In this document: piece after piece, positions 1-64,000 of the stretch
Numbering within the stretch: position 1 is the first letter of the stretch
Layout of the letters: the number at the start of each line of letters is the position of its first letter
Source: Opitutus sp. GAS368
GTDB lineage: Bacteria; Verrucomicrobiota; Verrucomicrobiia; Opitutales; Opitutaceae
DNA: 64,000 nucleotides
Direction of reading: 5' to 3'
Assembly (NCBI GenBank): GCA_945903465.1
Contig: CAMDOF010000005.1
Location: 1-64,000, forward strand
Program-made: the position numbers and the translations under genes
The notes under the pieces: generated by a model
Databases searched by the model: none
What the model was told of the DNA's origin: nothing
The model's input: the letters and a program-made list of their open reading frames with translations, nothing else

Positions 1-154
1 TGTTGCCGCCGCTGCCGGCTCCAAAGTTGTCCCTAAAAAAACCCGTCAAACGCCGCCTCACCCAACCCCGCCGCGGACGCGTTTCTCCTCCCAAATGAGC
101 GCCAACGGATCCCGCAAAATTCCGTTCGGGGAGAAAAGGAAGATCCGTCTGACG
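1..154. other. left-edge region, no supported gene
   Basis: This edge lies downstream of the minus-strand TPR gene. Two plus-strand frames are open from position 2 or 3, and one of them is rich in Lys, Arg and Pro. It could be the tail of a gene that starts outside the window, but no motif supports that. No terminator-like hairpin was recognised here. Confidence 0.2.
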
Positions 155-511
155 TTAAAGAGAGGCGGGGAGCTCGGGGTTTTTTAGTTGGTCCTTCCAT
201 CCGGCGATTTTTGCTTGGGCGCCGAAATGCTCGGCCTTGGCTTTGTCGCCCCTTTCCATCCAAATACGTGAAAGGGTGGTGTTGATAAAAAGATCGGCGG
301 GTTGGAGTGCGTGGGCGCGTTCAGCAGCGGCGAGCGCGGGATCGAGGTGGCGCACGGAGAAGTTGATCTCGGCGAGGGCGTGCCACGCGGCAAACGAATC
401 TGGGGAGGAAAGCGTGGCGTGGGCCAATTTTTGGAGGGCGGCATCGGTGTCACCGATGGCGTAGTCGGCGGTGGCATCCTCGATGAGAGACTGAAGTTCG
501 TCGCTGGTCAC
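155..511 (-). CDS. small tetratricopeptide-repeat protein
   Basis: This 118-residue protein is built almost entirely of TPR-type helix pairs. The repeats run roughly over residues 12-45, 46-79 and 80-110, with typical spacings such as AAWHALAEINF and ALAAAERAHALQP. There is no signal peptide or membrane segment, so it is probably a cytoplasmic scaffold or protein-interaction module. The partner is unknown and the neighbours (a DTW-domain enzyme upstream, the window edge downstream) do not suggest one. The plus-strand ORFs at the same place lack any repeat logic and are shadows. TPR identity is fairly safe, function is open. Confidence 0.75.
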   Translation of the reverse strand: MTSDELQSLIEDATADYAIGDTDAALQKLAHATLSSPDSFAAWHALAEINFSVRHLDPALAAAERAHALQPADLFINTTLSRIWMERGDKAKAEHFGAQAKIAGWKDQLKNPELPASL

Positions 512-701
512 GGAGGGAGAGCGTGGAGGCGTTTTTGAAAAAGAGAAGGATGGTTGCGTTAAATTTATTTTGGGGAGCTGTCGGCGAGGAAGGGATACCG
601 GCGAGGAAGATGGGGGCGGGCAGGGGGCGGTGGTTTTTCGGCCGCGCCGCGGTGGGGCGGAATTCTTTTTGAGTGGGCCTTGGGGGAGAGCCGGTGGGGC
701 G

Positions 702-1478
702 TTATGAAGAGGCGGGCGTGGGTGTGGTGGGGGGCGAGCGAAGGTCGGTGGAAGCGGGCGTTGCCGCGATCGGGGCTTGGAATACGCGGGTGCGGCGGTT
801 GGCGCTGCGACCGCTGGGGGCGGCGCGATCGGCCGGAGCGCTATAGGCGCGGCGTCGGTAGCCTGAGCGGGCGGGATCGGAGGCGCAGCGCAGTTGAAAA
901 TCCTGCATACGTTGAAAGAGGCCGAGTAATTGGGCTGGGAGCGGGTAGTGATCGAGGCCGGCGCTTTCGAGTGCGGTCAGCAGCTCATGGGTGGCCTCGA
1001 GGGTGGAGAGGCAACCGGCGTTAGGCTGTTGTTTAATCACGTAGCGGCTGGGGGCGGACGGGGTGAACATGACGCGGGGCAGGCGCTGCAGACTGGGGCT
1101 TAGCCGGAGCATTTTTCGGCCGAGGGCCCAGGTCGCATCGAGTAGGAAAACGACGAGGCGGCGCCCGGCGAAGGCGTCAGGTGGGAGCCGACCAGAGGAC
1201 AAGTTGAGAGCGTCGCGGCCGGGGTAGAGTAAGACGGGGAAATTTGCGGGATCGCGGATGAGATCCTGAACGGGGGCGTGGTTGTCAAATTCGATCCCGC
1301 AGTGCAGTTCGCTCTGCTGAAGGCACAGGTGGGTGAGCCGACCGGTGGCGGCTTTCTCCTGCTTGAATTCCTTGGGATGCATGAGAATGACGATCCGCGT
1401 GCGTGTTACCATCGGCGTGATGGAGGCGCACCAGCAGAGCGGCTTGGGCCAAAAGCACCGGTAGCAATTTTCGCGCAT
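702..1478 (-). CDS. DTW-domain protein, probable tRNA-uridine aminocarboxypropyltransferase
   Basis: The N-terminus has a Cys-rich stretch (CYRCFWPKPLCWC) typical of DTW proteins, which probably binds metal. It is followed by the LMHPKE segment near residue 33 and the signature DATW near residue 114. A later STLEATHELL segment also fits the family. Characterised members transfer the aminocarboxypropyl group of S-adenosylmethionine to uridine in the tRNA variable or D loop. The core ends near residue 195. The remaining 60 residues are rich in Arg, Pro and Ser and look disordered, which is unusual and may be a low-complexity extension or a late frameshift. The gene starts 13 bases past the kdgK terminator, so it probably has its own promoter. 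Confidence 0.8.
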   Translation of the reverse strand: MRENCYRCFWPKPLCWCASITPMVTRTRIVILMHPKEFKQEKAATGRLTHLCLQQSELHCGIEFDNHAPVQDLIRDPANFPVLLYPGRDALNLSSGRLPPDAFAGRRLVVFLLDATWALGRKMLRLSPSLQRLPRVMFTPSAPSRYVIKQQPNAGCLSTLEATHELLTALESAGLDHYPLPAQLLGLFQRMQDFQLRCASDPARSGYRRRAYSAPADRAAPSGRSANRRTRVFQAPIAATPASTDLRSPPTTPTPASS

Positions 1479-1490
1479 GAAGTCAGATTG

Positions 1491-1524
1491 GAAAAAGAAA
1501 AGCCCGGGAGGTTGGGCCCGGGCT
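1491..1524 (-). terminator. rho-independent terminator of the sugar kinase gene
   Basis: A perfect 8-bp stem (AGCCCGGG / CCCGGGCT, loop of 8) lies just downstream of the kinase stop codon. On the minus strand it is followed by TTTTCTTTTT. Stem and T-run together form a canonical intrinsic terminator that separates the kinase from the DTW gene. Confidence 0.85.
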
Positions 1525-1564
1525 GGGAGGGACGGAGCGCGAGCGCCCGCGTCGACGGGGAGGA

Positions 1565-2659
<1,095 letters not shown>

Positions 2660-2843
2660 GGATTCGAAAAAAAGAATGAGCGGGGAGCGAAAACGGATGG
2701 GGCGGGAGGGTCAACCGCGCACTCTGGATTCTGTTTAGGATTTTAGGCCTAGGGCGTGGTGGGGTAGATCAAGGAAAGTATTTTGGAATTCAGCCCCTTT
2801 GACCTTGCGCTGGCGTCATGGTGAAGGGGGTGGTGGAACGTGG

Positions 2844-2950
2844 GACGATCTTCTTGGCGGATGATTTCATAATAAATGGGTCTGGGACCGCAAAGCCAAG
2901 CGAGACGGCGACACGACGATCTTCTTGGCGGATGATTTCATAATAAATGG
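2844..2950. repeat. two-copy 36-bp direct repeat with 35-bp spacer
   Basis: Positions 2844-2879 and 2915-2950 are identical over 36 bases (GACGATCTTCTTGGCGGATG..., period 71). The 35-bp segment between them is unrelated to the sequence that follows the second copy, so this is not a simple tandem duplication. The size is CRISPR-like, but only two copies are seen, there is no cas gene, and the repeat has no clear dyad. It lies between kdgK and a TBDR gene in a 746-base gap. Confidence 0.7.
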
Positions 2951-3366
2951 TAGGAGCGAGCGACCTGACAAACGAACAGGGGCAGCGGAATAACCCCTGA
3001 TTCCCTGTGCCGGCCTTGGCTTGGTTGGGGGGGGGAGCTGCCAAAAAAAATGATTGAGCCGACGGGCGGACTTTGGGGTGAAGGGGCCGTGCACGATGGG
3101 ATGGCGCATGGGCCAGCCGTGGCCTCTTTGGTGAGTGCAGTCGTGGTCGAGAATCACGGCCCAGTCGCGTTCTGGCGGAGATCTTCGACGTCCCGTGATC
3201 AGGCGCGCGCTTGGGCAAGGTGGTCATCGACAAATTCCAAGAAACCGCATTTTTTTAAAGGTGCATGAGCATCATGCGGGTAGTTTACCCAGGTGCCGGC
3301 TAAAGTTCGATTTTGGGGCGACGGCTCCTCGAAGACTGGATTTTCAGGGGCTGAGGGATTACCGAC
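2951..3366. other. intergenic stretch without a supported gene
   Basis: This part of the gap between the kdgK gene and the TBDR gene contains homopolymer runs (a run of nine G near 3030 and runs of A and T) and short overlapping ORFs with no recognisable motif. I see no RNA gene signature. Confidence 0.5.
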
Positions 3367-3398
3367 AAAAAGCCACCGGCCCGACTAACGTCGGCCCG
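3367..3398 (-). terminator. probable terminator of the TBDR gene
   Basis: Just past the TBDR stop, a GC-rich imperfect dyad (GGCCCGAC TAAC GTCGGCCC) is followed on the minus strand by GGTGGCTTTTT. The stem has a bulge and the T-run is short, so strength is uncertain. Confidence 0.4.
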
Positions 3399-3405
3399 CG
3401 TCCGC

Positions 3406-6069
3406 TCAGAAATCCACCATGAGGGTGAAGCGGAAGCTCCGCGGCGGACCCCACGACCCGGTCGTCGTGGTGGCGGAGAGGGAGTAGTCTTTATCGAGCA
3501 GGTTATCCACGTTGATCGCGAAGGTGGTTATACGCGCGAAAATTTTCGCGCGATAACCGGCCAGCGCGGTCACCACGAAATACTGGGGCGACCACAGCGA
3601 CTGGACCGTGCCGCCCTGCACGATGACGGCGTTGCCGCGAAAGGTGGGCTGGCGCCAGTTGGCCCCGCCGCCGACGTAGAGGCCCTTCAGCGCGCCATGG
3701 GTGAATTCGTAGCGCGTGAAGATGTTGGCGCGCGTCTTGGTGAAACCGGCGTTGGGCACGCCCTCGGGAAACGTGAGGAGAAACGCGTCGAGGAGCGGCG
3801 TGGGCTGCCTCAACGCCTTGGCCTCGGCTTGGAAACTTTTTAGCAACGGCAGGCGCTTCTCGGTAACGAGTTTATTGGTCGCAGCGTTGAGGATGAGCCG
3901 CCAGGTGCGCGTGAGGTTGGCGACGAGTTCGAGCTCGTAGCCGCTGGTCTTGAGATGCTGGTAGTCTTGTCCGGTGGAGTTAAACGTTGTCGGGAAAACC
4001 GCCGAAATTTCGTCGCGGATCGCGATGGCGGGCGCGGGTGCGATGCGGGCGTTCGGTTGAAAATTATCGTAGTAGGTGCCGTTCACCTCCATCCGTCCGC
4101 GAAATAGGCTGAGGCGGATCGAGGCGTCCTGGCCCTGGCCGGTCTGGATTTCCTGTTTTTTGCCCGGAGTAAACAAATCGGCGCCCTCGCCGGCGGAGAT
4201 GCGAAATGACTGCGCGCGGTTAACGGCGAATGCGAGGGTGTCGTTGACGCGGAAAACGACGCCGTAGTTGGAGCCGTCGACACGGTAGTTGACGAATGCG
4301 GGATTCGGCGTCGGGGCGAAGGCACCGGGCACGAGTTCGTTCACCCACGCATTCTTAATCGGTTGCACGAGACCGACGGTGGTCCTCATGTTGAAGTGGT
4401 CCTGCCGGTAGCCGAGGAGCGTGAAGAAGTGGTTGTTGAAATAGCTGCCCGAGGCGCCGACGCCCACCGACGGAATGTAGAAACGCCGTTGGATAAAATT
4501 GCCGGTTGCCGGCACGCCGTTTGACAGATCGGGGAACCACGCGGACACACCGGGCACGGGCCCAAGGTCGCCGGTGATGCGGGCGTCGTCGCCGTCGCGC
4601 AGATAATAGCGGCGGATGAAGCGGTTGTTCGTAAACGTGGCGCGGTTGGCGGTGAACGCCGCCGGCGTGACTGCTGGGTTGATCGCGCCCTGCCAAGCGG
4701 GATTCGCGGGGTCGATGTATTCGCCGTATTTTGGCCGTTTCTGGCCGGGGTTGTCCTGATGCTGCTGCACGTTGAAGGCGAACTGCTGTTTCATCCACTT
4801 TGTGTTGAGATCATAGATGGCGGAGAGGCGCATATCGCGGACGATGTTACCGCTGAGGAAATCGGTGCGGAAATACTCGGAGTAGAGCTGGTTGAAATTC
4901 GGGTTGACGGACCCGTTGGGCAGGGTGGGTGAGAGATCGCGGAAGATGTTGCGCGCGGCGGCCACGCCGCGGATGTCGGTCAGGCGGTCGTAGAAATTGC
5001 CGGAAAGGAGGAGGTGAAGATTTTTCCCCACGTGCTGCTCTACCTCGAGCGTGACCGTGTTGTAGTTGTCGAGGGAAGTGTTGTGGGGGCCGGCGACGTG
5101 GAGACCGCGTGGCACGATCGCAGCGTCGATTGCGGTGAGCCCGGTGCCGTTGCTCCGGCGTTGGCCGGTGGCGCGATAGGCGACGCCGGTGGCGGGGAGG
5201 TAAATGAGACCGCCGGCTGCGGCCAGAGTGGACACGTTGGTGAACGAATAGTTTTCGAGGAACAGCCCCATCGAGTTGACGGATTTCGTGGCGGAGTGCT
5301 CGACCATCACGCTGATGGAGGTCGAGTGAAACGGGCGCCAGGTGACGGCGCCGTACAGCCCGCGGATGCCGCGGCTCTGGTTATCGGCCCAGCCGTCGCT
5401 GTCGCTGACCACGGCAGAGAAACGCAGTGCGAGCCGGTCGCGCTGGAGCACGCGGTTGAGGTCGACCTCGACCCGGCGGAGGTTGTGGCCGGAAAGTTCG
5501 TCGGTGCCGCCGCCGAAAATGAGCTTAGCGCGCGTGAGGTTGCGCGTGAAGAGGCCGCGTTTGCTGACCAGGTTGTTGGCGCCGCCGAGATCGGCTTCGC
5601 CGTAGAGAAAAGCGTTGGGGCCGCGGAGGATTTCGACGCGCTCGGTGGCAAACGAGTCCATCGGCGAATACCAGATCCAACCGTTGCGCAGGGCGAAGCT
5701 GTTGCGGACGCCGCGGAAGACGAGCTGGTTCGGTTGCGCAGGATCGGGGCTCTGCTCGCCGGTGACGAACCACCGCGACATCTCCTCGATGTTGAGCACG
5801 CCGAGATCCTCGATCAGCTGCGAATTCATGATCGAGATCGAGTTGGCGACGTTCTTCAGTTCCTGCACGGTTCTCATGCCGGATGTGGTCTGCATTGACT
5901 CGTAGCCGAGGTCCTTTTCCTCCGTGACCACGAAGATCGAGAGCTGGACGGCGTCAGCTTTCGCGGGGGTCTTCTCCGCGGGATTGGCCGGCGCTGCCTG
6001 GGCGATGGCCACGGCGGGTGTCAGCAGGCAGAGGCATGAAATCGCGAGGGCGGCGAGGCGGATATTCAT
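3406..6069 (-). CDS. TonB-dependent outer-membrane receptor
   Basis: This 887-residue protein begins with a clear signal peptide of about 24 residues. A short linker containing VQLSIFVVTEE leads into the plug domain at residues 60-190, which includes FRGVRNSFALRNG and VEILRGPNAFLYGEADLGG, both typical plug motifs. A 22-strand barrel follows and ends in the aromatic residue F (TLMVDF), as outer-membrane barrels do. There is no N-terminal carboxypeptidase-regulatory domain, which sets it apart from the larger TBDRs further right. Family members import siderophores or oligosaccharides using TonB energy. No neighbouring gene identifies the ligand. It is followed by a probable terminator and preceded by a long repeat-rich non-coding region. 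Confidence 0.9.
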   Translation of the reverse strand: MNIRLAALAISCLCLLTPAVAIAQAAPANPAEKTPAKADAVQLSIFVVTEEKDLGYESMQTTSGMRTVQELKNVANSISIMNSQLIEDLGVLNIEEMSRWFVTGEQSPDPAQPNQLVFRGVRNSFALRNGWIWYSPMDSFATERVEILRGPNAFLYGEADLGGANNLVSKRGLFTRNLTRAKLIFGGGTDELSGHNLRRVEVDLNRVLQRDRLALRFSAVVSDSDGWADNQSRGIRGLYGAVTWRPFHSTSISVMVEHSATKSVNSMGLFLENYSFTNVSTLAAAGGLIYLPATGVAYRATGQRRSNGTGLTAIDAAIVPRGLHVAGPHNTSLDNYNTVTLEVEQHVGKNLHLLLSGNFYDRLTDIRGVAAARNIFRDLSPTLPNGSVNPNFNQLYSEYFRTDFLSGNIVRDMRLSAIYDLNTKWMKQQFAFNVQQHQDNPGQKRPKYGEYIDPANPAWQGAINPAVTPAAFTANRATFTNNRFIRRYYLRDGDDARITGDLGPVPGVSAWFPDLSNGVPATGNFIQRRFYIPSVGVGASGSYFNNHFFTLLGYRQDHFNMRTTVGLVQPIKNAWVNELVPGAFAPTPNPAFVNYRVDGSNYGVVFRVNDTLAFAVNRAQSFRISAGEGADLFTPGKKQEIQTGQGQDASIRLSLFRGRMEVNGTYYDNFQPNARIAPAPAIAIRDEISAVFPTTFNSTGQDYQHLKTSGYELELVANLTRTWRLILNAATNKLVTEKRLPLLKSFQAEAKALRQPTPLLDAFLLTFPEGVPNAGFTKTRANIFTRYEFTHGALKGLYVGGGANWRQPTFRGNAVIVQGGTVQSLWSPQYFVVTALAGYRAKIFARITTFAINVDNLLDKDYSLSATTTTGSWGPPRSFRFTLMVDF

Positions 6070-6128
6070 AGTTGGAGTGGCGCGAGAGTCGGCACGCTAT
6101 GCGGTGCGGATGACGAATTCGATTGGGA

Positions 6129-6140
6129 CGATCGCGATCG
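6129..6140. promoter_or_regulatory. 12-bp perfect palindrome upstream of the TBDR gene
   Basis: CGATCGCGATCG lies about 60 bases upstream of the TBDR start codon, where an operator would be expected. It is self-complementary, but GC-rich palindromes of this kind also arise by chance. Confidence 0.25.
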
Positions 6141-6205
6141 GCACGGTTAACGATCAACTTCAAGAAGGTTGAGACGCAAGGTTTGAGGTAAAGAGGTCTG
6201 AGAAG

Positions 6206-6315
6206 ATTACAGCGAGGGAGTCCGAACCGAGGATTGTTCTGGGAAAATGCATTTCCACCGCCGTTTGCGGTGGTTTTATTGCAGCGAGGGAGTCCGAACG
6301 GAGGATTGTGCTGGG
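6206..6315. repeat. two-copy 38-bp direct repeat flanking a hairpin
   Basis: Positions 6206-6243 and 6278-6315 share 35 of 38 bases (core CAGCGAGGGAGTCCGAAC, period 72). The 34-bp segment between them contains a perfect hairpin. The pair lies in the 630-base non-coding stretch between two minus-strand genes. Size and spacing echo the 36-bp pair at 2844-2950, although the sequences differ. Confidence 0.75.
6255..6277 (+). terminator. hairpin with T-run between the 38-bp repeats
   Basis: A 7-bp perfect stem (CCACCGC / GCGGTGG, loop CGTTT) is followed by TTTT on the plus strand. On the minus strand the hairpin is followed by AAATGCATTTT. It has terminator form, but no plus-strand gene ends nearby, so it may be part of the repeat unit instead. 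Confidence 0.45.
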
Positions 6316-6430
6316 GCGCTGGTTGAGGATTTTCTGGGAGGCGCTGAGCTATTCGCAGGAGATCAGTGACTCATTCGTGTCCTCGGGCGATAGGATTGGG
6401 CACGGTCGTTCGGACATTCGCAGGTGCCGC

Positions 6431-6478
6431 GTGCCCAGAGGTGTGCCCAGAGGTGTGCCCAGAGGTGTGCCCAGAGGT
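6431..6478. repeat. 12-bp tandem repeat, four perfect copies
   Basis: GTGCCCAGAGGT is repeated four times without error, then breaks off. A multiple of three keeps overlapping ORFs open, which is why the track lists PRGV and GTPL repeat peptides here. No gene is supported. Apart from these repeats, the gap at 6070-6699 holds nothing I recognise. Confidence 0.9.
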
Positions 6479-6699
6479 GTGCGATTGACCGCATAAGGCC
6501 GGCTGGCCGCGATCGGCGGATTCGCCTCGGAAGCGCTGGCGGCTGCCATGCGGGCAAGCGGATGGGTGGAGCCCCGCTTTTTAGTGGAGGCCGAGGACCT
6601 GATGTTAGGGCGTTCGCGCTTGGGGCCTAAAGGGCAGCGGCGCCTCGCGAGGAGAGCAGACCGGATGCGTCCGGCGGGTAGAAAGCGTGCGGTGAAGGG

Positions 6700-6984
6700 C
6701 TAGAGCAGCGACCAATTGATGATCTGTTGGCTGGAGAACTCGAGGGTGCCGATGCGGAGACGGAGCGGGAGCCGCGGATCGAGGGGAAAGTCCGGGGCGT
6801 GAGAAAGTTCAAGGCGGCCTTGCAGATGGGCGAGGCTGTGCTGTTTCAGTTCTATTCGGACGAAATCACCCAGCGGCAGTCGCCAATGCCCGGTGATTTC
6901 GCGGTAGAAATTCGAGTGGGGATCACCGGGGAGGATCGTGGGCTCTGGACCGTCCGCAAATAAGAATTCACCCTGTCGTTCCAT
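6700..6984 (-). CDS. small hypothetical protein
   Basis: This 94-residue soluble protein begins MERQGEFLFADGPEP and is rich in alternating hydrophobic and polar residues (RIELKQHSLAHLQGRLEL), which suggests a small beta-sheet domain. I do not recognise the family. It follows the Ldh2-type dehydrogenase on the same strand after 84 bases, so it could be the last gene of that unit. Its composition looks like real protein rather than a shadow frame. The opposite-strand ORF at 6727-6963 is less convincing. Confidence 0.55.
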   Translation of the reverse strand: MERQGEFLFADGPEPTILPGDPHSNFYREITGHWRLPLGDFVRIELKQHSLAHLQGRLELSHAPDFPLDPRLPLRLRIGTLEFSSQQIINWSLL

Positions 6985-7068
6985 GATTATGGGGATGGTT
7001 TTTTATGAGCGGATGGTCCGCGGCGTCGGGGGGAAAACGACGTCGCGGAGGTAGGCTGAGGTGGGCGG

Positions 7069-8163
7069 TTATTCGGCCACTTTGAGGGTGGCGATATCCC
7101 AATGGGGTTGGCGGGTTTCGGTGGCGATTTCGTTGAAGGCGTGGATTTCGGCTTCTGAGAAGAGGAGTCCGCCATTTTGGGCGCTGCGAGCTGCGGCGGC
7201 GGCTTCGATTTGGCCGGGGAGCATGCAGGCCTCGTTACCGTGGCCGATGACGTCTTGGATGACGGCCTTGACATTTTCGCTTTGATTGCGGCCCTTGGCG
7301 AAGGCGCCAGCGTTCATGGCATCGGGGTGCCAGACTTGAAAGAAGAACGTGCAGGTGCCCTTGTCGTCGCCGACTTGATCCCAGCGATTGCGCAGGGTGG
7401 GGAGGGAGCCGCCGATGAAGGCGCTGACGATCTCGTTCATGAGGGCGAGACCGTAGCCCTTGTGGGCACCGAACGGAATGAGGTATTTGGCCTTGAGGGG
7501 ATCGGTGGTGGGGGCGCCGGATTCATCGACGGCGGCATTGGCGGGGAGAGGTTTGCCTTCGCGGGCAAGTTGCTGGACGCGACCCATGGCGACGACGGAG
7601 GTGGCCCAATCGATGACGATGGGGTAGCCGATGGCGGCGGTGGTGGGGAACCCCCACGAGTGAGGATTGGTGCCGAGCGTGGGGAATTTCCCGCCGAACG
7701 GAACGACCTCAGCGAGGGCCGCGGTGCAATTGGTGTAGGCGATGTAACCGCGTTTGGCGGCGTCCATGACGTAGCCGCCGCCCCAAAGGTAGTGGAAGGC
7801 GTTATCGACGGAGACCATACCGACGCCGTATTTGTCGGCGAGTTTGATGGCTTGTTCAATGGCGGCGTAGCCGGTGGCCTGACCGAGTTTACGATTGGCG
7901 TTCCAGACGGCGGCGCCCCGGAAGCGGGTTTTTATTTTTTCGATTTTTGCCTTGGGAATGCAACCTTGGGAGCCAGCGCCGAGCAGGTGGTCGAGGTGGA
8001 GGGCCTTGAGGCCGTTGTGGGTTCTGATACCGTGGCGGGTAGCCTCGGCGCAGAAGCGGGCGCCGGCGGTGGCCTCCGATTTTGAGTAGCCGCGTTTTTT
8101 GTAAGCGGCGGCGATGAGGGCGTTGTGTTGCTCTTCAGGTACGACGTAGAAAATTTCGCTCAT
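7069..8163 (-). CDS. Ldh2-family NAD(P)-dependent 2-hydroxyacid dehydrogenase (malate/L-lactate type)
   Basis: The track ORF runs to 8490, but homology begins at MSEIFYVVPEEQ, so the start is placed at 8163 (364 residues). The upstream extension is Ser/Pro-rich shadow sequence over the end of the neighbouring gene. Family marks include the conserved His in TRHGIRTHN, the GTNPHSWGFP segment, IDWATSVVAMG and HKGYGLALMNEIVSAF. This family, unrelated to classical lactate dehydrogenase, reduces or oxidises 2-oxo/2-hydroxy acids such as malate, ureidoglycolate or 2,3-diketogulonate. The substrate cannot be fixed from sequence. The adjacent D-hydroxyacid dehydrogenase and FAD oxidase point to hydroxyacid metabolism. 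Confidence 0.85.
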   Translation of the reverse strand: MSEIFYVVPEEQHNALIAAAYKKRGYSKSEATAGARFCAEATRHGIRTHNGLKALHLDHLLGAGSQGCIPKAKIEKIKTRFRGAAVWNANRKLGQATGYAAIEQAIKLADKYGVGMVSVDNAFHYLWGGGYVMDAAKRGYIAYTNCTAALAEVVPFGGKFPTLGTNPHSWGFPTTAAIGYPIVIDWATSVVAMGRVQQLAREGKPLPANAAVDESGAPTTDPLKAKYLIPFGAHKGYGLALMNEIVSAFIGGSLPTLRNRWDQVGDDKGTCTFFFQVWHPDAMNAGAFAKGRNQSENVKAVIQDVIGHGNEACMLPGQIEAAAAARSAQNGGLLFSEAEIHAFNEIATETRQPHWDIATLKVAE

Positions 8164-8284
8164 GAGAAAAGGAGAGGAGGGATTTGGTGGCCAAGCGGAG
8201 AGCTGGCCGGGGAAGGCGGGAAGTGAGGATGGGAGACGTGAGGAGGGAGAGCGGAAGCTTCGCCTCGGAAAAGATGAAGTGAGT

Positions 8285-9265
8285 TTAGAGGACCTTGGAG
8301 ACCGGCACCTCGGGGTTGATCTGGGCGAGGGGTTTTTCCCCGTGCAGGGCGCGGATGAGGTTGGTAACGGCGGCGACAGCCTGGCGTTGCACGCTCTCGT
8401 GGGTGCGGGAGCCGATGTGGGGAGTGACGATGGCGTTGGGCAATTTGAGCAACGGGTGATCGGCGGCCGGAGGTTCTTCGTCGAGGACATCGGTCCCGTA
8501 GCCGCCGACCTGGCCGGATTGGAGGGCCGCGACGATATCGGCGGTGTGGACGATTTCGCCGCGGGCGCAATTGAGGATGATGACGCCCTTTTTCATTTTG
8601 GGGAGTGATTTGGCGCTAATCATATCACGTGTTTCCGGGGTGAGATTAGTGTGGAGGGAAAGGTAGTCGGCGGCGGCGTAGACCTCGTCGAGGGTGTTGC
8701 TGCGTTTTACCTGGTGGGCGGCGGCGAATTTTTCATCCCAGTAGAGATCGAAGCCGACCACGTTCATACCGAAGGCGCGGGCGCGGACGGCGACCTCTTT
8801 GCCGATCCGGCCAAGGCCGATGATACCAATGGTTTTCTCAAGCAATTCGCGGCCGGTTTTGCGTTTCCAACCGCCTGAGCGAGTGGAGTCTGTATGGAAA
8901 AAGAAGTTTTTCTCGAGGGCGAGCAGCAGCAGGAACGTGTGCTCGGCGACGGTGGTGTGATTGACGCCGGGGGTGAAAAGTAAAGGGATGCCGAATTCGG
9001 TGCACGCCTTCACATCGATTTTATCGACGCCGATCCCGTACTTGGAAAGGACCTTGAGCTTGGGACGGGCCTTTTCGAGAACGGCCCGCGTGATCATATC
9101 GTCGCCGCAGATGTAGCCATCGACCTCGCCGACGGCTGCGAGGGTATCGGCCTCGTTGAGCGGTCCGCGGGCGCGGATAATTTCCCAACCGGTGGCGGCG
9201 AGGAGTTTATGGTGTTCGCCTGGGGTATCTTGGAACGAAGTGGTGGTGAGAAGAATTTTGGTCAT
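8285..9265 (-). CDS. D-isomer-specific 2-hydroxyacid dehydrogenase (3-phosphoglycerate dehydrogenase-like)
   Basis: The start is placed at MTKILLTTTSF (9265), since the first 21 residues of the track ORF are not family-like. The 326-residue product has a substrate domain, then the NAD-binding signature GIIGLGRIGKEV near residue 145. The catalytic Arg lies in NCARGEIV, the Glu in DVLDEEPP and the His in TPHIGSRTHES. There is no C-terminal ACT domain, so it is the short form that also includes glyoxylate and hydroxypyruvate reductases. It is co-directional with the Ldh2-type gene 121 bases downstream and divergent from the FAD oxidase gene, with 96 bases between start codons, so the promoters are back to back. 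Confidence 0.85.
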   Translation of the reverse strand: MTKILLTTTSFQDTPGEHHKLLAATGWEIIRARGPLNEADTLAAVGEVDGYICGDDMITRAVLEKARPKLKVLSKYGIGVDKIDVKACTEFGIPLLFTPGVNHTTVAEHTFLLLLALEKNFFFHTDSTRSGGWKRKTGRELLEKTIGIIGLGRIGKEVAVRARAFGMNVVGFDLYWDEKFAAAHQVKRSNTLDEVYAAADYLSLHTNLTPETRDMISAKSLPKMKKGVIILNCARGEIVHTADIVAALQSGQVGGYGTDVLDEEPPAADHPLLKLPNAIVTPHIGSRTHESVQRQAVAAVTNLIRALHGEKPLAQINPEVPVSKVL

Positions 9266-9361
9266 AGCGGCAGAACGGTTGTTTTTGCACACGAGGCGAC
9301 GAGAGGGAAGCGAAACTTTGCAGTACAAACGATGGACGTGGCTTGCGCGCGGGGAGGGTGC

Positions 9362-10816
9362 ATGTCATCCGGTGGTCCGATGATTTCATATGCTGCGGCG
9401 ACCCGCTCGTTAAAACGCCAACTAGGTCCAGCGAAGGTGCGGACGGATGAAGCGGCGCGGCAGGCGGCGTCGCATGACAGTGCGAAAATCGCTTTTTTAC
9501 CGGATGCGGTGATTCGAGTAAAAAAGGAGGCGGACGTCGGGGTGGTGGTGGTCCTGGCGAACCGCTTTGGGGTGCCGTTAACGACGCGTGGCCGGGGAAC
9601 AACGTTGACGGGAGCGGCGACGCCGGTGCGGGGCGGGTGGGTTTTGGATACGCTCGCGTTGAATAAGGTCGTGATTGATGAGCAGGCGGGGATGGCGCAC
9701 GCTGGTGCGGGGGTCAAGGTGGCGGATCTCCAGCGGGCAGCGGAGGCGAAAGGCTGGTTTTATCCGCCCGATCCGTCCTCCAAGGAGTACTGCACGATTG
9801 GCGGAAATATTGCCTGTAACGCGGGAGGGATGCACGGGGGGAAGTACGGCGTGACGCGGGATTTTGTCGTGGCGCTGCGAGGTTTTTTGCCGACGGGAGA
9901 ATTTGTGGAGTGGGGGACGGCGACGAAGAAATTTTCTGCGGGGTTTAATTTGCGGGATTTGTGGATTGGGAGTGAAGGCATGTTGGGGGTGGTGACTGGG
10001 GCGGTGTTAAAATTGATTCCGCAACCGGCGGCGCGTTGGACGTTGTTGACCTCCTTTCCGGATGAGACGGCGGCGTTGCGAGGTGCGCTGGCGTTATTTC
10101 AGGCGCGGGTGCAGCCGGCGATTTGCGAGTTTTTAGATCGGGAGAGCGTGCTCTGCGCGGAGCGGGCGACTGGGCGGAGGGTGTTTGCTGGGCAAGCTGG
10201 ACGCCCCGTTGTGTTGTTGGAGTTGGCGGGGTCGAAAGCGGAAGTGCGCGAACAGCGGGCGGTGGTGCTGGCTTGGGCGGAGGCGCACGCGACGGCGCAT
10301 CGGTCGGCGCGGACGCGGGAAGAGGCGGAGGAGTTATGGGCGGTGCGCAGGAAGTGTTCGGGCGCGATGTTTGAGCTGGGCGATGCGAAGCTGAATGAGG
10401 ACATCGTCGTGCCCATGAGAAATTACGTGAAGTTTGCGCAGTTCCTCGTTCGGCTGAAGCGGGACTCGGGTTTGGCGGTGCCGACCTTTGGGCATTTAGC
10501 GGACGGGAATCTTCATGTGAATATTATGTATCATAAAGCGGTTCCCGCCGAGTGTCGGGCGGCGGAAAAAGCTGTGCAGCTTCTGATGGAGACGGTGGTG
10601 GCGCTGGGCGGGGCGATCTCGGGAGAACACGGCATCGGGTTGGCGAAGACGCCCTTCTTGCGGATTCAACATTCGCCGGCGCAGGTTCGCGCGATGTTAG
10701 CGGTGAAAGCGGCGCTCGATCCGAAAGGGATTATGAATCCCGGCAAGATGTTTGAGCGCTTTGAAGTGTGGAAGCACCCGCGACTCGCGGTGAAGTTGCC
10801 CTGGGATCACAAGTGA
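9362..10816 (+). CDS. GlcD-type FAD-linked oxidase (glycolate/D-lactate dehydrogenase family)
   Basis: The start at 9362 has a good Shine-Dalgarno (GGGGAGG, about 6 bases upstream), and the longer ORF start at 9209 lies inside the divergent gene. The 484-residue protein carries an FAD-binding PCMH domain at about residues 35-215 (TTRGRGTTLTGAATPVRGG, TIGGNIACNAGGMHGGKYG) and a C-terminal FAD-oxidase domain with FGHLADGNLHVN and ISGEHGIGLAK. These enzymes oxidise D-2-hydroxyacids at the membrane side of the cytoplasm. No FeS subunit (GlcF) is adjacent, so it is the stand-alone type. Its substrate may be linked to the divergent D-hydroxyacid dehydrogenase. Confidence 0.88.
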   Translation: MSSGGPMISYAAATRSLKRQLGPAKVRTDEAARQAASHDSAKIAFLPDAVIRVKKEADVGVVVVLANRFGVPLTTRGRGTTLTGAATPVRGGWVLDTLALNKVVIDEQAGMAHAGAGVKVADLQRAAEAKGWFYPPDPSSKEYCTIGGNIACNAGGMHGGKYGVTRDFVVALRGFLPTGEFVEWGTATKKFSAGFNLRDLWIGSEGMLGVVTGAVLKLIPQPAARWTLLTSFPDETAALRGALALFQARVQPAICEFLDRESVLCAERATGRRVFAGQAGRPVVLLELAGSKAEVREQRAVVLAWAEAHATAHRSARTREEAEELWAVRRKCSGAMFELGDAKLNEDIVVPMRNYVKFAQFLVRLKRDSGLAVPTFGHLADGNLHVNIMYHKAVPAECRAAEKAVQLLMETVVALGGAISGEHGIGLAKTPFLRIQHSPAQVRAMLAVKAALDPKGIMNPGKMFERFEVWKHPRLAVKLPWDHK

Positions 10817-10993
10817 CAACGTACGGCGTTCAGAGCGCTGAATCGCTCTCGGCGGAGAGCTTCGGGCTGATTCAGAGCTGAGGCCGCGCCGAATTTTCGG
10901 GGAGACTCACGCGATGGGTCGGTGGCGTCACAGTTTGCGACGAGCGGATGGCCCAAGGCGCGCGGTGGGGTTGAGCGTCGACGTGGCCGTGTT

Positions 10994-11977
10994 TTATTTT
11001 TTTGGGATGGAAAACTTGATGATGGCGGTGTCGTCGGCGGGGGCTGGGGTGGGCCGTGGGGCGGGTTTGATCGGGGGCTCGGCCGCGCTGGGGAGGGGCG
11101 TGATGGTGGCGGGAAGAGCGGCGAATCCGCGTTCGATTAATTCGGCGATTTTGATATCGCGGGTTTTGCTGTCGGGGGAGCCCATGGTGATGACGAGGAC
11201 TCGGCGACCATGGCGGATGGCGGTCGCCGCGAGGCAGAAGCCGGCGCCGCGCGTGAAGCCGGTTTTCAAGCCATCGACGCCGGCGACTTTACCGAGCAGG
11301 TGATTGTGATTCACCATGTCGATTTTTTTAGGGCCGGGGCGAAAGGTGCGTAGTTTAACGGACGTGTAGGTGAGGACGTTGGTGGTGCGGAGCAGGTGAA
11401 GACTGAGTTTAGCGAGATCGCGGGGGCTGGTTTGATCGCTATCGGCGTTGGCGCGGCTGGAAGGTGGGAGGCCGTGGGGGGAGCGGAAAGTGGTGTCGGT
11501 CATCCCGAGTTGTTGGGCGCGGGAATTCATTGTGGCGATGAACGCGGTTTTGGAACCGGCGAGATGGATGGCGAGGGCGGTGGCGACATCGTTGGCCGAG
11601 GCGATCATCAAGGCGTAGAGCATATCCTCGAGGGGAAAGATCTCCTTTTCGGCGAGGTAGACTTGGGAACCGCCGGTCTTGGCGGCCTCGGCGGTGACGT
11701 TGATGGGAGTTTGCAAAGACAGATCGCCGCGCGCGAGACGATCGTGCACGACCAGAAACGTCATGAGCTTGGTGACGCTGGCCGGTGGTCCGATGTAGTT
11801 GGCGCGATCTTCGAAAAGGGTTTGACCGGTGGCGACGTCGAGGACGATGGCACCCTTGAAGGCGGTTTGGTCGCTGAGCTCGGCGGAACGCGTGGCGTCC
11901 TTACGGGCGGCGGCCGCAAAAACGTGCGGGCCCAGGGCGAGGAGGGACGCGAGAAGATAGATTTGCGAAAAACGCAT
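10994..11977 (-). CDS. D-alanyl-D-alanine carboxypeptidase (S11 / PBP5-6 type)
   Basis: The start is set at MRFSQIYLLASLLALG (11977), which gives a normal signal peptide. The 327-residue product has all three active-site motifs of low-mass penicillin-binding proteins: SxxK as PASVTKLM, SxN as IASANDVA and KTG as GLKTGFT. It trims pentapeptide stems of peptidoglycan in the periplasm. The Pro/Ala-rich tail after residue 290 resembles the linker to a membrane anchor, but no amphipathic anchor helix is obvious. It follows prfC after 68 bases on the same strand. Its 3' end converges with glcD across 177 bases that contain a small GCTCTC/GAGAGC hairpin. Confidence 0.9.
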   Translation of the reverse strand: MRFSQIYLLASLLALGPHVFAAAARKDATRSAELSDQTAFKGAIVLDVATGQTLFEDRANYIGPPASVTKLMTFLVVHDRLARGDLSLQTPINVTAEAAKTGGSQVYLAEKEIFPLEDMLYALMIASANDVATALAIHLAGSKTAFIATMNSRAQQLGMTDTTFRSPHGLPPSSRANADSDQTSPRDLAKLSLHLLRTTNVLTYTSVKLRTFRPGPKKIDMVNHNHLLGKVAGVDGLKTGFTRGAGFCLAATAIRHGRRVLVITMGSPDSKTRDIKIAELIERGFAALPATITPLPSAAEPPIKPAPRPTPAPADDTAIIKFSIPKK

Positions 11978-12045
11978 GAGAGAAAGGGAGGTGGGGCTGA
12001 GATTTCCCAGGGCTAGTCGGTGGAAAAAGTTTTTTTGGGTGGGTG

Positions 12046-13686
12046 CTAGCGGGTCTGTTCGATGGGCAAATCGTGGAGGCGGAGCTCGGGATTTTTCTCG
12101 GTGAAATACCGCATCGTCCACTCGTTGGGGAATAGGGCGATGGGGTGGTCAAATTTGTCTGTGCCGAAGCTAACCCCGCTGGCGACGATGAGGGCAGAAG
12201 GATCTTTGAGCGACGGATGGGGCTCGAGCCACTTTAGGAGAGACCAAGGCGTAGCGGTGAGACGGGACTCGGCGCCGTATTCGGCTTGGAGGCGCCATTG
12301 GACGACTTCGAATTGGAGTGGGCCGACGGCGGCCAGTAAGGTGGCCCCAGGTGGGGCGTGGCGCGCGGTGAACGATTGGACGACTCCTTCCTGCAACAGT
12401 TGCTCGAGACCGGCGCGGTATTTTTTTGCGTCGGAGGAACTCGGGTTGGAGATGTAGGTGAAGACCTCGGGCGGGAAGCGCGGGATCTCCTCGTAGGCGA
12501 TGGATTTATCCTCGGTGAGGGTATCGCCGATCCCGAATTCGCTGTGGCCGACGAGACCGATGACATCGCCCGGCCAGGCCTCGTCGACGGTTTCGCGTTC
12601 CTGGCCAAAAAGTTTGTGGGACGAAGAGAGGCGCATGGTCTTACCAGTCCGCTGGTGAGTGACCATCATATCGCGTTCGAATTTTCCGGAACAGATCCGC
12701 AGAAATGCGATTCGGTCGCGGTGTTTCGGGTCCATGTTGGCCTGAATCTTGAACACGAAGCCGGAAAATTTGTCGTGAGTGACGGGGATTTCGCGCTTGG
12801 TTGAAAGGGTGGTGGCGGCCGCATCGGCCTTGACGACGACGGTGGCCTGCCGAGGCGCTGGCGGGATGGAGTCTTTAAGGAAACCATCGAGCAGTAATTG
12901 GATGCCGAAATTATTGACGGCGCTGCCGAAGTAAACGGGGGTCTGTTGGCCCGCCTGAACGGCCGCGAGGTCGAACGGGTGCCCGGCGCCGTCGAGCATC
13001 GCGAGTTGCTCCTTGACCTCGTTGAATGTGTAATCATCCAGCCGCTCGCGGACAATGGGGTCATCGAGATCGGCGACGCTGACGGGGGCTTGAAATTTAC
13101 CACCCGGGACGCGTTCGAAGAGGTGGACCTCGCGGGTGCGCCGGTCGAAGACACCGCGGAAACCGGGGCCGTTGCCGAGGGGCCAGATGACGGGGGAGGA
13201 CTGCAGGCCGAGGACAGTTTCCAGTTCGTCGAGGAGCTCGAGGGCGTTACGCGTGGGGCGATCGCACTTATTCATGAACGTGAAGATGGGCACTCCACGG
13301 CGGCGGCAAACCTCGAAGAGTTTGCGCGTCTGCGTTTCGACCCCCTTGGCGGCGTCAATCACCATCAGAGCAGCATCGACAGCGGTGAGGACGCGGTAGG
13401 TATCTTCGGAGAAATCTTTATGGCCGGGGGTGTCGAGCAAGTTGACGGCGTAGCCGGTGTAGTCGAACTGGAGGACGGTTGAGCTGATGGAGATACCGCG
13501 TTGCTTCTCGAGCTCCATCCAATCTGAAGCGGTGGCGCGCTGATTTTTGCGGGCGGTGACGGAGCCGGCGAGGTGGATGGCGTTGCCGTAAAGGAGGAAT
13601 TTCTCAGTGAGGGTGGTTTTACCCGCGTCGGGATGAGAGATGATGGCGAAGGTGCGACGGCGGGCGATTTCTTGAGCGGGAGACAT
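12046..13686 (-). CDS. prfC: peptide chain release factor 3
   Basis: This 546-residue translational GTPase starts at MSPAQEIARRRTFAII (13686). The 95 extra track residues are out-of-family. G-motifs are complete: SHPDAGKTT (P-loop), DTPGHKDF (G3) and NKCDRP (G4). The switch I/G2 region RATASDWMELEKQRGISI is typical of RF3 and separates it from EF-G. Length is slightly above the usual 525-530 residues. RF3 recycles RF1/RF2 after peptide release and contributes to post-peptidyl-transfer quality control. It is not universal in bacteria, so its presence is a useful trait. It sits downstream of a Gfo/Idh gene (65 bases) and upstream of the carboxypeptidase gene. Confidence 0.95.
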   Translation of the reverse strand: MSPAQEIARRRTFAIISHPDAGKTTLTEKFLLYGNAIHLAGSVTARKNQRATASDWMELEKQRGISISSTVLQFDYTGYAVNLLDTPGHKDFSEDTYRVLTAVDAALMVIDAAKGVETQTRKLFEVCRRRGVPIFTFMNKCDRPTRNALELLDELETVLGLQSSPVIWPLGNGPGFRGVFDRRTREVHLFERVPGGKFQAPVSVADLDDPIVRERLDDYTFNEVKEQLAMLDGAGHPFDLAAVQAGQQTPVYFGSAVNNFGIQLLLDGFLKDSIPPAPRQATVVVKADAAATTLSTKREIPVTHDKFSGFVFKIQANMDPKHRDRIAFLRICSGKFERDMMVTHQRTGKTMRLSSSHKLFGQERETVDEAWPGDVIGLVGHSEFGIGDTLTEDKSIAYEEIPRFPPEVFTYISNPSSSDAKKYRAGLEQLLQEGVVQSFTARHAPPGATLLAAVGPLQFEVVQWRLQAEYGAESRLTATPWSLLKWLEPHPSLKDPSALIVASGVSFGTDKFDHPIALFPNEWTMRYFTEKNPELRLHDLPIEQTR

Positions 13687-13751
13687 GAAAAAGGGAAGAG
13701 GCAACAGGTAAACGGCCAGTGAGGAAAGCGCGAAGTCAGGGCTTGTGCGCG

Positions 13752-14795
13752 TCAGCCGCTCGTGATCTCGATCTTTCGGTCGTCGCCCGTCAGCGGCAGC
13801 GTGGTCCACGCCGCGTTCCGAGCGTGCGAGGCATGAAAGCCGACGATGGCGGCCAACACCTGCACCGCCTCCTCGGCCGCATAGGGAAACGGACTGGCTT
13901 GATCGAGGTGGGCGACCATCTCCGCTGTAGCGCGGTCCATACCGGAAATGCCGTCGGCCGGCAGGGACCACGAATCGGTGTGCCCGTCGGCATAGTCCAG
14001 CGTCACGGCCATGCCCTTGACGATAGCTCGCGCGTTGCTCCCGTTAATTTCGATTTGGAACGGCATCTTGCCGTAATCGGGTGCGTGGATGGTTGCCATC
14101 ATCCCTCCATCCAAACGAAACGTGCCCCAGCCACCTGGATCGTGAAAGCTTTCTCCGCGGCAATCGGGTTTGCCCGCAAGATCGAGGGTCGCCGAGATCG
14201 CTTGGCAGCGTCGGCGGGTCAGCATCAACAGGGCATCGAAGGCGTGGGTGCCCACATTCCCCAAGCGCCCGGATGGCCATTGCACATGCGCAGAGATAAG
14301 TTCGCCTAACTCGCCGGTGGCAATCGCCCGCTGCAACCGGCGGTAGTTGGCGTTGAAACGGCGCTGGTGATTTATGACCAGCAGCGTCTGGTGCTGCGCG
14401 CAGGCTGCGAGCATGCGCTCAGCGTCCGCGAGGTTGGTGGCGATGGGCTTTTCGCAGTAAATGGCCCGAATTCCACGAAGGGCACAGGCGATCGCGATCT
14501 CGGCGTGCTGGGGCGCATAGGTGGCGACGCTGACGATATCGAGCGATTCCTGTTCGATCATGTCGCGCCAATCCGGATACGTCCGAGCGCTCGTCCGGGC
14601 TGAAAATCGCGCTCGGCGGCCGGCGTCTCGGCTCGCGCCGGCGACCAATTGGATGCGCGGGTGTTTCTGGTAAGCGGCCGCGTGCGTGCCGTCGAGGTTT
14701 TCGACGCGCTGCCCGAGGTTGTCAGCGGAGACCTGGTCGGCCCCGCCGATCATGCCCAGTCCAATGATCGCGGCTCGGTAAGGTTTGTCGGTCAT
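13752..14795 (-). CDS. Gfo/Idh/MocA-family oxidoreductase (cytoplasmic)
   Basis: The start is placed at MTDKPYRAAIIGLGMIGG (14795), which gives 347 residues. The N-terminal Rossmann fold has the dinucleotide motif IIGLGMIGG. The family EKP motif is present as YCEKPIATNLADAE near residue 105, with Lys as the usual catalytic residue. NHQRRFNANYRR and NVGTHAFDALLM carry the other conserved positions. There is no signal peptide, unlike the two exported homologues at 49-56 kb. The family oxidises or reduces hydroxyls of sugars, inositols or pseudo-amino acids with NAD(P). The substrate is unknown. It is the first gene of a minus-strand run with prfC and the carboxypeptidase, and the minisatellite starts 176 bases upstream. 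Confidence 0.85.
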   Translation of the reverse strand: MTDKPYRAAIIGLGMIGGADQVSADNLGQRVENLDGTHAAAYQKHPRIQLVAGASRDAGRRARFSARTSARTYPDWRDMIEQESLDIVSVATYAPQHAEIAIACALRGIRAIYCEKPIATNLADAERMLAACAQHQTLLVINHQRRFNANYRRLQRAIATGELGELISAHVQWPSGRLGNVGTHAFDALLMLTRRRCQAISATLDLAGKPDCRGESFHDPGGWGTFRLDGGMMATIHAPDYGKMPFQIEINGSNARAIVKGMAVTLDYADGHTDSWSLPADGISGMDRATAEMVAHLDQASPFPYAAEEAVQVLAAIVGFHASHARNAAWTTLPLTGDDRKIEITSG

Positions 14796-14970
14796 GCATT
14801 CATAGAGTTGAGGTTGAGAAATCGCCCGCGCGTGGTGGTCGACCGATTGACGGACCGAGCCGAGAGGAGTTTGCGCATTTTTTCCACAACGGAGCAAGGC
14901 GGACCGAGTGAGTCCACCGAGTCAGTCCACCCCACGCCGGCCACCGCGACGGGAGCGCCCCCAGCGGCCA

Positions 14971-15097
14971 CGGTGCGGCGACGGTGCGGCGACGGTGCGG
15001 CGACGGTGCGCGACGGTGTGCGACGGTGCGGCGACGGTGCGGCGACGGTGCGGCGACTGTGCGCGACGGTGTGCGACGGTGCGGCGACGGTGCGCGA
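14971..15097. repeat. 11/10-bp minisatellite with higher-order structure
   Basis: Twelve units follow one another: 11-mers of the form CGGTGCGGCGA and 10-mers CGGTGCGCGA or CGGTGTGCGA. The unit lengths run 11-11-11-10-10, then 11-11-11-10-10 again, then 11-10. So a 53-bp block was duplicated after the short units arose, with one C-to-T-type change in the second block. The array lies 23 bases from the decayed transposase. Confidence 0.9.
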
Positions 15098-15363
15098 CGG
15101 GTGTAATCGAAAATGAAGTGGTTAGTTATTGGACCAGTATTTGTTCCAAAGGTGATTGGCGCGGAGGGTGCGGAGCTGGCGCATCGCGTGGGCATGCGAT
15201 TCTTCCCGCCAGCCTCCGGATTTTTTGAGCGGGGCTGGCAGGACGTGTTTATGGCGACTTTCGATCAGACTGGAACCTTCGGGCGAATCGGGGGCGAGGG
15301 CGTAGGCGTAGGCGAGTTGTGCGGGGCGATTCTCCAAATAACGCAGCTCGGCGCGGACCGGGT

Positions 15364-15453
15364 CTTGCGGGTCGGAGATTTCCCGGGCGTTCGGTGCAGG
15401 GCAGGGCAGGGCAGGGCAGGGCAGCTTGCGGGTCGGAGATTTCCCGGGCGTTC
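15364..15453. repeat. 30-bp direct repeat around a GCAGG slippage tract
   Basis: CTTGCGGGTCGGAGATTTCC... occurs at 15364-15393 and 15424-15453 (period 60). Between the copies lie about five GCAGG pentamers in tandem. It is one of the duplications that disrupt the transposase pseudogene. Confidence 0.85.
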
Positions 15454-15507
15454 GTTGCGGGGGCGCAGGGCGGCGAGGACCTGCGCGGAGTCGTTTGCGC
15501 GGAGGGC

Positions 15508-15604
15508 CTCGCGCAAAGGGGTGACGTCGTCTGTGGCGTGCGCGTGCTTTGGCCTGCGCCGCGTGCTCGGCTTCTGCCGGCTCGCGCAAAGGGGTGACGT
15601 CGTC
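15508..15604. repeat. 24-bp direct repeat, period 73
   Basis: CTCGCGCAAAGGGGTGACGT... is found at 15508-15531 and 15581-15604. The 73-base period is not a multiple of three, so the duplication shifts the transposase reading frame. The peptide DDVTPLRE accordingly appears twice, in different frames. Confidence 0.85.
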
Positions 15605-15842
15605 CTTGGCGTGCGCGGGATCGGGCGCGGCGGCGGTGAAGGAGTCGCAGACGTGAAACCGATCGACGATGTAACCGCCTTGGGGACCAAAGGGGATCTG
15701 CGCCTGGTCGGCGATCCCCGGGGCACCGTCGCCGACGGCGTGAATCTGGGTTTTCAAGCCCCATGCGGCGGCGTGGGCGCACTGCGCAGCCAGCGCAGGC
15801 CAGCGCAGGCCAGCGCAGGCAAGTGTCGGTGACGTCACCGAG

Positions 15843-15972
15843 CGTGGCGGCGTAGTGGGTGGTGGCGGTGCCGGGTTGCGGCAGCGGTGCGGGGTTGCGG
15901 TGCGGTGGCAGAGGCGACCGCTGCTTCGGCCCCGTGGCGGCGTAGTGGGTGGTGGCGGTGCCGGGTTGCGGC
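15843..15972. repeat. 40-bp direct repeat, period 90, inside the transposase pseudogene
   Basis: CGTGGCGGCGTAGTGGGTGG... is present at 15843-15882 and 15933-15972. The period is 30 codons, so this duplication keeps frame and repeats PQPGTATTHYAAT. A threefold 12-bp repeat (AGCGCAGGCC) lies just beside it near 15792-15820. Confidence 0.85.
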
Positions 15973-16302
15973 GCGGCGGTCAGTCGCGCTTCTGGTCAGT
16001 GAACTTTCTGCGACTTGCGCCGGTCGGTGCCGGCGGGCGCGGATGACGTGTCGACGATCGGGAGCATCGTACCATCAGCTTCGGCGACGATCCGCTCGGC
16101 CCCAACCGCGGCCTGCGCACGCGCGGGCCGCGCGCGAATGGCCAGCGCTCGCGCGGGCAGCGCGCGCACGGTTAGGACGATGGCGTGGCGCAGGGTGACG
16201 GTGCGCACGCGGCCGAACGCACCGCTCAACCGGTAGCTGCAGCGAGTCGACGTGAGGTCATCCTTCGGCGGCGCGTGGCCGAGGTGGCGCTGATTACTCG
16301 GT

Positions 16303-17169
16303 TTAGGTGGCGCTCTTCGCGCGGGCTCGGCGATTTTTGACGAGTGCGTCGCTTTTCTCATCACACCAGCGGATCAGCGCGCAGGGCTTTGGGCTGACGA
16401 ATTCGGTGGCCTGCCACTCTGTGCCGTGAGTGTAGAGCGATTTTGGCAGCAGAAAGGTTCCAAAGACCCAGTCGAAGACGGGAAGGGTGAAGAAACCAGA
16501 GATCGCCTCATTGCAATCGATCACGGCGTGATGGCGGAGGTGAAAGCTGTAGACCTTGCGCCAGAGCCAACCGAACTGGCGATGCTCGATGAGTGGCTCC
16601 CAGCGTTCAAACGACAAATGCTCGATGGCGTGAAAAATTTCGTAGAGGGCCATGGAGAAAGCGACCGCGACGTAGCCTCCGAAGAACCAAGGTAAGCTCG
16701 GCAAAAAAAAGTGGAGCAGGGCAAGCAGAGGGGTAACGAAGGCCGCAAACACCGTGAGTGTATACCAAGGGAAAAAGGATGCTTCCCCCTGTTCGGGCGT
16801 CGTCACTGGGTAAATATTTTCTACGAATGGGATCTCGCGCCCTGCTGAGGTATTGCGCCTGCCGATGCGAGTGAGCGAGTGGTGCAGGGTGTGCTGGCGG
16901 TAGAATCGGCTCAATAGAGGCACGACCGGCTTGTGGAGGACATATCGGTGGAAGAGGTACTCCACAAAACACATGAACAGATGAATTAAAAGGAACGCGG
17001 CGATCAATCCGCCGGCGCTGGCGGATCGCTGGGCCGCCCAGACCGATGCGGGGGCGACGAATCTCAGTAAGAGCACGAGACCAGCGAGCGAGAGCGCGAC
17101 GGTGATTAGAAAAAGCGGGAGCGAGAACTTCTCCTCGACGTGTGCGGACGGGGCGGATGAAACGGCCAT
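16303..17169 (-). CDS. fatty acid hydroxylase / sterol desaturase family membrane protein
   Basis: This 288-residue integral membrane protein has about four hydrophobic segments (about residues 16-40, 52-70, 125-150 and 155-178). The four-part histidine signature of the di-iron hydroxylase superfamily is complete: HRYVLH at 74-79, HTLHH at 93-97, HAIEH at 180-184 and HLRHH at 210-214. Members use O2 to hydroxylate or desaturate lipids, carotenoids or sterol-like compounds in the cytoplasmic membrane. The substrate cannot be deduced and no lipid gene is adjacent. Its 3' end lies about 40 bases from the transposase remnant, so its downstream surroundings have been rearranged. Confidence 0.88.
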   Translation of the reverse strand: MAVSSAPSAHVEEKFSLPLFLITVALSLAGLVLLLRFVAPASVWAAQRSASAGGLIAAFLLIHLFMCFVEYLFHRYVLHKPVVPLLSRFYRQHTLHHSLTRIGRRNTSAGREIPFVENIYPVTTPEQGEASFFPWYTLTVFAAFVTPLLALLHFFLPSLPWFFGGYVAVAFSMALYEIFHAIEHLSFERWEPLIEHRQFGWLWRKVYSFHLRHHAVIDCNEAISGFFTLPVFDWVFGTFLLPKSLYTHGTEWQATEFVSPKPCALIRWCDEKSDALVKNRRARAKSAT

Positions 17170-17992
17170 TACCCTGAGGGTTGATATCTTTGGCAGCGTG
17201 GCAACGCGTAATACGAAAAAGTCATGCGAAAAAGTTTCGGAGGAAAGCCCGGGCGTTTTATTTCGCTCGAACCGAGCGGGTCAGGCTCCTCGTCTTTCTT
17301 TTTTTTGCGACGCCCTGGGGAAAAATAATCTGATGAAATCGGGAACCGAGAATCTTGCGCAGGGATGTTCTTTTTACGGCCGGCCGCGGTATTCTGTGGG
17401 GTCTACCAAACACCGGGGGCTTGATGCCGGCGTTTCATTGCGGCAACCGCCGGGCAGGTGTTGGAGAAACCGCCGGCTTTTGTGCGTACCCGGCGCCGGC
17501 CGGTGGTTGTCGTGAAACGATGGTCGGCACCCGCGGGTTGGGCCGCTGCTTCAACGAGGAGCGGCTGGGCGTTTACTCCATGATGGGGAGGGGCCGTGTA
17601 AATCGTGATGGGCGCGATGGCCGCTGGCGAAACCAACCCGAACGAATGGGGATGGGGTGGCCGTGTGTGGGAAAATCAGCTCTCGAGGGAGGGCCAGCCG
17701 GCTACTGACCGAGAGGTGCATCGAGCAGGCTCGAGGAAGGAGCCCGATTTCACGGTTGCGGGTAGCGGTTTGACGCCGATCTGGGTGAATGCGGGGTGAT
17801 CGCCTGAGCCTTCGATGATTGCGAGTGGCGATCCCGTTGGTGCTTCGGGACGAGGATTACGGCGGGCGTGATCTTCGCGTCGCGTTGGTTGACGCGGCCT
17901 CGAAGACGGCCCTCGGAAACTGGATTTTCTGGGGGAGGCGTTTGGGTGGATGGGATCCCGGGGGCAAATCGGGTGGCCCCATCCGATCGCGG
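17170..17992. other. 823-base gap with no recognised gene
   Basis: The gap lies between the hydroxylase start and the end of a TBDR gene. Short plus-strand ORFs (for example 17355-17708) are rich in Gly and Arg and lack motifs. The central 17340-17760 stretch is GC-rich and could form many stems. I compared it by eye with core motifs of RNase P RNA, tmRNA and cobalamin riboswitches and found no match. A structured RNA of another type is possible but unsupported. Confidence 0.4.
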
Positions 17993-20900
17993 TCAGAATG
18001 TGCCTTTGACGCCGAAGGTCCAGAGGGAGGCAAAATCAGTGGATTGGCGGAAGCGGGCGCTGGCGGGCGTTTGGGGGCCGGAGATGCTGATGCGTTCGGT
18101 TTGGTCGTTAACGTTGCGGAGGTTGAAGAAAAACCCGAAGTTGCGGCGCAGGGAAACCTCGCCGAGGACGTCGATGTAAAGGCGGTCGTCGCGCCAGTTG
18201 TAGATGGATGGCCCGATGCGATCGGCACCGTTCGCGGTGATCTGGCCCTGACGCCGCTGGCCCTGGTAGTTGAAATTCGTACGAAGAGTGTAGCGCGCGC
18301 GTGTGAGGCTGACGCCCCAGTTGGCTCCTTTGGGCTGATAGCCGGAAAAGAAATCGCCGGCGCCGCCGGTGACGCGTTGGCGGCTCAAGTTGCCGAAGAT
18401 CTGGAGGCCGCGGGCCCAATTGGGGAGAAAGGTGAGTGCTTGTTTGTAATTAATATCGAAGCCCTCGACGCGCGTGGAGGTGGAGAGGTTATACTGGGTG
18501 GCCACGTCGTATTTGCCGTAGACGTTGGGATCAAGGCCGTAGAGGGAGAGGAACTCGGGCGTCGCGGCGGCGCTGCTTTGGGCGAAGAAATTTTCGAAGT
18601 CACGGCGAAAGGCGCCGGCGGAAAGCACACCGACGCCGGGGAAATAATATTCCAAGCGAACCATTGTGGTGTGTGCGAGCCAAGGCTTGATGCCGATGTT
18701 GGCGACGGTGGTGACGTTGGTCGGCGAGGCGGGGGCCTCGGTGTCGGGGAGGGTGATGCCGCCGGTGTAGAGGTCAAAATTGGGTCGGCCGATGGAATGG
18801 TAGTAGGCGGTGCGGGCGGTGAGATTTTCGCGGAGGGCGTAGCTGACATTGAGGCTGGGGAAGAGGGTGAGGTATTCCTTTTTTGCCTTGGTGCCGCGGA
18901 AGATGCGGGTGAGCTGGGCGGAGGCGAGCGCATCGGAGCTGATGGCGAGCGGGCGACCGTTTGTGCCGAGAAGAACTTTTCCCGAAGGGTCGCGCTGATA
19001 GTTGCGGGTCGGGTCGTTGAGCGGACCCTCGCCGTCGAGGTTGGTCTGCTCGGCGCGGAGACCGCCGACGAACTTGAGGCGATTATCGAGGAAGCTCACG
19101 TCGCCGCGGATGAACCCGGCGGTGATCCTTTCGCGGGCGAAGCGCGAGTTGTTGACGTTGGAAATGTAGGTCGTCGCGGCATTGGTTGTGAACTGTGCCG
19201 GCGTGGCCCGGAAGAATTGGTAGAGACCGTCGTTGCCGACGCGTTGGGTCAGGGGAAAGCCAAACGGCGCGGTTTCCAGGGAGAGGGACGAGTCGAGAAA
19301 GCGCGCGGCGGAATCGTCGTTACCGACGGGGGTGGTGCTGGCGCGGCCGTCGGCGCCGACAAAATTGTAGGTCGGTTGGTTGAAGGCGTTGTCGCGCTGG
19401 GAGACCAGCCAGTTGAAGCCGGTTTTCAGGGAGAAGGGAATCGGGCCGCGGAAATCGCGCGCGGCGGTGAAGTAGGCGTTGCGGCGGAGATCGGCGATGA
19501 CGCTCTCGGTGCTGTTGGCCGTCGCGAGCGAATAAGAGGCGAGGCTGTAGGGATCGACGACAGTGCCGGTGGTGCCGTCGGTGATGGTGACGCGATTGGG
19601 CCGGCCGGGGTAGTCGGGTTGGATATCGCCGAACGCCATCGTGACGCCGGTGCGGCGGGAGGTGGCGTTGAAGAAGCGGCCGACCTGCACATCGATGTGG
19701 TTATTGACGTTCGCGGAGTAGTTGCCGGCGGCTTCGAATTTCCAAACGGGGCCGCGGTGATACCAAAAGAGGGTGGGCATGGCTGTCTTGTTGACGCGCT
19801 CGCGGCCCTCGGTGGCGAGGCTAAGTTCGGCGGCGCCGGGGAGACTGCGCGTGGAGGTGAGCGAGAACGCCGCGGGATCCACCTGGTTGATCTGGAAGGC
19901 GAGGGATTTATTGTAGTAGCCGATGGTGGTGCGAGCGGCGTGGAAGCCGAGCGAGATGCGATCGTGCGGGGAGGTGCGGAAGTCCAGCGTGACACCGAGA
20001 GAGAGGCGCGTCGTGAATTTTCCGCCGTCCTCAAAGGAGTATCGCGAGAGGTAGGGCTGGTCGGGAGTAGTGTAAGGAAACGCGCCGCCGTTGGTGATCG
20101 CGCTGGCTCCCCGCCAGAGCGCCACGGGTGTATCTTGCGGGGAAAATTGGGACGCGGAGCCGGCCGAGACGGTGTAGCCGAAGGATTTGTTGACGGGTGC
20201 GGAATAGCTGAAATCGGCGCCGGGGCGGATCTTGTTGGTCACGTGGCCGCGCGGGCCGGGCGTGGCGCGGAGGCTCTTGTTGTTGTCGCGCATCAACGCG
20301 GAGACGCTGTAGTTGAAGAGCGGATTGGTGCGCTCGAAGGCACTGCGCGGGACGAGATTCACGGTGCCGGCGAGGGCGGAGCCGGACGATTCCGGCGTCG
20401 GCGAATATTCGATTTCGACGCGAGAGAGATTGTTGGTGGAGAAAAAATCCATGTTGAACGAGCGACCGCGACCGCCGTCTCCGCTCGAGCTGGCCATGCT
20501 GAGTCCGCCAAGGGTGACGGGTACGTTGTCAGGCGGCACGCCGTTGATGGAGATTGAGCGGGCGTTGCCTCCGACGTAGTCGACGGAGACGCCGGGCAGA
20601 AATTTGAGGAACTCGCCGATATTGCCCTCGGCGACGGCCCCGAACTCATCGGTGGAGACGACGTTTTTCACGCTGGCGGCAAAACGCTGTTCGTTGATGG
20701 CGAGCGCGGCGGCCTCCATCTCGCGCGTGGTGGCGACGACGAAGGCGTCGAGCTTTACGGCATCGGTCGCGGACGGAGAAGTCGGGGTCGTGGTGAAGGC
20801 CTCGAGAATGACATCGCGGATCGCGACTTGGCCGAAGGTGACGGGCACCGGTTCGGCGAAGGGTTTTAGCCCGGTAAAAAAAGCCTTGAGCGTCGCCCGG

Positions 20901-21136
20901 CCCGTCGGCACGCCGTCGAGGCGATAGGCGCCGAGTCCGTCGGTGAATGTTTCAAGTGCGGTGCCTTCCACGGTGAGGCGGACATTTACGAGGTAGCGTC
21001 CGGTGCTGGCGTGGGCGACGCGGCCCTCGATGGCGCCGGTGGTGGCTTGGGCGTGGAGCGTTGCGGTGAGGAGGGCAAGAAGCGCGAGGGCGGGGCGCGA
21101 CCTAGATGCGAGAAGACGGAGCAGGGAAGGGTTCAT
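17993..21136 (-). CDS. TonB-dependent receptor with N-terminal carboxypeptidase-regulatory-like domain
   Basis: This 1047-residue protein has a signal peptide ending near LHAQA. A beta-sandwich domain follows at about 33-115 (GAIEGRVAHASTGRYL through RATLKAFFTGLKPF). Then come a linker (KLDAFVVATTREME), a plug domain (FLKFLPGVSVDYVGGNARSISINGV) and a large barrel that ends LWTFGVKGTF. This SusC-like layout without a SusD partner is common for predicted oligosaccharide receptors in this phylum. There is no adjacent enzyme to name the ligand. Immediately upstream lies a decayed paralogue in the same orientation, so the pair arose by tandem duplication. No TGGTC-N9-GACC site was seen in front of it. 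Confidence 0.92.
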   Translation of the reverse strand: MNPSLLRLLASRSRPALALLALLTATLHAQATTGAIEGRVAHASTGRYLVNVRLTVEGTALETFTDGLGAYRLDGVPTGRATLKAFFTGLKPFAEPVPVTFGQVAIRDVILEAFTTTPTSPSATDAVKLDAFVVATTREMEAAALAINEQRFAASVKNVVSTDEFGAVAEGNIGEFLKFLPGVSVDYVGGNARSISINGVPPDNVPVTLGGLSMASSSGDGGRGRSFNMDFFSTNNLSRVEIEYSPTPESSGSALAGTVNLVPRSAFERTNPLFNYSVSALMRDNNKSLRATPGPRGHVTNKIRPGADFSYSAPVNKSFGYTVSAGSASQFSPQDTPVALWRGASAITNGGAFPYTTPDQPYLSRYSFEDGGKFTTRLSLGVTLDFRTSPHDRISLGFHAARTTIGYYNKSLAFQINQVDPAAFSLTSTRSLPGAAELSLATEGRERVNKTAMPTLFWYHRGPVWKFEAAGNYSANVNNHIDVQVGRFFNATSRRTGVTMAFGDIQPDYPGRPNRVTITDGTTGTVVDPYSLASYSLATANSTESVIADLRRNAYFTAARDFRGPIPFSLKTGFNWLVSQRDNAFNQPTYNFVGADGRASTTPVGNDDSAARFLDSSLSLETAPFGFPLTQRVGNDGLYQFFRATPAQFTTNAATTYISNVNNSRFARERITAGFIRGDVSFLDNRLKFVGGLRAEQTNLDGEGPLNDPTRNYQRDPSGKVLLGTNGRPLAISSDALASAQLTRIFRGTKAKKEYLTLFPSLNVSYALRENLTARTAYYHSIGRPNFDLYTGGITLPDTEAPASPTNVTTVANIGIKPWLAHTTMVRLEYYFPGVGVLSAGAFRRDFENFFAQSSAAATPEFLSLYGLDPNVYGKYDVATQYNLSTSTRVEGFDINYKQALTFLPNWARGLQIFGNLSRQRVTGGAGDFFSGYQPKGANWGVSLTRARYTLRTNFNYQGQRRQGQITANGADRIGPSIYNWRDDRLYIDVLGEVSLRRNFGFFFNLRNVNDQTERISISGPQTPASARFRQSTDFASLWTFGVKGTF

Positions 21137-21290
21137 AGCGGAAACGAGGTTTTTCGTACTTAAGAAACGGTGTTGGTAAAAATGCTGGGGAACAACCTGC
21201 GATTAGTTTTTTCCGCTCAAGGCCAAGATCCGAATGGGGTGGGGCCTGCTGAAGAATTGGGGTTTCAGATGGCGAAGCCCGGTGGATTTG

Positions 21291-23150
21291 GAACGTCTCT
21301 TTCACCCCGAATGTCCACAACGAGCTGGAGCGCGCCCTCTGCTGGAACCGCGCCTGCGGTGGTGTCAGCGGGCCGTAGATATCGATGTCCACGCCTTCAT
21401 CGGTCACGTTGCGAAGTTCGGCGAAGAGCCGCAGTTCGCGCCCGATCACGAGCTCGCCCGTGATGTCGATATAAGTCCGGGCCTTCACGAAATTTTTTGT
21501 GCGGGGTTGAATGCCGCGTCCGGTGAAAGTGTTCTGGAACTGCCGCTCGCGATGATTCGCAGCGACGCGCAGGCGATAGTTGCGCCGCGTGAGGCTCAGG
21601 CCGCCGTTCAGAAGCGAGGGGCTGCTTTGGAACTGATCGCGTGAGGCGCCCGTGGTGTGCGGCGTGCTCGCGTTGGCAAACTCGTTCAGGCCGCGCGCCC
21701 ACGGCGGCAGGAGCGTCAGCGCCCGCTGGTAGTTGAACTCGAGTCCATCCAACCGGACCGTCGTACCCAGATGGCGTTGAGTGGAAACGAGAAATCCGCC
21801 GTAAACCGCCGGGTCGAGGCCATAAATCGCGAGGAACCCAGGGGTGGTGGGAATCGTTGACGTGCCAAAAAAGTTTTCAAACTCGCGGCGATGCACGGTG
21901 ACGCCGATGGTGCCGACCTAGGCGAAATAATATTCAAGCGCCTGCGTCGTGGTGTGCGCGGTCCACGGTTCGATCGCGGCGTTGTTGAGCGCGATTCGGC
22001 TCGTCAACGTCGTGTTCTCGACAGCGGGCCGCGTGATCGCACCGGAGTATTGCACAAAATTTAGCCGGCCGATGGACCTGTGCCAGGCGGCGCGGACGAT
22101 GAGATTTTCCCAGAGGTTGTAACTTGCGTTGATACCCGGGAATCGGTGCACGTATGCCCTCTTCACGGGCGTGCCGAGGGAGAGGGGCGTGCCGAGGGAG
22201 AGGTGCGTCTGGCGGGTGATCGTCAGCGGATCGTTCGAAATCGTGAGGGGACGACCGTTGGCGCCGAGGACCCCCTTGCCCATGGTGTCTCTCTGGAAAT
22301 GCCGCGTCGGGTCGCCCAGCGGATCCTGGGCCTTGTTAGCGGTCTGCTCGGCGCGCAGCCCTCCGACCAGCTTCAGCCGGTGGTGGAAAAAACGGAGATC
22401 ACCGCGGGCAAAAGCGGACCTGATGACCTCCTCCGCATGACGCGAAATGCTGGCCGCGTTGGTGTAGGCGGCGCTCTCATCGAGGCGGAAGGCTTGGGGA
22501 TTGGCTTGGTCGAACGCCCAGAGCTTGGCGTAGTTCACCGTCGGGACGCGCGGGAAGCCAGACGCGCCGGGATGCGGGGCGACTTCCGTAAAATTGAACG
22601 GCGCCCCGCCTTCATCTCCGCTGCTGGTCCGCCGATCCGGTCCGAGATACGTGAAATGGGTATGCGCGGGAAAAGGATTCGTCGTGTCCGGACCTGGTGT
22701 TGCCGATCCACGCCGCCTTTGAGTGGGGACAGGCGTGCCGCCCAGTTTGAAATCGCCCGGCAGGTTGCCGTAGCGGCGGCCCTTCGCATCCGCACCCTTG
22801 GGCTCCGGCGCGTTGGTCGTCGTGATCGTGTAGTTGGTGATGTCGAATGGAACGACCGGGCGGCCGGTTGCCGCCGTCCAGCACGGTGATCTTGCCGGGA
22901 CGAAACAGATCGAAGCCGTCGGAGTTCACCGTCACGTCGGGCCGGGTCATCGCCGTGATGGCGAACCAGCCGCGATCGCCGGCGGCGGTGTGATCTTTCG
23001 AATGCGGGTAGCCGGCGCCCGCCTCCGCCTTCCAGATCGGGCCATCGTGGCGATACACCAGCGTCGGCATATAATTAGTGATGCTGCGATCTGGCGTACC
23101 ATTCGTGAAATGGGTTTCAACTAAAAGGACACCGCGGAGGCCCAAGCGCG
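21291..23150 (-). pseudogene. TonB-dependent receptor pseudogene, paralogue of the downstream gene
   Basis: Minus-strand fragments align by eye along the barrel of the intact TBDR downstream: SITNYMPTLVYRHDGPIWK, LKLVGGLRAEQT, WHRSIGRLNF, ALEYYFA, HRREFENFFGT and SLWTFGVKETF. An in-frame TAG at 21918-21920 sits where the intact copy has Gly in EYYFPGVG. A frame change lies between about 22540 and 22700. The plug domain and signal peptide are missing beyond about 23150. The normal stop is lost, so the last frame runs on into the neighbour's leader. This is clearly a dead copy rather than a sequencing slip, because several lesions are independent. Confidence 0.85.
22168..22203. repeat. 18-bp tandem duplication within the TBDR pseudogene
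   Basis: GGCGTGCCGAGGGAGAGG is present twice in direct succession. It repeats the peptide LSLGTP without changing frame and looks like recent slippage. Confidence 0.9.
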
Positions 23151-23192
23151 AAGGCGCGCGACCGAGCGCCCGGGGAGCCAGCGGGGCGGGAA

Positions 23193-24200
23193 TTATCCCG
23201 GCAGCACCCACCGGCGCGCACGTGGCACGTAGCGGGCGACGGGTGTTTCCGGGGCGCGATGGGCCCGCTCGACGTGGAGGGGCGCGCACCACGCGGGCTC
23301 TGCCACGAGCAGCAGGGTGTCGATGTGCGGGTGCACCGTAATCTCGTGTCGGGTCACTTGGTCCGCGCGATGCCTGGCGTGCTCCGCCCGGGTCGCCGCG
23401 AGGCGGTCGGCCGTTTTGGCAGCAGCGGTAGCGCTGCGGCTTGCGCGGGCGGTCAACTCCGCCGCGTAGGTTTCAAAATACGCGTCGATGCGGTCCAGCT
23501 CGCGGCGCAGGCGTTGCTCCTGCCGTGCGCGGATGCCGGCGAGTTCGTCGGCGAGATCGCTGAGCAGCGCGCTTTGCAGCAGGTCGCTCCACGGCGCGAG
23601 TGCGGGCGTCGGCCACGACAGCGGTGTCGTCGGCTCGGGGGCGGCGCGGGCGAAACCGATTTCGCGGGCAAGGCCTTCGTCCAAATAGCCGTCGGGGAGC
23701 GAGACGGCGACGCGGCGCAACGCCCAATGCTGGTCGATCGCCTGAATTTCGCACCGCGCCAGGACCACGAGCGAGAAATGAAAATCGTCCGTAAACGGCG
23801 CGGTGAGCCGCCAACGCTTCGTATCCTCAAACTGGGCGCGCCAGAGTTTTTCCGCCACGACCGCGTCGGGCGGGCGCGTCGGGCCGGTGGCGGCGAGCAC
23901 GACGCGTTCGAGCGCGAGTGCGGCCGGCCGCAGCACTTCGGCGAGGCGGAAGGTGAGCGGGCTGCCGGGAAACACCTCGCGCGCCGCGTCGCGCATCCCG
24001 GCGGCATCTGGTGCGGTGAACTGCAGCTCGGCGGCGTGCAACGTGCCGTCCGGATTCCAAAGGGTGGCCGCGCGGCCTTCGGCGACGACGTCGAGGCGGT
24101 CGTGCCACGGCCGGGCACACAGGGCACCGAGCGCGGTGAGCCCGTCTTCGTAGAAATCGAGGACGGCTCCGGTTTCGTAGGGCAGGCGCGGGAGTTTCAT
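23193..24200 (-). CDS. uncharacterised partner of the SNF2 helicase
   Basis: This 335-residue soluble protein begins MKLPRLPYETGAVLDFYEDG. The middle part (FHFSLVVLARCEIQAIDQHW) looks like an alpha/beta domain. Residues 205-285 are rich in Arg, Ala, Glu and Leu with heptad-like spacing (LADELAGIRARQEQRLRRELDRI) and probably form a coiled coil. The C-terminus VARYVPRARRWVLPG has a beta character. I do not recognise the family. It lies 159 bases downstream of the SNF2 gene on the same strand, so the two are probably co-transcribed. A role as an accessory or regulatory subunit of the helicase is inferred from position only. Confidence 0.7.
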   Translation of the reverse strand: MKLPRLPYETGAVLDFYEDGLTALGALCARPWHDRLDVVAEGRAATLWNPDGTLHAAELQFTAPDAAGMRDAAREVFPGSPLTFRLAEVLRPAALALERVVLAATGPTRPPDAVVAEKLWRAQFEDTKRWRLTAPFTDDFHFSLVVLARCEIQAIDQHWALRRVAVSLPDGYLDEGLAREIGFARAAPEPTTPLSWPTPALAPWSDLLQSALLSDLADELAGIRARQEQRLRRELDRIDAYFETYAAELTARASRSATAAAKTADRLAATRAEHARHRADQVTRHEITVHPHIDTLLLVAEPAWCAPLHVERAHRAPETPVARYVPRARRWVLPG

Positions 24201-24359
24201 CGGAGAGGGGCCCTTTTGAAATCGGGCATTGGGCGTCGGAAATATTTAAATTGGCGATCCATCAGGACCCGAACAGCCAGAGGCGGGAGCGCCGATGGCC
24301 GGCCGGCTCGGAAATACCGGATGCGCGCTGACTGATTTTCAGTTTTCACGAATTCCTTT

Positions 24360-27287
24360 TTACAGCGATTCGTAGTCCTGAGCGAACAGGGTTTCATCGA
24401 GTTGCTTCACTTCGGCATAGTGGTCGCGCGCCGCCGCGAGTTCTTCGCCCAGCCCAGCCAGCGCCTCGGCCACGCGGCCTTCGCTTTCGCGCCAGCGGCG
24501 GAAAACCTCTTCTTCAAACTCGTCGCCGCTGAACCGTTCGCCGAGCACGAGGCCAGTCTCGCCCACGACGAGTTCGAAGAGGTTCAGTTTGTCCTGGAGA
24601 ATCTGGAGGAGGTGCTCCTGAAGCGTGCCGGCCTGCACGAAATTATAGATCCGCACCGGGTGCTGCTGGCCGAGACGGTGCAGGCGGCCGATGCGCTGCT
24701 CGATTTCCATCGGATTCCACGGCAGGTCGAAATTGGCGAGGCAGTGGCAAAACTGCAGGTTCCGCCCCTCGGTGCCGCTGTGCGTGAGCACGAGCGCGCC
24801 GCCGTGCGCGCGAAATTCCTCCGTGATCGGTTGGCGGCTGGGAGCGGGCGTCGCACCGTTGATGACGAAGATGGGCACGCCGGCGCCGCGCAAAAATTCC
24901 GCGAGTGCCGCCTGCGTTTCGAGAAACTCGGTGAACACCACCACGCCGCCGGCACTGCGGGCGAGCGGCACGATGGCCGCACACTTGCGCCGCCAGCTGT
25001 CCGTGAGCGGCGACTGGTCGCGCCACGCCCGCGCAGCGGCGGCGGCGGGAAACTTCGCGAGCGCCGAGCGCCAAGCGGCCGGACTGCTGCCGGCGGCGCG
25101 CAGGAGCAGCCGACCCCAGAGGCTCGACTGGCTGGCGTTGAGTCCCGTCAGGGCGACGCGGAATTCGCATTCCCACTGCTGCCAAAAGGTGCGCTCGGGT
25201 TCGTCGGGCGCAAAGACCACGGTCTCGGCGTGGCGCGGAGGCAGGTCGACGCCGGCATTGGCGCGGGTGTTGCGGATCATTACCTGGCCGAGCAGGCGGC
25301 GCAGTTCCTCCGGTTCGCGCGGCTGGCGCGGGCGCTTCGGATCGAGGAAACGCGCGCGGAATTCGCGCGGTGTCGGGAGCTGGCCGGGCATTAGCAACGT
25401 GACGAGGTTGTAGAGTTCCTCGAGGGAGTTTTGCACGGGCGTGGCCGTGAGCAGGAGAAGAAACTGGCGTGGGAGGACGTTCACGGCCTGCCACGCCTGC
25501 GAGTCGCGATTGCGCAGATAGTGCGCCTCATCGACGATCAGCAAATCCCAGTGCACCTCGCGCGCGATGGCGAGGTGCGCGGGTTGCTTGAGCGTGTGGA
25601 GACTCGCGACGATGCCGGGATTTTCCCGCCAGAGGCGCGCCGGTTCGTCGCGCACGCCGGGCTGGTTGGTGGTGACGGCCGCGACCCCAAACTTGTCGTT
25701 TAATTCCTCGGCCCACTGATCGACGAGCGAAGGCAGCGTGAGCACGAGAAAACGTTTCACCATGCCGCGCATGAGCAGTTCTTTGAGGACGAGCCCGGCC
25801 TCGATGGTTTTGCCGAGGCCGACTTCGTCGGAGAGCAGCGCGCGGCCCCGCAACGGACCGAGCACACGGAGCGCCGTGCGCACCTGATATTCGAGCCGCC
25901 GGATACGGCAGTGCGGCAGGCAGAGGAGATCGTCGGACTGGTTGGACACCCACCACAAGGCCGCGCGCTCGCGCAGTGCGAAGTCACGGAGATCGGTGAG
26001 GACCAATGCCGTTTCCTGAAACAGGAGCGGCGGGAGTTTTATCGCGACCACGACCGGCGGCAGGGGGGCGGAGAGGCGCGGTGGTTTCGGGACTCGGGGA
26101 GCGCGGGGCGGCGGTGGGGCGGTGCGGTGGGCCTCGGCGTTGGCTTTGGTCTCGCGGGCTTCGCGCAGCCGGCGTCCTTCGGCAAAACGTGCGATGGCGG
26201 CCTTCTGGCGCGCAGCCTCTTCGGTGCGTTTCTCCTCCTTGCGGACAAGACGGCGCTCGTAACGCTCCGCCTCGGCCGCCGATTCGAACGCATACGGATC
26301 GGGCGCGTGCCGGCCCCGTAGGCGCTGTTCTTCCGCCATCGCGAGCAGGTTGCCCTCGATCCAATCGTAAATGGCCACGTCGGGGTGGAGCAGTTGCGGC
26401 GTCCAGTGTGATTCAGCGCTGGCGGGCTGCCGTTTGACAAAACCGCTGACAAACGTGTCGAGATTCGTGTCGAGGCGCTTGAACCACTGGCTCAGAACCC
26501 CGAGGATAGCATTGTGGTGTTGCTGGGTCGACTCCTCTTCGGCGCGCCCGCCGGTCTCCAACGTCCAGTGAAACAGGCCGCCTTCCACGCACCGCACCGT
26601 TCCCACCGCGACAGATGTGGCGACGCCGGGCGCAGTCCAGCAAAACGTCACGACGGCTTTTAACGGGTAGAACTCCACCCGAAGATCCAGCAGCGGGTTC
26701 GGGGGCGGCGTCGGTGCGCGCACAGAGCGCAGCAAGGCGTCGACGAGCACCGTCATCGTGCGTCGCCCGCGCTCCGCCGCGTCGCGCCCCTCGTGGGTTG
26801 CATGGGAGATGCGGGCAAACTCGCCGACTTCGCGACCGAGCCATTTCCAAGCCTCACCGCCCGAAGCGAATTGCAACGGCAGTCGCTCCCCCGCCTTGGC
26901 CGCGCCTTGCGTAATCTCGGACCGAAGACCGAGGTGGAGCCCGTCTTTCACGAGTGGGAAGCGCTCACGCAGCCGTTTGAACAGGGCGTGCACGGAGGTC
27001 GCATGGCCGTTGCATCTATCGATCCGCTGCTCTGCGCCCGGTGCGAAGCGCGCGTCTGGAGCCACCCAGCACTCGAGACCATTTTGCACGAATTCACTGA
27101 AAGTCTCCGGCACGATCCGCCCGGTCGATACGCGCCGTTTGGTGCCCGCCTCTAACCATTCGAAGTGAACGCACCCCGCCACGGCATCGAGGGTCACCGC
27201 CACCGTGCACCAATCGGCGGAGGTAAATAGCTTCCCTCCGTTTCCCGCTCCGGCGCCGTCGCTTCGTGGCATACTGGGATCACGCAT
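24360..27287 (-). CDS. SNF2-family DNA/RNA-dependent ATPase (helicase-like)
   Basis: This protein of about 975 residues has an N-terminal part of about 450 residues without a known motif, including a basic Ala/Pro-rich linker. The two-lobed SNF2 motor follows: SDEVGLGKTIEAG (Walker A), DEAH in VDEAHYLRN, LTATPVQNS (motif III), VVFTEF, and QRIGRLHRLGQ (motif VI). RapA-like family members translocate on duplex DNA and remodel protein-DNA complexes. Start choice is uncertain. The track start at 27377 is TTG and its first 30 residues look unrelated, so I prefer the ATG at 27287, with 27272 as an alternative. The partner gene follows. The pair has defence-like features, but housekeeping roles are equally possible. 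Confidence 0.85.
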   Translation of the reverse strand: MRDPSMPRSDGAGAGNGGKLFTSADWCTVAVTLDAVAGCVHFEWLEAGTKRRVSTGRIVPETFSEFVQNGLECWVAPDARFAPGAEQRIDRCNGHATSVHALFKRLRERFPLVKDGLHLGLRSEITQGAAKAGERLPLQFASGGEAWKWLGREVGEFARISHATHEGRDAAERGRRTMTVLVDALLRSVRAPTPPPNPLLDLRVEFYPLKAVVTFCWTAPGVATSVAVGTVRCVEGGLFHWTLETGGRAEEESTQQHHNAILGVLSQWFKRLDTNLDTFVSGFVKRQPASAESHWTPQLLHPDVAIYDWIEGNLLAMAEEQRLRGRHAPDPYAFESAAEAERYERRLVRKEEKRTEEAARQKAAIARFAEGRRLREARETKANAEAHRTAPPPPRAPRVPKPPRLSAPLPPVVVAIKLPPLLFQETALVLTDLRDFALRERAALWWVSNQSDDLLCLPHCRIRRLEYQVRTALRVLGPLRGRALLSDEVGLGKTIEAGLVLKELLMRGMVKRFLVLTLPSLVDQWAEELNDKFGVAAVTTNQPGVRDEPARLWRENPGIVASLHTLKQPAHLAIAREVHWDLLIVDEAHYLRNRDSQAWQAVNVLPRQFLLLLTATPVQNSLEELYNLVTLLMPGQLPTPREFRARFLDPKRPRQPREPEELRRLLGQVMIRNTRANAGVDLPPRHAETVVFAPDEPERTFWQQWECEFRVALTGLNASQSSLWGRLLLRAAGSSPAAWRSALAKFPAAAAARAWRDQSPLTDSWRRKCAAIVPLARSAGGVVVFTEFLETQAALAEFLRGAGVPIFVINGATPAPSRQPITEEFRAHGGALVLTHSGTEGRNLQFCHCLANFDLPWNPMEIEQRIGRLHRLGQQHPVRIYNFVQAGTLQEHLLQILQDKLNLFELVVGETGLVLGERFSGDEFEEEVFRRWRESEGRVAEALAGLGEELAAARDHYAEVKQLDETLFAQDYESL

Positions 27288-27483
27288 TGAGGTGATGGCA
27301 GAAGAGCCACGCGTGGTCGTCAAGCGCGACGAGGTGGATTTTTGGGCGAGGATCACTCTATCGCGTAGCTTCGGCAACGGGGCTTAACTTGGCGACTGAG
27401 TCCTGTTAGCGCTGCGCATGGCCCACCGATTTGCTGCGAAGGATGGGACCGCGGGGTTTTGATTTGGAGGCATGATGGCGGTG

Positions 27484-27618
27484 CATTATTTTTACCGTGC
27501 TGCGCAGGATGGCGGATCCTTTCCGCAAACACTCGAAACCGGGCGGACCAGCACCGGCGCGGTGCAGATCGCCACCGAGTTGGGCGATCGCGATCATCGC
27601 TGCACCCACGGGGAGTTT
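27484..27618 (-). pseudogene. C-terminal remnant resembling an IS4-family (Tn5-like) transposase
   Basis: The peptide VGAAMIAIAQLGGDLHRAGAG followed by PPGFECLRKG resembles the C-terminal segment of Tn5/IS50-like IS4 transposases (a Leu-Gly-Gly, a Gly-Pro-Pro-Gly and a later Leu-Trp/Arg-x-Gly). Nothing upstream continues the gene. The match is from memory of the family pattern and is short. Confidence 0.4.
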
Positions 27619-27745
27619 TTTGACGTCAGCAGTTGCCGCACGGCCACTCGCCCGGGTCGAACACGAGGTCTCCGGGCAGCCCAGGTGCGGTTCTGCCCAG
27701 AAGCGCCAGAAGCAGGGAAAAGCCAACCGGGTCAGCAACGGTCTT

Positions 27746-28120
27746 TCAGGCGACCTTAAATTTTGGATTTTTCAGGAGGCGGTTGAGGAGGACGATGAGT
27801 CTGCGCATGAGGGCGACGAGCGCATCTTTCTTGGCCTTACCGTCCAGGAAAAGCCAATAGGGTCAGGTCTTGGGGTTTGGGGTTTTGACGAGCCGGGATT
27901 GCCTGCGCTGGTCGGGTGGTCGCGGCCAGGCGGCGACCTGGCGGCTGACGTCGTGGACATTACCGATCGGCATGGTTTCCGCCAGGCGGCGGTTGGTCAC
28001 CGGGCGGCGGCGTTTCAGTTCGGCGGCGATCGCCAGCTTCCAGTCCGCTGATTTTTCCAGCACCAGATTCGCCCCGGTCCTTCCGAACACCTTGGGGAGC
28101 GCGGTCAGGAACCCGGCCAA
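27746..28120 (-). pseudogene. C-terminal transposase remnants (REP-associated-type and IS110-like segments)
   Basis: One frame is interrupted by a TGA at 27863-27865. Upstream of the stop, SADWKLAIAAELKRRRPVTN and IGNVHDVSRQVAAW resemble the helix-turn-helix tail of REP-associated tyrosine transposases. Downstream, GKAKKDALVALMRRLIVLLN and LLKNPKFKVA resemble the C-terminal tail of IS110-family transposases. Both are too short to function. Either two elements are joined here or one unusual transposase carries both segments. With the IS4-like piece next to it, this gap (27378-28307) is a graveyard of mobile elements. Confidence 0.55.
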
Positions 28121-28307
28121 ACCCCACCCTGCGCAAATCCAGTTTCTTAGGAATAATATCGGGGCACTGGTCCGCCGCTTCCACCTTCAAGGAATGACGG
28201 AAACCCCCGCCGTCAAAACCGTGTTGTCACGTCTCACGGCATGATCCTCTCCGATTTGTCTCAGGTTCCTGATTGTATTGAGTGGGCGGGTCGGTTTCCG
28301 ATGGAGC

Positions 28308-29411
28308 ATGCAAAGCCCCGTTCAACCGCTCCGCGTGCTCCTGGCGGATCAGGTCGCCCAGGCGATCGAGCGCGAGATTCTGGCGCAACGCTGGCGGGAG
28401 TGGCTGCCGGGCGAACGCAATCTGCAAAAGGTGTTCAACGTCAGCCGGCAGACGGTGCGCGCCGCGCTGGCGCGGTTGGTGGCCCGGCGGACGCTCGAGG
28501 TGGAACCGTTTCAGGGCTATCGCATCCTGCGTCTGCGCCGCGCGAAATCAGGCGCAAGGCCGGTGCCGCCGCGCGAACTCGGGTTGATTTGTCCGGAGCC
28601 CGTGTATCGGATGCCGTCGCGCTTCATCCACGTCTTGGATCTTTTTCGCAGCCACTGCGCGGAGTCCGGGCTCAACCTGGAAGTGCTCGACGGGCACCAA
28701 TTTAAACGCACGGATCCGGGGCGGTTGATGCCGCGGGTGGTGCGGAGTCATCCGAAGGCGTGCTGGATTCTCGTGATGGCAAACCGTCGCATGCAGGAGT
28801 GGTTCGAGAAAAGCGGACAGCCGGTCGTGGTCTACGGGAATGTTTATGCCGACCTGTCACTGACGAGTGCGGGCATCGATTATCATGCGAGCATCCGGCA
28901 TGCGGCGTCGCTGCTGCTGGCCAAGGGCCATCGGCGCATTGCGTTTGTGGCCTACGATCTCAGTCGGGCCGGGGAGGGGGATAGCTGGCGCGGTTTTCAA
29001 GAGGCGTTTGCTTCGCACCGCGGAGACACCGCCGTGCCGGTGTTGCTGGAGCGGCCGGATGCGGACGCCGACGCGCTGTGCCGGCAGCTCGACGGCGTGC
29101 TGCGGTCTCCGCAACGGCCGACCGCGTTTGTGGTGAGCCACCCGCACCACTACGCCGCGGTGGCGACGCATCTGGTCAGCCGCGGGCTGCGCATCCCGGC
29201 GGATGTGTCGCTGATTTGTCGCAGCGAGGATCCGTTCATGCAATTTTTGAGGCCCACCCCGGCGTTTTATCGGGCCAACCTGGAGGTGGTCGCGCGACTG
29301 CTCTTCGAGCGGGTGCGGCATGCGATCGACGGCACCGCCAAGCCGGGAGACCAGCGTCTGCTCGTGCCGGAGCTGGTGCCCGGCGGTTCGGTCGCGCCGC
29401 CGCCGAAGTAG
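28308..29411 (+). CDS. transcriptional regulator, GntR-type HTH with LacI-type sugar-binding domain
   Basis: This 367-residue regulator has an N-terminal winged helix of GntR type at about residues 12-75 (LLADQVAQAIEREIL, LPGERNLQKVFNVSRQTVRA). A periplasmic-binding-protein fold of LacI/GalR type fills the rest (AASLLLAKGHRRIAFVAYD, AFVVSHPHHYAAVATHLVSRG, IPADVSLICRSEDP). The combination is that of AraR-like sugar-responsive repressors. The start at 28308 (ATG) is preferred over the TTG at 28278, which has no better ribosome site. It stands at the left border of the glycan island and is the best candidate to bind the five TGGTC-N9-GACC palindromes found there. No such site is seen in front of its own gene. 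Confidence 0.85.
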   Translation: MQSPVQPLRVLLADQVAQAIEREILAQRWREWLPGERNLQKVFNVSRQTVRAALARLVARRTLEVEPFQGYRILRLRRAKSGARPVPPRELGLICPEPVYRMPSRFIHVLDLFRSHCAESGLNLEVLDGHQFKRTDPGRLMPRVVRSHPKACWILVMANRRMQEWFEKSGQPVVVYGNVYADLSLTSAGIDYHASIRHAASLLLAKGHRRIAFVAYDLSRAGEGDSWRGFQEAFASHRGDTAVPVLLERPDADADALCRQLDGVLRSPQRPTAFVVSHPHHYAAVATHLVSRGLRIPADVSLICRSEDPFMQFLRPTPAFYRANLEVVARLLFERVRHAIDGTAKPGDQRLLVPELVPGGSVAPPPK

Positions 29412-29480
29412 GAGCCGATCGGCAAGTTCGCGAAGAGCGAGCGCCAGGGACTTGCCGCGAAGGCGATGCGGCGAAGTTCA

Positions 29481-29569
29481 GGGCGCATCCCAGTATTTTG
29501 CCGCGCGGAGCACAGACGTAGGCGCAGGCTCGTCGGCAAGCTGCGGACGAGCGTCCACGGCGCTACGGT
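29481..29569 (-). repeat. dispersed palindromic (REP-like) repeat, copy 1
   Basis: Read on the minus strand, this 89-base element matches the plus strand at 36301-36387 with many identities. Both contain GACGAGCCTnCGCCTACGTCT and a 7-bp inverted repeat (GCTCGTC / GACGAGC). It fills part of the 330-base gap between the regulator and the first propeller gene. An 8-bp AT-rich hairpin (GATTTCAT / ATGAAATC, 29631-29653) lies further along. Confidence 0.65.
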
Positions 29570-29741
29570 CGTGCCCGATCGCTCCGAGCAACTGCAAGAA
29601 ACTGCGACGCGCCCCGCAGCCATCCTTGGGGATTTCATCCATTGAATGAAATCGGACTGGCGGTTATCCCGCCTTGATTTTTGCCTGCACGTGCAGGTGG
29701 ACGTGGGCCCGCCGGAAACGAATCTCGAACAATTGGTGGCG

Positions 29742-31205
29742 CTATGATCCGAACCGAAACGAGTAGACCTTGGTCCGCGCGCCGCTGAGCACGACTTGTA
29801 CGTGGCGGCCCTGGAGCGACGTAAGATCGCGACGGCCCTGCCACGAGGTTACCGCGCCGGTGGCGTTGAGTTGCAGCGGATCGCAGTCGGCGGCGGAGAA
29901 CCCTGCGAGATCGCGGCCGCTGACCGGATCGCGTAACGCCACGCGCAGCTCGCCGAGCGCACCGGTGTCGAGGTTGAGGCGCAGCGTCGATCCATTGACC
30001 ATGACCGGCGCCGTCGTGGCCTGGCCGCCGGCGGGGGAGAAATCCAGCGACACAAAACCGTCGACGCGTTGCACGTGGCGAAAAATCACGCCGTCTGATT
30101 CCTTCTGGCGCCCGATGGTGTCGCCGTGCGTCGTGCGGAAGCCGGTGCCGAACTGCCAGATTTCGTCGCCGCGGACCACCATGCCCGCACCGATGTAGAC
30201 CATGTTCCCGCTCTCCGAACCGGCGAGACCGGGGCGAAGGTAGGGCTCGCGTGAATACCGCTGCCACGCGACCCCGTCGCGGCTCGCGATGAACTGCGAC
30301 TCGGTGCGGCCGTCGTTGCGCACCCTCGATTTGTGGTCGTGGCGATAGATCGAGGGGAAACCGACATACCACTCGGGGGCGAGCGGGTAGCGCTGGATGG
30401 CGTTTGTATAGACATCGGTGAGATCGGGGTCGCGCTCGTCGCAGGCGAACACCGTCGGGGCCTCGTCCACGATGAACGGGTCGCGCGTCGGTTCATTTTT
30501 CTGCGCTCCCGCACCCGAGGGTTTGATCGGCAGAGGGCGGTCGAGGCGGTCGGTCTCCAGTCGGACCAACCTTCGCCAATGCTCCTTCGGATCCTCGCGA
30601 TGCCAGCTCCGGAAAAACAAGACGTAACGGCCGAGTTGATCGTCCCACAGCGTGACGTTTTGCGAGTCGGCCTCGAATGGCAGCAGCGGCGCGGAATCGC
30701 GCCGCCACAAAAGCCCATCGGGCGACGTGAAGCGATAAATGCCTCCGCCCTTGAAGACCGTCGTCACATAGACGTAGCGCTCGGCCTCGGTGCGCGCGTG
30801 TGGGTCGCGGAAGACATTGCCTTCGATGCTGGAGACGCCGACGAGATTGTTGGCTTTGCTGCCTGCGCGTTCGGCCACGCCGAGGTTCGGTTTTTCCCAA
30901 TGCACGCCGTCGGTCGACTCGGCGTAGGCCAGATGGACAATCTTCGTGGATTCACGCGTGTTATACCACATCCGCAGTTTCCCGCCGTCGTCGATCACGG
31001 AGAGATAAAACGTGATCATGAAACTTTCCCACGGACGGTCGCGGCGGATCACGATTTCGCTGCGCTGCGGCGGATTGACGGTGAGAGTGGTGCCGGCCGA
31101 CGCGGTGACGAACGCGGGATCGAGGAACAGGTGGCGCGTCTGAGCGGGGAGGACGCTGGCGAGCGTGAGAGTGAGTGCGGCGCCGATCGCCGTGAAGGTA
31201 TGCAT
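29742..31205 (-). CDS. secreted five-bladed beta-propeller protein, glycoside-hydrolase-like (island family, member 1)
   Basis: This 487-residue protein has a signal peptide ending near VLPAQT. The propeller region (residues about 25-370) has blade motifs such as FYLSVIDDGGKLRMWYNTR, AYAESTDGVHWEKPNLGV and YRFTSPDGLLWRR, and the family core DVYTNAIQRYPLAPEWYVGF. A C-terminal beta-sandwich (LRLNLDTGALGELRV to KVYSFRFGS) is shared by all island members. The fold resembles GH32/GH43/GH117-type propellers, but I do not recognise a described GH family or its catalytic triad. It follows a TBDR gene after 97 bases on the same strand, so import and processing are probably coupled. Confidence 0.8.
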   Translation of the reverse strand: MHTFTAIGAALTLTLASVLPAQTRHLFLDPAFVTASAGTTLTVNPPQRSEIVIRRDRPWESFMITFYLSVIDDGGKLRMWYNTRESTKIVHLAYAESTDGVHWEKPNLGVAERAGSKANNLVGVSSIEGNVFRDPHARTEAERYVYVTTVFKGGGIYRFTSPDGLLWRRDSAPLLPFEADSQNVTLWDDQLGRYVLFFRSWHREDPKEHWRRLVRLETDRLDRPLPIKPSGAGAQKNEPTRDPFIVDEAPTVFACDERDPDLTDVYTNAIQRYPLAPEWYVGFPSIYRHDHKSRVRNDGRTESQFIASRDGVAWQRYSREPYLRPGLAGSESGNMVYIGAGMVVRGDEIWQFGTGFRTTHGDTIGRQKESDGVIFRHVQRVDGFVSLDFSPAGGQATTAPVMVNGSTLRLNLDTGALGELRVALRDPVSGRDLAGFSAADCDPLQLNATGAVTSWQGRRDLTSLQGRHVQVVLSGARTKVYSFRFGS

Positions 31206-31302
31206 AGGAGGTGACGCTGGGCGGCCGGCGGCAGGCGTAATTTCACTCAGCAGGTGAAAGGTGATTCTTCGTGGGTATTCAGAGGCATGTGACCAAGTGA
31301 TG

Positions 31303-34284
31303 TTAGAACCGGCCGCGGACGCCGAAGTTCAGGAGCATGCCTTTCTCCGAGTAGGTCTGGAGGTGATGCGGCACGCCGTAGTAGAGACGTTGCGGTTGGT
31401 TGAGCAGGTTGTAGGCGTCGGCGTAGAACTCGACCGACGGGCGCAGCGCGTAGCTTACGCTGAGCGTCGTGTTGCGGAACGCTTTTTTGTAGAGGAGGCG
31501 GGTGGCGTTGGTGGAATAGGTGAACAGATATTCGCTGGTGTGGTTTACCAGGAGGTTGGTGCGGAAGCGTCCAAACGAATGGCGCACGCCGGCATTCCAC
31601 GAGGTCGGCACAAATTCGGCGAGTGAACTGACCGCCTGCCGGACGCCGGTGCCGTAGTCGCCGGCCGTGTTGAGCCGGGTGAAATTTCCGAAGACGCCGA
31701 AGGCGCGCACCCACTTGGGACCGAAGGCGAGTTGCTGCTGGAAATTCAGTTCGAGACCACGGACCCGCGCCTTGCCGCCGTTGAGCGACGTGTTGATCGT
31801 GTAACCGGGGTACTGGCCGTTGAAACCGTTGTCGTTGCCGGTGCCGATCACGCCGTTGGTGCTGCTGAAAATGAAATTCTCCAGATCCTTTTGAAACACG
31901 CCAACCGAGATGAGACCGGTTTGCTTCATGTAGTATTCGAGACTGAAGTCCCCGTTGTCGGCGGTCTGCGGCACGAGGCCGGGGTTGCTCATCGTGACGG
32001 TCCGCGCCGTGTCGTTGGCGGACTCAGTCGGGATCAGGTTGTTGAAATTGGGACGGGCGATGCCGGTCGAGTAACTCGCCCGCGCGAGGAGCCGCGGTTG
32101 AATCGCGTAGGTGAGATGCAGGCTCGGCATCGTATTGGAATAGGCGCTGTCGCGTTGACGGCTGCTGTATTCGGTCGCCGCGCGCAGCACGGGGTTGGTG
32201 ATGGTCGCGAGCGTGCGGGCGATGACCCACGCCTTGGCGTCCAGGGCGGTATGTTCGATCCGGGCGCCGCCCAACACGGTGAGCGGGCCGGCGCGCAGGT
32301 GGCCAAGGAGGTAGCCGGCGGCGATGTCTTCGGAAACGCGATTGGTGCCGGCGAATTTCTGGCTTTCGCGAAAATAGACATCCTCGACCCAGCGGGCGGG
32401 CTGGTCCTTGACGCTCTGGCCCGCCGACCCGATGTGGACGAAGGGCAGGTTGCCCAGGCCGAAGGCACTGCTGCGCACGAGCGAAGGATCGGCGAACGGC
32501 GTGAGGGTGTCGTCGGCGTTGCCCACGACGCCATCCGGCCCGGCGTAGGTGTAGCGCGTGTTGTTCCAGGTGGTGCTGATGGAGTCCTGCCGCCGGTAGG
32601 TGACTCCAGATTTCAAATACGTCGACGCCCGGGTGGGCAGTTCGTAACGGGCGTCGAGCTTGGCGGCGTATACGTGCGCGGCGCGGCGACCGCCGGTCTG
32701 GGTCAGAACGCTGGTCCGGTAGTTGTTGAGATCGTAGACGTTCGGGCCGCCGGTCTGGGTGAACTTGGGAAATTCAAGGGAGTGTGAGGAGTCGAGCACC
32801 CAGCCCACGCCGGCGATGGTGCTGGTGAGACTGCCGCCGGCCCGGTTTTTCGTGTCCTGGCCGCTGGTCTGATCGAGCACGCCGATGGCGAGGTTAAAGT
32901 CGGTGTTGATCTGCAGCCGGTCGCGCTTGTACTCGCCGACGAACTGGATGGTGCGCTGCCGTTGAAGCTGACCGATGCTGTTCGCCAGCATCTGGAATTG
33001 GGAGGCGGCGATCGCCCGCGCCTCGGTGCGCGTATCGGTGTAGTTGGGCAGAATCGCGCCCGTGCCGGTCGGAGCGCCGGCCGAGTCGAGGGTCGCCACG
33101 GTCTGGGCGGTAAGCGCGCGGGACTCGTTGTATTGATGGCCGCCGAACGCGGAGTAGTCGTTGACCGTACCGCGCAGGCTGAGGCGGGTGTATTCGTTCC
33201 ACTGAAAGTCGACGCGTCCGCTGATGGTCTCGAGGTGGCGGTTGAAGAAGTAGTCGGCCGCCTGGTAACTCCACATGTAGGCCGGGCTGGCGTTGGTGGA
33301 CTGGTAGTCGCGGATGGTGCGGACGTAATCGCCGACGCTTTCGAAATAGGTGGCGTTGAGGCTGACGCCGAGGTTCCGCTCACCGCCGAGGATGCTGAAG
33401 ACGCCCTGGTAACCGACCGCCAGATCTGGGTGAATGGGACGCTCGCGGCGCATTGGATTGTGCGGGGCGAAGGGGGGCGCCCAGCGTGCGCCGAAGCGGT
33501 AGTTGAATTCCTGTCCGCGCGTCGTGTTCAGCGGCGACTTTGTCTTCATGTTGAGCGTGCCCCCGATGGACGACGCGTCCATGTCGGGCGTGATGCCCTT
33601 CACGACCTCGAATTCCTCGAATTGCGCGGTGACGTTGGTCGTGAAGCGCACCTGGCGGGTGGCGTTGCTGGCGACCGGGGCGAGAATTCCGCCGTCCATG
33701 GTGACCGAGTTGAGGCTCGAGGCGATGCCGCGCACCGCGACCGCGCTCACCTCGTTATCCTCGGTGACGGTGGCGGTCACGCCCGGCAGCCGCATGAAGA
33801 CCTCGCCGGGATTCTGGTTGGCCAGGCTGCCGAACGCATCGGTGGCCGCGGCGGAAATGGCGTTGGCCGCGTTGCGCTGGCGGGTGATGGCGGCGGCGTG
33901 TCCGCTCGCCTCGGCCGTGACCTGAAAGGTCTCGAGGCGGAGAATTTCGGAGCGCAATTGAAAGTCCGCGCGCGCCGTGCCGCCCGCGGTGGCCCGAACC
34001 GTGAGGCTTTCGGAGTCGAGGCCGGTATACGTGACGACGAGGTTGAGTTCGCCGGCGGGCAGGTTGCCGAGATCGAAACGGCCGAACTCGTCGGTGGCGG
34101 CGGTGCGGGCGAGCGACGCAATTTCGATCGCGGCACCCTTGAGGAAGGAGCCGGTGACGGCATTGCGCACCGTGCCGGTAACCCGGGCGGAGTCATCGGC
34201 GGTAGCGGACCGGGCGAAGATTGTGCAGAAGGTGGCGAAGGCGATTAGGAGATGACGCGGCGAAACGATGAGGTGATTTGGCAT
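31303..34284 (-). CDS. TonB-dependent receptor with carboxypeptidase-regulatory-like domain
   Basis: This 993-residue outer-membrane protein has a signal peptide (HLLIAFATFCTIFARSATA) and a regulatory beta-sandwich at about 33-110 (VTGTVRNAVTGSFLKGAAIE). The plug domain carries VFMRLPGVTATVTEDNEVSA and GISPDMDASSIGGTLN-like segments. The barrel ends LLNFGVRGRF with a terminal Phe. It is the first gene of a minus-strand operon with propeller member 1 and is divergent from propeller member 2. A TGGTC-N9-GACC site is centred 95 bases upstream of its start codon. Import of an oligosaccharide or glycoside is inferred. Confidence 0.92.
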   Translation of the reverse strand: MPNHLIVSPRHLLIAFATFCTIFARSATADDSARVTGTVRNAVTGSFLKGAAIEIASLARTAATDEFGRFDLGNLPAGELNLVVTYTGLDSESLTVRATAGGTARADFQLRSEILRLETFQVTAEASGHAAAITRQRNAANAISAAATDAFGSLANQNPGEVFMRLPGVTATVTEDNEVSAVAVRGIASSLNSVTMDGGILAPVASNATRQVRFTTNVTAQFEEFEVVKGITPDMDASSIGGTLNMKTKSPLNTTRGQEFNYRFGARWAPPFAPHNPMRRERPIHPDLAVGYQGVFSILGGERNLGVSLNATYFESVGDYVRTIRDYQSTNASPAYMWSYQAADYFFNRHLETISGRVDFQWNEYTRLSLRGTVNDYSAFGGHQYNESRALTAQTVATLDSAGAPTGTGAILPNYTDTRTEARAIAASQFQMLANSIGQLQRQRTIQFVGEYKRDRLQINTDFNLAIGVLDQTSGQDTKNRAGGSLTSTIAGVGWVLDSSHSLEFPKFTQTGGPNVYDLNNYRTSVLTQTGGRRAAHVYAAKLDARYELPTRASTYLKSGVTYRRQDSISTTWNNTRYTYAGPDGVVGNADDTLTPFADPSLVRSSAFGLGNLPFVHIGSAGQSVKDQPARWVEDVYFRESQKFAGTNRVSEDIAAGYLLGHLRAGPLTVLGGARIEHTALDAKAWVIARTLATITNPVLRAATEYSSRQRDSAYSNTMPSLHLTYAIQPRLLARASYSTGIARPNFNNLIPTESANDTARTVTMSNPGLVPQTADNGDFSLEYYMKQTGLISVGVFQKDLENFIFSSTNGVIGTGNDNGFNGQYPGYTINTSLNGGKARVRGLELNFQQQLAFGPKWVRAFGVFGNFTRLNTAGDYGTGVRQAVSSLAEFVPTSWNAGVRHSFGRFRTNLLVNHTSEYLFTYSTNATRLLYKKAFRNTTLSVSYALRPSVEFYADAYNLLNQPQRLYYGVPHHLQTYSEKGMLLNFGVRGRF

Positions 34285-34369
34285 GGCAGGTTCGATGAGG
34301 TGGAGTTCCGCTGAACGGTTGCGCCGCGATAGCTAAGAGTGGAAACACGGGCCTGAAATCCCCGAATTG

Positions 34370-34388
34370 TGGTCCTGTGAGCAGACCG
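34370..34388. promoter_or_regulatory. predicted operator site 1, TGGTC-N9-GACC
   Basis: TGGTCCTGTGAGCAGACCG lies in the divergent region between the TBDR gene (-) and the propeller gene (+). It is one of five sites with the same half-sites and the same 9-base spacer. Confidence 0.7.
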
Positions 34389-34619
34389 GCCGGAAATGGC
34401 CTTGTTTTCTGGTTTTGTCCTTCATCCTAGGCAGTGAGATCCGTTTTGCGTCCGTGGGACGATGGCGTGTGCTGCTCGATTCATCGGAACTGTTCCGGGG
34501 GGGGGCCGCGTGCGACGTCACCGGTGCGAGGAGAAAACAGGTTGAACCGATTCAATTGTCGTGAAATCCCCTTGTGCGCCGCTGGTGGGAATATCGCTAG
34601 CGATGAAACTCCGGCTCCT

Positions 34620-36182
34620 GTGAACCCAAACCACTCCGACTGCTTCCGAACTCTTTTTCAACTGGTGCTGCTCCTTGCGGTGCCCTGCGGCGGCGCGCAG
34701 ACGAAGATTATCCTACCCGATCTTCCGTGCGGCGCGGTAGAGGGCGAGGCCGTTTTGTTCGCCTTTGATTCGACGGCGTTTCCCTTTCAGTCGCGCGTGC
34801 AAACCCGGCTCATCCCGGGCCGCTTTCACTCGGTGGTGCTGCCGCACGGGCCGCCCGGATCGCCCGACGAATTCCTGCGCTTCTATGGCACGGTCATTCG
34901 CGTCGAGGGCATTTTTCACATGTGGTATTTCGGCAACCACGGTCCCGAGCCGGCGACGATCGGCTACGGCCAGGGCAGCCACCCGGGAAAGGCGTTTTGC
35001 TATGCGCGCAGCACGGATGGCATTCATTGGGAAAAACCAAATTTGGGCTTGGTCGAATTCAACGGATCGAAGGCGAACAATCTGGTGCTGTTCCCCGAAC
35101 CCGCGCCGCGGCCGGCCGCCGCCGTGCTTTTCGATCCCGAGGATCCGAGACCGGAACGAAGGTTCAAGCTCGCCTACGAGGCGGACAACAAGGGCACCGC
35201 GCGACTCTGCGTGGCTTTCAGTCCCGACGGACTGCGGTGGACATTGTCGCCACTCAATCCGGTGGGCCCTTTTTTTGAGATGGCCGGCATCGCCAAAGTG
35301 AGGGGGAAATATTATATCAACGGTCAGGACGCGACCCGCGCGCACCAGGCTTTTGCCTCCCGCCAGCTGGCGACGTTTGTCTCCGCGGATTTTGAGCATT
35401 GGTCGCCGTGCGCGGCGGTCGGGCTGGATCGTTCCAGCGATCTCAACGGGCCTTCGATCGAACACGAATGGAACATCCGGGAGGAGGTTCACCTCGGCGC
35501 GGCGTTGTGGAATCGGGGCAGCGTTCTCCTGGGGATTTACGGCCAGTGGCATGGCAACCCGGTGGGCGATCGGCGATACACCTCAATTGATTTGGGGCTG
35601 ACCGTCACCCACGACGCGATCCATCACCGGGAGCCGATCCCGGGCTTCAAGCTCATCCCGGCTCGTGAACAGCCGGGGAGCCCCGCCGCGGACATGCCGG
35701 CGCTGATGCAGGGCCAGGGATTTGAGAACGTCGGGGACAAGACGTATTACTGGTATTCGCTGTGGAAGGGAAACGAAGGGACGGGCGTGAGGCTGGTGAC
35801 GTGGGATCGCGATCGGCTCGGGATGCTCAAGCCGATCTATCCGTCAGGGGTGAGTGGGAATCCAACGGCTGTCAACTATTGCCAGGCGGTGAGCTGTGCG
35901 GTGAAGGTGTCGGCCGGCGGCAAGGCGAAAATGTTCGTGAACGCGTCCGGTCTGGGCGCTCACTCCCGTTTGCGGATCGCGCTGCTCGATGCCGCGTTTC
36001 AGCCGATTCCGGGTTACCACGCAATCATCGCCGCGGACGGGTTGCGGTCGCCGGTGAATTGGGAAAACCGCGAACTGTTCGGGGCGAGCCTGGGCGAATG
36101 CTATGTGCAGGTCGGGTTTGAAGGCGTGCGACCGGAGGACGCGAATTTCCACGCGCTCTACCTTGAACCGGTGGCGCCGTAA
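34620..36182 (+). CDS. secreted beta-propeller protein (island family, member 2, divergent)
   Basis: I place the start at the GTG at 34620. It yields a signal peptide (CFRTLFQLVLLLAVPCGGAQ), whereas the 62 residues before it in the track ORF are not protein-like. The 520-residue protein has propeller motifs close to member 1 (GIFHMWYFGNHG, CYARSTDGIHWEKPNLGLVE, NGSKANNLVLF) and an equivalent C-terminal sandwich (SRLRIALLDAAFQPIPGYHA). It lacks the DVYTNAIQ block, so it is a distinct branch. Other features include RHSIEHEWNIREEVHLGAALW-like acidic residues that could be catalytic. It is divergent from the TBDR operon and shares operator site 1 with it. Confidence 0.78.
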   Translation: MNPNHSDCFRTLFQLVLLLAVPCGGAQTKIILPDLPCGAVEGEAVLFAFDSTAFPFQSRVQTRLIPGRFHSVVLPHGPPGSPDEFLRFYGTVIRVEGIFHMWYFGNHGPEPATIGYGQGSHPGKAFCYARSTDGIHWEKPNLGLVEFNGSKANNLVLFPEPAPRPAAAVLFDPEDPRPERRFKLAYEADNKGTARLCVAFSPDGLRWTLSPLNPVGPFFEMAGIAKVRGKYYINGQDATRAHQAFASRQLATFVSADFEHWSPCAAVGLDRSSDLNGPSIEHEWNIREEVHLGAALWNRGSVLLGIYGQWHGNPVGDRRYTSIDLGLTVTHDAIHHREPIPGFKLIPAREQPGSPAADMPALMQGQGFENVGDKTYYWYSLWKGNEGTGVRLVTWDRDRLGMLKPIYPSGVSGNPTAVNYCQAVSCAVKVSAGGKAKMFVNASGLGAHSRLRIALLDAAFQPIPGYHAIIAADGLRSPVNWENRELFGASLGECYVQVGFEGVRPEDANFHALYLEPVAP

Positions 36183-36300
36183 GTTCGGGCGACGCTGGGT
36201 TACCCGGTTCGCATTGCTTGTTACGCTGCGAGGAGCCCCAAGGGAAGCTCCAGAGCGCATCTCAGTTTCTGGCCGTTACCCGGTGCGACGGGGCGCGGAC

Positions 36301-36387
36301 GTGGCGCCGCCGGCGTTCGTCCGCACGTTGCAGACGAGCCTTCGCCTACGTCTACACTCCGCTTTGCAATACCCGGGTGACGCGTCC
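36301..36387 (+). repeat. dispersed palindromic (REP-like) repeat, copy 2
   Basis: This element is the inverted counterpart of 29481-29569 and contains GACGAGCCTTCGCCTACGTC with the same hairpin core. Sequence at 36250-36280 (GAGCGCATCTCAG) resembles the other end of copy 1 in the opposite sense, so the whole element may be a longer imperfect palindrome. Its right edge meets the stop codon of the truncated propeller gene. Confidence 0.65.
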
Positions 36388-36388
36388 T

Positions 36389-37728
36389 TCAGGCCACGGT
36401 TCGATTTTCGAGTTCCCTGCCATTCGACGGGTCGAGGAGCGCCACCCGCAACTCGCCGAGCGCGCCGGTGTCGAGATTCAGGCGCAGTGTCGATCCGTTG
36501 ACGACGACCGGCGCCGTGGGGGCCCGGCCACCGGCAGAGGAGAAATCGAGCGACACAAAACCGTCGACGCGTTGCACGTGACGGAAAATAGTGCCGTCGC
36601 CCCGTTGCTCGCGGCCGGGGACATCGCCATGGGTGGTACGGTAGCCGGTGCCGTATTGCCAGATCTCATCACCCCGCACCACGAGGCCGGCCGCGATGCA
36701 GAGCATGCTGCCGCTCTCCGAACCGGCGAGGCCCGGCTTCAGGTACGGCTCGCGGTTGTAGCGCTCCCACTTCTTCCCGTCGCGGCAGCCGACGAACTGG
36801 ATCTCGGTCCAGCCGTCGCTGTGGTTGTGCGGCGAGTTGAGCAGATGGCGGAAGAAGGCCGGAAAGCCGACATACCAGCTCGGATCGAGTGGATAGGGCT
36901 GGATGGCATTCGTATAAATGTCCGTGTCCGGCGGATCCTGTTGATCGCAGACCAGAGCGTCGGGCAATTCGTCAAACACGAACGGATCGCGAGTCGTGTC
37001 TGTTGGCCGCGACTGGTCGCGTGGGCGCGAAGGAACGATCCCGCTGGAATGGTCGAGGCGCTCGGCTCGAAGCGGACAACTTTGCGGTTCGCACCAACGG
37101 GCTGTTTCGCCAGGTTCCAGCCGCGGAGGTAGGCGACGTATTTGCCGAGGCGCGAGTCCCAGAACGTGATTTTCTGCGAGTCGGCCTCGAACGGCAACAG
37201 CGGTGCTTTGTCGCGCTTCCACGTGTAGCCTTCGGGGGAGGTGAAGCGGAAGATGCCGCCACCCTTCCCGACGGAGCTGACATACACGTATCGCTCCTGT
37301 GGATTCGCCGCATGCTCGTCGCGGAAAACCGTGCCTTCGAGATTGCGGACGCCGAGGAGGTTGTGGGCGCGGCTGCCGTGATAATCGACCACGCCGAGAT
37401 CGGGCTTCACCCAGTTCACCCCGTCAGCCGACTCTGCGTAGGCGAGGCTGCCCTTCTTTTCCTTGTCCCGATAGACATACCACATCCGGATCTTCCCGCC
37501 GTCATCGATCACGGAAAGGTAGAAAGTGATCATGAATTGTTCCCATGGCTTGTCCGCGCGAATGACGATCTCGGAGGATTTGGGCGGGTTGACCACGAGC
37601 GCCGCACACTGCGCCTCGCGCACGAACTCGTGATCGAGGAACCGGTGGCGCGTCGGGCCCGCCGCGGGCGCGCCCGCCAACGAACCGGCGAATGCAAGCC
37701 AGCCCAAGGCGATGAGCAGTGGTTTCAT
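36389..37728 (-). pseudogene. beta-propeller family pseudogene (island family, member 3)
   Basis: The gene starts at MKPLLIALGWLAFAGSLAG (37728) and follows member 1 closely through KVVRFEPSAS. Then the frame changes near 37000-37060, and the family core continues in another frame (DPFVFDELPDALVCDQQ, DIYTNAIQPYPLDPSWYVGF, FRHVQRVDGFVSLDF). The second lesion is a C-terminal truncation. The sequence ends LLDPSNGRELENRTVA, whereas paralogues go on for about 50 residues to YSFRF. The truncation point coincides with the edge of the REP-like repeat at 36301-36387. It is last in the operon of TBDR 41561-44665, 31 bases after member 4. Confidence 0.85.
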
Positions 37729-37759
37729 CGAGGGGATCGTAAATTCGATGGCTCGTTGT

Positions 37760-39202
37760 TTAATTTTCGAACCGGAAGGAGAAGAGCTTGGTGCGATGGG
37801 AACGAAATTCGATCGCCACGTCCCGGCCCTGCAAGGCGGACAAGTCAGCGCCACTTGCCCAAGTGACCACCGCACCGGTGGCGTTGATCTCAAGCCGTCG
37901 ACAGTCTTCCACGCCGAACCCAGGCAGCGGTCTTCCATCGACGCCGATCAGTCCCACCTGCATTCCTCCGAGCGCGCCCGTGTCGAGGTTGATCAGAAGC
38001 CGCCGACTGGAAACCTTCACCGGAACGGTCCGAGCCGAACCGACCACGTTGCCGGTGTCCAGCGATACGAACCCGTCCACCCGTTGGACGAAACGGTAGA
38101 TCGCTCCGTCGGTCTGCTGGGCGCGGCCGGGCTTGTCGCCGTGCGTCGTGCGGTAACGGGTGCCGTACTGCCAGACCTCGTCGCCCCGCACGACCAGGCC
38201 CGTCCCCATGAAGATCATGTTGCCGCTCTGTGGCCCCGGCAGTCCAGGGCCGGCGTAGACCTCGCGACCGTAACGGTGCCAGGTGAGCCCGTCCCGACTG
38301 CCGACGAACTGCACCTCCGTCCGGCCGTCGTTAAAGTGCGGCGAGTTGCCGTTGAAGTGCCGGTAAAAGGCCGGAAACCCGACATACCAATGTGGATCGA
38401 GTGGATACGGCTGGATCGAGTTGGTGTACACGTCGGTATCCGACGGATCCTGCTCGTCGCATTTGAGCATCACCGGTAGCTCATCCATCCTCACTCCCGG
38501 CTGCCGTTTGGCGTCACTCCCAAGTTGGCCGGCGAGGCTGTCCGTCTCCAGCAACACGACCTTCCGGCGCAGGGTGTGCTCGTGCGGGCCTTTGGGATCC
38601 TTGCCGCGCGTGTACACCCGGTATTTCCCGCGCCGTTCGTCCCAGAAGGGCACCGTCTGGGTGTCCGGCTGGAACCGAACGAGCGGCCCGGCCTGCCGCT
38701 TCCAGCGCAGACCTTCGGGCGAGGTGAAGCGAAACACCCCGCCGCTCCCCGTGGAGAGATAGACGTATTGCTCGTCTCCCGCGCCTCGGGGATCGCGATA
38801 AACCGCACCTTCCAGCGAATGAAGGCCGACGAGATTGTTCGCCGTGCTGCCCTCGTACGCAACGACTCCCAGCTCCGGCTTGTTCCAGTTCAGTCCGTCA
38901 CCGGATTCCGCATACGCCACGTTCGCCCGGTTCTGGGTGTCGCGGCAGATGTACCACATCCGCAGCCGTCCGCCCTCATCTCGCACGGTCGTGTAGAACG
39001 AGATCATGAGCTGCTCCCACGGCCGGTCGGACACCATCACGCGGTCTTCGCGGAGGGGCGGATTCACCCGCAGCGTTGTTCCCTGCGCCTCACTCACGAA
39101 GGCGGGATCGAGGAACAGGTGGCGGTTTGGGCCCGCGTCAGGCGCGCCCGGCAGCGAACCGGTGAACGCCAGCAAGCCCAGGGCGATGAACGGGGGTTTC
39201 AT
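37760..39202 (-). CDS. secreted beta-propeller protein (island family, member 4)
   Basis: The start is set at MKPPFIALGLLAFTGSLPG (39202), a clean signal peptide nearly identical in form to that of member 3. The 480-residue protein is complete. It has blade motifs FYTTVRDEGGRLRMWYICRD and AYAESGDGLNWNKPELGVV, the core DVYTNSIQPYPLDPHWYVGF, the repeat block YRFVQRVDGFVSLD and the C-terminal sandwich from LLINLDTGALGGMQV to KLFSFRFEN. It lies between the three-domain propeller gene (hairpin in between) and pseudogene member 3, all on the minus strand. The likeness to member 3 indicates tandem duplication. Activity on a glycan is inferred from fold and context. Confidence 0.8.
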   Translation of the reverse strand: MKPPFIALGLLAFTGSLPGAPDAGPNRHLFLDPAFVSEAQGTTLRVNPPLREDRVMVSDRPWEQLMISFYTTVRDEGGRLRMWYICRDTQNRANVAYAESGDGLNWNKPELGVVAYEGSTANNLVGLHSLEGAVYRDPRGAGDEQYVYLSTGSGGVFRFTSPEGLRWKRQAGPLVRFQPDTQTVPFWDERRGKYRVYTRGKDPKGPHEHTLRRKVVLLETDSLAGQLGSDAKRQPGVRMDELPVMLKCDEQDPSDTDVYTNSIQPYPLDPHWYVGFPAFYRHFNGNSPHFNDGRTEVQFVGSRDGLTWHRYGREVYAGPGLPGPQSGNMIFMGTGLVVRGDEVWQYGTRYRTTHGDKPGRAQQTDGAIYRFVQRVDGFVSLDTGNVVGSARTVPVKVSSRRLLINLDTGALGGMQVGLIGVDGRPLPGFGVEDCRRLEINATGAVVTWASGADLSALQGRDVAIEFRSHRTKLFSFRFEN

Positions 39203-39257
39203 CTGCGTAGATTTTGCCGACGTGCCCGCCGATTGAGGCACGAAAAATCCGTGACAG

Positions 39258-39308
39258 GTGGCTGCGAGCGTGAGCGAGTGGACTCCGCCCGCTCACGCTC
39301 GCCGCCAC
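39258..39308. repeat. long intergenic inverted repeat
   Basis: A 13-bp perfect stem (GCGAGCGTGAGCG / CGCTCACGCTCGC) extends by an outer GTGGC/GCCAC pair around a 13-base loop. No T-run follows on either strand. It may attenuate transcription or protect mRNA between two genes of the operon, or it may be a REP-like element. Confidence 0.75.
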
Positions 39309-39346
39309 GAAGAGTTGAGACGTGGCGAAATAACTGTGCCGCAACA

Positions 39347-41551
39347 CTAGTCATGATAAAGAGCATACACCCGGGCCTTCGCGGTGTGAAAGCGCAGGCG
39401 CACGGTGCGGCCGGCCAGCTCGGCGCCGTTTCGCCCGGCCCAGCGCAGGGGCGCCGCCAGCGCACTGCCGGCGGGCAACACGCCCCCGGAACGCCCGTAT
39501 CCGGGCAGCACCCTCCCCCGCTCGTCGAGCAACTCGGCCGCCAACGCGCCGCTGTATTCGTAGTTCAGATACAATCCACCCGCCGGCATCACGAAAGGCC
39601 GGCCGGTGAAGCTCGCCGGCGCGTCCGAACCGATCGAGGCGACGCGGTCCGCCGGCAGGCTGTAAACCGCCTGGTGCTGGCCGGGCCGCGCACCCTGGGC
39701 GGGTGGCACGTTGTAGAGCTGGTTGCTGGTGAGAAACAGCATACGATCGTGCAACCGCATCGGCTCGTGACCGAAATAGATCCGCCAGTCGAGGGTGGCG
39801 GGAGTGTCTCGCCACGGCCGATCCCATTTAACGCCGTCGGTGCTCACCCACCACTCCGTGCCCAGGTGCGGTCCATGCTTTGAGGGCGCGGGATCGTAGG
39901 GCACCTGCTCCAGGACTTTCAGTGGACTGGGCGCATAGGTGAGCACGATGCCCACCCAGCGATCGTGATGCCGGAATGCGATGAACCAGTAGTACTCCAT
40001 GTCCACGGGGTCCTGAGCGTCCGGGAGGATGAGCTGATCCTGGCGCAGCCACGTGGCGGGATCACTCCCGCTGACGTCCTGACCGGGCGTCCATGTGAGC
40101 CCGTCCGGGCTGGTGCGAGGGGCGATGACGCGCCGCACGCCGCGCCCCCCCAGACGGGGCTCCCAGCCAATGTTGTCGGTAATTCGCCGGGGTTGCGGCA
40201 GAAGGTCGTAGCTCAGCCCGACGTAGAGGTAGCGCCGGCGTTCCTCATCCCAGAGCAGATGGCCTGCATCGTGGTCCTTGAAGAGCGGTTCCGACTGCGC
40301 ACGGGAGAACGTGGTGCCATCGGAGGAGAAATGGCCGTACCAGCGGACCGGACGAATGCCGCGCTCAAACGCGAGGAAACGGTCGTCTCGCGGATTGTAG
40401 ACCATGCCCATCAGGTGCTCCGGCGCCATGTCGGACACCAGCGGACGCAGGTTCTCGTAATTCAGTCCGTCCCGGGTTTCCGCGCGATAGAGCCCGCCTT
40501 CCTTGCGGCTGCTCCCCCAAACGTGATAACGGTCGCCCATCCGCCGGCCAAGGACCGTCATCGCCCGCTCGGTGACGGGCAGTCCGCGCGTCTCGGCATA
40601 AGGCATGAGCGTGTTGGCCTGGAAACGCACGGGGCCTTCCTGTGCTGTCAGGTCGGAGGGTTGCAGGAATACCTGCACGATTTTCCGCTCGTCGGCCGCC
40701 GGCTTGGCCGGCAGCAGGCGCAGGGTCAGCGCCGGCGATGCGATCGCGACGCCGGCCAGCGTCGCGCGGGCGCGGAGGTTCACCGTGCGGGCCGAGGGCA
40801 CGTCGCCGGTCACGGTCACGTAGGCGGTGTGACGGTCACGTTTGTCGGACTTCACCTGCACCGGAGCATCCGCCGGCTCGACGTCAAAGCGGACGTCCGC
40901 CCGGTCCAGGCTGAGGAACCGGTCCGTGCTGGTCCGGCCGTGCAGCGTGACGGTCATGGTGTCCCACGCGGGCAGCTCGGAGCGCGCCGGCTCCAACCGC
41001 AGGCGGCCCGGTATCTGATCACCCGGCAGCGGCACCGTGTGCAGCGAATACACCCGCGCATCACGGGTGTGGATACGCAGCGTCACCTCCCGGCCGGCCA
41101 GCGCGGTGTTGTCGCTCCCGTTCCACAAAAGGGTCCGATCGGGTTCGTTGACGTCGATGAGCAGGCAGCGTTCGCGGGAATAGGCGGGAAGAACGTTTCC
41201 CTGCCGGTCCAGCACTTCCACCATCGCATAGGCCTGCTGGGTGAGTGCACTCTCGCCCCGGAGCGTGTCGAGGTTGATCCGCAGCGCCTGGGCCGGCATG
41301 ACGAACGGGCCGATCTCAAAGATGGCGTTGGAAAACGCCCCGACCGACGGACCGCGCCGGTGCGCGGGATGGGGCTCGTCCCGCCCCATCAGCCCGCGCG
41401 GCTCGGGATACGATCGGACGTCGCCCCAGATCTTCTTCACCGCGCCCGCGTCCTCGAGGCGGAGCACGAACTCCCCGGATTCAGCGGCGCCGGCGATCCT
41501 GGCCGAGAGCAGCAGGACGGTCAGGATGAAAATCGAGTGAGGAGCATACAT
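39347..41551 (-). CDS. secreted three-domain protein: beta-sandwich, propeller, beta-sandwich (island family, member 5)
   Basis: This 734-residue protein begins with a signal peptide (IFILTVLLLSARIAGA). Residues about 25-175 form a sandwich domain (LRINLDTLRGESALTQ to ARVYSLHTV) that matches the C-terminal domain of the smaller propeller proteins. Residues about 180-290 look like a further Ig-like segment. The propeller follows (YHVWGSSRKEGGLYRAETRD, LLWDEERRRYLYVGLSYD, RTSPDGLTWTPG). A second sandwich closes the protein (LYLNYEYSGALAAELL to ARVYALYHD). It starts 9 bases after the TBDR stop, so it is translationally close-coupled to import. The repeated sandwich may bind carbohydrate. Confidence 0.8.
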   Translation of the reverse strand: MYAPHSIFILTVLLLSARIAGAAESGEFVLRLEDAGAVKKIWGDVRSYPEPRGLMGRDEPHPAHRRGPSVGAFSNAIFEIGPFVMPAQALRINLDTLRGESALTQQAYAMVEVLDRQGNVLPAYSRERCLLIDVNEPDRTLLWNGSDNTALAGREVTLRIHTRDARVYSLHTVPLPGDQIPGRLRLEPARSELPAWDTMTVTLHGRTSTDRFLSLDRADVRFDVEPADAPVQVKSDKRDRHTAYVTVTGDVPSARTVNLRARATLAGVAIASPALTLRLLPAKPAADERKIVQVFLQPSDLTAQEGPVRFQANTLMPYAETRGLPVTERAMTVLGRRMGDRYHVWGSSRKEGGLYRAETRDGLNYENLRPLVSDMAPEHLMGMVYNPRDDRFLAFERGIRPVRWYGHFSSDGTTFSRAQSEPLFKDHDAGHLLWDEERRRYLYVGLSYDLLPQPRRITDNIGWEPRLGGRGVRRVIAPRTSPDGLTWTPGQDVSGSDPATWLRQDQLILPDAQDPVDMEYYWFIAFRHHDRWVGIVLTYAPSPLKVLEQVPYDPAPSKHGPHLGTEWWVSTDGVKWDRPWRDTPATLDWRIYFGHEPMRLHDRMLFLTSNQLYNVPPAQGARPGQHQAVYSLPADRVASIGSDAPASFTGRPFVMPAGGLYLNYEYSGALAAELLDERGRVLPGYGRSGGVLPAGSALAAPLRWAGRNGAELAGRTVRLRFHTAKARVYALYHD

Positions 41552-41560
41552 GACGTCGGT

Positions 41561-44500
41561 TTAAAACGTGCCCTTGATGCCGGCCGACATCTTCACGCCG
41601 CGTTCGGCGTAGAGCCGCTGGTAGCTGTAGGAGGGCGTGAGCGGACTGAGCCGATCCTCGCCAGCGCGCGCGTTGGTGAGGTTGCGGGCGTTGAAGAAGA
41701 CTGAAAACCGACGGTTGATCCGGAACTCGGCGTTCATGTCCAACGTGAGCCACGACTTCACCCGGATCACGCCCCCGGGTCCGATGGAGGTGAGTGGAGT
41801 TTCGAGCTCTCCCTGGTAGTTCCACCGGAACCCGAAACCGACGCGGCCGCGCGAGTACGAGATTCCCCAATTGGCCGACTTGGTGGGAAGATTCACGAAA
41901 CCAGGGCCTTCCACGTCGAGCTTCGTCAGGTTGCCGAACGCGGAGAGGCCCCTCGCCCAGGCGGGCAGGAAGGTCAGCCGCTGCTGCCAGTTCAGCTCGA
42001 TGCCGTTGATCCGCGTGGTCTCGCCGACGTTGAAGGTGCTCACAAAATCCCACCCCTCGTAGGTCGGGGCGAGCCCAAGCTCGGCCAGCAGGCCCGGGGT
42101 CAGCTGAACCGTCTTGTTGGCGAACGCGTCGGCCACGTTCTTGTGGAAGAACGCCGCCGAGACGACGCCGCCTGAACTGAAGTAATACTCCGCGGACGCC
42201 TCGTAACTGTCCGCGGTCCACGGCTTCAGGCTCGTATTGCGGCCCCGAACGATGCCCCGCGAGCTGTCCTGGTCGTCCTCGTCGACGTCGATATTGGGGA
42301 TGATGTTGATGAAGTTGGGCCGGCCGATCGTCCTGGCGTAGCTGAGTCGGAGCAGGAGGTCCGTCCGGAGGTTGTAGGTGGCATTGATGCTCGGATAGGT
42401 GCCGTCGTATGTCTGCGCCGCCGCGGAGCCGCGCGGCTTGTACTGCAGCTTCGCCTGCTCGAGCGCGTTGGTCGTGATCAGGACCGGCGTGCCGTTGGGG
42501 TTGCGCAGGATATTCCCCGCGGCGTTGCGCTGGTAGATGGCGTCACGATTGATCAGCAGCCCCCGTCCGTCGTTTGCCGTCTTCTCGAAACGGACCCCGC
42601 CCAGAAGCGAGAGGCGGTTCTTGAAGAGCTTCAGCTCGCCCTGCAGGTAGGCCGCCGTGATCGTCTGGCGGATCCTTTCGGAGTTGGTCGCCCGGCTGAT
42701 GAAGGCCGCGGGTTCGCCGAGCACGAACTGATTCGGATTGGTCTTGTAGAGGGTGTAGAGTGCCCGCGCATCCACCCACTGGATGTCCGTCGGCGTATTG
42801 AAGCCCTGTTCGAGCCCCAGGTTGAGCCGATCGACAAAGGGCGCGGCGGTGTTGTCGGCATTCTGGGCCACGCCGTCCGCGCCGACGAATGTCCACGACG
42901 GCTGCCACCGCTCCTTCTCGATTGTGCGCCGGTTGAGCGCACTGCCGATCTGCACGGCGCCGGAGTTGGTGCCGAGCCGGAACTCGCGCCGGAGGTTCAG
43001 CTGGCCTTGGGCAATCTCGTCAAACCCCTCTCGTTCGTCGGACGTGGCGGTCAGGATTTGATAGTTGGCCAGGTTCTTCCAGTCCACGGGCGCACCCTGG
43101 ACGTTCCGCACGTCGACGATCCGGGGCATGTCCGTCCCGTTGAGACCCTCGAAACGCACGGTCGGTGTCAACAGGCGCGTCGTCACGTTGAAGAAAAAGC
43201 CTTCTTCCATGGGGTGGTAGAAATTGTCGGACTTGCCCAGTGACGCCGCCCCGTCGATCTGCCAGTCCCCGGATCGGTACTTGGCGGAAAACGAACCGTG
43301 GTCCGTGGCGCCCTTCTTGGGCGTCCACGCCTGGGCGTGCGCGACCGATCCGGCGCCCGCGCGTCCCTGCGTGAAGTCCGGCCCGGACGACACCGGCAGG
43401 TTGCCGGTGTTGAAGGTGAGCCGGTTGCCCGCCGTCGCGATCAAGTCGTAGGATCCGCGCCGGTAACCGGCCTTCAGCGTCAGGGCGGAATACGGGCGCC
43501 AGTCGATGCCCGCCGAATACGATTCGCGCACCGTCTCGCGGGAATCGCCCGTGGTGCGAATCGATCGGAAGTACGGCGCGGCCTCCGATCCACCCTGGGC
43601 CGGCGCGAACTCCCACGTCGCGATCGGGCCCTGCACCCGCCCAAACTGGTTGGAGCGCATGGCACCCAGGTTGAAGCCGAAATTCTTTGTCACCGGGTTG
43701 ACGTAGGAGAGGTCAAAGCCCGGACGCAGCTTGCGGGTGCTCAAGCCGGCCGGACCCGGGGTCTTGTCCAGGGAATGATCGGCATCCGTAAACTGCACGG
43801 TGCCGCGGACCGTGAGCTGGGGCTTGCTGCGCTCAAAGGAGCTCTTGCTGATCAGGTTGATCGATCCTCCCAGAAAGTCCGCCGACATGCTGGGAATGGG
43901 GGACTTGATGACTTCCACGCGGGACACATCGCTCATGGAGATTTGTTCCGTGTTGGCGCCACGGGCCCCGCCCGTCGCAGAGAACGAAGCGCTGGGCATC
44001 TGCGCTCCGTCCACCGCGATCGTGGTGGATTCCGGATCGAAGCCGCGCACCGAGATGGTGACCGCATCTCCCCCGGTGGGATAGATTACAGAGACGCCGG
44101 GCAGGCGCTTGATGAACTCGGACACGTTGCCCTCGCTCACGTCGCCAAAGGCATCGGCGGCGATCACGTTTTTGATGTTGGGGGCGTAGCGCTGCTCGGC
44201 GTTGGCCAGGATGTCGGCATCCATTTCCCTCGTCGCCGCCACGGTGAACTGGGCCAGCGTCACGGTCGCATCTTCCATGCCGTAGCGGCTCCGGCTGGTC
44301 AGCTCGAAGTTCTGCTGCACGGTCCGGCCGGCCGCGATCTCGACCACGCGTTCCTGTTCGTCGAGTCCGGGATGGACCACGCGCAGGGTGACGCTGCCCG
44401 CGGCCAGGCCGGACAGCCGGTAGGCGCCCGTCTGATCCGTCAGGGCCACGTGTTCCGTCCCCTTGACGCTCACCCGGGCGTTCAGCACATAATCACCTGT

Positions 44501-44665
44501 CACCGGGTTGAGGATACGCCCTTCGACCACCCCCGTGGCGGCGGCACCGGACGGTTGCGCGGGGGCGTTCAGATAAAACAGGACGACGGCGAGGACGGCC
44601 GGGATCAGACGGCACAACCCGCGTTTGGATCGGAAGCAGCGCAGGGCACGAGCAGGAGCCTTCAT
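41561..44665 (-). CDS. TonB-dependent receptor with carboxypeptidase-regulatory-like domain
   Basis: This 1034-residue outer-membrane receptor has a basic N-terminus and a signal peptide (LIPAVLAVVLFYLNAPAQ). A regulatory beta-sandwich lies at about 45-120 (VVEGRILNPVTGDYVLNARV), followed by the linker VTLAQFTVAATREMDADI. The plug domain has FIKRLPGVSVIYPTGGDAVT and VEVIKSPIPSMSADFLGGSI, and the barrel ends MSAGIKGTF. It heads a minus-strand operon with propeller members 5, 4 and the dead member 3, and is divergent from another TBDR. Operator site 2 lies about 210 bases upstream of its start. The ligand is presumably the substrate of the propeller proteins. Confidence 0.93.
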   Translation of the reverse strand: MKAPARALRCFRSKRGLCRLIPAVLAVVLFYLNAPAQPSGAAATGVVEGRILNPVTGDYVLNARVSVKGTEHVALTDQTGAYRLSGLAAGSVTLRVVHPGLDEQERVVEIAAGRTVQQNFELTSRSRYGMEDATVTLAQFTVAATREMDADILANAEQRYAPNIKNVIAADAFGDVSEGNVSEFIKRLPGVSVIYPTGGDAVTISVRGFDPESTTIAVDGAQMPSASFSATGGARGANTEQISMSDVSRVEVIKSPIPSMSADFLGGSINLISKSSFERSKPQLTVRGTVQFTDADHSLDKTPGPAGLSTRKLRPGFDLSYVNPVTKNFGFNLGAMRSNQFGRVQGPIATWEFAPAQGGSEAAPYFRSIRTTGDSRETVRESYSAGIDWRPYSALTLKAGYRRGSYDLIATAGNRLTFNTGNLPVSSGPDFTQGRAGAGSVAHAQAWTPKKGATDHGSFSAKYRSGDWQIDGAASLGKSDNFYHPMEEGFFFNVTTRLLTPTVRFEGLNGTDMPRIVDVRNVQGAPVDWKNLANYQILTATSDEREGFDEIAQGQLNLRREFRLGTNSGAVQIGSALNRRTIEKERWQPSWTFVGADGVAQNADNTAAPFVDRLNLGLEQGFNTPTDIQWVDARALYTLYKTNPNQFVLGEPAAFISRATNSERIRQTITAAYLQGELKLFKNRLSLLGGVRFEKTANDGRGLLINRDAIYQRNAAGNILRNPNGTPVLITTNALEQAKLQYKPRGSAAAQTYDGTYPSINATYNLRTDLLLRLSYARTIGRPNFINIIPNIDVDEDDQDSSRGIVRGRNTSLKPWTADSYEASAEYYFSSGGVVSAAFFHKNVADAFANKTVQLTPGLLAELGLAPTYEGWDFVSTFNVGETTRINGIELNWQQRLTFLPAWARGLSAFGNLTKLDVEGPGFVNLPTKSANWGISYSRGRVGFGFRWNYQGELETPLTSIGPGGVIRVKSWLTLDMNAEFRINRRFSVFFNARNLTNARAGEDRLSPLTPSYSYQRLYAERGVKMSAGIKGTF

Positions 44666-44866
44666 GGGATTATCGTTTGAGCAGGGACCAGAGCGGGAAG
44701 AGGGAGCGGCACGGGGATGCTCCGAACCACGCGGAAAAGTCGCCGGGGAAACGCACGCGGGGTGAAATGAAAATCGATGGGAAGGGTGGCATGAGGGGAA
44801 CCGTGCCCGGACGGTGAAAACACCCTACAGCACCGCCGGCTTTCGCTTCGCGCAAAGTTCATTTTG

Positions 44867-44885
44867 TGGTCTGCGGATCAGACCA
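44867..44885. promoter_or_regulatory. predicted operator site 2, TGGTC-N9-GACC
   Basis: TGGTCTGCGGATCAGACCA is a near-perfect palindrome midway between two divergent TBDR genes, about 210 bases from each start codon. It has the spacing and half-sites of the other four sites. Confidence 0.75.
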
Positions 44886-45083
44886 CCCCAAGGCTGGCCT
44901 CGTGGTGGGCCTTCGGGCGCCTGGAGGTCGCGATCGATTCCGTGGATCATGGATCAAGACAACCGCCGGCACGCTTTGAGCAGTTTCACCGAAACTCTGA
45001 TACAATCGGCGTGGCAAAGTCGCTGCGCCTGGAAGCATACTGCGCTCCGTGGCTCGCAACCCGGCCATCTCACCGCCCTGCCC

Positions 45084-47873
45084 ATGAAACCTCCATCCCT
45101 CCTCCGTTCCCCGATGCTTCCGGGCCTCACCTTCATTGGGACTCTTTCTTTACTCACGGTCTCGCCTCTCGTCGCCCAGACGGTCGCACCCGCCGCCTCC
45201 GGCGATCGCGTCAAGGAAACCGTGGAACTGAGCCCGTTCATCGTGCTCGGAGACACCAATGACGGCTACGAAGCCAAGAACACCGCGGGCGTCACCGGCA
45301 CCAACCGCTCGATCCGTTCACTGCCGATCAGCATGGATGTCGCCACGTCGACCTTCCTCAGCGAGATCAATGCCCGCAACCTGATCGATGCCATCGAGCT
45401 GATGCCTAACGTCGCGATGACGAACACCGAGGCGACCCAGGGCGGGTCGAGTGATCAGAACAGCTTCCGCCTGCGCGGCATGACCAGCAAGGAGGAGCGC
45501 CGCCGTAATGGCGTGATGTCACTGGCCATCCCCGATCCGTTTTCCACCGATCGCGTCGAGTTCCTGCGCGGCGCCCAAGCCCTGCTTTACGGCCAGGGCA
45601 TCGCGTCCGGCGCGATCAACGTGGTGACGAAGCGCGCGCTGTTCGGCTCCAACCGCCGCGAGGTCACACTGACGGGAGATTCGGACGAATCCTACCGGGC
45701 AACGCTCGACCTCAATCTCTCCCGCTCGAATCTGGCCCTCCGGGTGGCCGCCGTGCAGGCCGACAAGCATTTCTGGCAAGACAACCTCTCGGACAAGACC
45801 CGCGGCATCTATGCCGACCTCGCGTACCGCCTCAGCCGCAACCTCGTGGCGCGCGTGAACCACGAGCAAACCACGGGCAAGTCCGCCCTCCGGGGCGGCG
45901 CCATGACCATCCGGGACAACAGCCTCGCCGACCGGCGCAACAACGCGGTTTTGGATCGGCTGCTCTACGAAAACGGCGACGTCTCCGGCATCAGCATCGG
46001 GGGTTCAACGCCCAGCTACGAAAACTACCGGTCGCCCGCGAGCATCACAGTCGGACGCGAATCGGAGTCCAAGGTGACCAACCTCGCGCTCGAGGGCACC
46101 TTCGGATCAAATCTGTCCGCGCGGGTCGCGTATTCCCACGAGAGAATGTTCTACTTCAACAAGAGCAATGGCGCCACGGACCTGCTCGCGCCGGGCGACA
46201 ACCGCGCGGTCGACCGGCAGTGGAGCTTCCGGGTGGACCCGACGCGCAGCGACATCCGCTGGTACATCGAAACGCTGCAGGGGACCGTCCGGCATCAGGG
46301 GACCGTCGGCAACTTTCTGAAGAGCGAACTCGTGGCGGGCACCGAATACCGCTTCAAACGGCAGACGATCGATCGGCAGCGGCTGTATGCGATCGACGCC
46401 AGCGGCCGGTTCCTCCCGGGCGCCGACGCCCTCGGGATGCGGCAGATGCAGCCTTTCGTGATCCCGGTTTCCACCGGTTACGCGCCGCCCCAGTACTCGT
46501 ATCCCGGGTACGCCTGGGCCACGACCCACGCGTACGGCGTGGTCGCGCCGACGCCGGTGAATCCTCGCGGCCTCGGCGGCGTCGGCAGCCCGATCAACCG
46601 GCCGGAAGAACAGTTGGGCGCCTATGCCAGTTGGCTGGGCAACTGGTTCGGTGGCCGGATCGAAACCATGGCCGGCGCCCGCGTCGACCACATCAAGCTC
46701 CGGGACCAGGTGTTCGGTTGGACCGACTTCGATTCCAGCGTCAAATCGGGCCTGGTCGGCGCGGTCTACAACCTGCGCGAAAACCTCGGCATTTATGCCA
46801 ACGTCGGTCGCGCCTTCTCCGCCATCCCCTCCTCCCGACTCCAGGTTTTCGACTATTCGCTCTGGCCGATTGCCAAGGGCAAGTCCATGGAGGCCGGGTT
46901 GAAGTTCGACCTGTGGAAGAACCGCATTTCCGGTTCGGTGACGTATTTCGACAACCAGAACCAAGGCGAGGTCGTGACCGTGTCGGGAGCGCAACTCGAC
47001 CTCTTCAACCCCACGGGCATCAACGGCCGCAGCAACAGCAGTGCCACCGCCGCCACGATGAACGTCGGCTCCAAGGGGGTGGAGGTCGCCGTGACCCTGC
47101 GCCCGACCACGAATTGGCGAATCATGCTCAGTGCCGGAATCAACGACGCCCGCACGATCGACGCCGCGCGGGCAGCCATGCTGTACAATGACCAGTTCAA
47201 TACCGACGGAACAACGGTGTTGGTCAAAAGCGCGAACGGTTCCACGACGCCGTTGCTGGTTCCCTCCGTCCGCACCGATGCCAACAGCCCGAGAATTCCG
47301 CTCACCCTCGCGATGATGCGGGATCGATCCAGCCCCTATTTCGCCCAAATCGATCCCGCCGGCGGTCGCATCACCAACGCGAACAATCTATTTCTGAATA
47401 CGGCGGGCGTCCCCACCGGTGATGAGGGGCTTCCGATTTCGGCGCACCAGCTCGGATTCCAAGCCCCCAACGGCGGCATCGCCGAGGTCGTCGCGCCCGG
47501 CGACTACCTGACGCCGATCGCCGGCAAATCGCTCCTCCTGAACACGACCTACACATTCGGGTCGGGACGGCTTGAAGGGTTTTCTGTTGGCGGACTCATC
47601 TCCTGGCAGGGGGACAGGCGCGCCGGCTACACGACGATCGGTGGTGTCCGCCAGTTGTATGATGCGCCCGACTTGATCCGGACTGATCTGCGGCTCGGCT
47701 ACCAGTGGAAACTGGGAAGCGGACGCCATCTGTCAGTGCGGCTGACGGTCAGCAACCTTCTCGACCAAATGAAGATCCGGCCAGCGCTCAATGTCGCGAA
47801 TGGCACGGTGACGAGCGTGACGACCGACCTGGCGCCCCGCACCTGGGTCCTGTCCAGCACCCTGCGCTTCTGA
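45084..47873 (+). CDS. TonB-dependent receptor (no regulatory domain)
   Basis: The start is set at MKPPSLLRSPMLPGLTFIG (45084). The 90 upstream residues in the track ORF read through the promoter region and operator site 2. The 929-residue protein has a signal peptide ending SPLVAQ, the linker VELSPFIVLGDTNDGYEAKN and a plug with NSFRLRGMTSKEER, FLRGAQALLYGQGIASGAIN and VVTKRA. The barrel ends TWVLSSTLRF. It lacks the N-terminal beta-sandwich of its divergent neighbour, like the TBDRs at 3406 and 59227. It is a single-gene unit followed by a strong inverted repeat facing the AraC gene. Ligand unknown, probably the same or a related compound. Confidence 0.92.
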   Translation: MKPPSLLRSPMLPGLTFIGTLSLLTVSPLVAQTVAPAASGDRVKETVELSPFIVLGDTNDGYEAKNTAGVTGTNRSIRSLPISMDVATSTFLSEINARNLIDAIELMPNVAMTNTEATQGGSSDQNSFRLRGMTSKEERRRNGVMSLAIPDPFSTDRVEFLRGAQALLYGQGIASGAINVVTKRALFGSNRREVTLTGDSDESYRATLDLNLSRSNLALRVAAVQADKHFWQDNLSDKTRGIYADLAYRLSRNLVARVNHEQTTGKSALRGGAMTIRDNSLADRRNNAVLDRLLYENGDVSGISIGGSTPSYENYRSPASITVGRESESKVTNLALEGTFGSNLSARVAYSHERMFYFNKSNGATDLLAPGDNRAVDRQWSFRVDPTRSDIRWYIETLQGTVRHQGTVGNFLKSELVAGTEYRFKRQTIDRQRLYAIDASGRFLPGADALGMRQMQPFVIPVSTGYAPPQYSYPGYAWATTHAYGVVAPTPVNPRGLGGVGSPINRPEEQLGAYASWLGNWFGGRIETMAGARVDHIKLRDQVFGWTDFDSSVKSGLVGAVYNLRENLGIYANVGRAFSAIPSSRLQVFDYSLWPIAKGKSMEAGLKFDLWKNRISGSVTYFDNQNQGEVVTVSGAQLDLFNPTGINGRSNSSATAATMNVGSKGVEVAVTLRPTTNWRIMLSAGINDARTIDAARAAMLYNDQFNTDGTTVLVKSANGSTTPLLVPSVRTDANSPRIPLTLAMMRDRSSPYFAQIDPAGGRITNANNLFLNTAGVPTGDEGLPISAHQLGFQAPNGGIAEVVAPGDYLTPIAGKSLLLNTTYTFGSGRLEGFSVGGLISWQGDRRAGYTTIGGVRQLYDAPDLIRTDLRLGYQWKLGSGRHLSVRLTVSNLLDQMKIRPALNVANGTVTSVTTDLAPRTWVLSSTLRF

Positions 47874-47885
47874 GGCGCGACGATG

Positions 47886-48011
47886 CAGTCGAGAGCTAAG
47901 AGCGAAGAGCTGAAAGCCCGCCCTTCAGAGCAGAAACGCCCGCCGCCTGCGTTGAGAACGAAGGTCACGGTTCGGTTTTGCCCTCGGCTCTCAGCTCTTC
48001 GCTCTCGACTG
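47886..48011. repeat. large inverted repeat between convergent genes
   Basis: The left arm (CAGTCGAGAG...GCGAAGAGCTGAAAGCC, 47886-47918) and the right arm (47986-48011) are complementary over about 25 bases, apart from a 6-base insertion. The element sits between the TBDR (+) and AraC (-) stop codons and could stop transcription from both sides. Its right arm with flank recurs in shortened form at 54501-54528. Confidence 0.75.
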
Positions 48012-48038
48012 AATTTATTTTGCTGAGGCGCCCGCTTA

Positions 48039-48989
48039 CTACGCCGTCATGACTGTCGCCAACCGATCCGTTCCCGCCGCGCCGATCGCTGCCCGTCCCA
48101 GACTTTCACGAGCCCGGCAGCGGAGCCGGTAGTTGTTCGGCGCGCAGCCGAACGCACGCCGGAAGACGCGGTTGAAAAATGCGATCTGGCTGAAGCCGCA
48201 TTCGAACGCGATCTCAGTGACCGCGCGGTCCGTCGCCTCGAGTTCCCGGCGCACGGCCTCAAGCCGAACTTCCTGCACGAACTCGCGCACGGAGCGCCCC
48301 ATTTGTTGTCGGAAATGCCGGCAGAAGGAGGGCCGGCTCATGTGCGTGATGCGCAGCAGCTGCTCAAGCCGGATCGGTTCCTGGATCTGGGTGAAGATAT
48401 GCTGCACCGCCGACTCGATCGCCTTTTTCTGGTGGCGCTCCGCCAGAGAATCCGGGGCCCGGGCCAGCAAATCACGCCGGTCCGCTGGCGAACTGCCGGC
48501 CAGATCGGCCAGCAACTGCAGGAACACGGCGAGCCGGCTCGGCCCGCCGGTGTCCGCCAGCACCCGTATCCGTTGCGCCACGACCGCAGCAGAGGCTCCG
48601 GTCAGCTGGAGGGCTTCGGCCGTCCGCTTTAGGAACGATTGCACCGGCAGCGTTTCCGGGCACGCCCAGAGCGAGTGTGTCGCGGGCAGTTCCCACTGCA
48701 CCGTGATACCCTCGCACGTGCCCGAGGCCTGCCACCAATGGGGGACATCCGACCGTACCAACACCAGGTCGCCCCGGCCAAACGGCGTAATCTGATGGCG
48801 GAGGTAACGCGTGCCCTCGCCGGACTCGACGAGGGTGAGCTCGGCGGCGCGGTGGCTGTGCCAGTTGCCCTCACCGCTGCCGGGGTCGGCCGTCGGCGAG
48901 CGCAGCCAACGTTCGACACGCAACGTGCCCGCGCGCGGAGGCACCGTGGTCGCGGTTGGACTGGAAGCGGCAGCGGGCAAAGGACGCAC
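48039..48989 (-). CDS. AraC-family transcriptional regulator
   Basis: This 316-residue regulator has an N-terminal cupin-like sensing domain (GNWHSHRAAELTLVESGEG, GDLVLVRSDVPHWWQAS). The C-terminal pair of HTH motifs spans about 195-295 (LEQLLRITHMSRPSFCRHFR and EIAFECGFSQIAFFNRVFRR, the AraC signature). The sensor type is common in regulators of sugar catabolism (RhaR/MelR-like). It lies 150 bases downstream of the first Gfo/Idh gene on the same strand, so it may be transcribed from operator site 3 and act as a second-layer regulator. Its targets cannot be seen in the sequence. Confidence 0.88.
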   Translation of the reverse strand: MRPLPAAASSPTATTVPPRAGTLRVERWLRSPTADPGSGEGNWHSHRAAELTLVESGEGTRYLRHQITPFGRGDLVLVRSDVPHWWQASGTCEGITVQWELPATHSLWACPETLPVQSFLKRTAEALQLTGASAAVVAQRIRVLADTGGPSRLAVFLQLLADLAGSSPADRRDLLARAPDSLAERHQKKAIESAVQHIFTQIQEPIRLEQLLRITHMSRPSFCRHFRQQMGRSVREFVQEVRLEAVRRELEATDRAVTEIAFECGFSQIAFFNRVFRRAFGCAPNNYRLRCRARESLGRAAIGAAGTDRLATVMTA

Positions 48990-49026
48990 GGTCAGATGCC
49001 GGCCGGACCGCGGGGAGCAGCCGTAT

Positions 49027-49105
49027 TCACGGCGATCCTTTTCTGCGGTGCGCGGGCCGGACCAGACCGGCCCGCTCCAGCAGCAGGATGCAGGGATTCA
49101 TTCAT
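49027..49105 (-). pseudogene. deletion scar of a xylose-isomerase-like gene
   Basis: The scar begins MNESLHPA, matching the start MNESLLPG of the isomerase gene at 53488-54480. After about eight codons another frame reads LLERAGLVRPAHRRKGSP-stop, matching the end LMDRAGLVRPARLGKVTG of the same gene. So the ends are kept and about 910 bases between them are gone. The position downstream of a Gfo/Idh gene is the same as in the complete operon. The two parts are out of frame (79 bases in total). Short CTG-containing sequences at both sides of the junction could have mediated the deletion. Confidence 0.75.
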
Positions 49106-49139
49106 GAAGGGAGATGGGGCTGTTCCGATCGGGGTAGGC

Positions 49140-50576
49140 TTAGCCACGCAGCGCGTCGATCTCCCAGCCCTTGCGGTACTGGCGTCGCACGAGGGCGGTT
49201 GCGGCCGGGTCGTCGAAACGCAGTCGCGCGTCGTCCCACACCAGCCGTCGCCCGGGAACACGTTGCGCGATCGTCCCGAGCATGACGATCTCCGTCAGCG
49301 GGCCTGCGACTTCGAACGATGAGGTGGCCGACCGGCCGGCGACGATGGCGTTCGGCCATTCGCGGTAATGATCAAGTTTGTCGGCGGCCAGGTCCGCAAA
49401 CATCTGTTTCAGCGGCCCGACGGTGTAGTCGCGGTATTTCGCCTCCGGATACAGGCGGGGCGGTGTGCCCGGCGCGGCGTGCATGATGCCCTTGTCACCG
49501 ATGAAGAGGGAACCGCTGCTGGGAATTTTGAATCCCTCCGGCAGCTTGCTCTTGTCCACCGGCTGTTCCTTTTTCAGGCCGTCCGACCACGTGTAGCGGA
49601 AGCCCTCGTGCGTGTAGCGGGTCGCCGGAAACTCGTAGACGACGGTGCTCGCGTCCGGATATACGAGCTCGTCCACGTTGCTGACCTCGGCGCGGAGCGC
49701 AGTCGGCGCCCCGAGTTCGAGCGCCCACACGACCACGTCCATGATGTGGCAGCCCATGTCGCCCATCGAGCCGGTACCGTATTCCTTCCAGGCCCGCCAA
49801 TTGAAGTTGTGGTAGAGATGCGTCTTGTAGGGTCGCGGGGCACCGGCGCCGATCCACTCGTGCCAATGGATGTCCTTTGGCACCGGATCCTCGCCGACCG
49901 CCAGCTCCTTGATGCCCGGAAGCCAGACCGGCTTTGTGCCGAGGAACGAGTACGCCTCGCGGACTTTTCCGATGACACCGTTCCGGATTACCTGGACGGC
50001 GCAGCGATAGCCCGTGCTGGAGTGATACTGGTTGCCCATGTGCGTGACGACGCCTTTCGCCCGGGCGAACTCGCGCATGACGCGGGCCTCATGCACGGTC
50101 TGGGTCATGGGCTTTTGCACGAACACGTGCTTCCCCATCGCCATGGCCGTGAGCGCGACCGTGGCGTGCATGTGGTCGGGAATGGAAACGGTGACCGCGT
50201 CGATGTCCTTCTGCTCAAGCATCCGGCGAAAATCCGTGTAGAGCTTCGCCTTGGGGAACATCCGGGCCGCGGCACCGATACCGAGGGAGCGCGCGAGCTG
50301 CCCCGGAGCAAGGTTTGGCGGTTGCGAACCGCCGTCGCGGTGATCGATATCGCAGAGGGCGACGATGTCGTGGTATGCCCCCTCGCCACTCACGCCGCGC
50401 AGGTCGTCCCAGCCTTTGCCGGCGGCACCGATGCACGCGATCCGGACCCGGCGGACGGACGGGTTGGCACGCGCCCGCCCCGGCAACGCGCCGAGCAGAC
50501 CGAGCGACACACCGCCGGCGGCGACGGACTTCGCGAATTTCCGGCGCGTCATTGGGATTGGTCTGGGTGTATTCAT
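49140..50576 (-). CDS. Tat-exported Gfo/Idh/MocA-family oxidoreductase (copy 1)
   Basis: This 478-residue protein has a twin-arginine signal (MTRRKFAKSVAAGGVSLGLL, cleavage near RARA) and should act in the periplasm with a tightly bound cofactor. The Rossmann motif is RIACIGAAGKGWDDL. The usual EKP motif is VQKPMTQTVHEARV, the QKP variant seen in exported members. GNQYHSSTGYR and GDMGCHIMDVVVWAL carry further conserved residues. Exported relatives oxidise or isomerise sugar hydroxyls, for example to 3-keto-glycosides. It has the same length as copy 2 at 54539 and is very similar throughout. It follows operator site 3 and precedes the isomerase scar and the AraC gene. Confidence 0.9.
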   Translation of the reverse strand: MNTPRPIPMTRRKFAKSVAAGGVSLGLLGALPGRARANPSVRRVRIACIGAAGKGWDDLRGVSGEGAYHDIVALCDIDHRDGGSQPPNLAPGQLARSLGIGAAARMFPKAKLYTDFRRMLEQKDIDAVTVSIPDHMHATVALTAMAMGKHVFVQKPMTQTVHEARVMREFARAKGVVTHMGNQYHSSTGYRCAVQVIRNGVIGKVREAYSFLGTKPVWLPGIKELAVGEDPVPKDIHWHEWIGAGAPRPYKTHLYHNFNWRAWKEYGTGSMGDMGCHIMDVVVWALELGAPTALRAEVSNVDELVYPDASTVVYEFPATRYTHEGFRYTWSDGLKKEQPVDKSKLPEGFKIPSSGSLFIGDKGIMHAAPGTPPRLYPEAKYRDYTVGPLKQMFADLAADKLDHYREWPNAIVAGRSATSSFEVAGPLTEIVMLGTIAQRVPGRRLVWDDARLRFDDPAATALVRRQYRKGWEIDALRG

Positions 50577-50674
50577 AATATTGTTCCGGTTCGTCTCTGG
50601 CGCTGATTCATGGTCATATTCACTCCGGATGCTGCAACTTGGAGCATCCTGGGGCGGTCTGAGCTTCCAATTGC

Positions 50675-50693
50675 TGGTCCATAGGGTGGACCA
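50675..50693. promoter_or_regulatory. predicted operator site 3, TGGTC-N9-GACC
   Basis: TGGTCCATAGGGTGGACCA lies 108 bases (centre) upstream of the Gfo/Idh copy 1 start, in the gap behind propeller member 6. The half-sites are perfect. Confidence 0.72.
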
Positions 50694-50751
50694 ACGAGGT
50701 GGGTGCTCTCAAGGTGGGCTGAGCGTCACTCAAGCTCGTCGGCCAGCGCCG

Positions 50752-52251
50752 TCATTCGAAGCGGAACGAATAAAGCTTCGTCCGCCGCATCCGGATTTCG
50801 AGGCAGACGCTCCGCCCCTTCAGCGTCGCCAGGTTGCCCTGCGGCCAGGCGACAAGCGCGCCGATCGTGTTTTTCTGCAGCGGCGGACAATCTTCGACGG
50901 AGAACCCGGGGAGAGCCCGGCCGGCTTCATCGAGCAGGCCGATGCGAATCTCGCCCAACGCCCCGGTATCGACATTGAGCAGCAGCCGGTCGCCGGTCAC
51001 CCGCACCGGGACAGTGCGGGCGGTGCCCTCGACGTTCGCCGCGGTCAGCGAGACGAAACCATCCACGCGCTGCACGAAACGAACGATGACGCCGTCCTGT
51101 TTCAGTTCCCGCGCCGGCTCGTCGCCGTGCTGGCTTTCGAACTCGTTCGCATACTGCCAAATCTCGTCGCCCTTCACCACCATCCCGCTCGTCATATAGA
51201 TCATCCTCCGATCCTCGGGCGACGCCACCATCGGACTGGCGTAGGGCATACGGTCGTAACGATGCCAGTGAATGCCGTTACGACTGCCGGCAAATTCCGT
51301 CCCCACCGGCCCGTGCTTCTGGCCCTGGTAGTTCGCCGTGGGGGAACCATCCTTGCGGCGGAAGAACGCCGGAAACGCGACGTACCACGAAGGATCCAAA
51401 GGGTACGGCTGCGCCACCATGGTGTAGACATCGGTGCGGGACGGATCCCGCCCATCGCACTCAAAGACGGTGGGCACCTCGTCCAAGGCGTATCGCAGCG
51501 AATCGGGCTTCCCCGACCCCCGGCCGCGACCGCTCGGCTCGATTCCCGTCGGCTCCTTAAGACTGCTCACCTCGAGCCGTTTGACAGTGCGGTACTGCGG
51601 CGACCAGCCGCGAAAATAGAGCACGTACTTGCCAATCCGCTGATCCCAGAACGCGACGTTCTGGGTATCGGAGGGAAACTTCAGGAAACCGGGCTCATCC
51701 GCCTGCCAGCGAAGCCCGTCCGGCGAGGTGAACCGGCCCACACCGCCGTAGGGAAAATTGAGGTTCGAGACCGCGACATAACGTTCCGCCGGCGATGCAG
51801 CGTTGGGATCGATGAACGGCGTAAACCCGGCGCTTCCTCCTTTCAACAGGTTGGTCTCCTTGCTGCCCTCGTACTCCACGAGCCCAAGCGAGGGCTTGGT
51901 GAAATGGATGCCGTCCCGCGATTCGGCGTAAGCGAGCCCGGCGGAAGGCCGCCCCTGCTTCGCGCGCGCGTGATACCAGAGCCGCACCCGATCACCCTCT
52001 TGCAGGACCGAGGAATAAAAACCGAGCATCAGGCTCTCCCAAGGACGATCCGGTCGGAGCACGACCTCGTGCCGCTGCGCGGGGTTGATCGTGATCTGGA
52101 GATCTTGGAGCGACGACAGCAGGGCCGGCTCAAGAAACAAATAACGCCTGGCCGCGAACGTCGCCGTCGCCGCTGGCACGGTGACCGTTAACAACAAGGC
52201 GGCAACGCCCAGGGTGGAACGAGCGAGGGTTTGAAGCAGGGCGGGGCTCAT
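50752..52251 (-). CDS. secreted beta-propeller protein (island family, member 6)
   Basis: This 499-residue protein has a signal peptide (LGVAALLLTVTVPAATATFA). It contains propeller motifs GFYSSVLQEGDRVRLWYHAR, AYAESRDGIHFTKPSLGLVE and RFTSPDGLRWQADEPG, and the family core DVYTMVAQPYPLDPSWYVAF. YDRMPYASPMVASPEDRRM is a loop that differs from the paralogues. The C-terminal sandwich runs from LLLNVDTGALGEIRI to KLYSFRFE. It is the last gene of the operon Gfo/Idh copy 2, isomerase, thioredoxin protein, propeller, following the thioredoxin gene after 43 bases. This places the family next to periplasmic sugar-oxidising enzymes and supports a role on glycosides. Confidence 0.82.
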   Translation of the reverse strand: MSPALLQTLARSTLGVAALLLTVTVPAATATFAARRYLFLEPALLSSLQDLQITINPAQRHEVVLRPDRPWESLMLGFYSSVLQEGDRVRLWYHARAKQGRPSAGLAYAESRDGIHFTKPSLGLVEYEGSKETNLLKGGSAGFTPFIDPNAASPAERYVAVSNLNFPYGGVGRFTSPDGLRWQADEPGFLKFPSDTQNVAFWDQRIGKYVLYFRGWSPQYRTVKRLEVSSLKEPTGIEPSGRGRGSGKPDSLRYALDEVPTVFECDGRDPSRTDVYTMVAQPYPLDPSWYVAFPAFFRRKDGSPTANYQGQKHGPVGTEFAGSRNGIHWHRYDRMPYASPMVASPEDRRMIYMTSGMVVKGDEIWQYANEFESQHGDEPARELKQDGVIVRFVQRVDGFVSLTAANVEGTARTVPVRVTGDRLLLNVDTGALGEIRIGLLDEAGRALPGFSVEDCPPLQKNTIGALVAWPQGNLATLKGRSVCLEIRMRRTKLYSFRFE

Positions 52252-52294
52252 GGAGAGAAAGGCGAACCTCCTTCAGACGGCCTGTTTCGGAAAA

Positions 52295-53491
52295 TCATCC
52301 GCGTTCTCCGGGTGAAAAATACGGCCCCAGCGTGTCCACGAGGCGGTTGATCAGTTCCCGTTCATCGAGCTCGCCCGTGTGCCGCCAGAGGATTTTTCCG
52401 TCCGGGCCCATCAGGACCGTGTGGGGCACTCCGCCCGGCCAGTCTGGGTCGAGCGCCTGCATGAGGGGCTGCCAGTCGCTGTCGGCATAAACGTAATGGT
52501 TCGTCCGCCGGCCTTCTTTCTTGAGCGCGGAATGCGTCCGCGCCGGAACTCCTGCGTGCTGCCCCTCAAGGAACTCCTGCACGCGCGCAGCCTGTTTGGG
52601 ATGATCAACACTCACCGTGATCAGATCGAAAGGCCGCATGCTGAACCGTCGCATCGCCTGCACGAGCGTGGGGAATTCTTCGACGCACGGCCCGCACCAG
52701 GTTGCCCAAACATTGATCAGGCGGAAACGGCCCGCTGAATTCGTCGTGAGCGCCTTGATCGAGGCGAGGTCGGCGGTCTCGACCATCACCGGCTCGGCAT
52801 CCCAGCGGGCCACCCGCTTGGCGACGGATTCCTTCTTTGCGCGCCATTTGGTCGAGCAGCCGTGGGGCTTGGTCGTTTCAACCGGGACCGGACGGCCGGC
52901 CAGCATCGCCTCGACCGCGGCGCGCGCATCCTGCGTCTTGATACTCGCCGGATCGGCATAGGGTGAATTGTCGAACTGGCCTTTGTAGCGGAGCCGACGT
53001 TCCGCGTCGAAGAGGAACACGTGCGGCGTGGTGAGGCAGCCGTACGCCATCGCGGTCGTCTGCGTCTCGCCGTCCCACAGGTAAGGGAACGGCAGCTGCA
53101 CCTCTACCGCGTAGCGCTTCATGTCCTCGAATCCGTCGTCGTAGCGAGAGTAGCCAAGTTCATCGACGCTCAGACCCTCGGGATGATTGGGGTTGATGCC
53201 CACGACGGCCACGCCGCGTGCCGCCATCTCTTGGGCGAACTTCACCAATCTCGGCGCGGTGGCGTTGGAGTCCGGACAGTGATTGGAAATGAATGCCACC
53301 ATCAGCACGGGCGCGGAGCGATAGTCGGTCAGCGCATGCGTGCGGCCGTCGATGCCGGGCAGGCGGAAATCCGGCGCCGCGTCGCCGATCGCGAGCGTGG
53401 CGCTCTCCAGAGCACCCGGGTTGGACTGCGCGATCGCGGGAGCCGTCGCCAGCCATCCTCCGATCGCAAAAAGGAGGAAGCGCACGGTCAT
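52295..53491 (-). CDS. secreted protein with two thioredoxin-like domains
   Basis: The start is at MTVRFLLFAIGGWLATAPAIA (53491), a signal peptide. Of the 398 residues, about 32-185 form an AhpC/Redoxin-like domain with a single-Cys site (ISNHCPDSNATA, Cys71) and a trans region TTPHVFLFD. Residues about 235-390 form a TlpA-like domain with an intact CxxC (VWATWCGPCVEEF, Cys256 and Cys259) and cis-Pro GGVPHTVL. Such proteins pass electrons to exported proteins or remove peroxide. Here it may keep exported enzymes reduced, or handle peroxide from sugar oxidation. Its ATG overlaps the isomerase stop by 4 bases (ATGA), so the two are translationally coupled. The 171 extra track residues are antisense shadow. 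Confidence 0.85.
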   Translation of the reverse strand: MTVRFLLFAIGGWLATAPAIAQSNPGALESATLAIGDAAPDFRLPGIDGRTHALTDYRSAPVLMVAFISNHCPDSNATAPRLVKFAQEMAARGVAVVGINPNHPEGLSVDELGYSRYDDGFEDMKRYAVEVQLPFPYLWDGETQTTAMAYGCLTTPHVFLFDAERRLRYKGQFDNSPYADPASIKTQDARAAVEAMLAGRPVPVETTKPHGCSTKWRAKKESVAKRVARWDAEPVMVETADLASIKALTTNSAGRFRLINVWATWCGPCVEEFPTLVQAMRRFSMRPFDLITVSVDHPKQAARVQEFLEGQHAGVPARTHSALKKEGRRTNHYVYADSDWQPLMQALDPDWPGGVPHTVLMGPDGKILWRHTGELDERELINRLVDTLGPYFSPGERG

Positions 53492-54480
53492 CCGGTGACT
53501 TTCCCGAGGCGCGCAGGCCGCACCAGCCCAGCGCGGTCCATCAGCGGCGCGAGGCGCTCGTAGCAGAGTTTCGCCGTGGGCACGGGCTGGTATCCGGGCT
53601 TCCGATGCACGTGCGCGCTCACCTCCACATTTACAAAGCCCGAGTATTTCAGTTCCTTGAGCAACCGGAAGTAGGCGAGATAGTCCGTCTTGCCGTCGCC
53701 GGGCAGCAGGTAGTCGTGCTTCTCCGACGTGCCTTGGGAATCCTTCACCACAATCAGTGGGGAGACGTTGATGAGCTGGCGCAGGCTTTCCTCCAGCGGG
53801 AAGCCCTCGACGTAAAAATGACTGTAGTCGAAGACGATCCGGATGCGCGGGCTGCCAACGGCGTTGAGCAGCCAGAGGACGCGTTCGACGCTCTGCACCG
53901 CGTCGCCCGCGTGCGGCTTGAAGGTGAGCGTGGTGTTGCCGTTCTCCAGGATCGGCACCCAGGTTCGGAGTTCGTCGACCATCGCATTTTTGGCGGTTTC
54001 CCACTCCGCCTTTTTCCGCCCTAGGATGGTGTCGAGATACGGCGGACGCGACGGCATCAGCTCGTTGCCCAGCTCGACGGCGAGCTTCAGCCGGTCGAGG
54101 TTCTTGGCCTTGGCGTCCGCCGTGCCGCGCAGCGGAATACTCTCAATAACGGAAGGGAGAGCCAGGCCGGAATCCTCGATCTGCCGCCGCAGTGTCCGGC
54201 GGTTCTCCGGCGACAGCTTGGCGGGATCGGCCGGCCAGCCTGGCATGAGGCAGAGCTGCAGGCCGTCGTAGCCGGTCTCCTTGATGACCCGGAGCGCGTC
54301 GGGCGTCGTGAGGTCCTTCATCCCGTAGGTGCCAATCGTCAGTCCGGCGGTCGGCGAAGATTTGGCCGCGGCCGCCAGCAGCGGTGCGGAGACGAACGCC
54401 CCGAGACTGGCGCCGACGATGACACGGGAGAAGTCGCGCCGGCTCATCGGAGCGGCGCCAGGAAGCAGGGATTCGTTCAT
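53488..54480 (-). CDS. Tat-exported sugar phosphate isomerase/epimerase-like protein (xylose isomerase-like TIM barrel)
   Basis: The start is at MNESLLPGAAPMSRRDFSRV (54480). SRRDFSRVIVGASLGAF is a twin-arginine signal, so the 330-residue TIM-barrel protein is probably periplasmic. Barrel motifs include GYDGLQLCLMPG, RIVFDYSHFYVEG, LIVVKDSQG and FVNVEVSAHVH, the last three carrying candidate metal ligands (Asp, His, Asp, Glu). Exported members near Gfo/Idh genes act on oxidised sugars, for example in breaking 3-keto-glycosides. The gene follows Gfo/Idh copy 2 after 58 bases and overlaps the thioredoxin gene by ATGA. A deletion scar of a second copy exists at 49027-49105. Confidence 0.88.
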   Translation of the reverse strand: MNESLLPGAAPMSRRDFSRVIVGASLGAFVSAPLLAAAAKSSPTAGLTIGTYGMKDLTTPDALRVIKETGYDGLQLCLMPGWPADPAKLSPENRRTLRRQIEDSGLALPSVIESIPLRGTADAKAKNLDRLKLAVELGNELMPSRPPYLDTILGRKKAEWETAKNAMVDELRTWVPILENGNTTLTFKPHAGDAVQSVERVLWLLNAVGSPRIRIVFDYSHFYVEGFPLEESLRQLINVSPLIVVKDSQGTSEKHDYLLPGDGKTDYLAYFRLLKELKYSGFVNVEVSAHVHRKPGYQPVPTAKLCYERLAPLMDRAGLVRPARLGKVTG

Positions 54481-54500
54481 GTGAAATTGAGATTCGCGTC

Positions 54501-54528
54501 TTGGTTTTGCTCTGGGCTCTCGACTGCA
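54501..54528. repeat. shortened copy of the 47972-48012 repeat arm
   Basis: TTGGTTTTGCTCTGGGCTCT-CGACTGCA resembles GGTTTTGCCCTCGGCTCT...CTCTCGACTGAA at 47974-48012, with about 14 internal bases missing. It lies in the 58-base gap between the isomerase and Gfo/Idh copy 2. Confidence 0.5.
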
Positions 54529-54538
54529 TTGGTCCGAC

Positions 54539-55975
54539 CTACGCCCGCAGCGCGTCAATCTCCCAGCCCTTGCGATACTGGCGGCGCACGAGGGCGGTCG
54601 CGGCCGGGTCGTCGAAGCGCAGGTTGGCCGCGTCCCACGCCAGGTGCCGTCCGGGGACGCGCTGGGCGATCGTGCCGAGCATGACAATCTCGGTGAGCGG
54701 GCCGGCGACATCGAACGAGGAGGTGGCCTGGCGGCCGGCGAGGATCGCGTTCGGCCACTCCAGATAATGGTCGAGTTTCTCGGCGGCCAGGTCCGCGAAC
54801 ATCTGCTTGAGCGGCCCGACCGTATAGTCGCGGAATTTCTCCTGCGGATACAGGCGGGGCGGCGAGCCGGGCGAGGCGTGCAGGATACCTTCGTCGCCGA
54901 TGAAGAGGGAGCCGCCGCCGGGGACTTTGAAGCCCTCCGGCAGCTTGCTCGCGTCGACCGGCTGCTCCTTCTTCAAACCATCCGACCAGGTGTAACGGAA
55001 CCCCGCGTGTGTGTAGCGGGTCGCGGGAAAATCGTAGACCACCGTGCTTGCCTCCGGATACACGAGTTCGTCCATGTTGCTGATCTCAGCGCGGAGCGCG
55101 GTCGGCGCCCCGAGTTCGAGCGCCCAGACGACGACGTCCATGACGTGGCAGCCCATGTCGCCCATCGACCCGGTCCCGAATTCCTTCCAGGCCCGCCAAT
55201 TGAAATTGTGGTAGAGGTGCGTCTTGTACGGACGCGGCTGCGCGACGCCCAACCAATGGTTCCAATGGATGTCCTTCGGCACGGGATCCTCGCCGACGGC
55301 CAGCTCCTTGATGCGCGGAAGCCAGACCGGCTTCGTGCTGAGGAACGAGTACGCCTCGCGGACTTTGCCGATGACGCCGCTCCGGATTGCATTCACCGCG
55401 CAGCGATATCCCGTGCTGGAATGATACTGGTTGCCCATGTGCGTGACGACGCCCTGCTTTCGGGCGAATTCCCGCATGACACGCGCCTCGTGTACGGTCT
55501 GCGTCAGCGGTTTCTGCACGAACACGTGTTTCCCCATCGCCATGGCCGTGAGCGCCACGGTGGCGTGCATGTGGTCGGGAATGGAAATGGTGACGGCCTC
55601 GATGTCCTTCTGCTCGAGCATCCGGCGAAAATCCGAGTAGAGCTTCGCCTTGGGGAACATCCGGGCGGCGGCGCCGATGCCGAGGGAGCGTGCGGTCTGC
55701 ACCGGGGCAAGGTTGGACGGCTGCGGTCCGCCGTCACGGTGGTCGATGTCGCAGAGCGCCACGACGTCGTGCAACCGGCCTTCGCCGCTCACGCCGCGCA
55801 AGTCGTCCCAGCCCTTGCCGGCGGCGCCGACGCAGGCGATCCGAAGGCGCCGGCCGGAAGGATTGGCGCGCGCGCGCCGCGGAAGCGCGCCGAGGAGGCC
55901 AAGCCACGCGCCGCCGGCGACGACAGTCCGGCCGAATTCGCGGCGGGTCATTGAGGTTGTCTTGGTCGTATTCAT
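54539..55975 (-). CDS. Tat-exported Gfo/Idh/MocA-family oxidoreductase (copy 2)
   Basis: The start is at MNTTKTTSMTRREFGRTVV (55975), a twin-arginine signal with cleavage near RARA. The 478-residue product is a close duplicate of copy 1 at 49140, with the same Rossmann motif RIACVGAAGKGWDDL, the QKP motif VQKPLTQTVHEARV, GNQYHSSTGYR and the same C-terminus RRQYRKGWEIDAL. Differences cluster in surface segments such as IHWNHWLGVAQPRP against IHWHEWIGAGAPRP, so substrate range may differ slightly. It is the first gene of the operon Gfo/Idh, isomerase, thioredoxin protein, propeller, with operator site 4 centred 124 bases upstream. Periplasmic oxidation of a sugar hydroxyl is inferred. Confidence 0.92.
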   Translation of the reverse strand: MNTTKTTSMTRREFGRTVVAGGAWLGLLGALPRRARANPSGRRLRIACVGAAGKGWDDLRGVSGEGRLHDVVALCDIDHRDGGPQPSNLAPVQTARSLGIGAAARMFPKAKLYSDFRRMLEQKDIEAVTISIPDHMHATVALTAMAMGKHVFVQKPLTQTVHEARVMREFARKQGVVTHMGNQYHSSTGYRCAVNAIRSGVIGKVREAYSFLSTKPVWLPRIKELAVGEDPVPKDIHWNHWLGVAQPRPYKTHLYHNFNWRAWKEFGTGSMGDMGCHVMDVVVWALELGAPTALRAEISNMDELVYPEASTVVYDFPATRYTHAGFRYTWSDGLKKEQPVDASKLPEGFKVPGGGSLFIGDEGILHASPGSPPRLYPQEKFRDYTVGPLKQMFADLAAEKLDHYLEWPNAILAGRQATSSFDVAGPLTEIVMLGTIAQRVPGRHLAWDAANLRFDDPAATALVRRQYRKGWEIDALRA

Positions 55976-56089
55976 GGGGATGAGACAAGGACCGCGCCGG
56001 AGTTGCGTGGTGGATCCAATTTGAGGTGTCCGGAGATTAGGACGCCGCAGCCTGTAACGGGGAGGCGTCCAAACAAAACCGGAAAGTTG

Positions 56090-56108
56090 TGGTCCTGAGA
56101 GCGGACCG
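56090..56108. promoter_or_regulatory. predicted operator site 4, TGGTC-N9-GACC
   Basis: TGGTCCTGAGAGCGGACCG lies upstream of the Gfo/Idh copy 2 operon and just behind the alpha/beta-barrel gene. It differs from site 1 at only two of 19 positions. Confidence 0.75.
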
Positions 56109-56132
56109 GACAATGCGGTGGGCGAAAATGCA

Positions 56133-56816
56133 TCAAACTGAAACCAGGTTTTCCTGGCAGTTCTCCAAATAATACACCGCCGCCTGAAAGGGGGCTGTCG
56201 TGGTTGTGTCGGCCAAGGCATCGGCGACAGTGGCTCCGGCGGATTTCACGTGGGCGCCGGAGATCCCCTCAATCAACACCGCACAGGATGGAACGATCGT
56301 CGGAACAACCCTGACGGTAGCCTCGGCCGTGACGACGTCGCTGGCTCCGGCGTCTGTCAGGCAGAGGTGTGCGCCGACGATTCCCGGCCGGAGGGCGACG
56401 GTCGGCAGGATTGTGCGAGCGAGCCTTTCCGTGGTTTGCTCGCGTTGATCTGCGGCAACCTCGAAACGCAGGGTAAGCACGAATCCCCCTTGGCCGACGC
56501 CGGCGGTATGGACGATGCGGCAGATCGAACGTGCGACATCGCGGAATCCCGGCAACACCCGCTTGGTCCAGGGCGTAGGGGAATTGAGCCGGGAAAGATA
56601 TTCGGGGCCCGACAAGATTTCGAGTCCGTCCGCCTCGTAGAGATTGAAGAACTCCGGTTCGCCTTCGATTGCGCGGTAGCGGCGTCCGCGCCGGAAGCCG
56701 GCGATGGCCAGGCGCTCGGGCATGTGCTCACGGTTGTGCCACTCGTGGAAATCGGCGCGGAATTCGCCGAGCACATTGTGCCAGATCAGCACGGCGGCTT
56801 GGCCGGAGAGACTCAT
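56133..56816 (-). CDS. dimeric alpha/beta-barrel (EthD/NIPSNAP-like) protein
   Basis: This 227-residue protein without a signal peptide has two ferredoxin-like halves. The first has the typical EthD-type start VLIWHNVLGEFRADFHEWHN followed by REHMPERLAIAGFRRGRRY. The second begins near FVLTLRFEVAADQREQ. Proteins of this fold often act in oxidative breakdown of small organic molecules, or as heme- or aromatic-binding monooxygenases. The exact reaction is unknown. It starts 3 bases after the stop of the second BNR protein and closes the four-gene minus-strand operon behind TBDR 59227-61611. A cytoplasmic member in this operon suggests the imported product is handled inside the cell. A CCAGG/CCTGG hairpin overlaps its 3' end. 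Confidence 0.75.
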   Translation of the reverse strand: MSLSGQAAVLIWHNVLGEFRADFHEWHNREHMPERLAIAGFRRGRRYRAIEGEPEFFNLYEADGLEILSGPEYLSRLNSPTPWTKRVLPGFRDVARSICRIVHTAGVGQGGFVLTLRFEVAADQREQTTERLARTILPTVALRPGIVGAHLCLTDAGASDVVTAEATVRVVPTIVPSCAVLIEGISGAHVKSAGATVADALADTTTTAPFQAAVYYLENCQENLVSV

Positions 56817-56819
56817 GGT

Positions 56820-58055
56820 TCACGATTTCTCATCGTAAAACCAGCTGATCGGCACGCGCGCCTGCGCGAGGTCGCAGCGTTTGCGGGTTTGGTTGAAGAC
56901 GCGATAGTGCACGAGGGCGTTGCTGCCATCGAAGGTCACTCCGGGATACTCCGCCCACTGGGTGATGTCGGTTTCGAGGGCCTTCGGTAGGCCCCAGGTT
57001 TTCCCCCCGTCCCGGCTGATCGCGCACGCGAGCACGGAGCGAATGCCGACGATGCCGGCTGCCGGATTCCACGTGGGGTTCCAAAGCATGAGGAGGTCGG
57101 CGGAGTTCGGCAGCCGGACGACGAGCGACGGGGCGAGCGCACTGAAAACCCCCGAGGGACGCGGTGCGCTCCAGTTGCTCCCGCGATCGGCGGACTCCGA
57201 GACGAACGACTGCCCGTGCCAGTTGCGAATAAACTGAACGAGCGAACCGTCCGCGCGCTGCGCCATGCTCGCTTCCTCGAAGCGGCCGCCCTTCCCGGCG
57301 AGCGGGTCGAGCATCACCTCGGTTCGTTTCCACGTTTTTCCGAGGTCGTCGGAGTACGCGTAGTAGGTTCCCATGCAGGTGCGGCGGTAACCGTCGCCGG
57401 GCTGGGCGACGCCAGGCGGGAGGATGGTGTGGCACTGGACCAGCACCCGGCCGTCCGCGAGCGTATAAGCCCGGTCATGACAACCGGTGTGATACTCCGA
57501 GTTGTCGGGAGTGATTCGCGTGCGTTCGGACCAGGTCACGCCCTCGTCGGCGGAGAGGCGGATCATCTTCGCGCAGTTGCCGTAGTTGGTGGCGCCGTTG
57601 CCACCGCTGCGCCACGAGTAGGCGAGCAGGAGCCGGCCATCCTTCATGCGTGTAATGCCGGGAGAAATACAGTTTACCAGCGCGTCCTGGTCGTCGACGA
57701 CCACCCGGGGCTTCGACCAGGTGCGACCGCCGTCGCCGGACGTCATGCCGCTGATCCGCGCGTAGCCGTCGTCGCCCGTCGGATCGCGGCGCAGCGGCGA
57801 CGGCGGCGGCCGTTCGGCCGCGGGCAGCAGATCTTCTCTGAGAAATTCCGACCAGAGGAGAAACAACCGGCCGTCCTTGAGCTTGATGGCGGTCTGCTCG
57901 CCGCTTTTCGGCGCCATCGACGTGGCGGTCACGACGATCGATTTTTCGATGCCGGGGATGACGCGAAGTTTGGGCGGAGCGGGGAGTTCGGCGGCGTTGG
58001 TGCCGCCAACGAAGGCAAACGCCGCGACGAATGCGCGGAAGATGGCTGGTTTCAT
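56820..58055 (-). CDS. secreted BNR-repeat / sialidase-like protein (2 of 2)
   Basis: The start is at MKPAIFRAFVAAFAFVGGTN (58055), a signal peptide. The 411-residue product is a six-bladed propeller with Asp-box motifs: SGDGGRTWSKP, SADEGVTWSER, SDDLGKTWKRT, SADRGSNWSAP and SRDGGKTWGLP. The fold is that of exo-sialidases (GH33) and many other BNR proteins. An Arg triad is not evident, so sialidase activity should not be assumed. Another hydrolytic or lyase activity on glycosides is possible. It follows the first BNR gene after 14 bases and precedes the alpha/beta-barrel gene by 3 bases. Confidence 0.85.
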   Translation of the reverse strand: MKPAIFRAFVAAFAFVGGTNAAELPAPPKLRVIPGIEKSIVVTATSMAPKSGEQTAIKLKDGRLFLLWSEFLREDLLPAAERPPPSPLRRDPTGDDGYARISGMTSGDGGRTWSKPRVVVDDQDALVNCISPGITRMKDGRLLLAYSWRSGGNGATNYGNCAKMIRLSADEGVTWSERTRITPDNSEYHTGCHDRAYTLADGRVLVQCHTILPPGVAQPGDGYRRTCMGTYYAYSDDLGKTWKRTEVMLDPLAGKGGRFEEASMAQRADGSLVQFIRNWHGQSFVSESADRGSNWSAPRPSGVFSALAPSLVVRLPNSADLLMLWNPTWNPAAGIVGIRSVLACAISRDGGKTWGLPKALETDITQWAEYPGVTFDGSNALVHYRVFNQTRKRCDLAQARVPISWFYDEKS

Positions 58056-58069
58056 CAGAGGTGGAATAT

Positions 58070-59209
58070 TCACGGTTGGCGCGGAAGGAGGGCATCCGTC
58101 TCCGCAAGTTTGAAACGGGCGCTGACCACGGAGTGTTTGTCGGCCCCGGGCCGGTATTTCACATACGTGGTGGCCACGATGGTGTCGTCGGCCAGTAGTT
58201 CCATCCCCGGATAACCGCAGTCGCCGCCGGCGTTGCTGTGGAGAACCTTGATCCGATACTGACCGGGCCGGCCGCGCCGGATGTCCTCGTAGGTGCCGAC
58301 CCAGGCGACGAAGTGGTTGAACGACGGACTGCCAATCGCCTTGTCGCGAAAGGCGATGACGAGCCGGCCGTCGCGGGTGGAGACGCCCATGTGGCGATCG
58401 CCAGTCAGCCCCCATGGTGTGTCGGCGGGAACGCTCCAGGTCTGCCCGTCGTCGCGGCTGAACATCAGCAGGCTGCGTCCCTTGTGGGTGTTGTCGCGCA
58501 TCAGCACGCACAACTCGCCGCCGTCGGGTGACCGAAAGGCAAACGGTTCGCACGCATCGCGGCCCGCCACGGACGCGACGACGTGCGGCTGCGACCACGT
58601 GAGCCCGCCGTCGGCGGTCGTGGTTTGGAGCACTTCGAGCGGGCTGCGATCCTTGCCGTCAGGACCTTTATGATACAGGCCCAGGTAGCGGCCGTCTTTG
58701 AGCCGGACGACGCTGCTAAACGTCATCACGCAGGGAAAGCCCAACGCTTCGGCCTCGCGCCAGGTCTTCCCGCTATCCTCGCTCACGATGCGCGGCATGT
58801 CGGGGCGCGCGGAGAAAACCCACAGGCGCTCCTTTCCCGCCGTATCGGTCAGGCGGTAGATGCTCGGACAATTGCGGTGGTTTTTGAAATTGGCCGGCAG
58901 CCGGTCGTCGAGCCGCGTCCACGTCAGCCCGCGGTCGTCGCTGCGCGCCATCGGTCCGGCCGGGCCGCCGTGGCCGGTGGACCAGACGGCGAACAGGGTT
59001 TTGCCGTCGGGCATCAGGACCGTGGTCGGGTGGCCTTGATACACGGTCTCGGTCCCCGCCGCGATGATGACGTGGCGTTTGACCTCGCCGGAGATGTCCA
59101 CCAAGGGGACGTCGGGCGCGTTTTCCGCCCGCAGGAGGCTGAGGGCGACTGACGCGGCAATCAGTCCGGGGCGCAACCGGCGTGAGAAGCAGGAGAGAGA
59201 AAAATTCAT
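58070..59209 (-). CDS. secreted BNR-repeat / sialidase-like protein (1 of 2)
   Basis: The start is at [20 protein letters not shown] (59209), a signal peptide. The 379-residue product carries Asp boxes [33 protein letters not shown] and [11 protein letters not shown] in a propeller of sialidase type. Conserved charged patches include [18 protein letters not shown] and [19 protein letters not shown]. It is related in fold to, but clearly different from, the BNR protein that follows, so the two probably have different specificities. It starts 17 bases after the TBDR stop, in an operon governed by operator site 5. Confidence 0.85.
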
Positions 59210-59226
59210 GGGCTGGGTGGCGGAGT

Positions 59227-61611
59227 TTAAAAATTCGTGGTGATACCGAGCCGGTAGCTCCGCGGGTTCGTCATGCCGACGCCGGTGTCGAAGACGCTCG
59301 GCTGCGCGTCGCGCACATCGAGCAGGTTGGAGAGGCGCAGCCGGAGGTCGGTGTTGCGCCAGCGGTAGCCGAGGGCGAGGCTGTGCTGGTCGCCTCCGGG
59401 GATGAGCCAGGTGGTGCGGCCGTTGCCGAGGAGGAATTCGCCCCAGCGGTTGTAGATGTAGGACGCGGTGGCGCCCTTCAGAAAACCGTGCCGCCACCGG
59501 TAGGTGCCGAGGACGGAACCCGTGCCGTCGGGGATCGCCTCGGGCTGAATCCCGCTGTCGAGCCGTGCCTTCTGTTGGGAGTAACTCAGCGCCGCCTCGA
59601 GCCCGCCGAGGATCTTGAAATTGAGATCGGCCTCGAAGCCCTTGGTGGTGCGGTTGCCGATGGGGGCGCTGTAGGCGCGGTCGCGCACGCCGGTGATGCT
59701 GCCGTCGGTGTCGGTCTGGGAGCGGAGCACGTTGGTCTCGGCGTTGTCGAAAACCGACGCCGTCGCCACGACGCGGCTGCGCAGGAGATCGAGCTTCACG
59801 CCGTATTCCTTGGTTTTCGCGGTGCGATCGGGGAAGCGTTTGCCGAATGAAGCCAGCCGGGTGTCGATCGTGAAGACAGGAATGAAGGTCTGGTTGAAGT
59901 TAGCGTACGCGACCGCCTCACCCTTGTCGCCGCGGTAGAGCTTCACGAGCCCGGCCACGCCCGGAGTGGTGCGGTCGCCCTTGCGCAGCGCCGCGGCGCC
60001 GTACGCGCCGGCGGCGTTGGTGGTCCAGATGGTGGAGGCCTGGTGACTGCGCCGCAGGCCGCCCATGACGACGACCCGGCGCTCGAAAAACATCAGGCGC
60101 TCGAGGGCGCCGAAGCCGTAGACCTCGCTCTGGGTGAAAGTCGTGCCCGAGATCGAGCGCGTGTTGTTGCGCGCCAGCAGGACATCGCGGTCGAGGCCAA
60201 AGACGACATCGGAAACCGGATACAACCACACCCGGGGCGTGTTGTTGACGACCTGGTAGCCCATCGACTGCAACACCGCGACCGTCGTGATGTCGTAGGT
60301 CGAATTGATACTGGAGACCGTTCCGCTGGTGTAGGTCCCGGTGAACAACGTCTGAGTCTCCACCGCCCCGGCCTTGAACGTGGCGTTGAGATCCAGGCTG
60401 TAGCTGTGGTCCTTTTTCTGCGACGGACGGTAGTCGTAGCGCAGGCCGGTGCGAAACACCCCGCCGATCCGCCCGTCGTCGACCAGCGCGATATTGACGA
60501 ACCGGTTGTCGATGCCGCTGCCGACGAGGTTGCGGTTGCGGTCGGTGAAGAAGTCGTTGCCGATCCCGCGCACCCGGCTGCCGTCGCTATATTGGTCGCG
60601 ATAGCGTCCGAGCATCCGGGCGTCGAGCGTCAGGCCGCCGAACTTGAAGCTCCGGCTGGCGCCGAGTTCGTAGGTGTTGGTGTTCACCTGGGTGTAGGCG
60701 TGCAGCAGGTTCTGACCGGCGCCGCCGTCGATGAAGTTGCGGTCGAAGAGCGGCACGCCGGTCGGGCCCGGCACCGTGGCCGAGACCGGCGTGCTGGTCG
60801 CGAAAGCGCGGGTCATGTATTTGGCGCGGCTGGACGAATCGCGCACGATACCGGTCCAGCACCAGACCTCGAGGCCACCCCAATCGCGAAAATTCACACT
60901 CGAGTTGATCCCCCGGTAGCCGAGCTTTGGGTCGCCGCCCCAGTTGACCGGGCCGTTGTGGTTCGAGACTGCGCCGGCGACCCGGATCCCGAAACGGTGT
61001 TTACGGTCAAGGAACTGCGAGGTGTCGATCTCTCCGCGCCAGAACTCGAACGAGCCGAGCATCGCCGAAAGTTTCGCGAACGATTTCGCCCGGGGACGCT
61101 TGCTCACGATATTGACGACCCCGCCGGGATTGGTCTGCGCGCCGTAGAGAATGCCGTTGGGGCCCTTCATCACCTCGATGCTCTCGACGAGCGAGTAGTC
61201 GAATCCGCCGGCGCCGGTGAAGAGCGAATCATCGACCCCATCGCGCTGGGCGGAGGAACTCGTGTAGCCGCGCAGCGAGTAGGTGTTGTTCTCCTGGTTG
61301 CCGGTGCCGGCGTTGCCGAGGTAGAGGCCGCTGACGAGGTTGAAGGTTTCCTCGGCCGAGATCGCGAGCGTATCCGCGATCATCTGCTGGTTGATGGTCA
61401 CAGCGGAGATCGGCAGCTCGGTGTTGCGGGTGGCGGTGCGGGAAACAGTGACGGACGAAGTCGTGGCGTAGCCGCTGCCCGCGACCTCGGTTACCTCGAA
61501 GGGCGAGAGCCGGACCGGATTCGGATCTGTGGGTGCAGCGGGCGGTGCGGCGGTTTGGCCCAACACGGCGGTGGCGGCGAGCAGGAAGGCAACGGTGAGG
61601 GGTGTTTTTAT
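59227..61611 (-). CDS. TonB-dependent receptor with ATA in place of a start codon
   Basis: The mature receptor is complete: linker [20 protein letters not shown], plug with [38 protein letters not shown] and VNIVSKRP, and a barrel ending YRLGITTNF. The track ORF begins at a GTG (61566), inside the signal peptide. The true signal peptide reads (I)[18 protein letters not shown], and its first codon, where ATG is expected, is ATA at 61609-61611. No ATG, GTG or TTG lies in frame between the upstream stop and 61566. Either the gene uses ATA inefficiently, or starts at GTG without export, or the base is a sequencing error. It heads the operon with the two BNR proteins and the alpha/beta-barrel protein. 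Confidence 0.85.
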
Positions 61612-61711
61612 GGGGAAGAACTGTTTGTGGGATTGAGAGCCGGACGGTCAAGCACGGGCGCTTCAGGTGCAGAAGTGAGGGGCGTTGTTGCCGCCGCCGA
61701 GTCGATTCTGC

Positions 61712-61730
61712 TGGTCTTCAATCAGGACCA
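61712..61730. promoter_or_regulatory. predicted operator site 5, TGGTC-N9-GACC
   Basis: TGGTCTTCAATCAGGACCA lies in the divergent region, centred about 110 bases from the TBDR start and 90 bases from the FAD oxidoreductase start. A further base pair outside (C and G) extends the dyad. Confidence 0.72.
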
Positions 61731-61810
61731 GCACGCAGGGCTTTGGTCAGCTGGCTTTTTGCGGATAGTGATTGCCGTCGTCGATTCAACCCCTCCGTCA
61801 AACCCAACGC

Positions 61811-63793
61811 ATGAATACGTCAGGCGAAACAAAGGACGGTGCGTCTTCTGAGAGCCCCGCGGAATTTGCCCTGGTGGTTTATGGTGCGACCGCGCCCGGC
61901 ATTGTCGCGGCCGTGCGGGCGGCGCGCGCCGGCCTGGCGGTGGCGCTGGTCTCGCCGCACGCGGATCTGGGCGGGAGTTTTCCGTCACTCGGGGCGGTCG
62001 AGACGCATTATCGCGGCGTGCGCGCGCCGTTGCTGCAGGAATTTGTTGAGCGCGTGATCGCCCACTACCGCGCGCATCCGGGCGAAGCAGGCGAGGCGCT
62101 GCGGGCGTGCACGGGCGGGATGATGATCACCTTCGAGCCGCACGTGGCGGAGCGGATCCTGGCCGACTGGATCGCCGCGGAGCCTCGGATTCAACTCTGG
62201 CTCGGCTGGGATCTAATCGAGGTCGAACGTCAGGACGCGCAGGTGACCGCGCTGCGCTTGCGCGATTCCCGCGGCGGGCGTGAGAGACGGATTGCGGCGG
62301 GGGCGTTGGTCGAGGCCACGGATGAAGGGGACCTGATGGCGCGCGCGGGCGCCGCATTTCGAGTCGGGCGGGAGGCGCGCGCGGAATTCGGCGAACCGAG
62401 GGCGGGGCGTGTATTTACACGTTGGATACCAGGGCGTTTTCCGACGGCCGCCGTCGCGGGCCGGCTTGCGCTCACCACAGCGGGAGCGACGACGTCCGAG
62501 CCGCTGCCGGGCAGCACCGGGGAGGGCGACGACAACATCCAGAGTTACAGCTATCGCCTCGGCCTCACGGACGATCCCTCGAACCGGCGTTTGCTGACGT
62601 CGCCTCCGCCCGGCTACGACCGGGAGCGGTTCGCGCCGATCCTGCTCGCGCCCGGAGAAAAGGAGCGGCTCGCGCTGCCGTTTCACCATCGGTTCTTGAT
62701 CTATTCGCTGCGCGAGATGGTGGCGCGCGACCACATTTTCCACGGGCACGCGCTGCCGAATCGCAAGCGCAGTTGGAACGCGACCAACCTCACGGGCGTC
62801 GGCAAAGGCTACGCCTCCGCCGACGGGGCCGGGCGCCGGGCGATCGAGCGGACGCACCGCGACCATGCGCTCGGGTTGATGTGGTTCCTGCAGAACGACC
62901 CGGCGATGCCGCCCGATCTGCGGGAGCAGGCGGGGTTGTGGGGATTGGCGCGCGACGAGTTTGTGGCGACGGACAATTTTCCCCCGCATCTCTATGTGCG
63001 GGAGGCGCGCCGCCTCGTCGGCCGGGCGATCTTCACCGAGCACGACGCGCTCGTCGTCGCAGCGCCCGCTCCCCCGGGCGCTGCGCAGGCCACCCCGGGC
63101 GTTTGTCATCCATCAGATGACAATCGGCGCGCGCCGCTGCATGAGGACGCGGTGGGGATCACGGAATTTTCCCTCGACTCGCTGGCGTGCACGACGGAAC
63201 GGCTGCCGGGCGCCGGGGCACTGTGCGACGGGCAGCTTTTTCAGATGGAGGTTTCGCGACCGGGGCAGGTGCCGTGGGGCGTGTTGCTGCCGCGGGAGAT
63301 CAACAACCTCGCGGTGGTGACAACCCTGTCGGCCACGCATGTCGGCTGGGGCACGATCCGGCAGACGCCGACTCAGATGCACCTCGCCGAGTCGGCGGCG
63401 TGGGCGGTCGTGCTGGCACGGCGCGCGGGCGTGTCGTTGGCGGACGTTGAAATCGACGGGCTCCAGCGGCATCTGGTGGCCCACGGAGTCATGATTTCAT
63501 TTTTCAACGATGGCGACATGGCGGGCCCAGTTGCCTGGACGAAGGCGGCGCAGTTCCTCGGTGCTCGTGGATTTTTTTCCGGATACGATGTGCACCCTGA
63601 ACGGCCGCTCGATTCCGCGCTGGCCCGCGCGTGGCACCTTCTGGCGCCAGGCGTTGCCGAGTCGCGCCTCCGCGGGCTCACCCGAGCGGAGGCGGCGGAG
63701 CTGATTTTCCACGCACTCTCCACTTCCGCGTCCGCCTCCGCCCCCGTGGCGGCTCAGTCCGCGGAGCACGCTCTTTTACCGTCATCATCATGA
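61811..63793 (+). CDS. FAD-dependent oxidoreductase (PF12831-like)
   Basis: The start is at MNTSGETKDGASSESPAEFA (61811). The 660-residue protein has an N-terminal FAD-binding fold of variant form (LVVYGATAPGIVAAVRAARA, a GxTxxG-type loop) followed by SPHADLGG. A conserved block, ALVEATDEGDLMARAGAAFR, is typical of this family in Verrucomicrobiota and Planctomycetes. Others include NNLAVVTTLSATHVGWGTIR and TPTQMHLAESAAWAVVLARR. There is no obvious signal peptide. Family members are often found with glycoside-degrading genes but few have a defined reaction. The gene overlaps the next TBDR gene by ATGA and faces operator site 5. Confidence 0.85.
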   Translation: MNTSGETKDGASSESPAEFALVVYGATAPGIVAAVRAARAGLAVALVSPHADLGGSFPSLGAVETHYRGVRAPLLQEFVERVIAHYRAHPGEAGEALRACTGGMMITFEPHVAERILADWIAAEPRIQLWLGWDLIEVERQDAQVTALRLRDSRGGRERRIAAGALVEATDEGDLMARAGAAFRVGREARAEFGEPRAGRVFTRWIPGRFPTAAVAGRLALTTAGATTSEPLPGSTGEGDDNIQSYSYRLGLTDDPSNRRLLTSPPPGYDRERFAPILLAPGEKERLALPFHHRFLIYSLREMVARDHIFHGHALPNRKRSWNATNLTGVGKGYASADGAGRRAIERTHRDHALGLMWFLQNDPAMPPDLREQAGLWGLARDEFVATDNFPPHLYVREARRLVGRAIFTEHDALVVAAPAPPGAAQATPGVCHPSDDNRRAPLHEDAVGITEFSLDSLACTTERLPGAGALCDGQLFQMEVSRPGQVPWGVLLPREINNLAVVTTLSATHVGWGTIRQTPTQMHLAESAAWAVVLARRAGVSLADVEIDGLQRHLVAHGVMISFFNDGDMAGPVAWTKAAQFLGARGFFSGYDVHPERPLDSALARAWHLLAPGVAESRLRGLTRAEAAELIFHALSTSASASAPVAAQSAEHALLPSSS

Positions 63794-64000
63794 AAACCAA
63801 AACCCTGATCGTATCCGCGCTTCTGATATCATTGTCGTCGCTTTTCGCCCAGACGGCGCCGGCCTCGTCCGCCAGCGCCGCTCCCCGCCGGGCCAATGCC
63901 GGCGAGGTCGTCGAACTCAGCGCTTTCGAGGTCTCCTCGACCGCCAATCGCGGCTACGTAACGACGTCGTCGCTCACGGCATCGCGCATCGCGGTGCCGA
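63790..64000 (+). CDS. TonB-dependent receptor, N-terminal part (runs off the window)
   Basis: The ATG overlaps the FAD gene stop by 4 bases. The 70 visible residues show a signal peptide (MKTKTLIVSALLISLSSLFA) and the linker VVELSAFEVSSTANRGYVTT, the same pre-plug pattern as the TBDRs at 45084 and 59227. The signal peptide begins MKT, which supports the idea that the IKT of the neighbouring TBDR was once MKT. Co-transcription with the FAD oxidoreductase again links import with redox chemistry. It is not in the ORF track because it is cut by the window edge. Confidence 0.85.
   Translation, partial: MKTKTLIVSALLISLSSLFAQTAPASSASAAPRRANAGEVVELSAFEVSSTANRGYVTTSSLTASRIAVP

Follow-up and report, generated by a model that had tools for sequence, protein, structure and literature searches.

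Genes at the locus

The window, the whole stretch of DNA analyzed here, spans 64,000 nucleotides and belongs to a genome (G000) of 8.2 Mb in 343 contigs. Two paralogous Gfo/Idh genes lie on its minus strand. An intact isomerase-like gene follows copy 2, and a 79-base remnant of such a gene (the scar) follows copy 1. The features are as follows.

49027..49105, minus strand: isomerase deletion remnant (scar) behind Gfo/Idh copy 1, with both isomerase ends joined
49038..49084, minus strand: 3' piece of the scar, isomerase nt ~936-982, 36/47 identical, ungapped
49084..49105, minus strand: 5' piece of the scar, isomerase nt 1-22, 20/22 identical
49140..50576, minus strand: Gfo/Idh copy 1, intact, 478 aa; its leader is of the twin-arginine type
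50752..52251, minus strand: 499-aa protein with a signal-like start and no Pfam match
52295..53491, minus strand: TlpA/AhpC-type thioredoxin-like protein (tlpA), a relative of which also lies behind the pair in genome G242
53488..54480, minus strand: intact isomerase-like gene that partners copy 2; its product has a xylose isomerase-like TIM barrel (PF01261)
53543..53550, minus strand: direct repeat GCGCCGCT, copy 2, in the intact isomerase (nt 931-938), at the position matching the 3' edge of the deletion
54451..54458, minus strand: direct repeat GCGCCGCT, copy 1, in the intact isomerase (nt 23-30), at the position matching the 5' edge of the deletion
54539..55975, minus strand: Gfo/Idh copy 2, 478 aa, 86% identical to copy 1 in amino acids

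Several repeated sequences were seen around these genes. The spacer between copy 2 and its isomerase (54481-54538) holds a shortened form of an inverted repeat of the CTCAACTCTCAACTCTCAGCTCTC type, and a similar inverted repeat lies behind a TonB-receptor gene (47880-48015). In the related genome G025, the corresponding spacer (L044:13046-13206) carries the repeat at a length of ~160 bases, with related copies at L044:17355-17484. It looks like a dispersed repeat element.

The scar joins the two ends of the isomerase gene

The scar begins 34 bases past the stop codon of Gfo/Idh copy 1 and reads, on the minus strand of 49027-49105, ATGAATGAATCCCTGCATCCTGCTGCTGGAGCGGGCCGGTCTGGTCCGG...CCGTGA. Its opening, ATGAATGAATCCCTGCATCCTG, matches the start of the isomerase gene (54480-53488) at 20 of 22 positions, and the stretch that follows, GCTGCTGGAGCGGGCCGGTCTGGTCCGGCCCGCGCACCGCAGAAAAG, matches the isomerase end at 36 of 47. 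Frame 0 translates as MNESLHPAAGAG..., with MNESL.P encoded by the 5' piece, and frame +1 as ...LLERAGLVRPAHRRKGSP*. The 3' piece is frame-shifted relative to the 5' piece; in frame +1 it reads LLERAGLVRPAHRRK, compared with LMDRAGLVRPARLGK in the intact isomerase. An earlier note had described these 79 bases as the first codons of the isomerase followed by its last codons in another frame, and the alignment agrees with it in coordinates and residues alike.

The likeness at both ends was far above background. In 2000 dinucleotide-preserving shuffles no score equalled that of either end; the nucleotide alignment proposed in the earlier note thus proved better than random for each. Both ends against the isomerase were also the top non-self matches among 6394 79-base stretches from both strands of the window. 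The 3' piece also aligned with the isomerase of genome G008 (37/45 identical over 15 codons). Seven of its 11 mismatches to the intact isomerase fall at third codon positions (15 aligned codons), a bias that, over so short a stretch, hints that the lost gene may have remained functional for a while once the copies had diverged. The 10 bases behind the scar, TGACCGTGCG, were considered by eye as a possible leftover of the start of tlpA.

The same scar and intact pairs occur in related genomes

A DNA search with the scar returned matches in the window's own genome and in G025 only, the rest being at chance level (21-47 bases). G025 (CANJIU01, 'MAG: Opitutae bacterium isolate RH-23may17-1042') belongs to the same genus as the window genome and is syntenic with the window locus over 12.9 kb at 94.5% nucleotide identity. 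Its scar (L044:7591-7669) follows the copy-1 orthologue there, has the identical junction and differs by 3 substitutions and 0 indels in 79 bases. The shared scar excludes an assembly error and indicates that the deletion predates the split of the two species.

Intact Gfo/Idh-isomerase pairs were found at G025:C72 (L045), G008:C34 (L046) and G242:C134 (L052, 'Opitutaceae bacterium UBA6669'). In all three, Gfo/Idh comes first and the isomerase follows ~15-32 bases behind. In a blastn comparison with G008, a single alignment (window 49079-50493) takes in Gfo/Idh copy 1 sequence, the spacer behind it and the beginning of the isomerase without interruption. The remnant thus holds both ends of its parent gene, above chance and in the correct order and orientation, at the place of its intact homologues, directly behind Gfo/Idh. 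The scar sits where the isomerase lies in four other Gfo/Idh-isomerase pairs, among them that of copy 2, as the earlier note had observed. Since intact pairs of the same layout exist at three further loci, deletion is the clear reading, rather than chance or insertion, and the sequence comparison strongly supports a former isomerase gene behind Gfo/Idh copy 1 that was deleted.

The related strains, in which the earlier note had suggested looking for an intact second isomerase, yielded the same scar instead: G025 is the sole other genome with the copy-1 locus in the genus, family and order sets, and none of the 27 genomes of the genus, 252 of the family and 373 of the order showed an intact isomerase at that position behind Gfo/Idh copy 1. 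The pre-deletion state is therefore reconstructed from paralogues. Close relatives of the isomerase were confined to four genomes (G000, G025, G008 and G242), with none beyond these in the 252 family and 373 order genomes. In the G242 pair (L052:1851-3265), Gfo/Idh is apparently frame-shifted near its end, as is the tlpA gene behind it, which may be an error of the MAG assembly.

Size and probable route of the deletion

The missing part corresponds to isomerase nt 23-936, that is 914 bp, with a junction ambiguity of 3 bases (CTG); the previous estimate of about 910 bases was correct. The frame changes within the scar because 914 mod 3 is 2.

The intact isomerase carries the 8-base direct repeat GCGCCGCT at both edges of the segment that corresponds to the deletion. 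Random breakpoint pairs within the isomerase gene shared an 8-mer equally near in 0.4% of trials. The repeat is known from the copy-2 isomerase only and is absent from the iso3 and G008 isomerases. Judging from this paralogue, slippage or illegitimate recombination between the short direct repeats would be the most likely route. The junction shows CTG as microhomology. Simple slippage would keep a single copy of the repeat, and the scar would then be 6 bases longer than observed; on this route either 6 further bases would have been lost or the break would have occurred inside the repeat.

We propose that Gfo/Idh copy 1 once had an isomerase gene of ~330 codons behind it, as a partner in the same operon, that the pair existed in paralogous copies, and that a frame-shifting internal deletion of 914 bp struck one of them before the split from G025. 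We regard this overall explanation as very probable. The scar is real, and it is an ordinary deletion pseudogene following duplication of a gene pair; the earlier note had read it correctly in essence.

Origin of the duplicated pair

Gfo/Idh and isomerase are kept together in five other pairs (copy 2 in two genomes, G025:C72, G008 and G242), which argues that the isomerase was copied with Gfo/Idh; copying as a pair is well supported by these gene arrangements. How copies 1 and 2 came to lie near each other is less clear. Copies 1 and 2 are 84.8% identical in DNA, and each is 82-84% identical to copy 3 (G025:C72); overall the three stand at similar distances from one another (82-85% nt). Trees from nucleotides, amino acids and codon positions 1+2 conflicted with low support, and the order of duplication was not recovered.

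Copy 2 itself has a mixed history. Between the window genome and G025 (L044:13206-14642) it is 87% identical with a dS of 0.46, compared with 0.09-0.14 for its neighbours in the block. It is a mosaic, its middle being copy 1-like in the window genome and copy 3-like in G025, with both ends tracking the species, and exchange between paralogues (gene conversion) is the likely cause on this pattern. Synteny with G025 stops just upstream of copy 2, and the neighbourhood upstream lies on another G025 contig (C16). Owing to this mosaicism and the synteny break, Gfo/Idh identity cannot date the duplication.

It is thus a serious alternative, to which we give somewhat less than even chances, that the copy-1 pair arrived separately, by transfer or by recombination between loci, and lost its isomerase later; the deletion is unaffected by this choice. 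The equal distances among the three copies, the unsupported tree order and the synteny break would fit such an arrival, as would the differing neighbours: copy 1 follows the 499-aa gene, a relative of which (50% identical) directly precedes the pair in G008, and tlpA comes after copy 2 as in G242. However, a tandem copy of a gfo-iso-tlpA-499aa unit with loss of its tail would give the same order, and the 5' end of the scar is nearest to the copy-2 isomerase (20/22, compared with 15/22 for G008 and 11/22 for iso3). The claim that the pair was duplicated as a unit is supported by the other intact pairs. Its local part, an operon duplication in which one of copies 1 and 2 gave rise to the other, is no more than plausible.

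Two expansions were seen alongside. Relatives of the 499-aa protein seem to be repeated, both in the window (29747-39030 and 50752-52251) and near the G008 pair (three copies, L046). About 60-70 Gfo/Idh-type matches occur in G000, and such matches are also numerous in most genomes of its genus, a large family expansion.

Fate of Gfo/Idh copy 1 and of the remnant

Gfo/Idh copy 1 has a dN/dS of 0.13 between the window genome and G025 and thus remains under purifying selection. Being intact and so constrained, it is still in use. The isomerase that partners copy 2 evolves faster, with a dN/dS of 0.30 against G025, compared with 0.13-0.21 for the other genes of the cluster. Probably this isomerase serves copy 1 as well, in trans; the export leaders predicted on both proteins would favour this. 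A division of labour instead of neutral decay, in which loss of the isomerase left the strongly selected copy 1 to use another downstream enzyme or substrate, is conceivable, but we think it unlikely.

That the remnant has become a small gene (the 37-codon ORF MNESLHPAAGAG...) or a functional regulatory leader is very improbable. Its 37-codon frame is open in both genomes and no indel has entered the 79 bases, but the differences between the two scars change amino acids freely, and their divergence (3/79) is similar to that of the flanks. A promoter scan at the scar found no site, and the terminator-like site there is weak and lies on the opposite strand. Annotators are cautioned that no small gene should be called at the scar. 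Finally, although short GC-rich matches of ~40 bits are found genome-wide, a GC-rich spacer that mimics both isomerase ends by chance is ruled out, for practical purposes, by the shuffles, the G025 scar and the alignments to relatives, the two matches being independent, adjacent and at the expected place.

On the deletion reading, the locus offers a clean example of a lopsided duplicated enzyme pair, in which one partner was deleted before a species split and the other remained under selection. It is a known kind of event, and general understanding is unchanged by it.

Predicted function and comparison with known systems

The intact isomerase passes the PF01261 (AP_endonuc_2) profile with 80.2 bits against a gathering score of 31.1 (residues 64-296). 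Among NCBIfam models, BT_2158_fam (NF058561) is matched by the window's Gfo/Idh proteins at E 1e-83, and they also match the solved structures 8tdf/8tdh. Their score of 281 bits (residues 11-470) falls under the equivalog cut-off of 750, which by sequence makes them distant BT_2158 relatives and not members. BT2158 of Bacteroides is described as a periplasmic glycoside 3-dehydrogenase required for disaccharide use (PMC11300592). This type of enzyme is the curated family nearest to the window Gfo/Idh, but by the cut-off it is not the same enzyme.

In Agrobacterium, isomerase/epimerase-like proteins beside a Gfo oxidoreductase act on 3-keto-glycosides; the oxidation-elimination operon there comprises GlycDH, the Gfo oxidoreductase and two sugar phosphate isomerase/epimerase-like proteins, AtOGE and AtHYD (PMC10628242). 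The window resembles this operon in that a Gfo oxidoreductase adjoins an isomerase/epimerase-like protein, and differs from it in GlycDH, which was not seen in the window. A literature search on 3-ketoglycosidase clusters gave no results. Going by family relationship, the pair probably oxidizes a glycoside at C3 and then processes the keto sugar; that this predicted oxidation is periplasmic is, by analogy, a fair guess.

As a remnant, the scar resembles the pseudogenes left by short-repeat-mediated internal deletion of duplicated genes during bacterial genome decay, which likewise keep both ends, lack the middle, and show a frameshift and a repeat or microhomology at the edge. It differs from them in that the repeat present in the paralogue is not retained whole at its junction; otherwise it is of the same kind.
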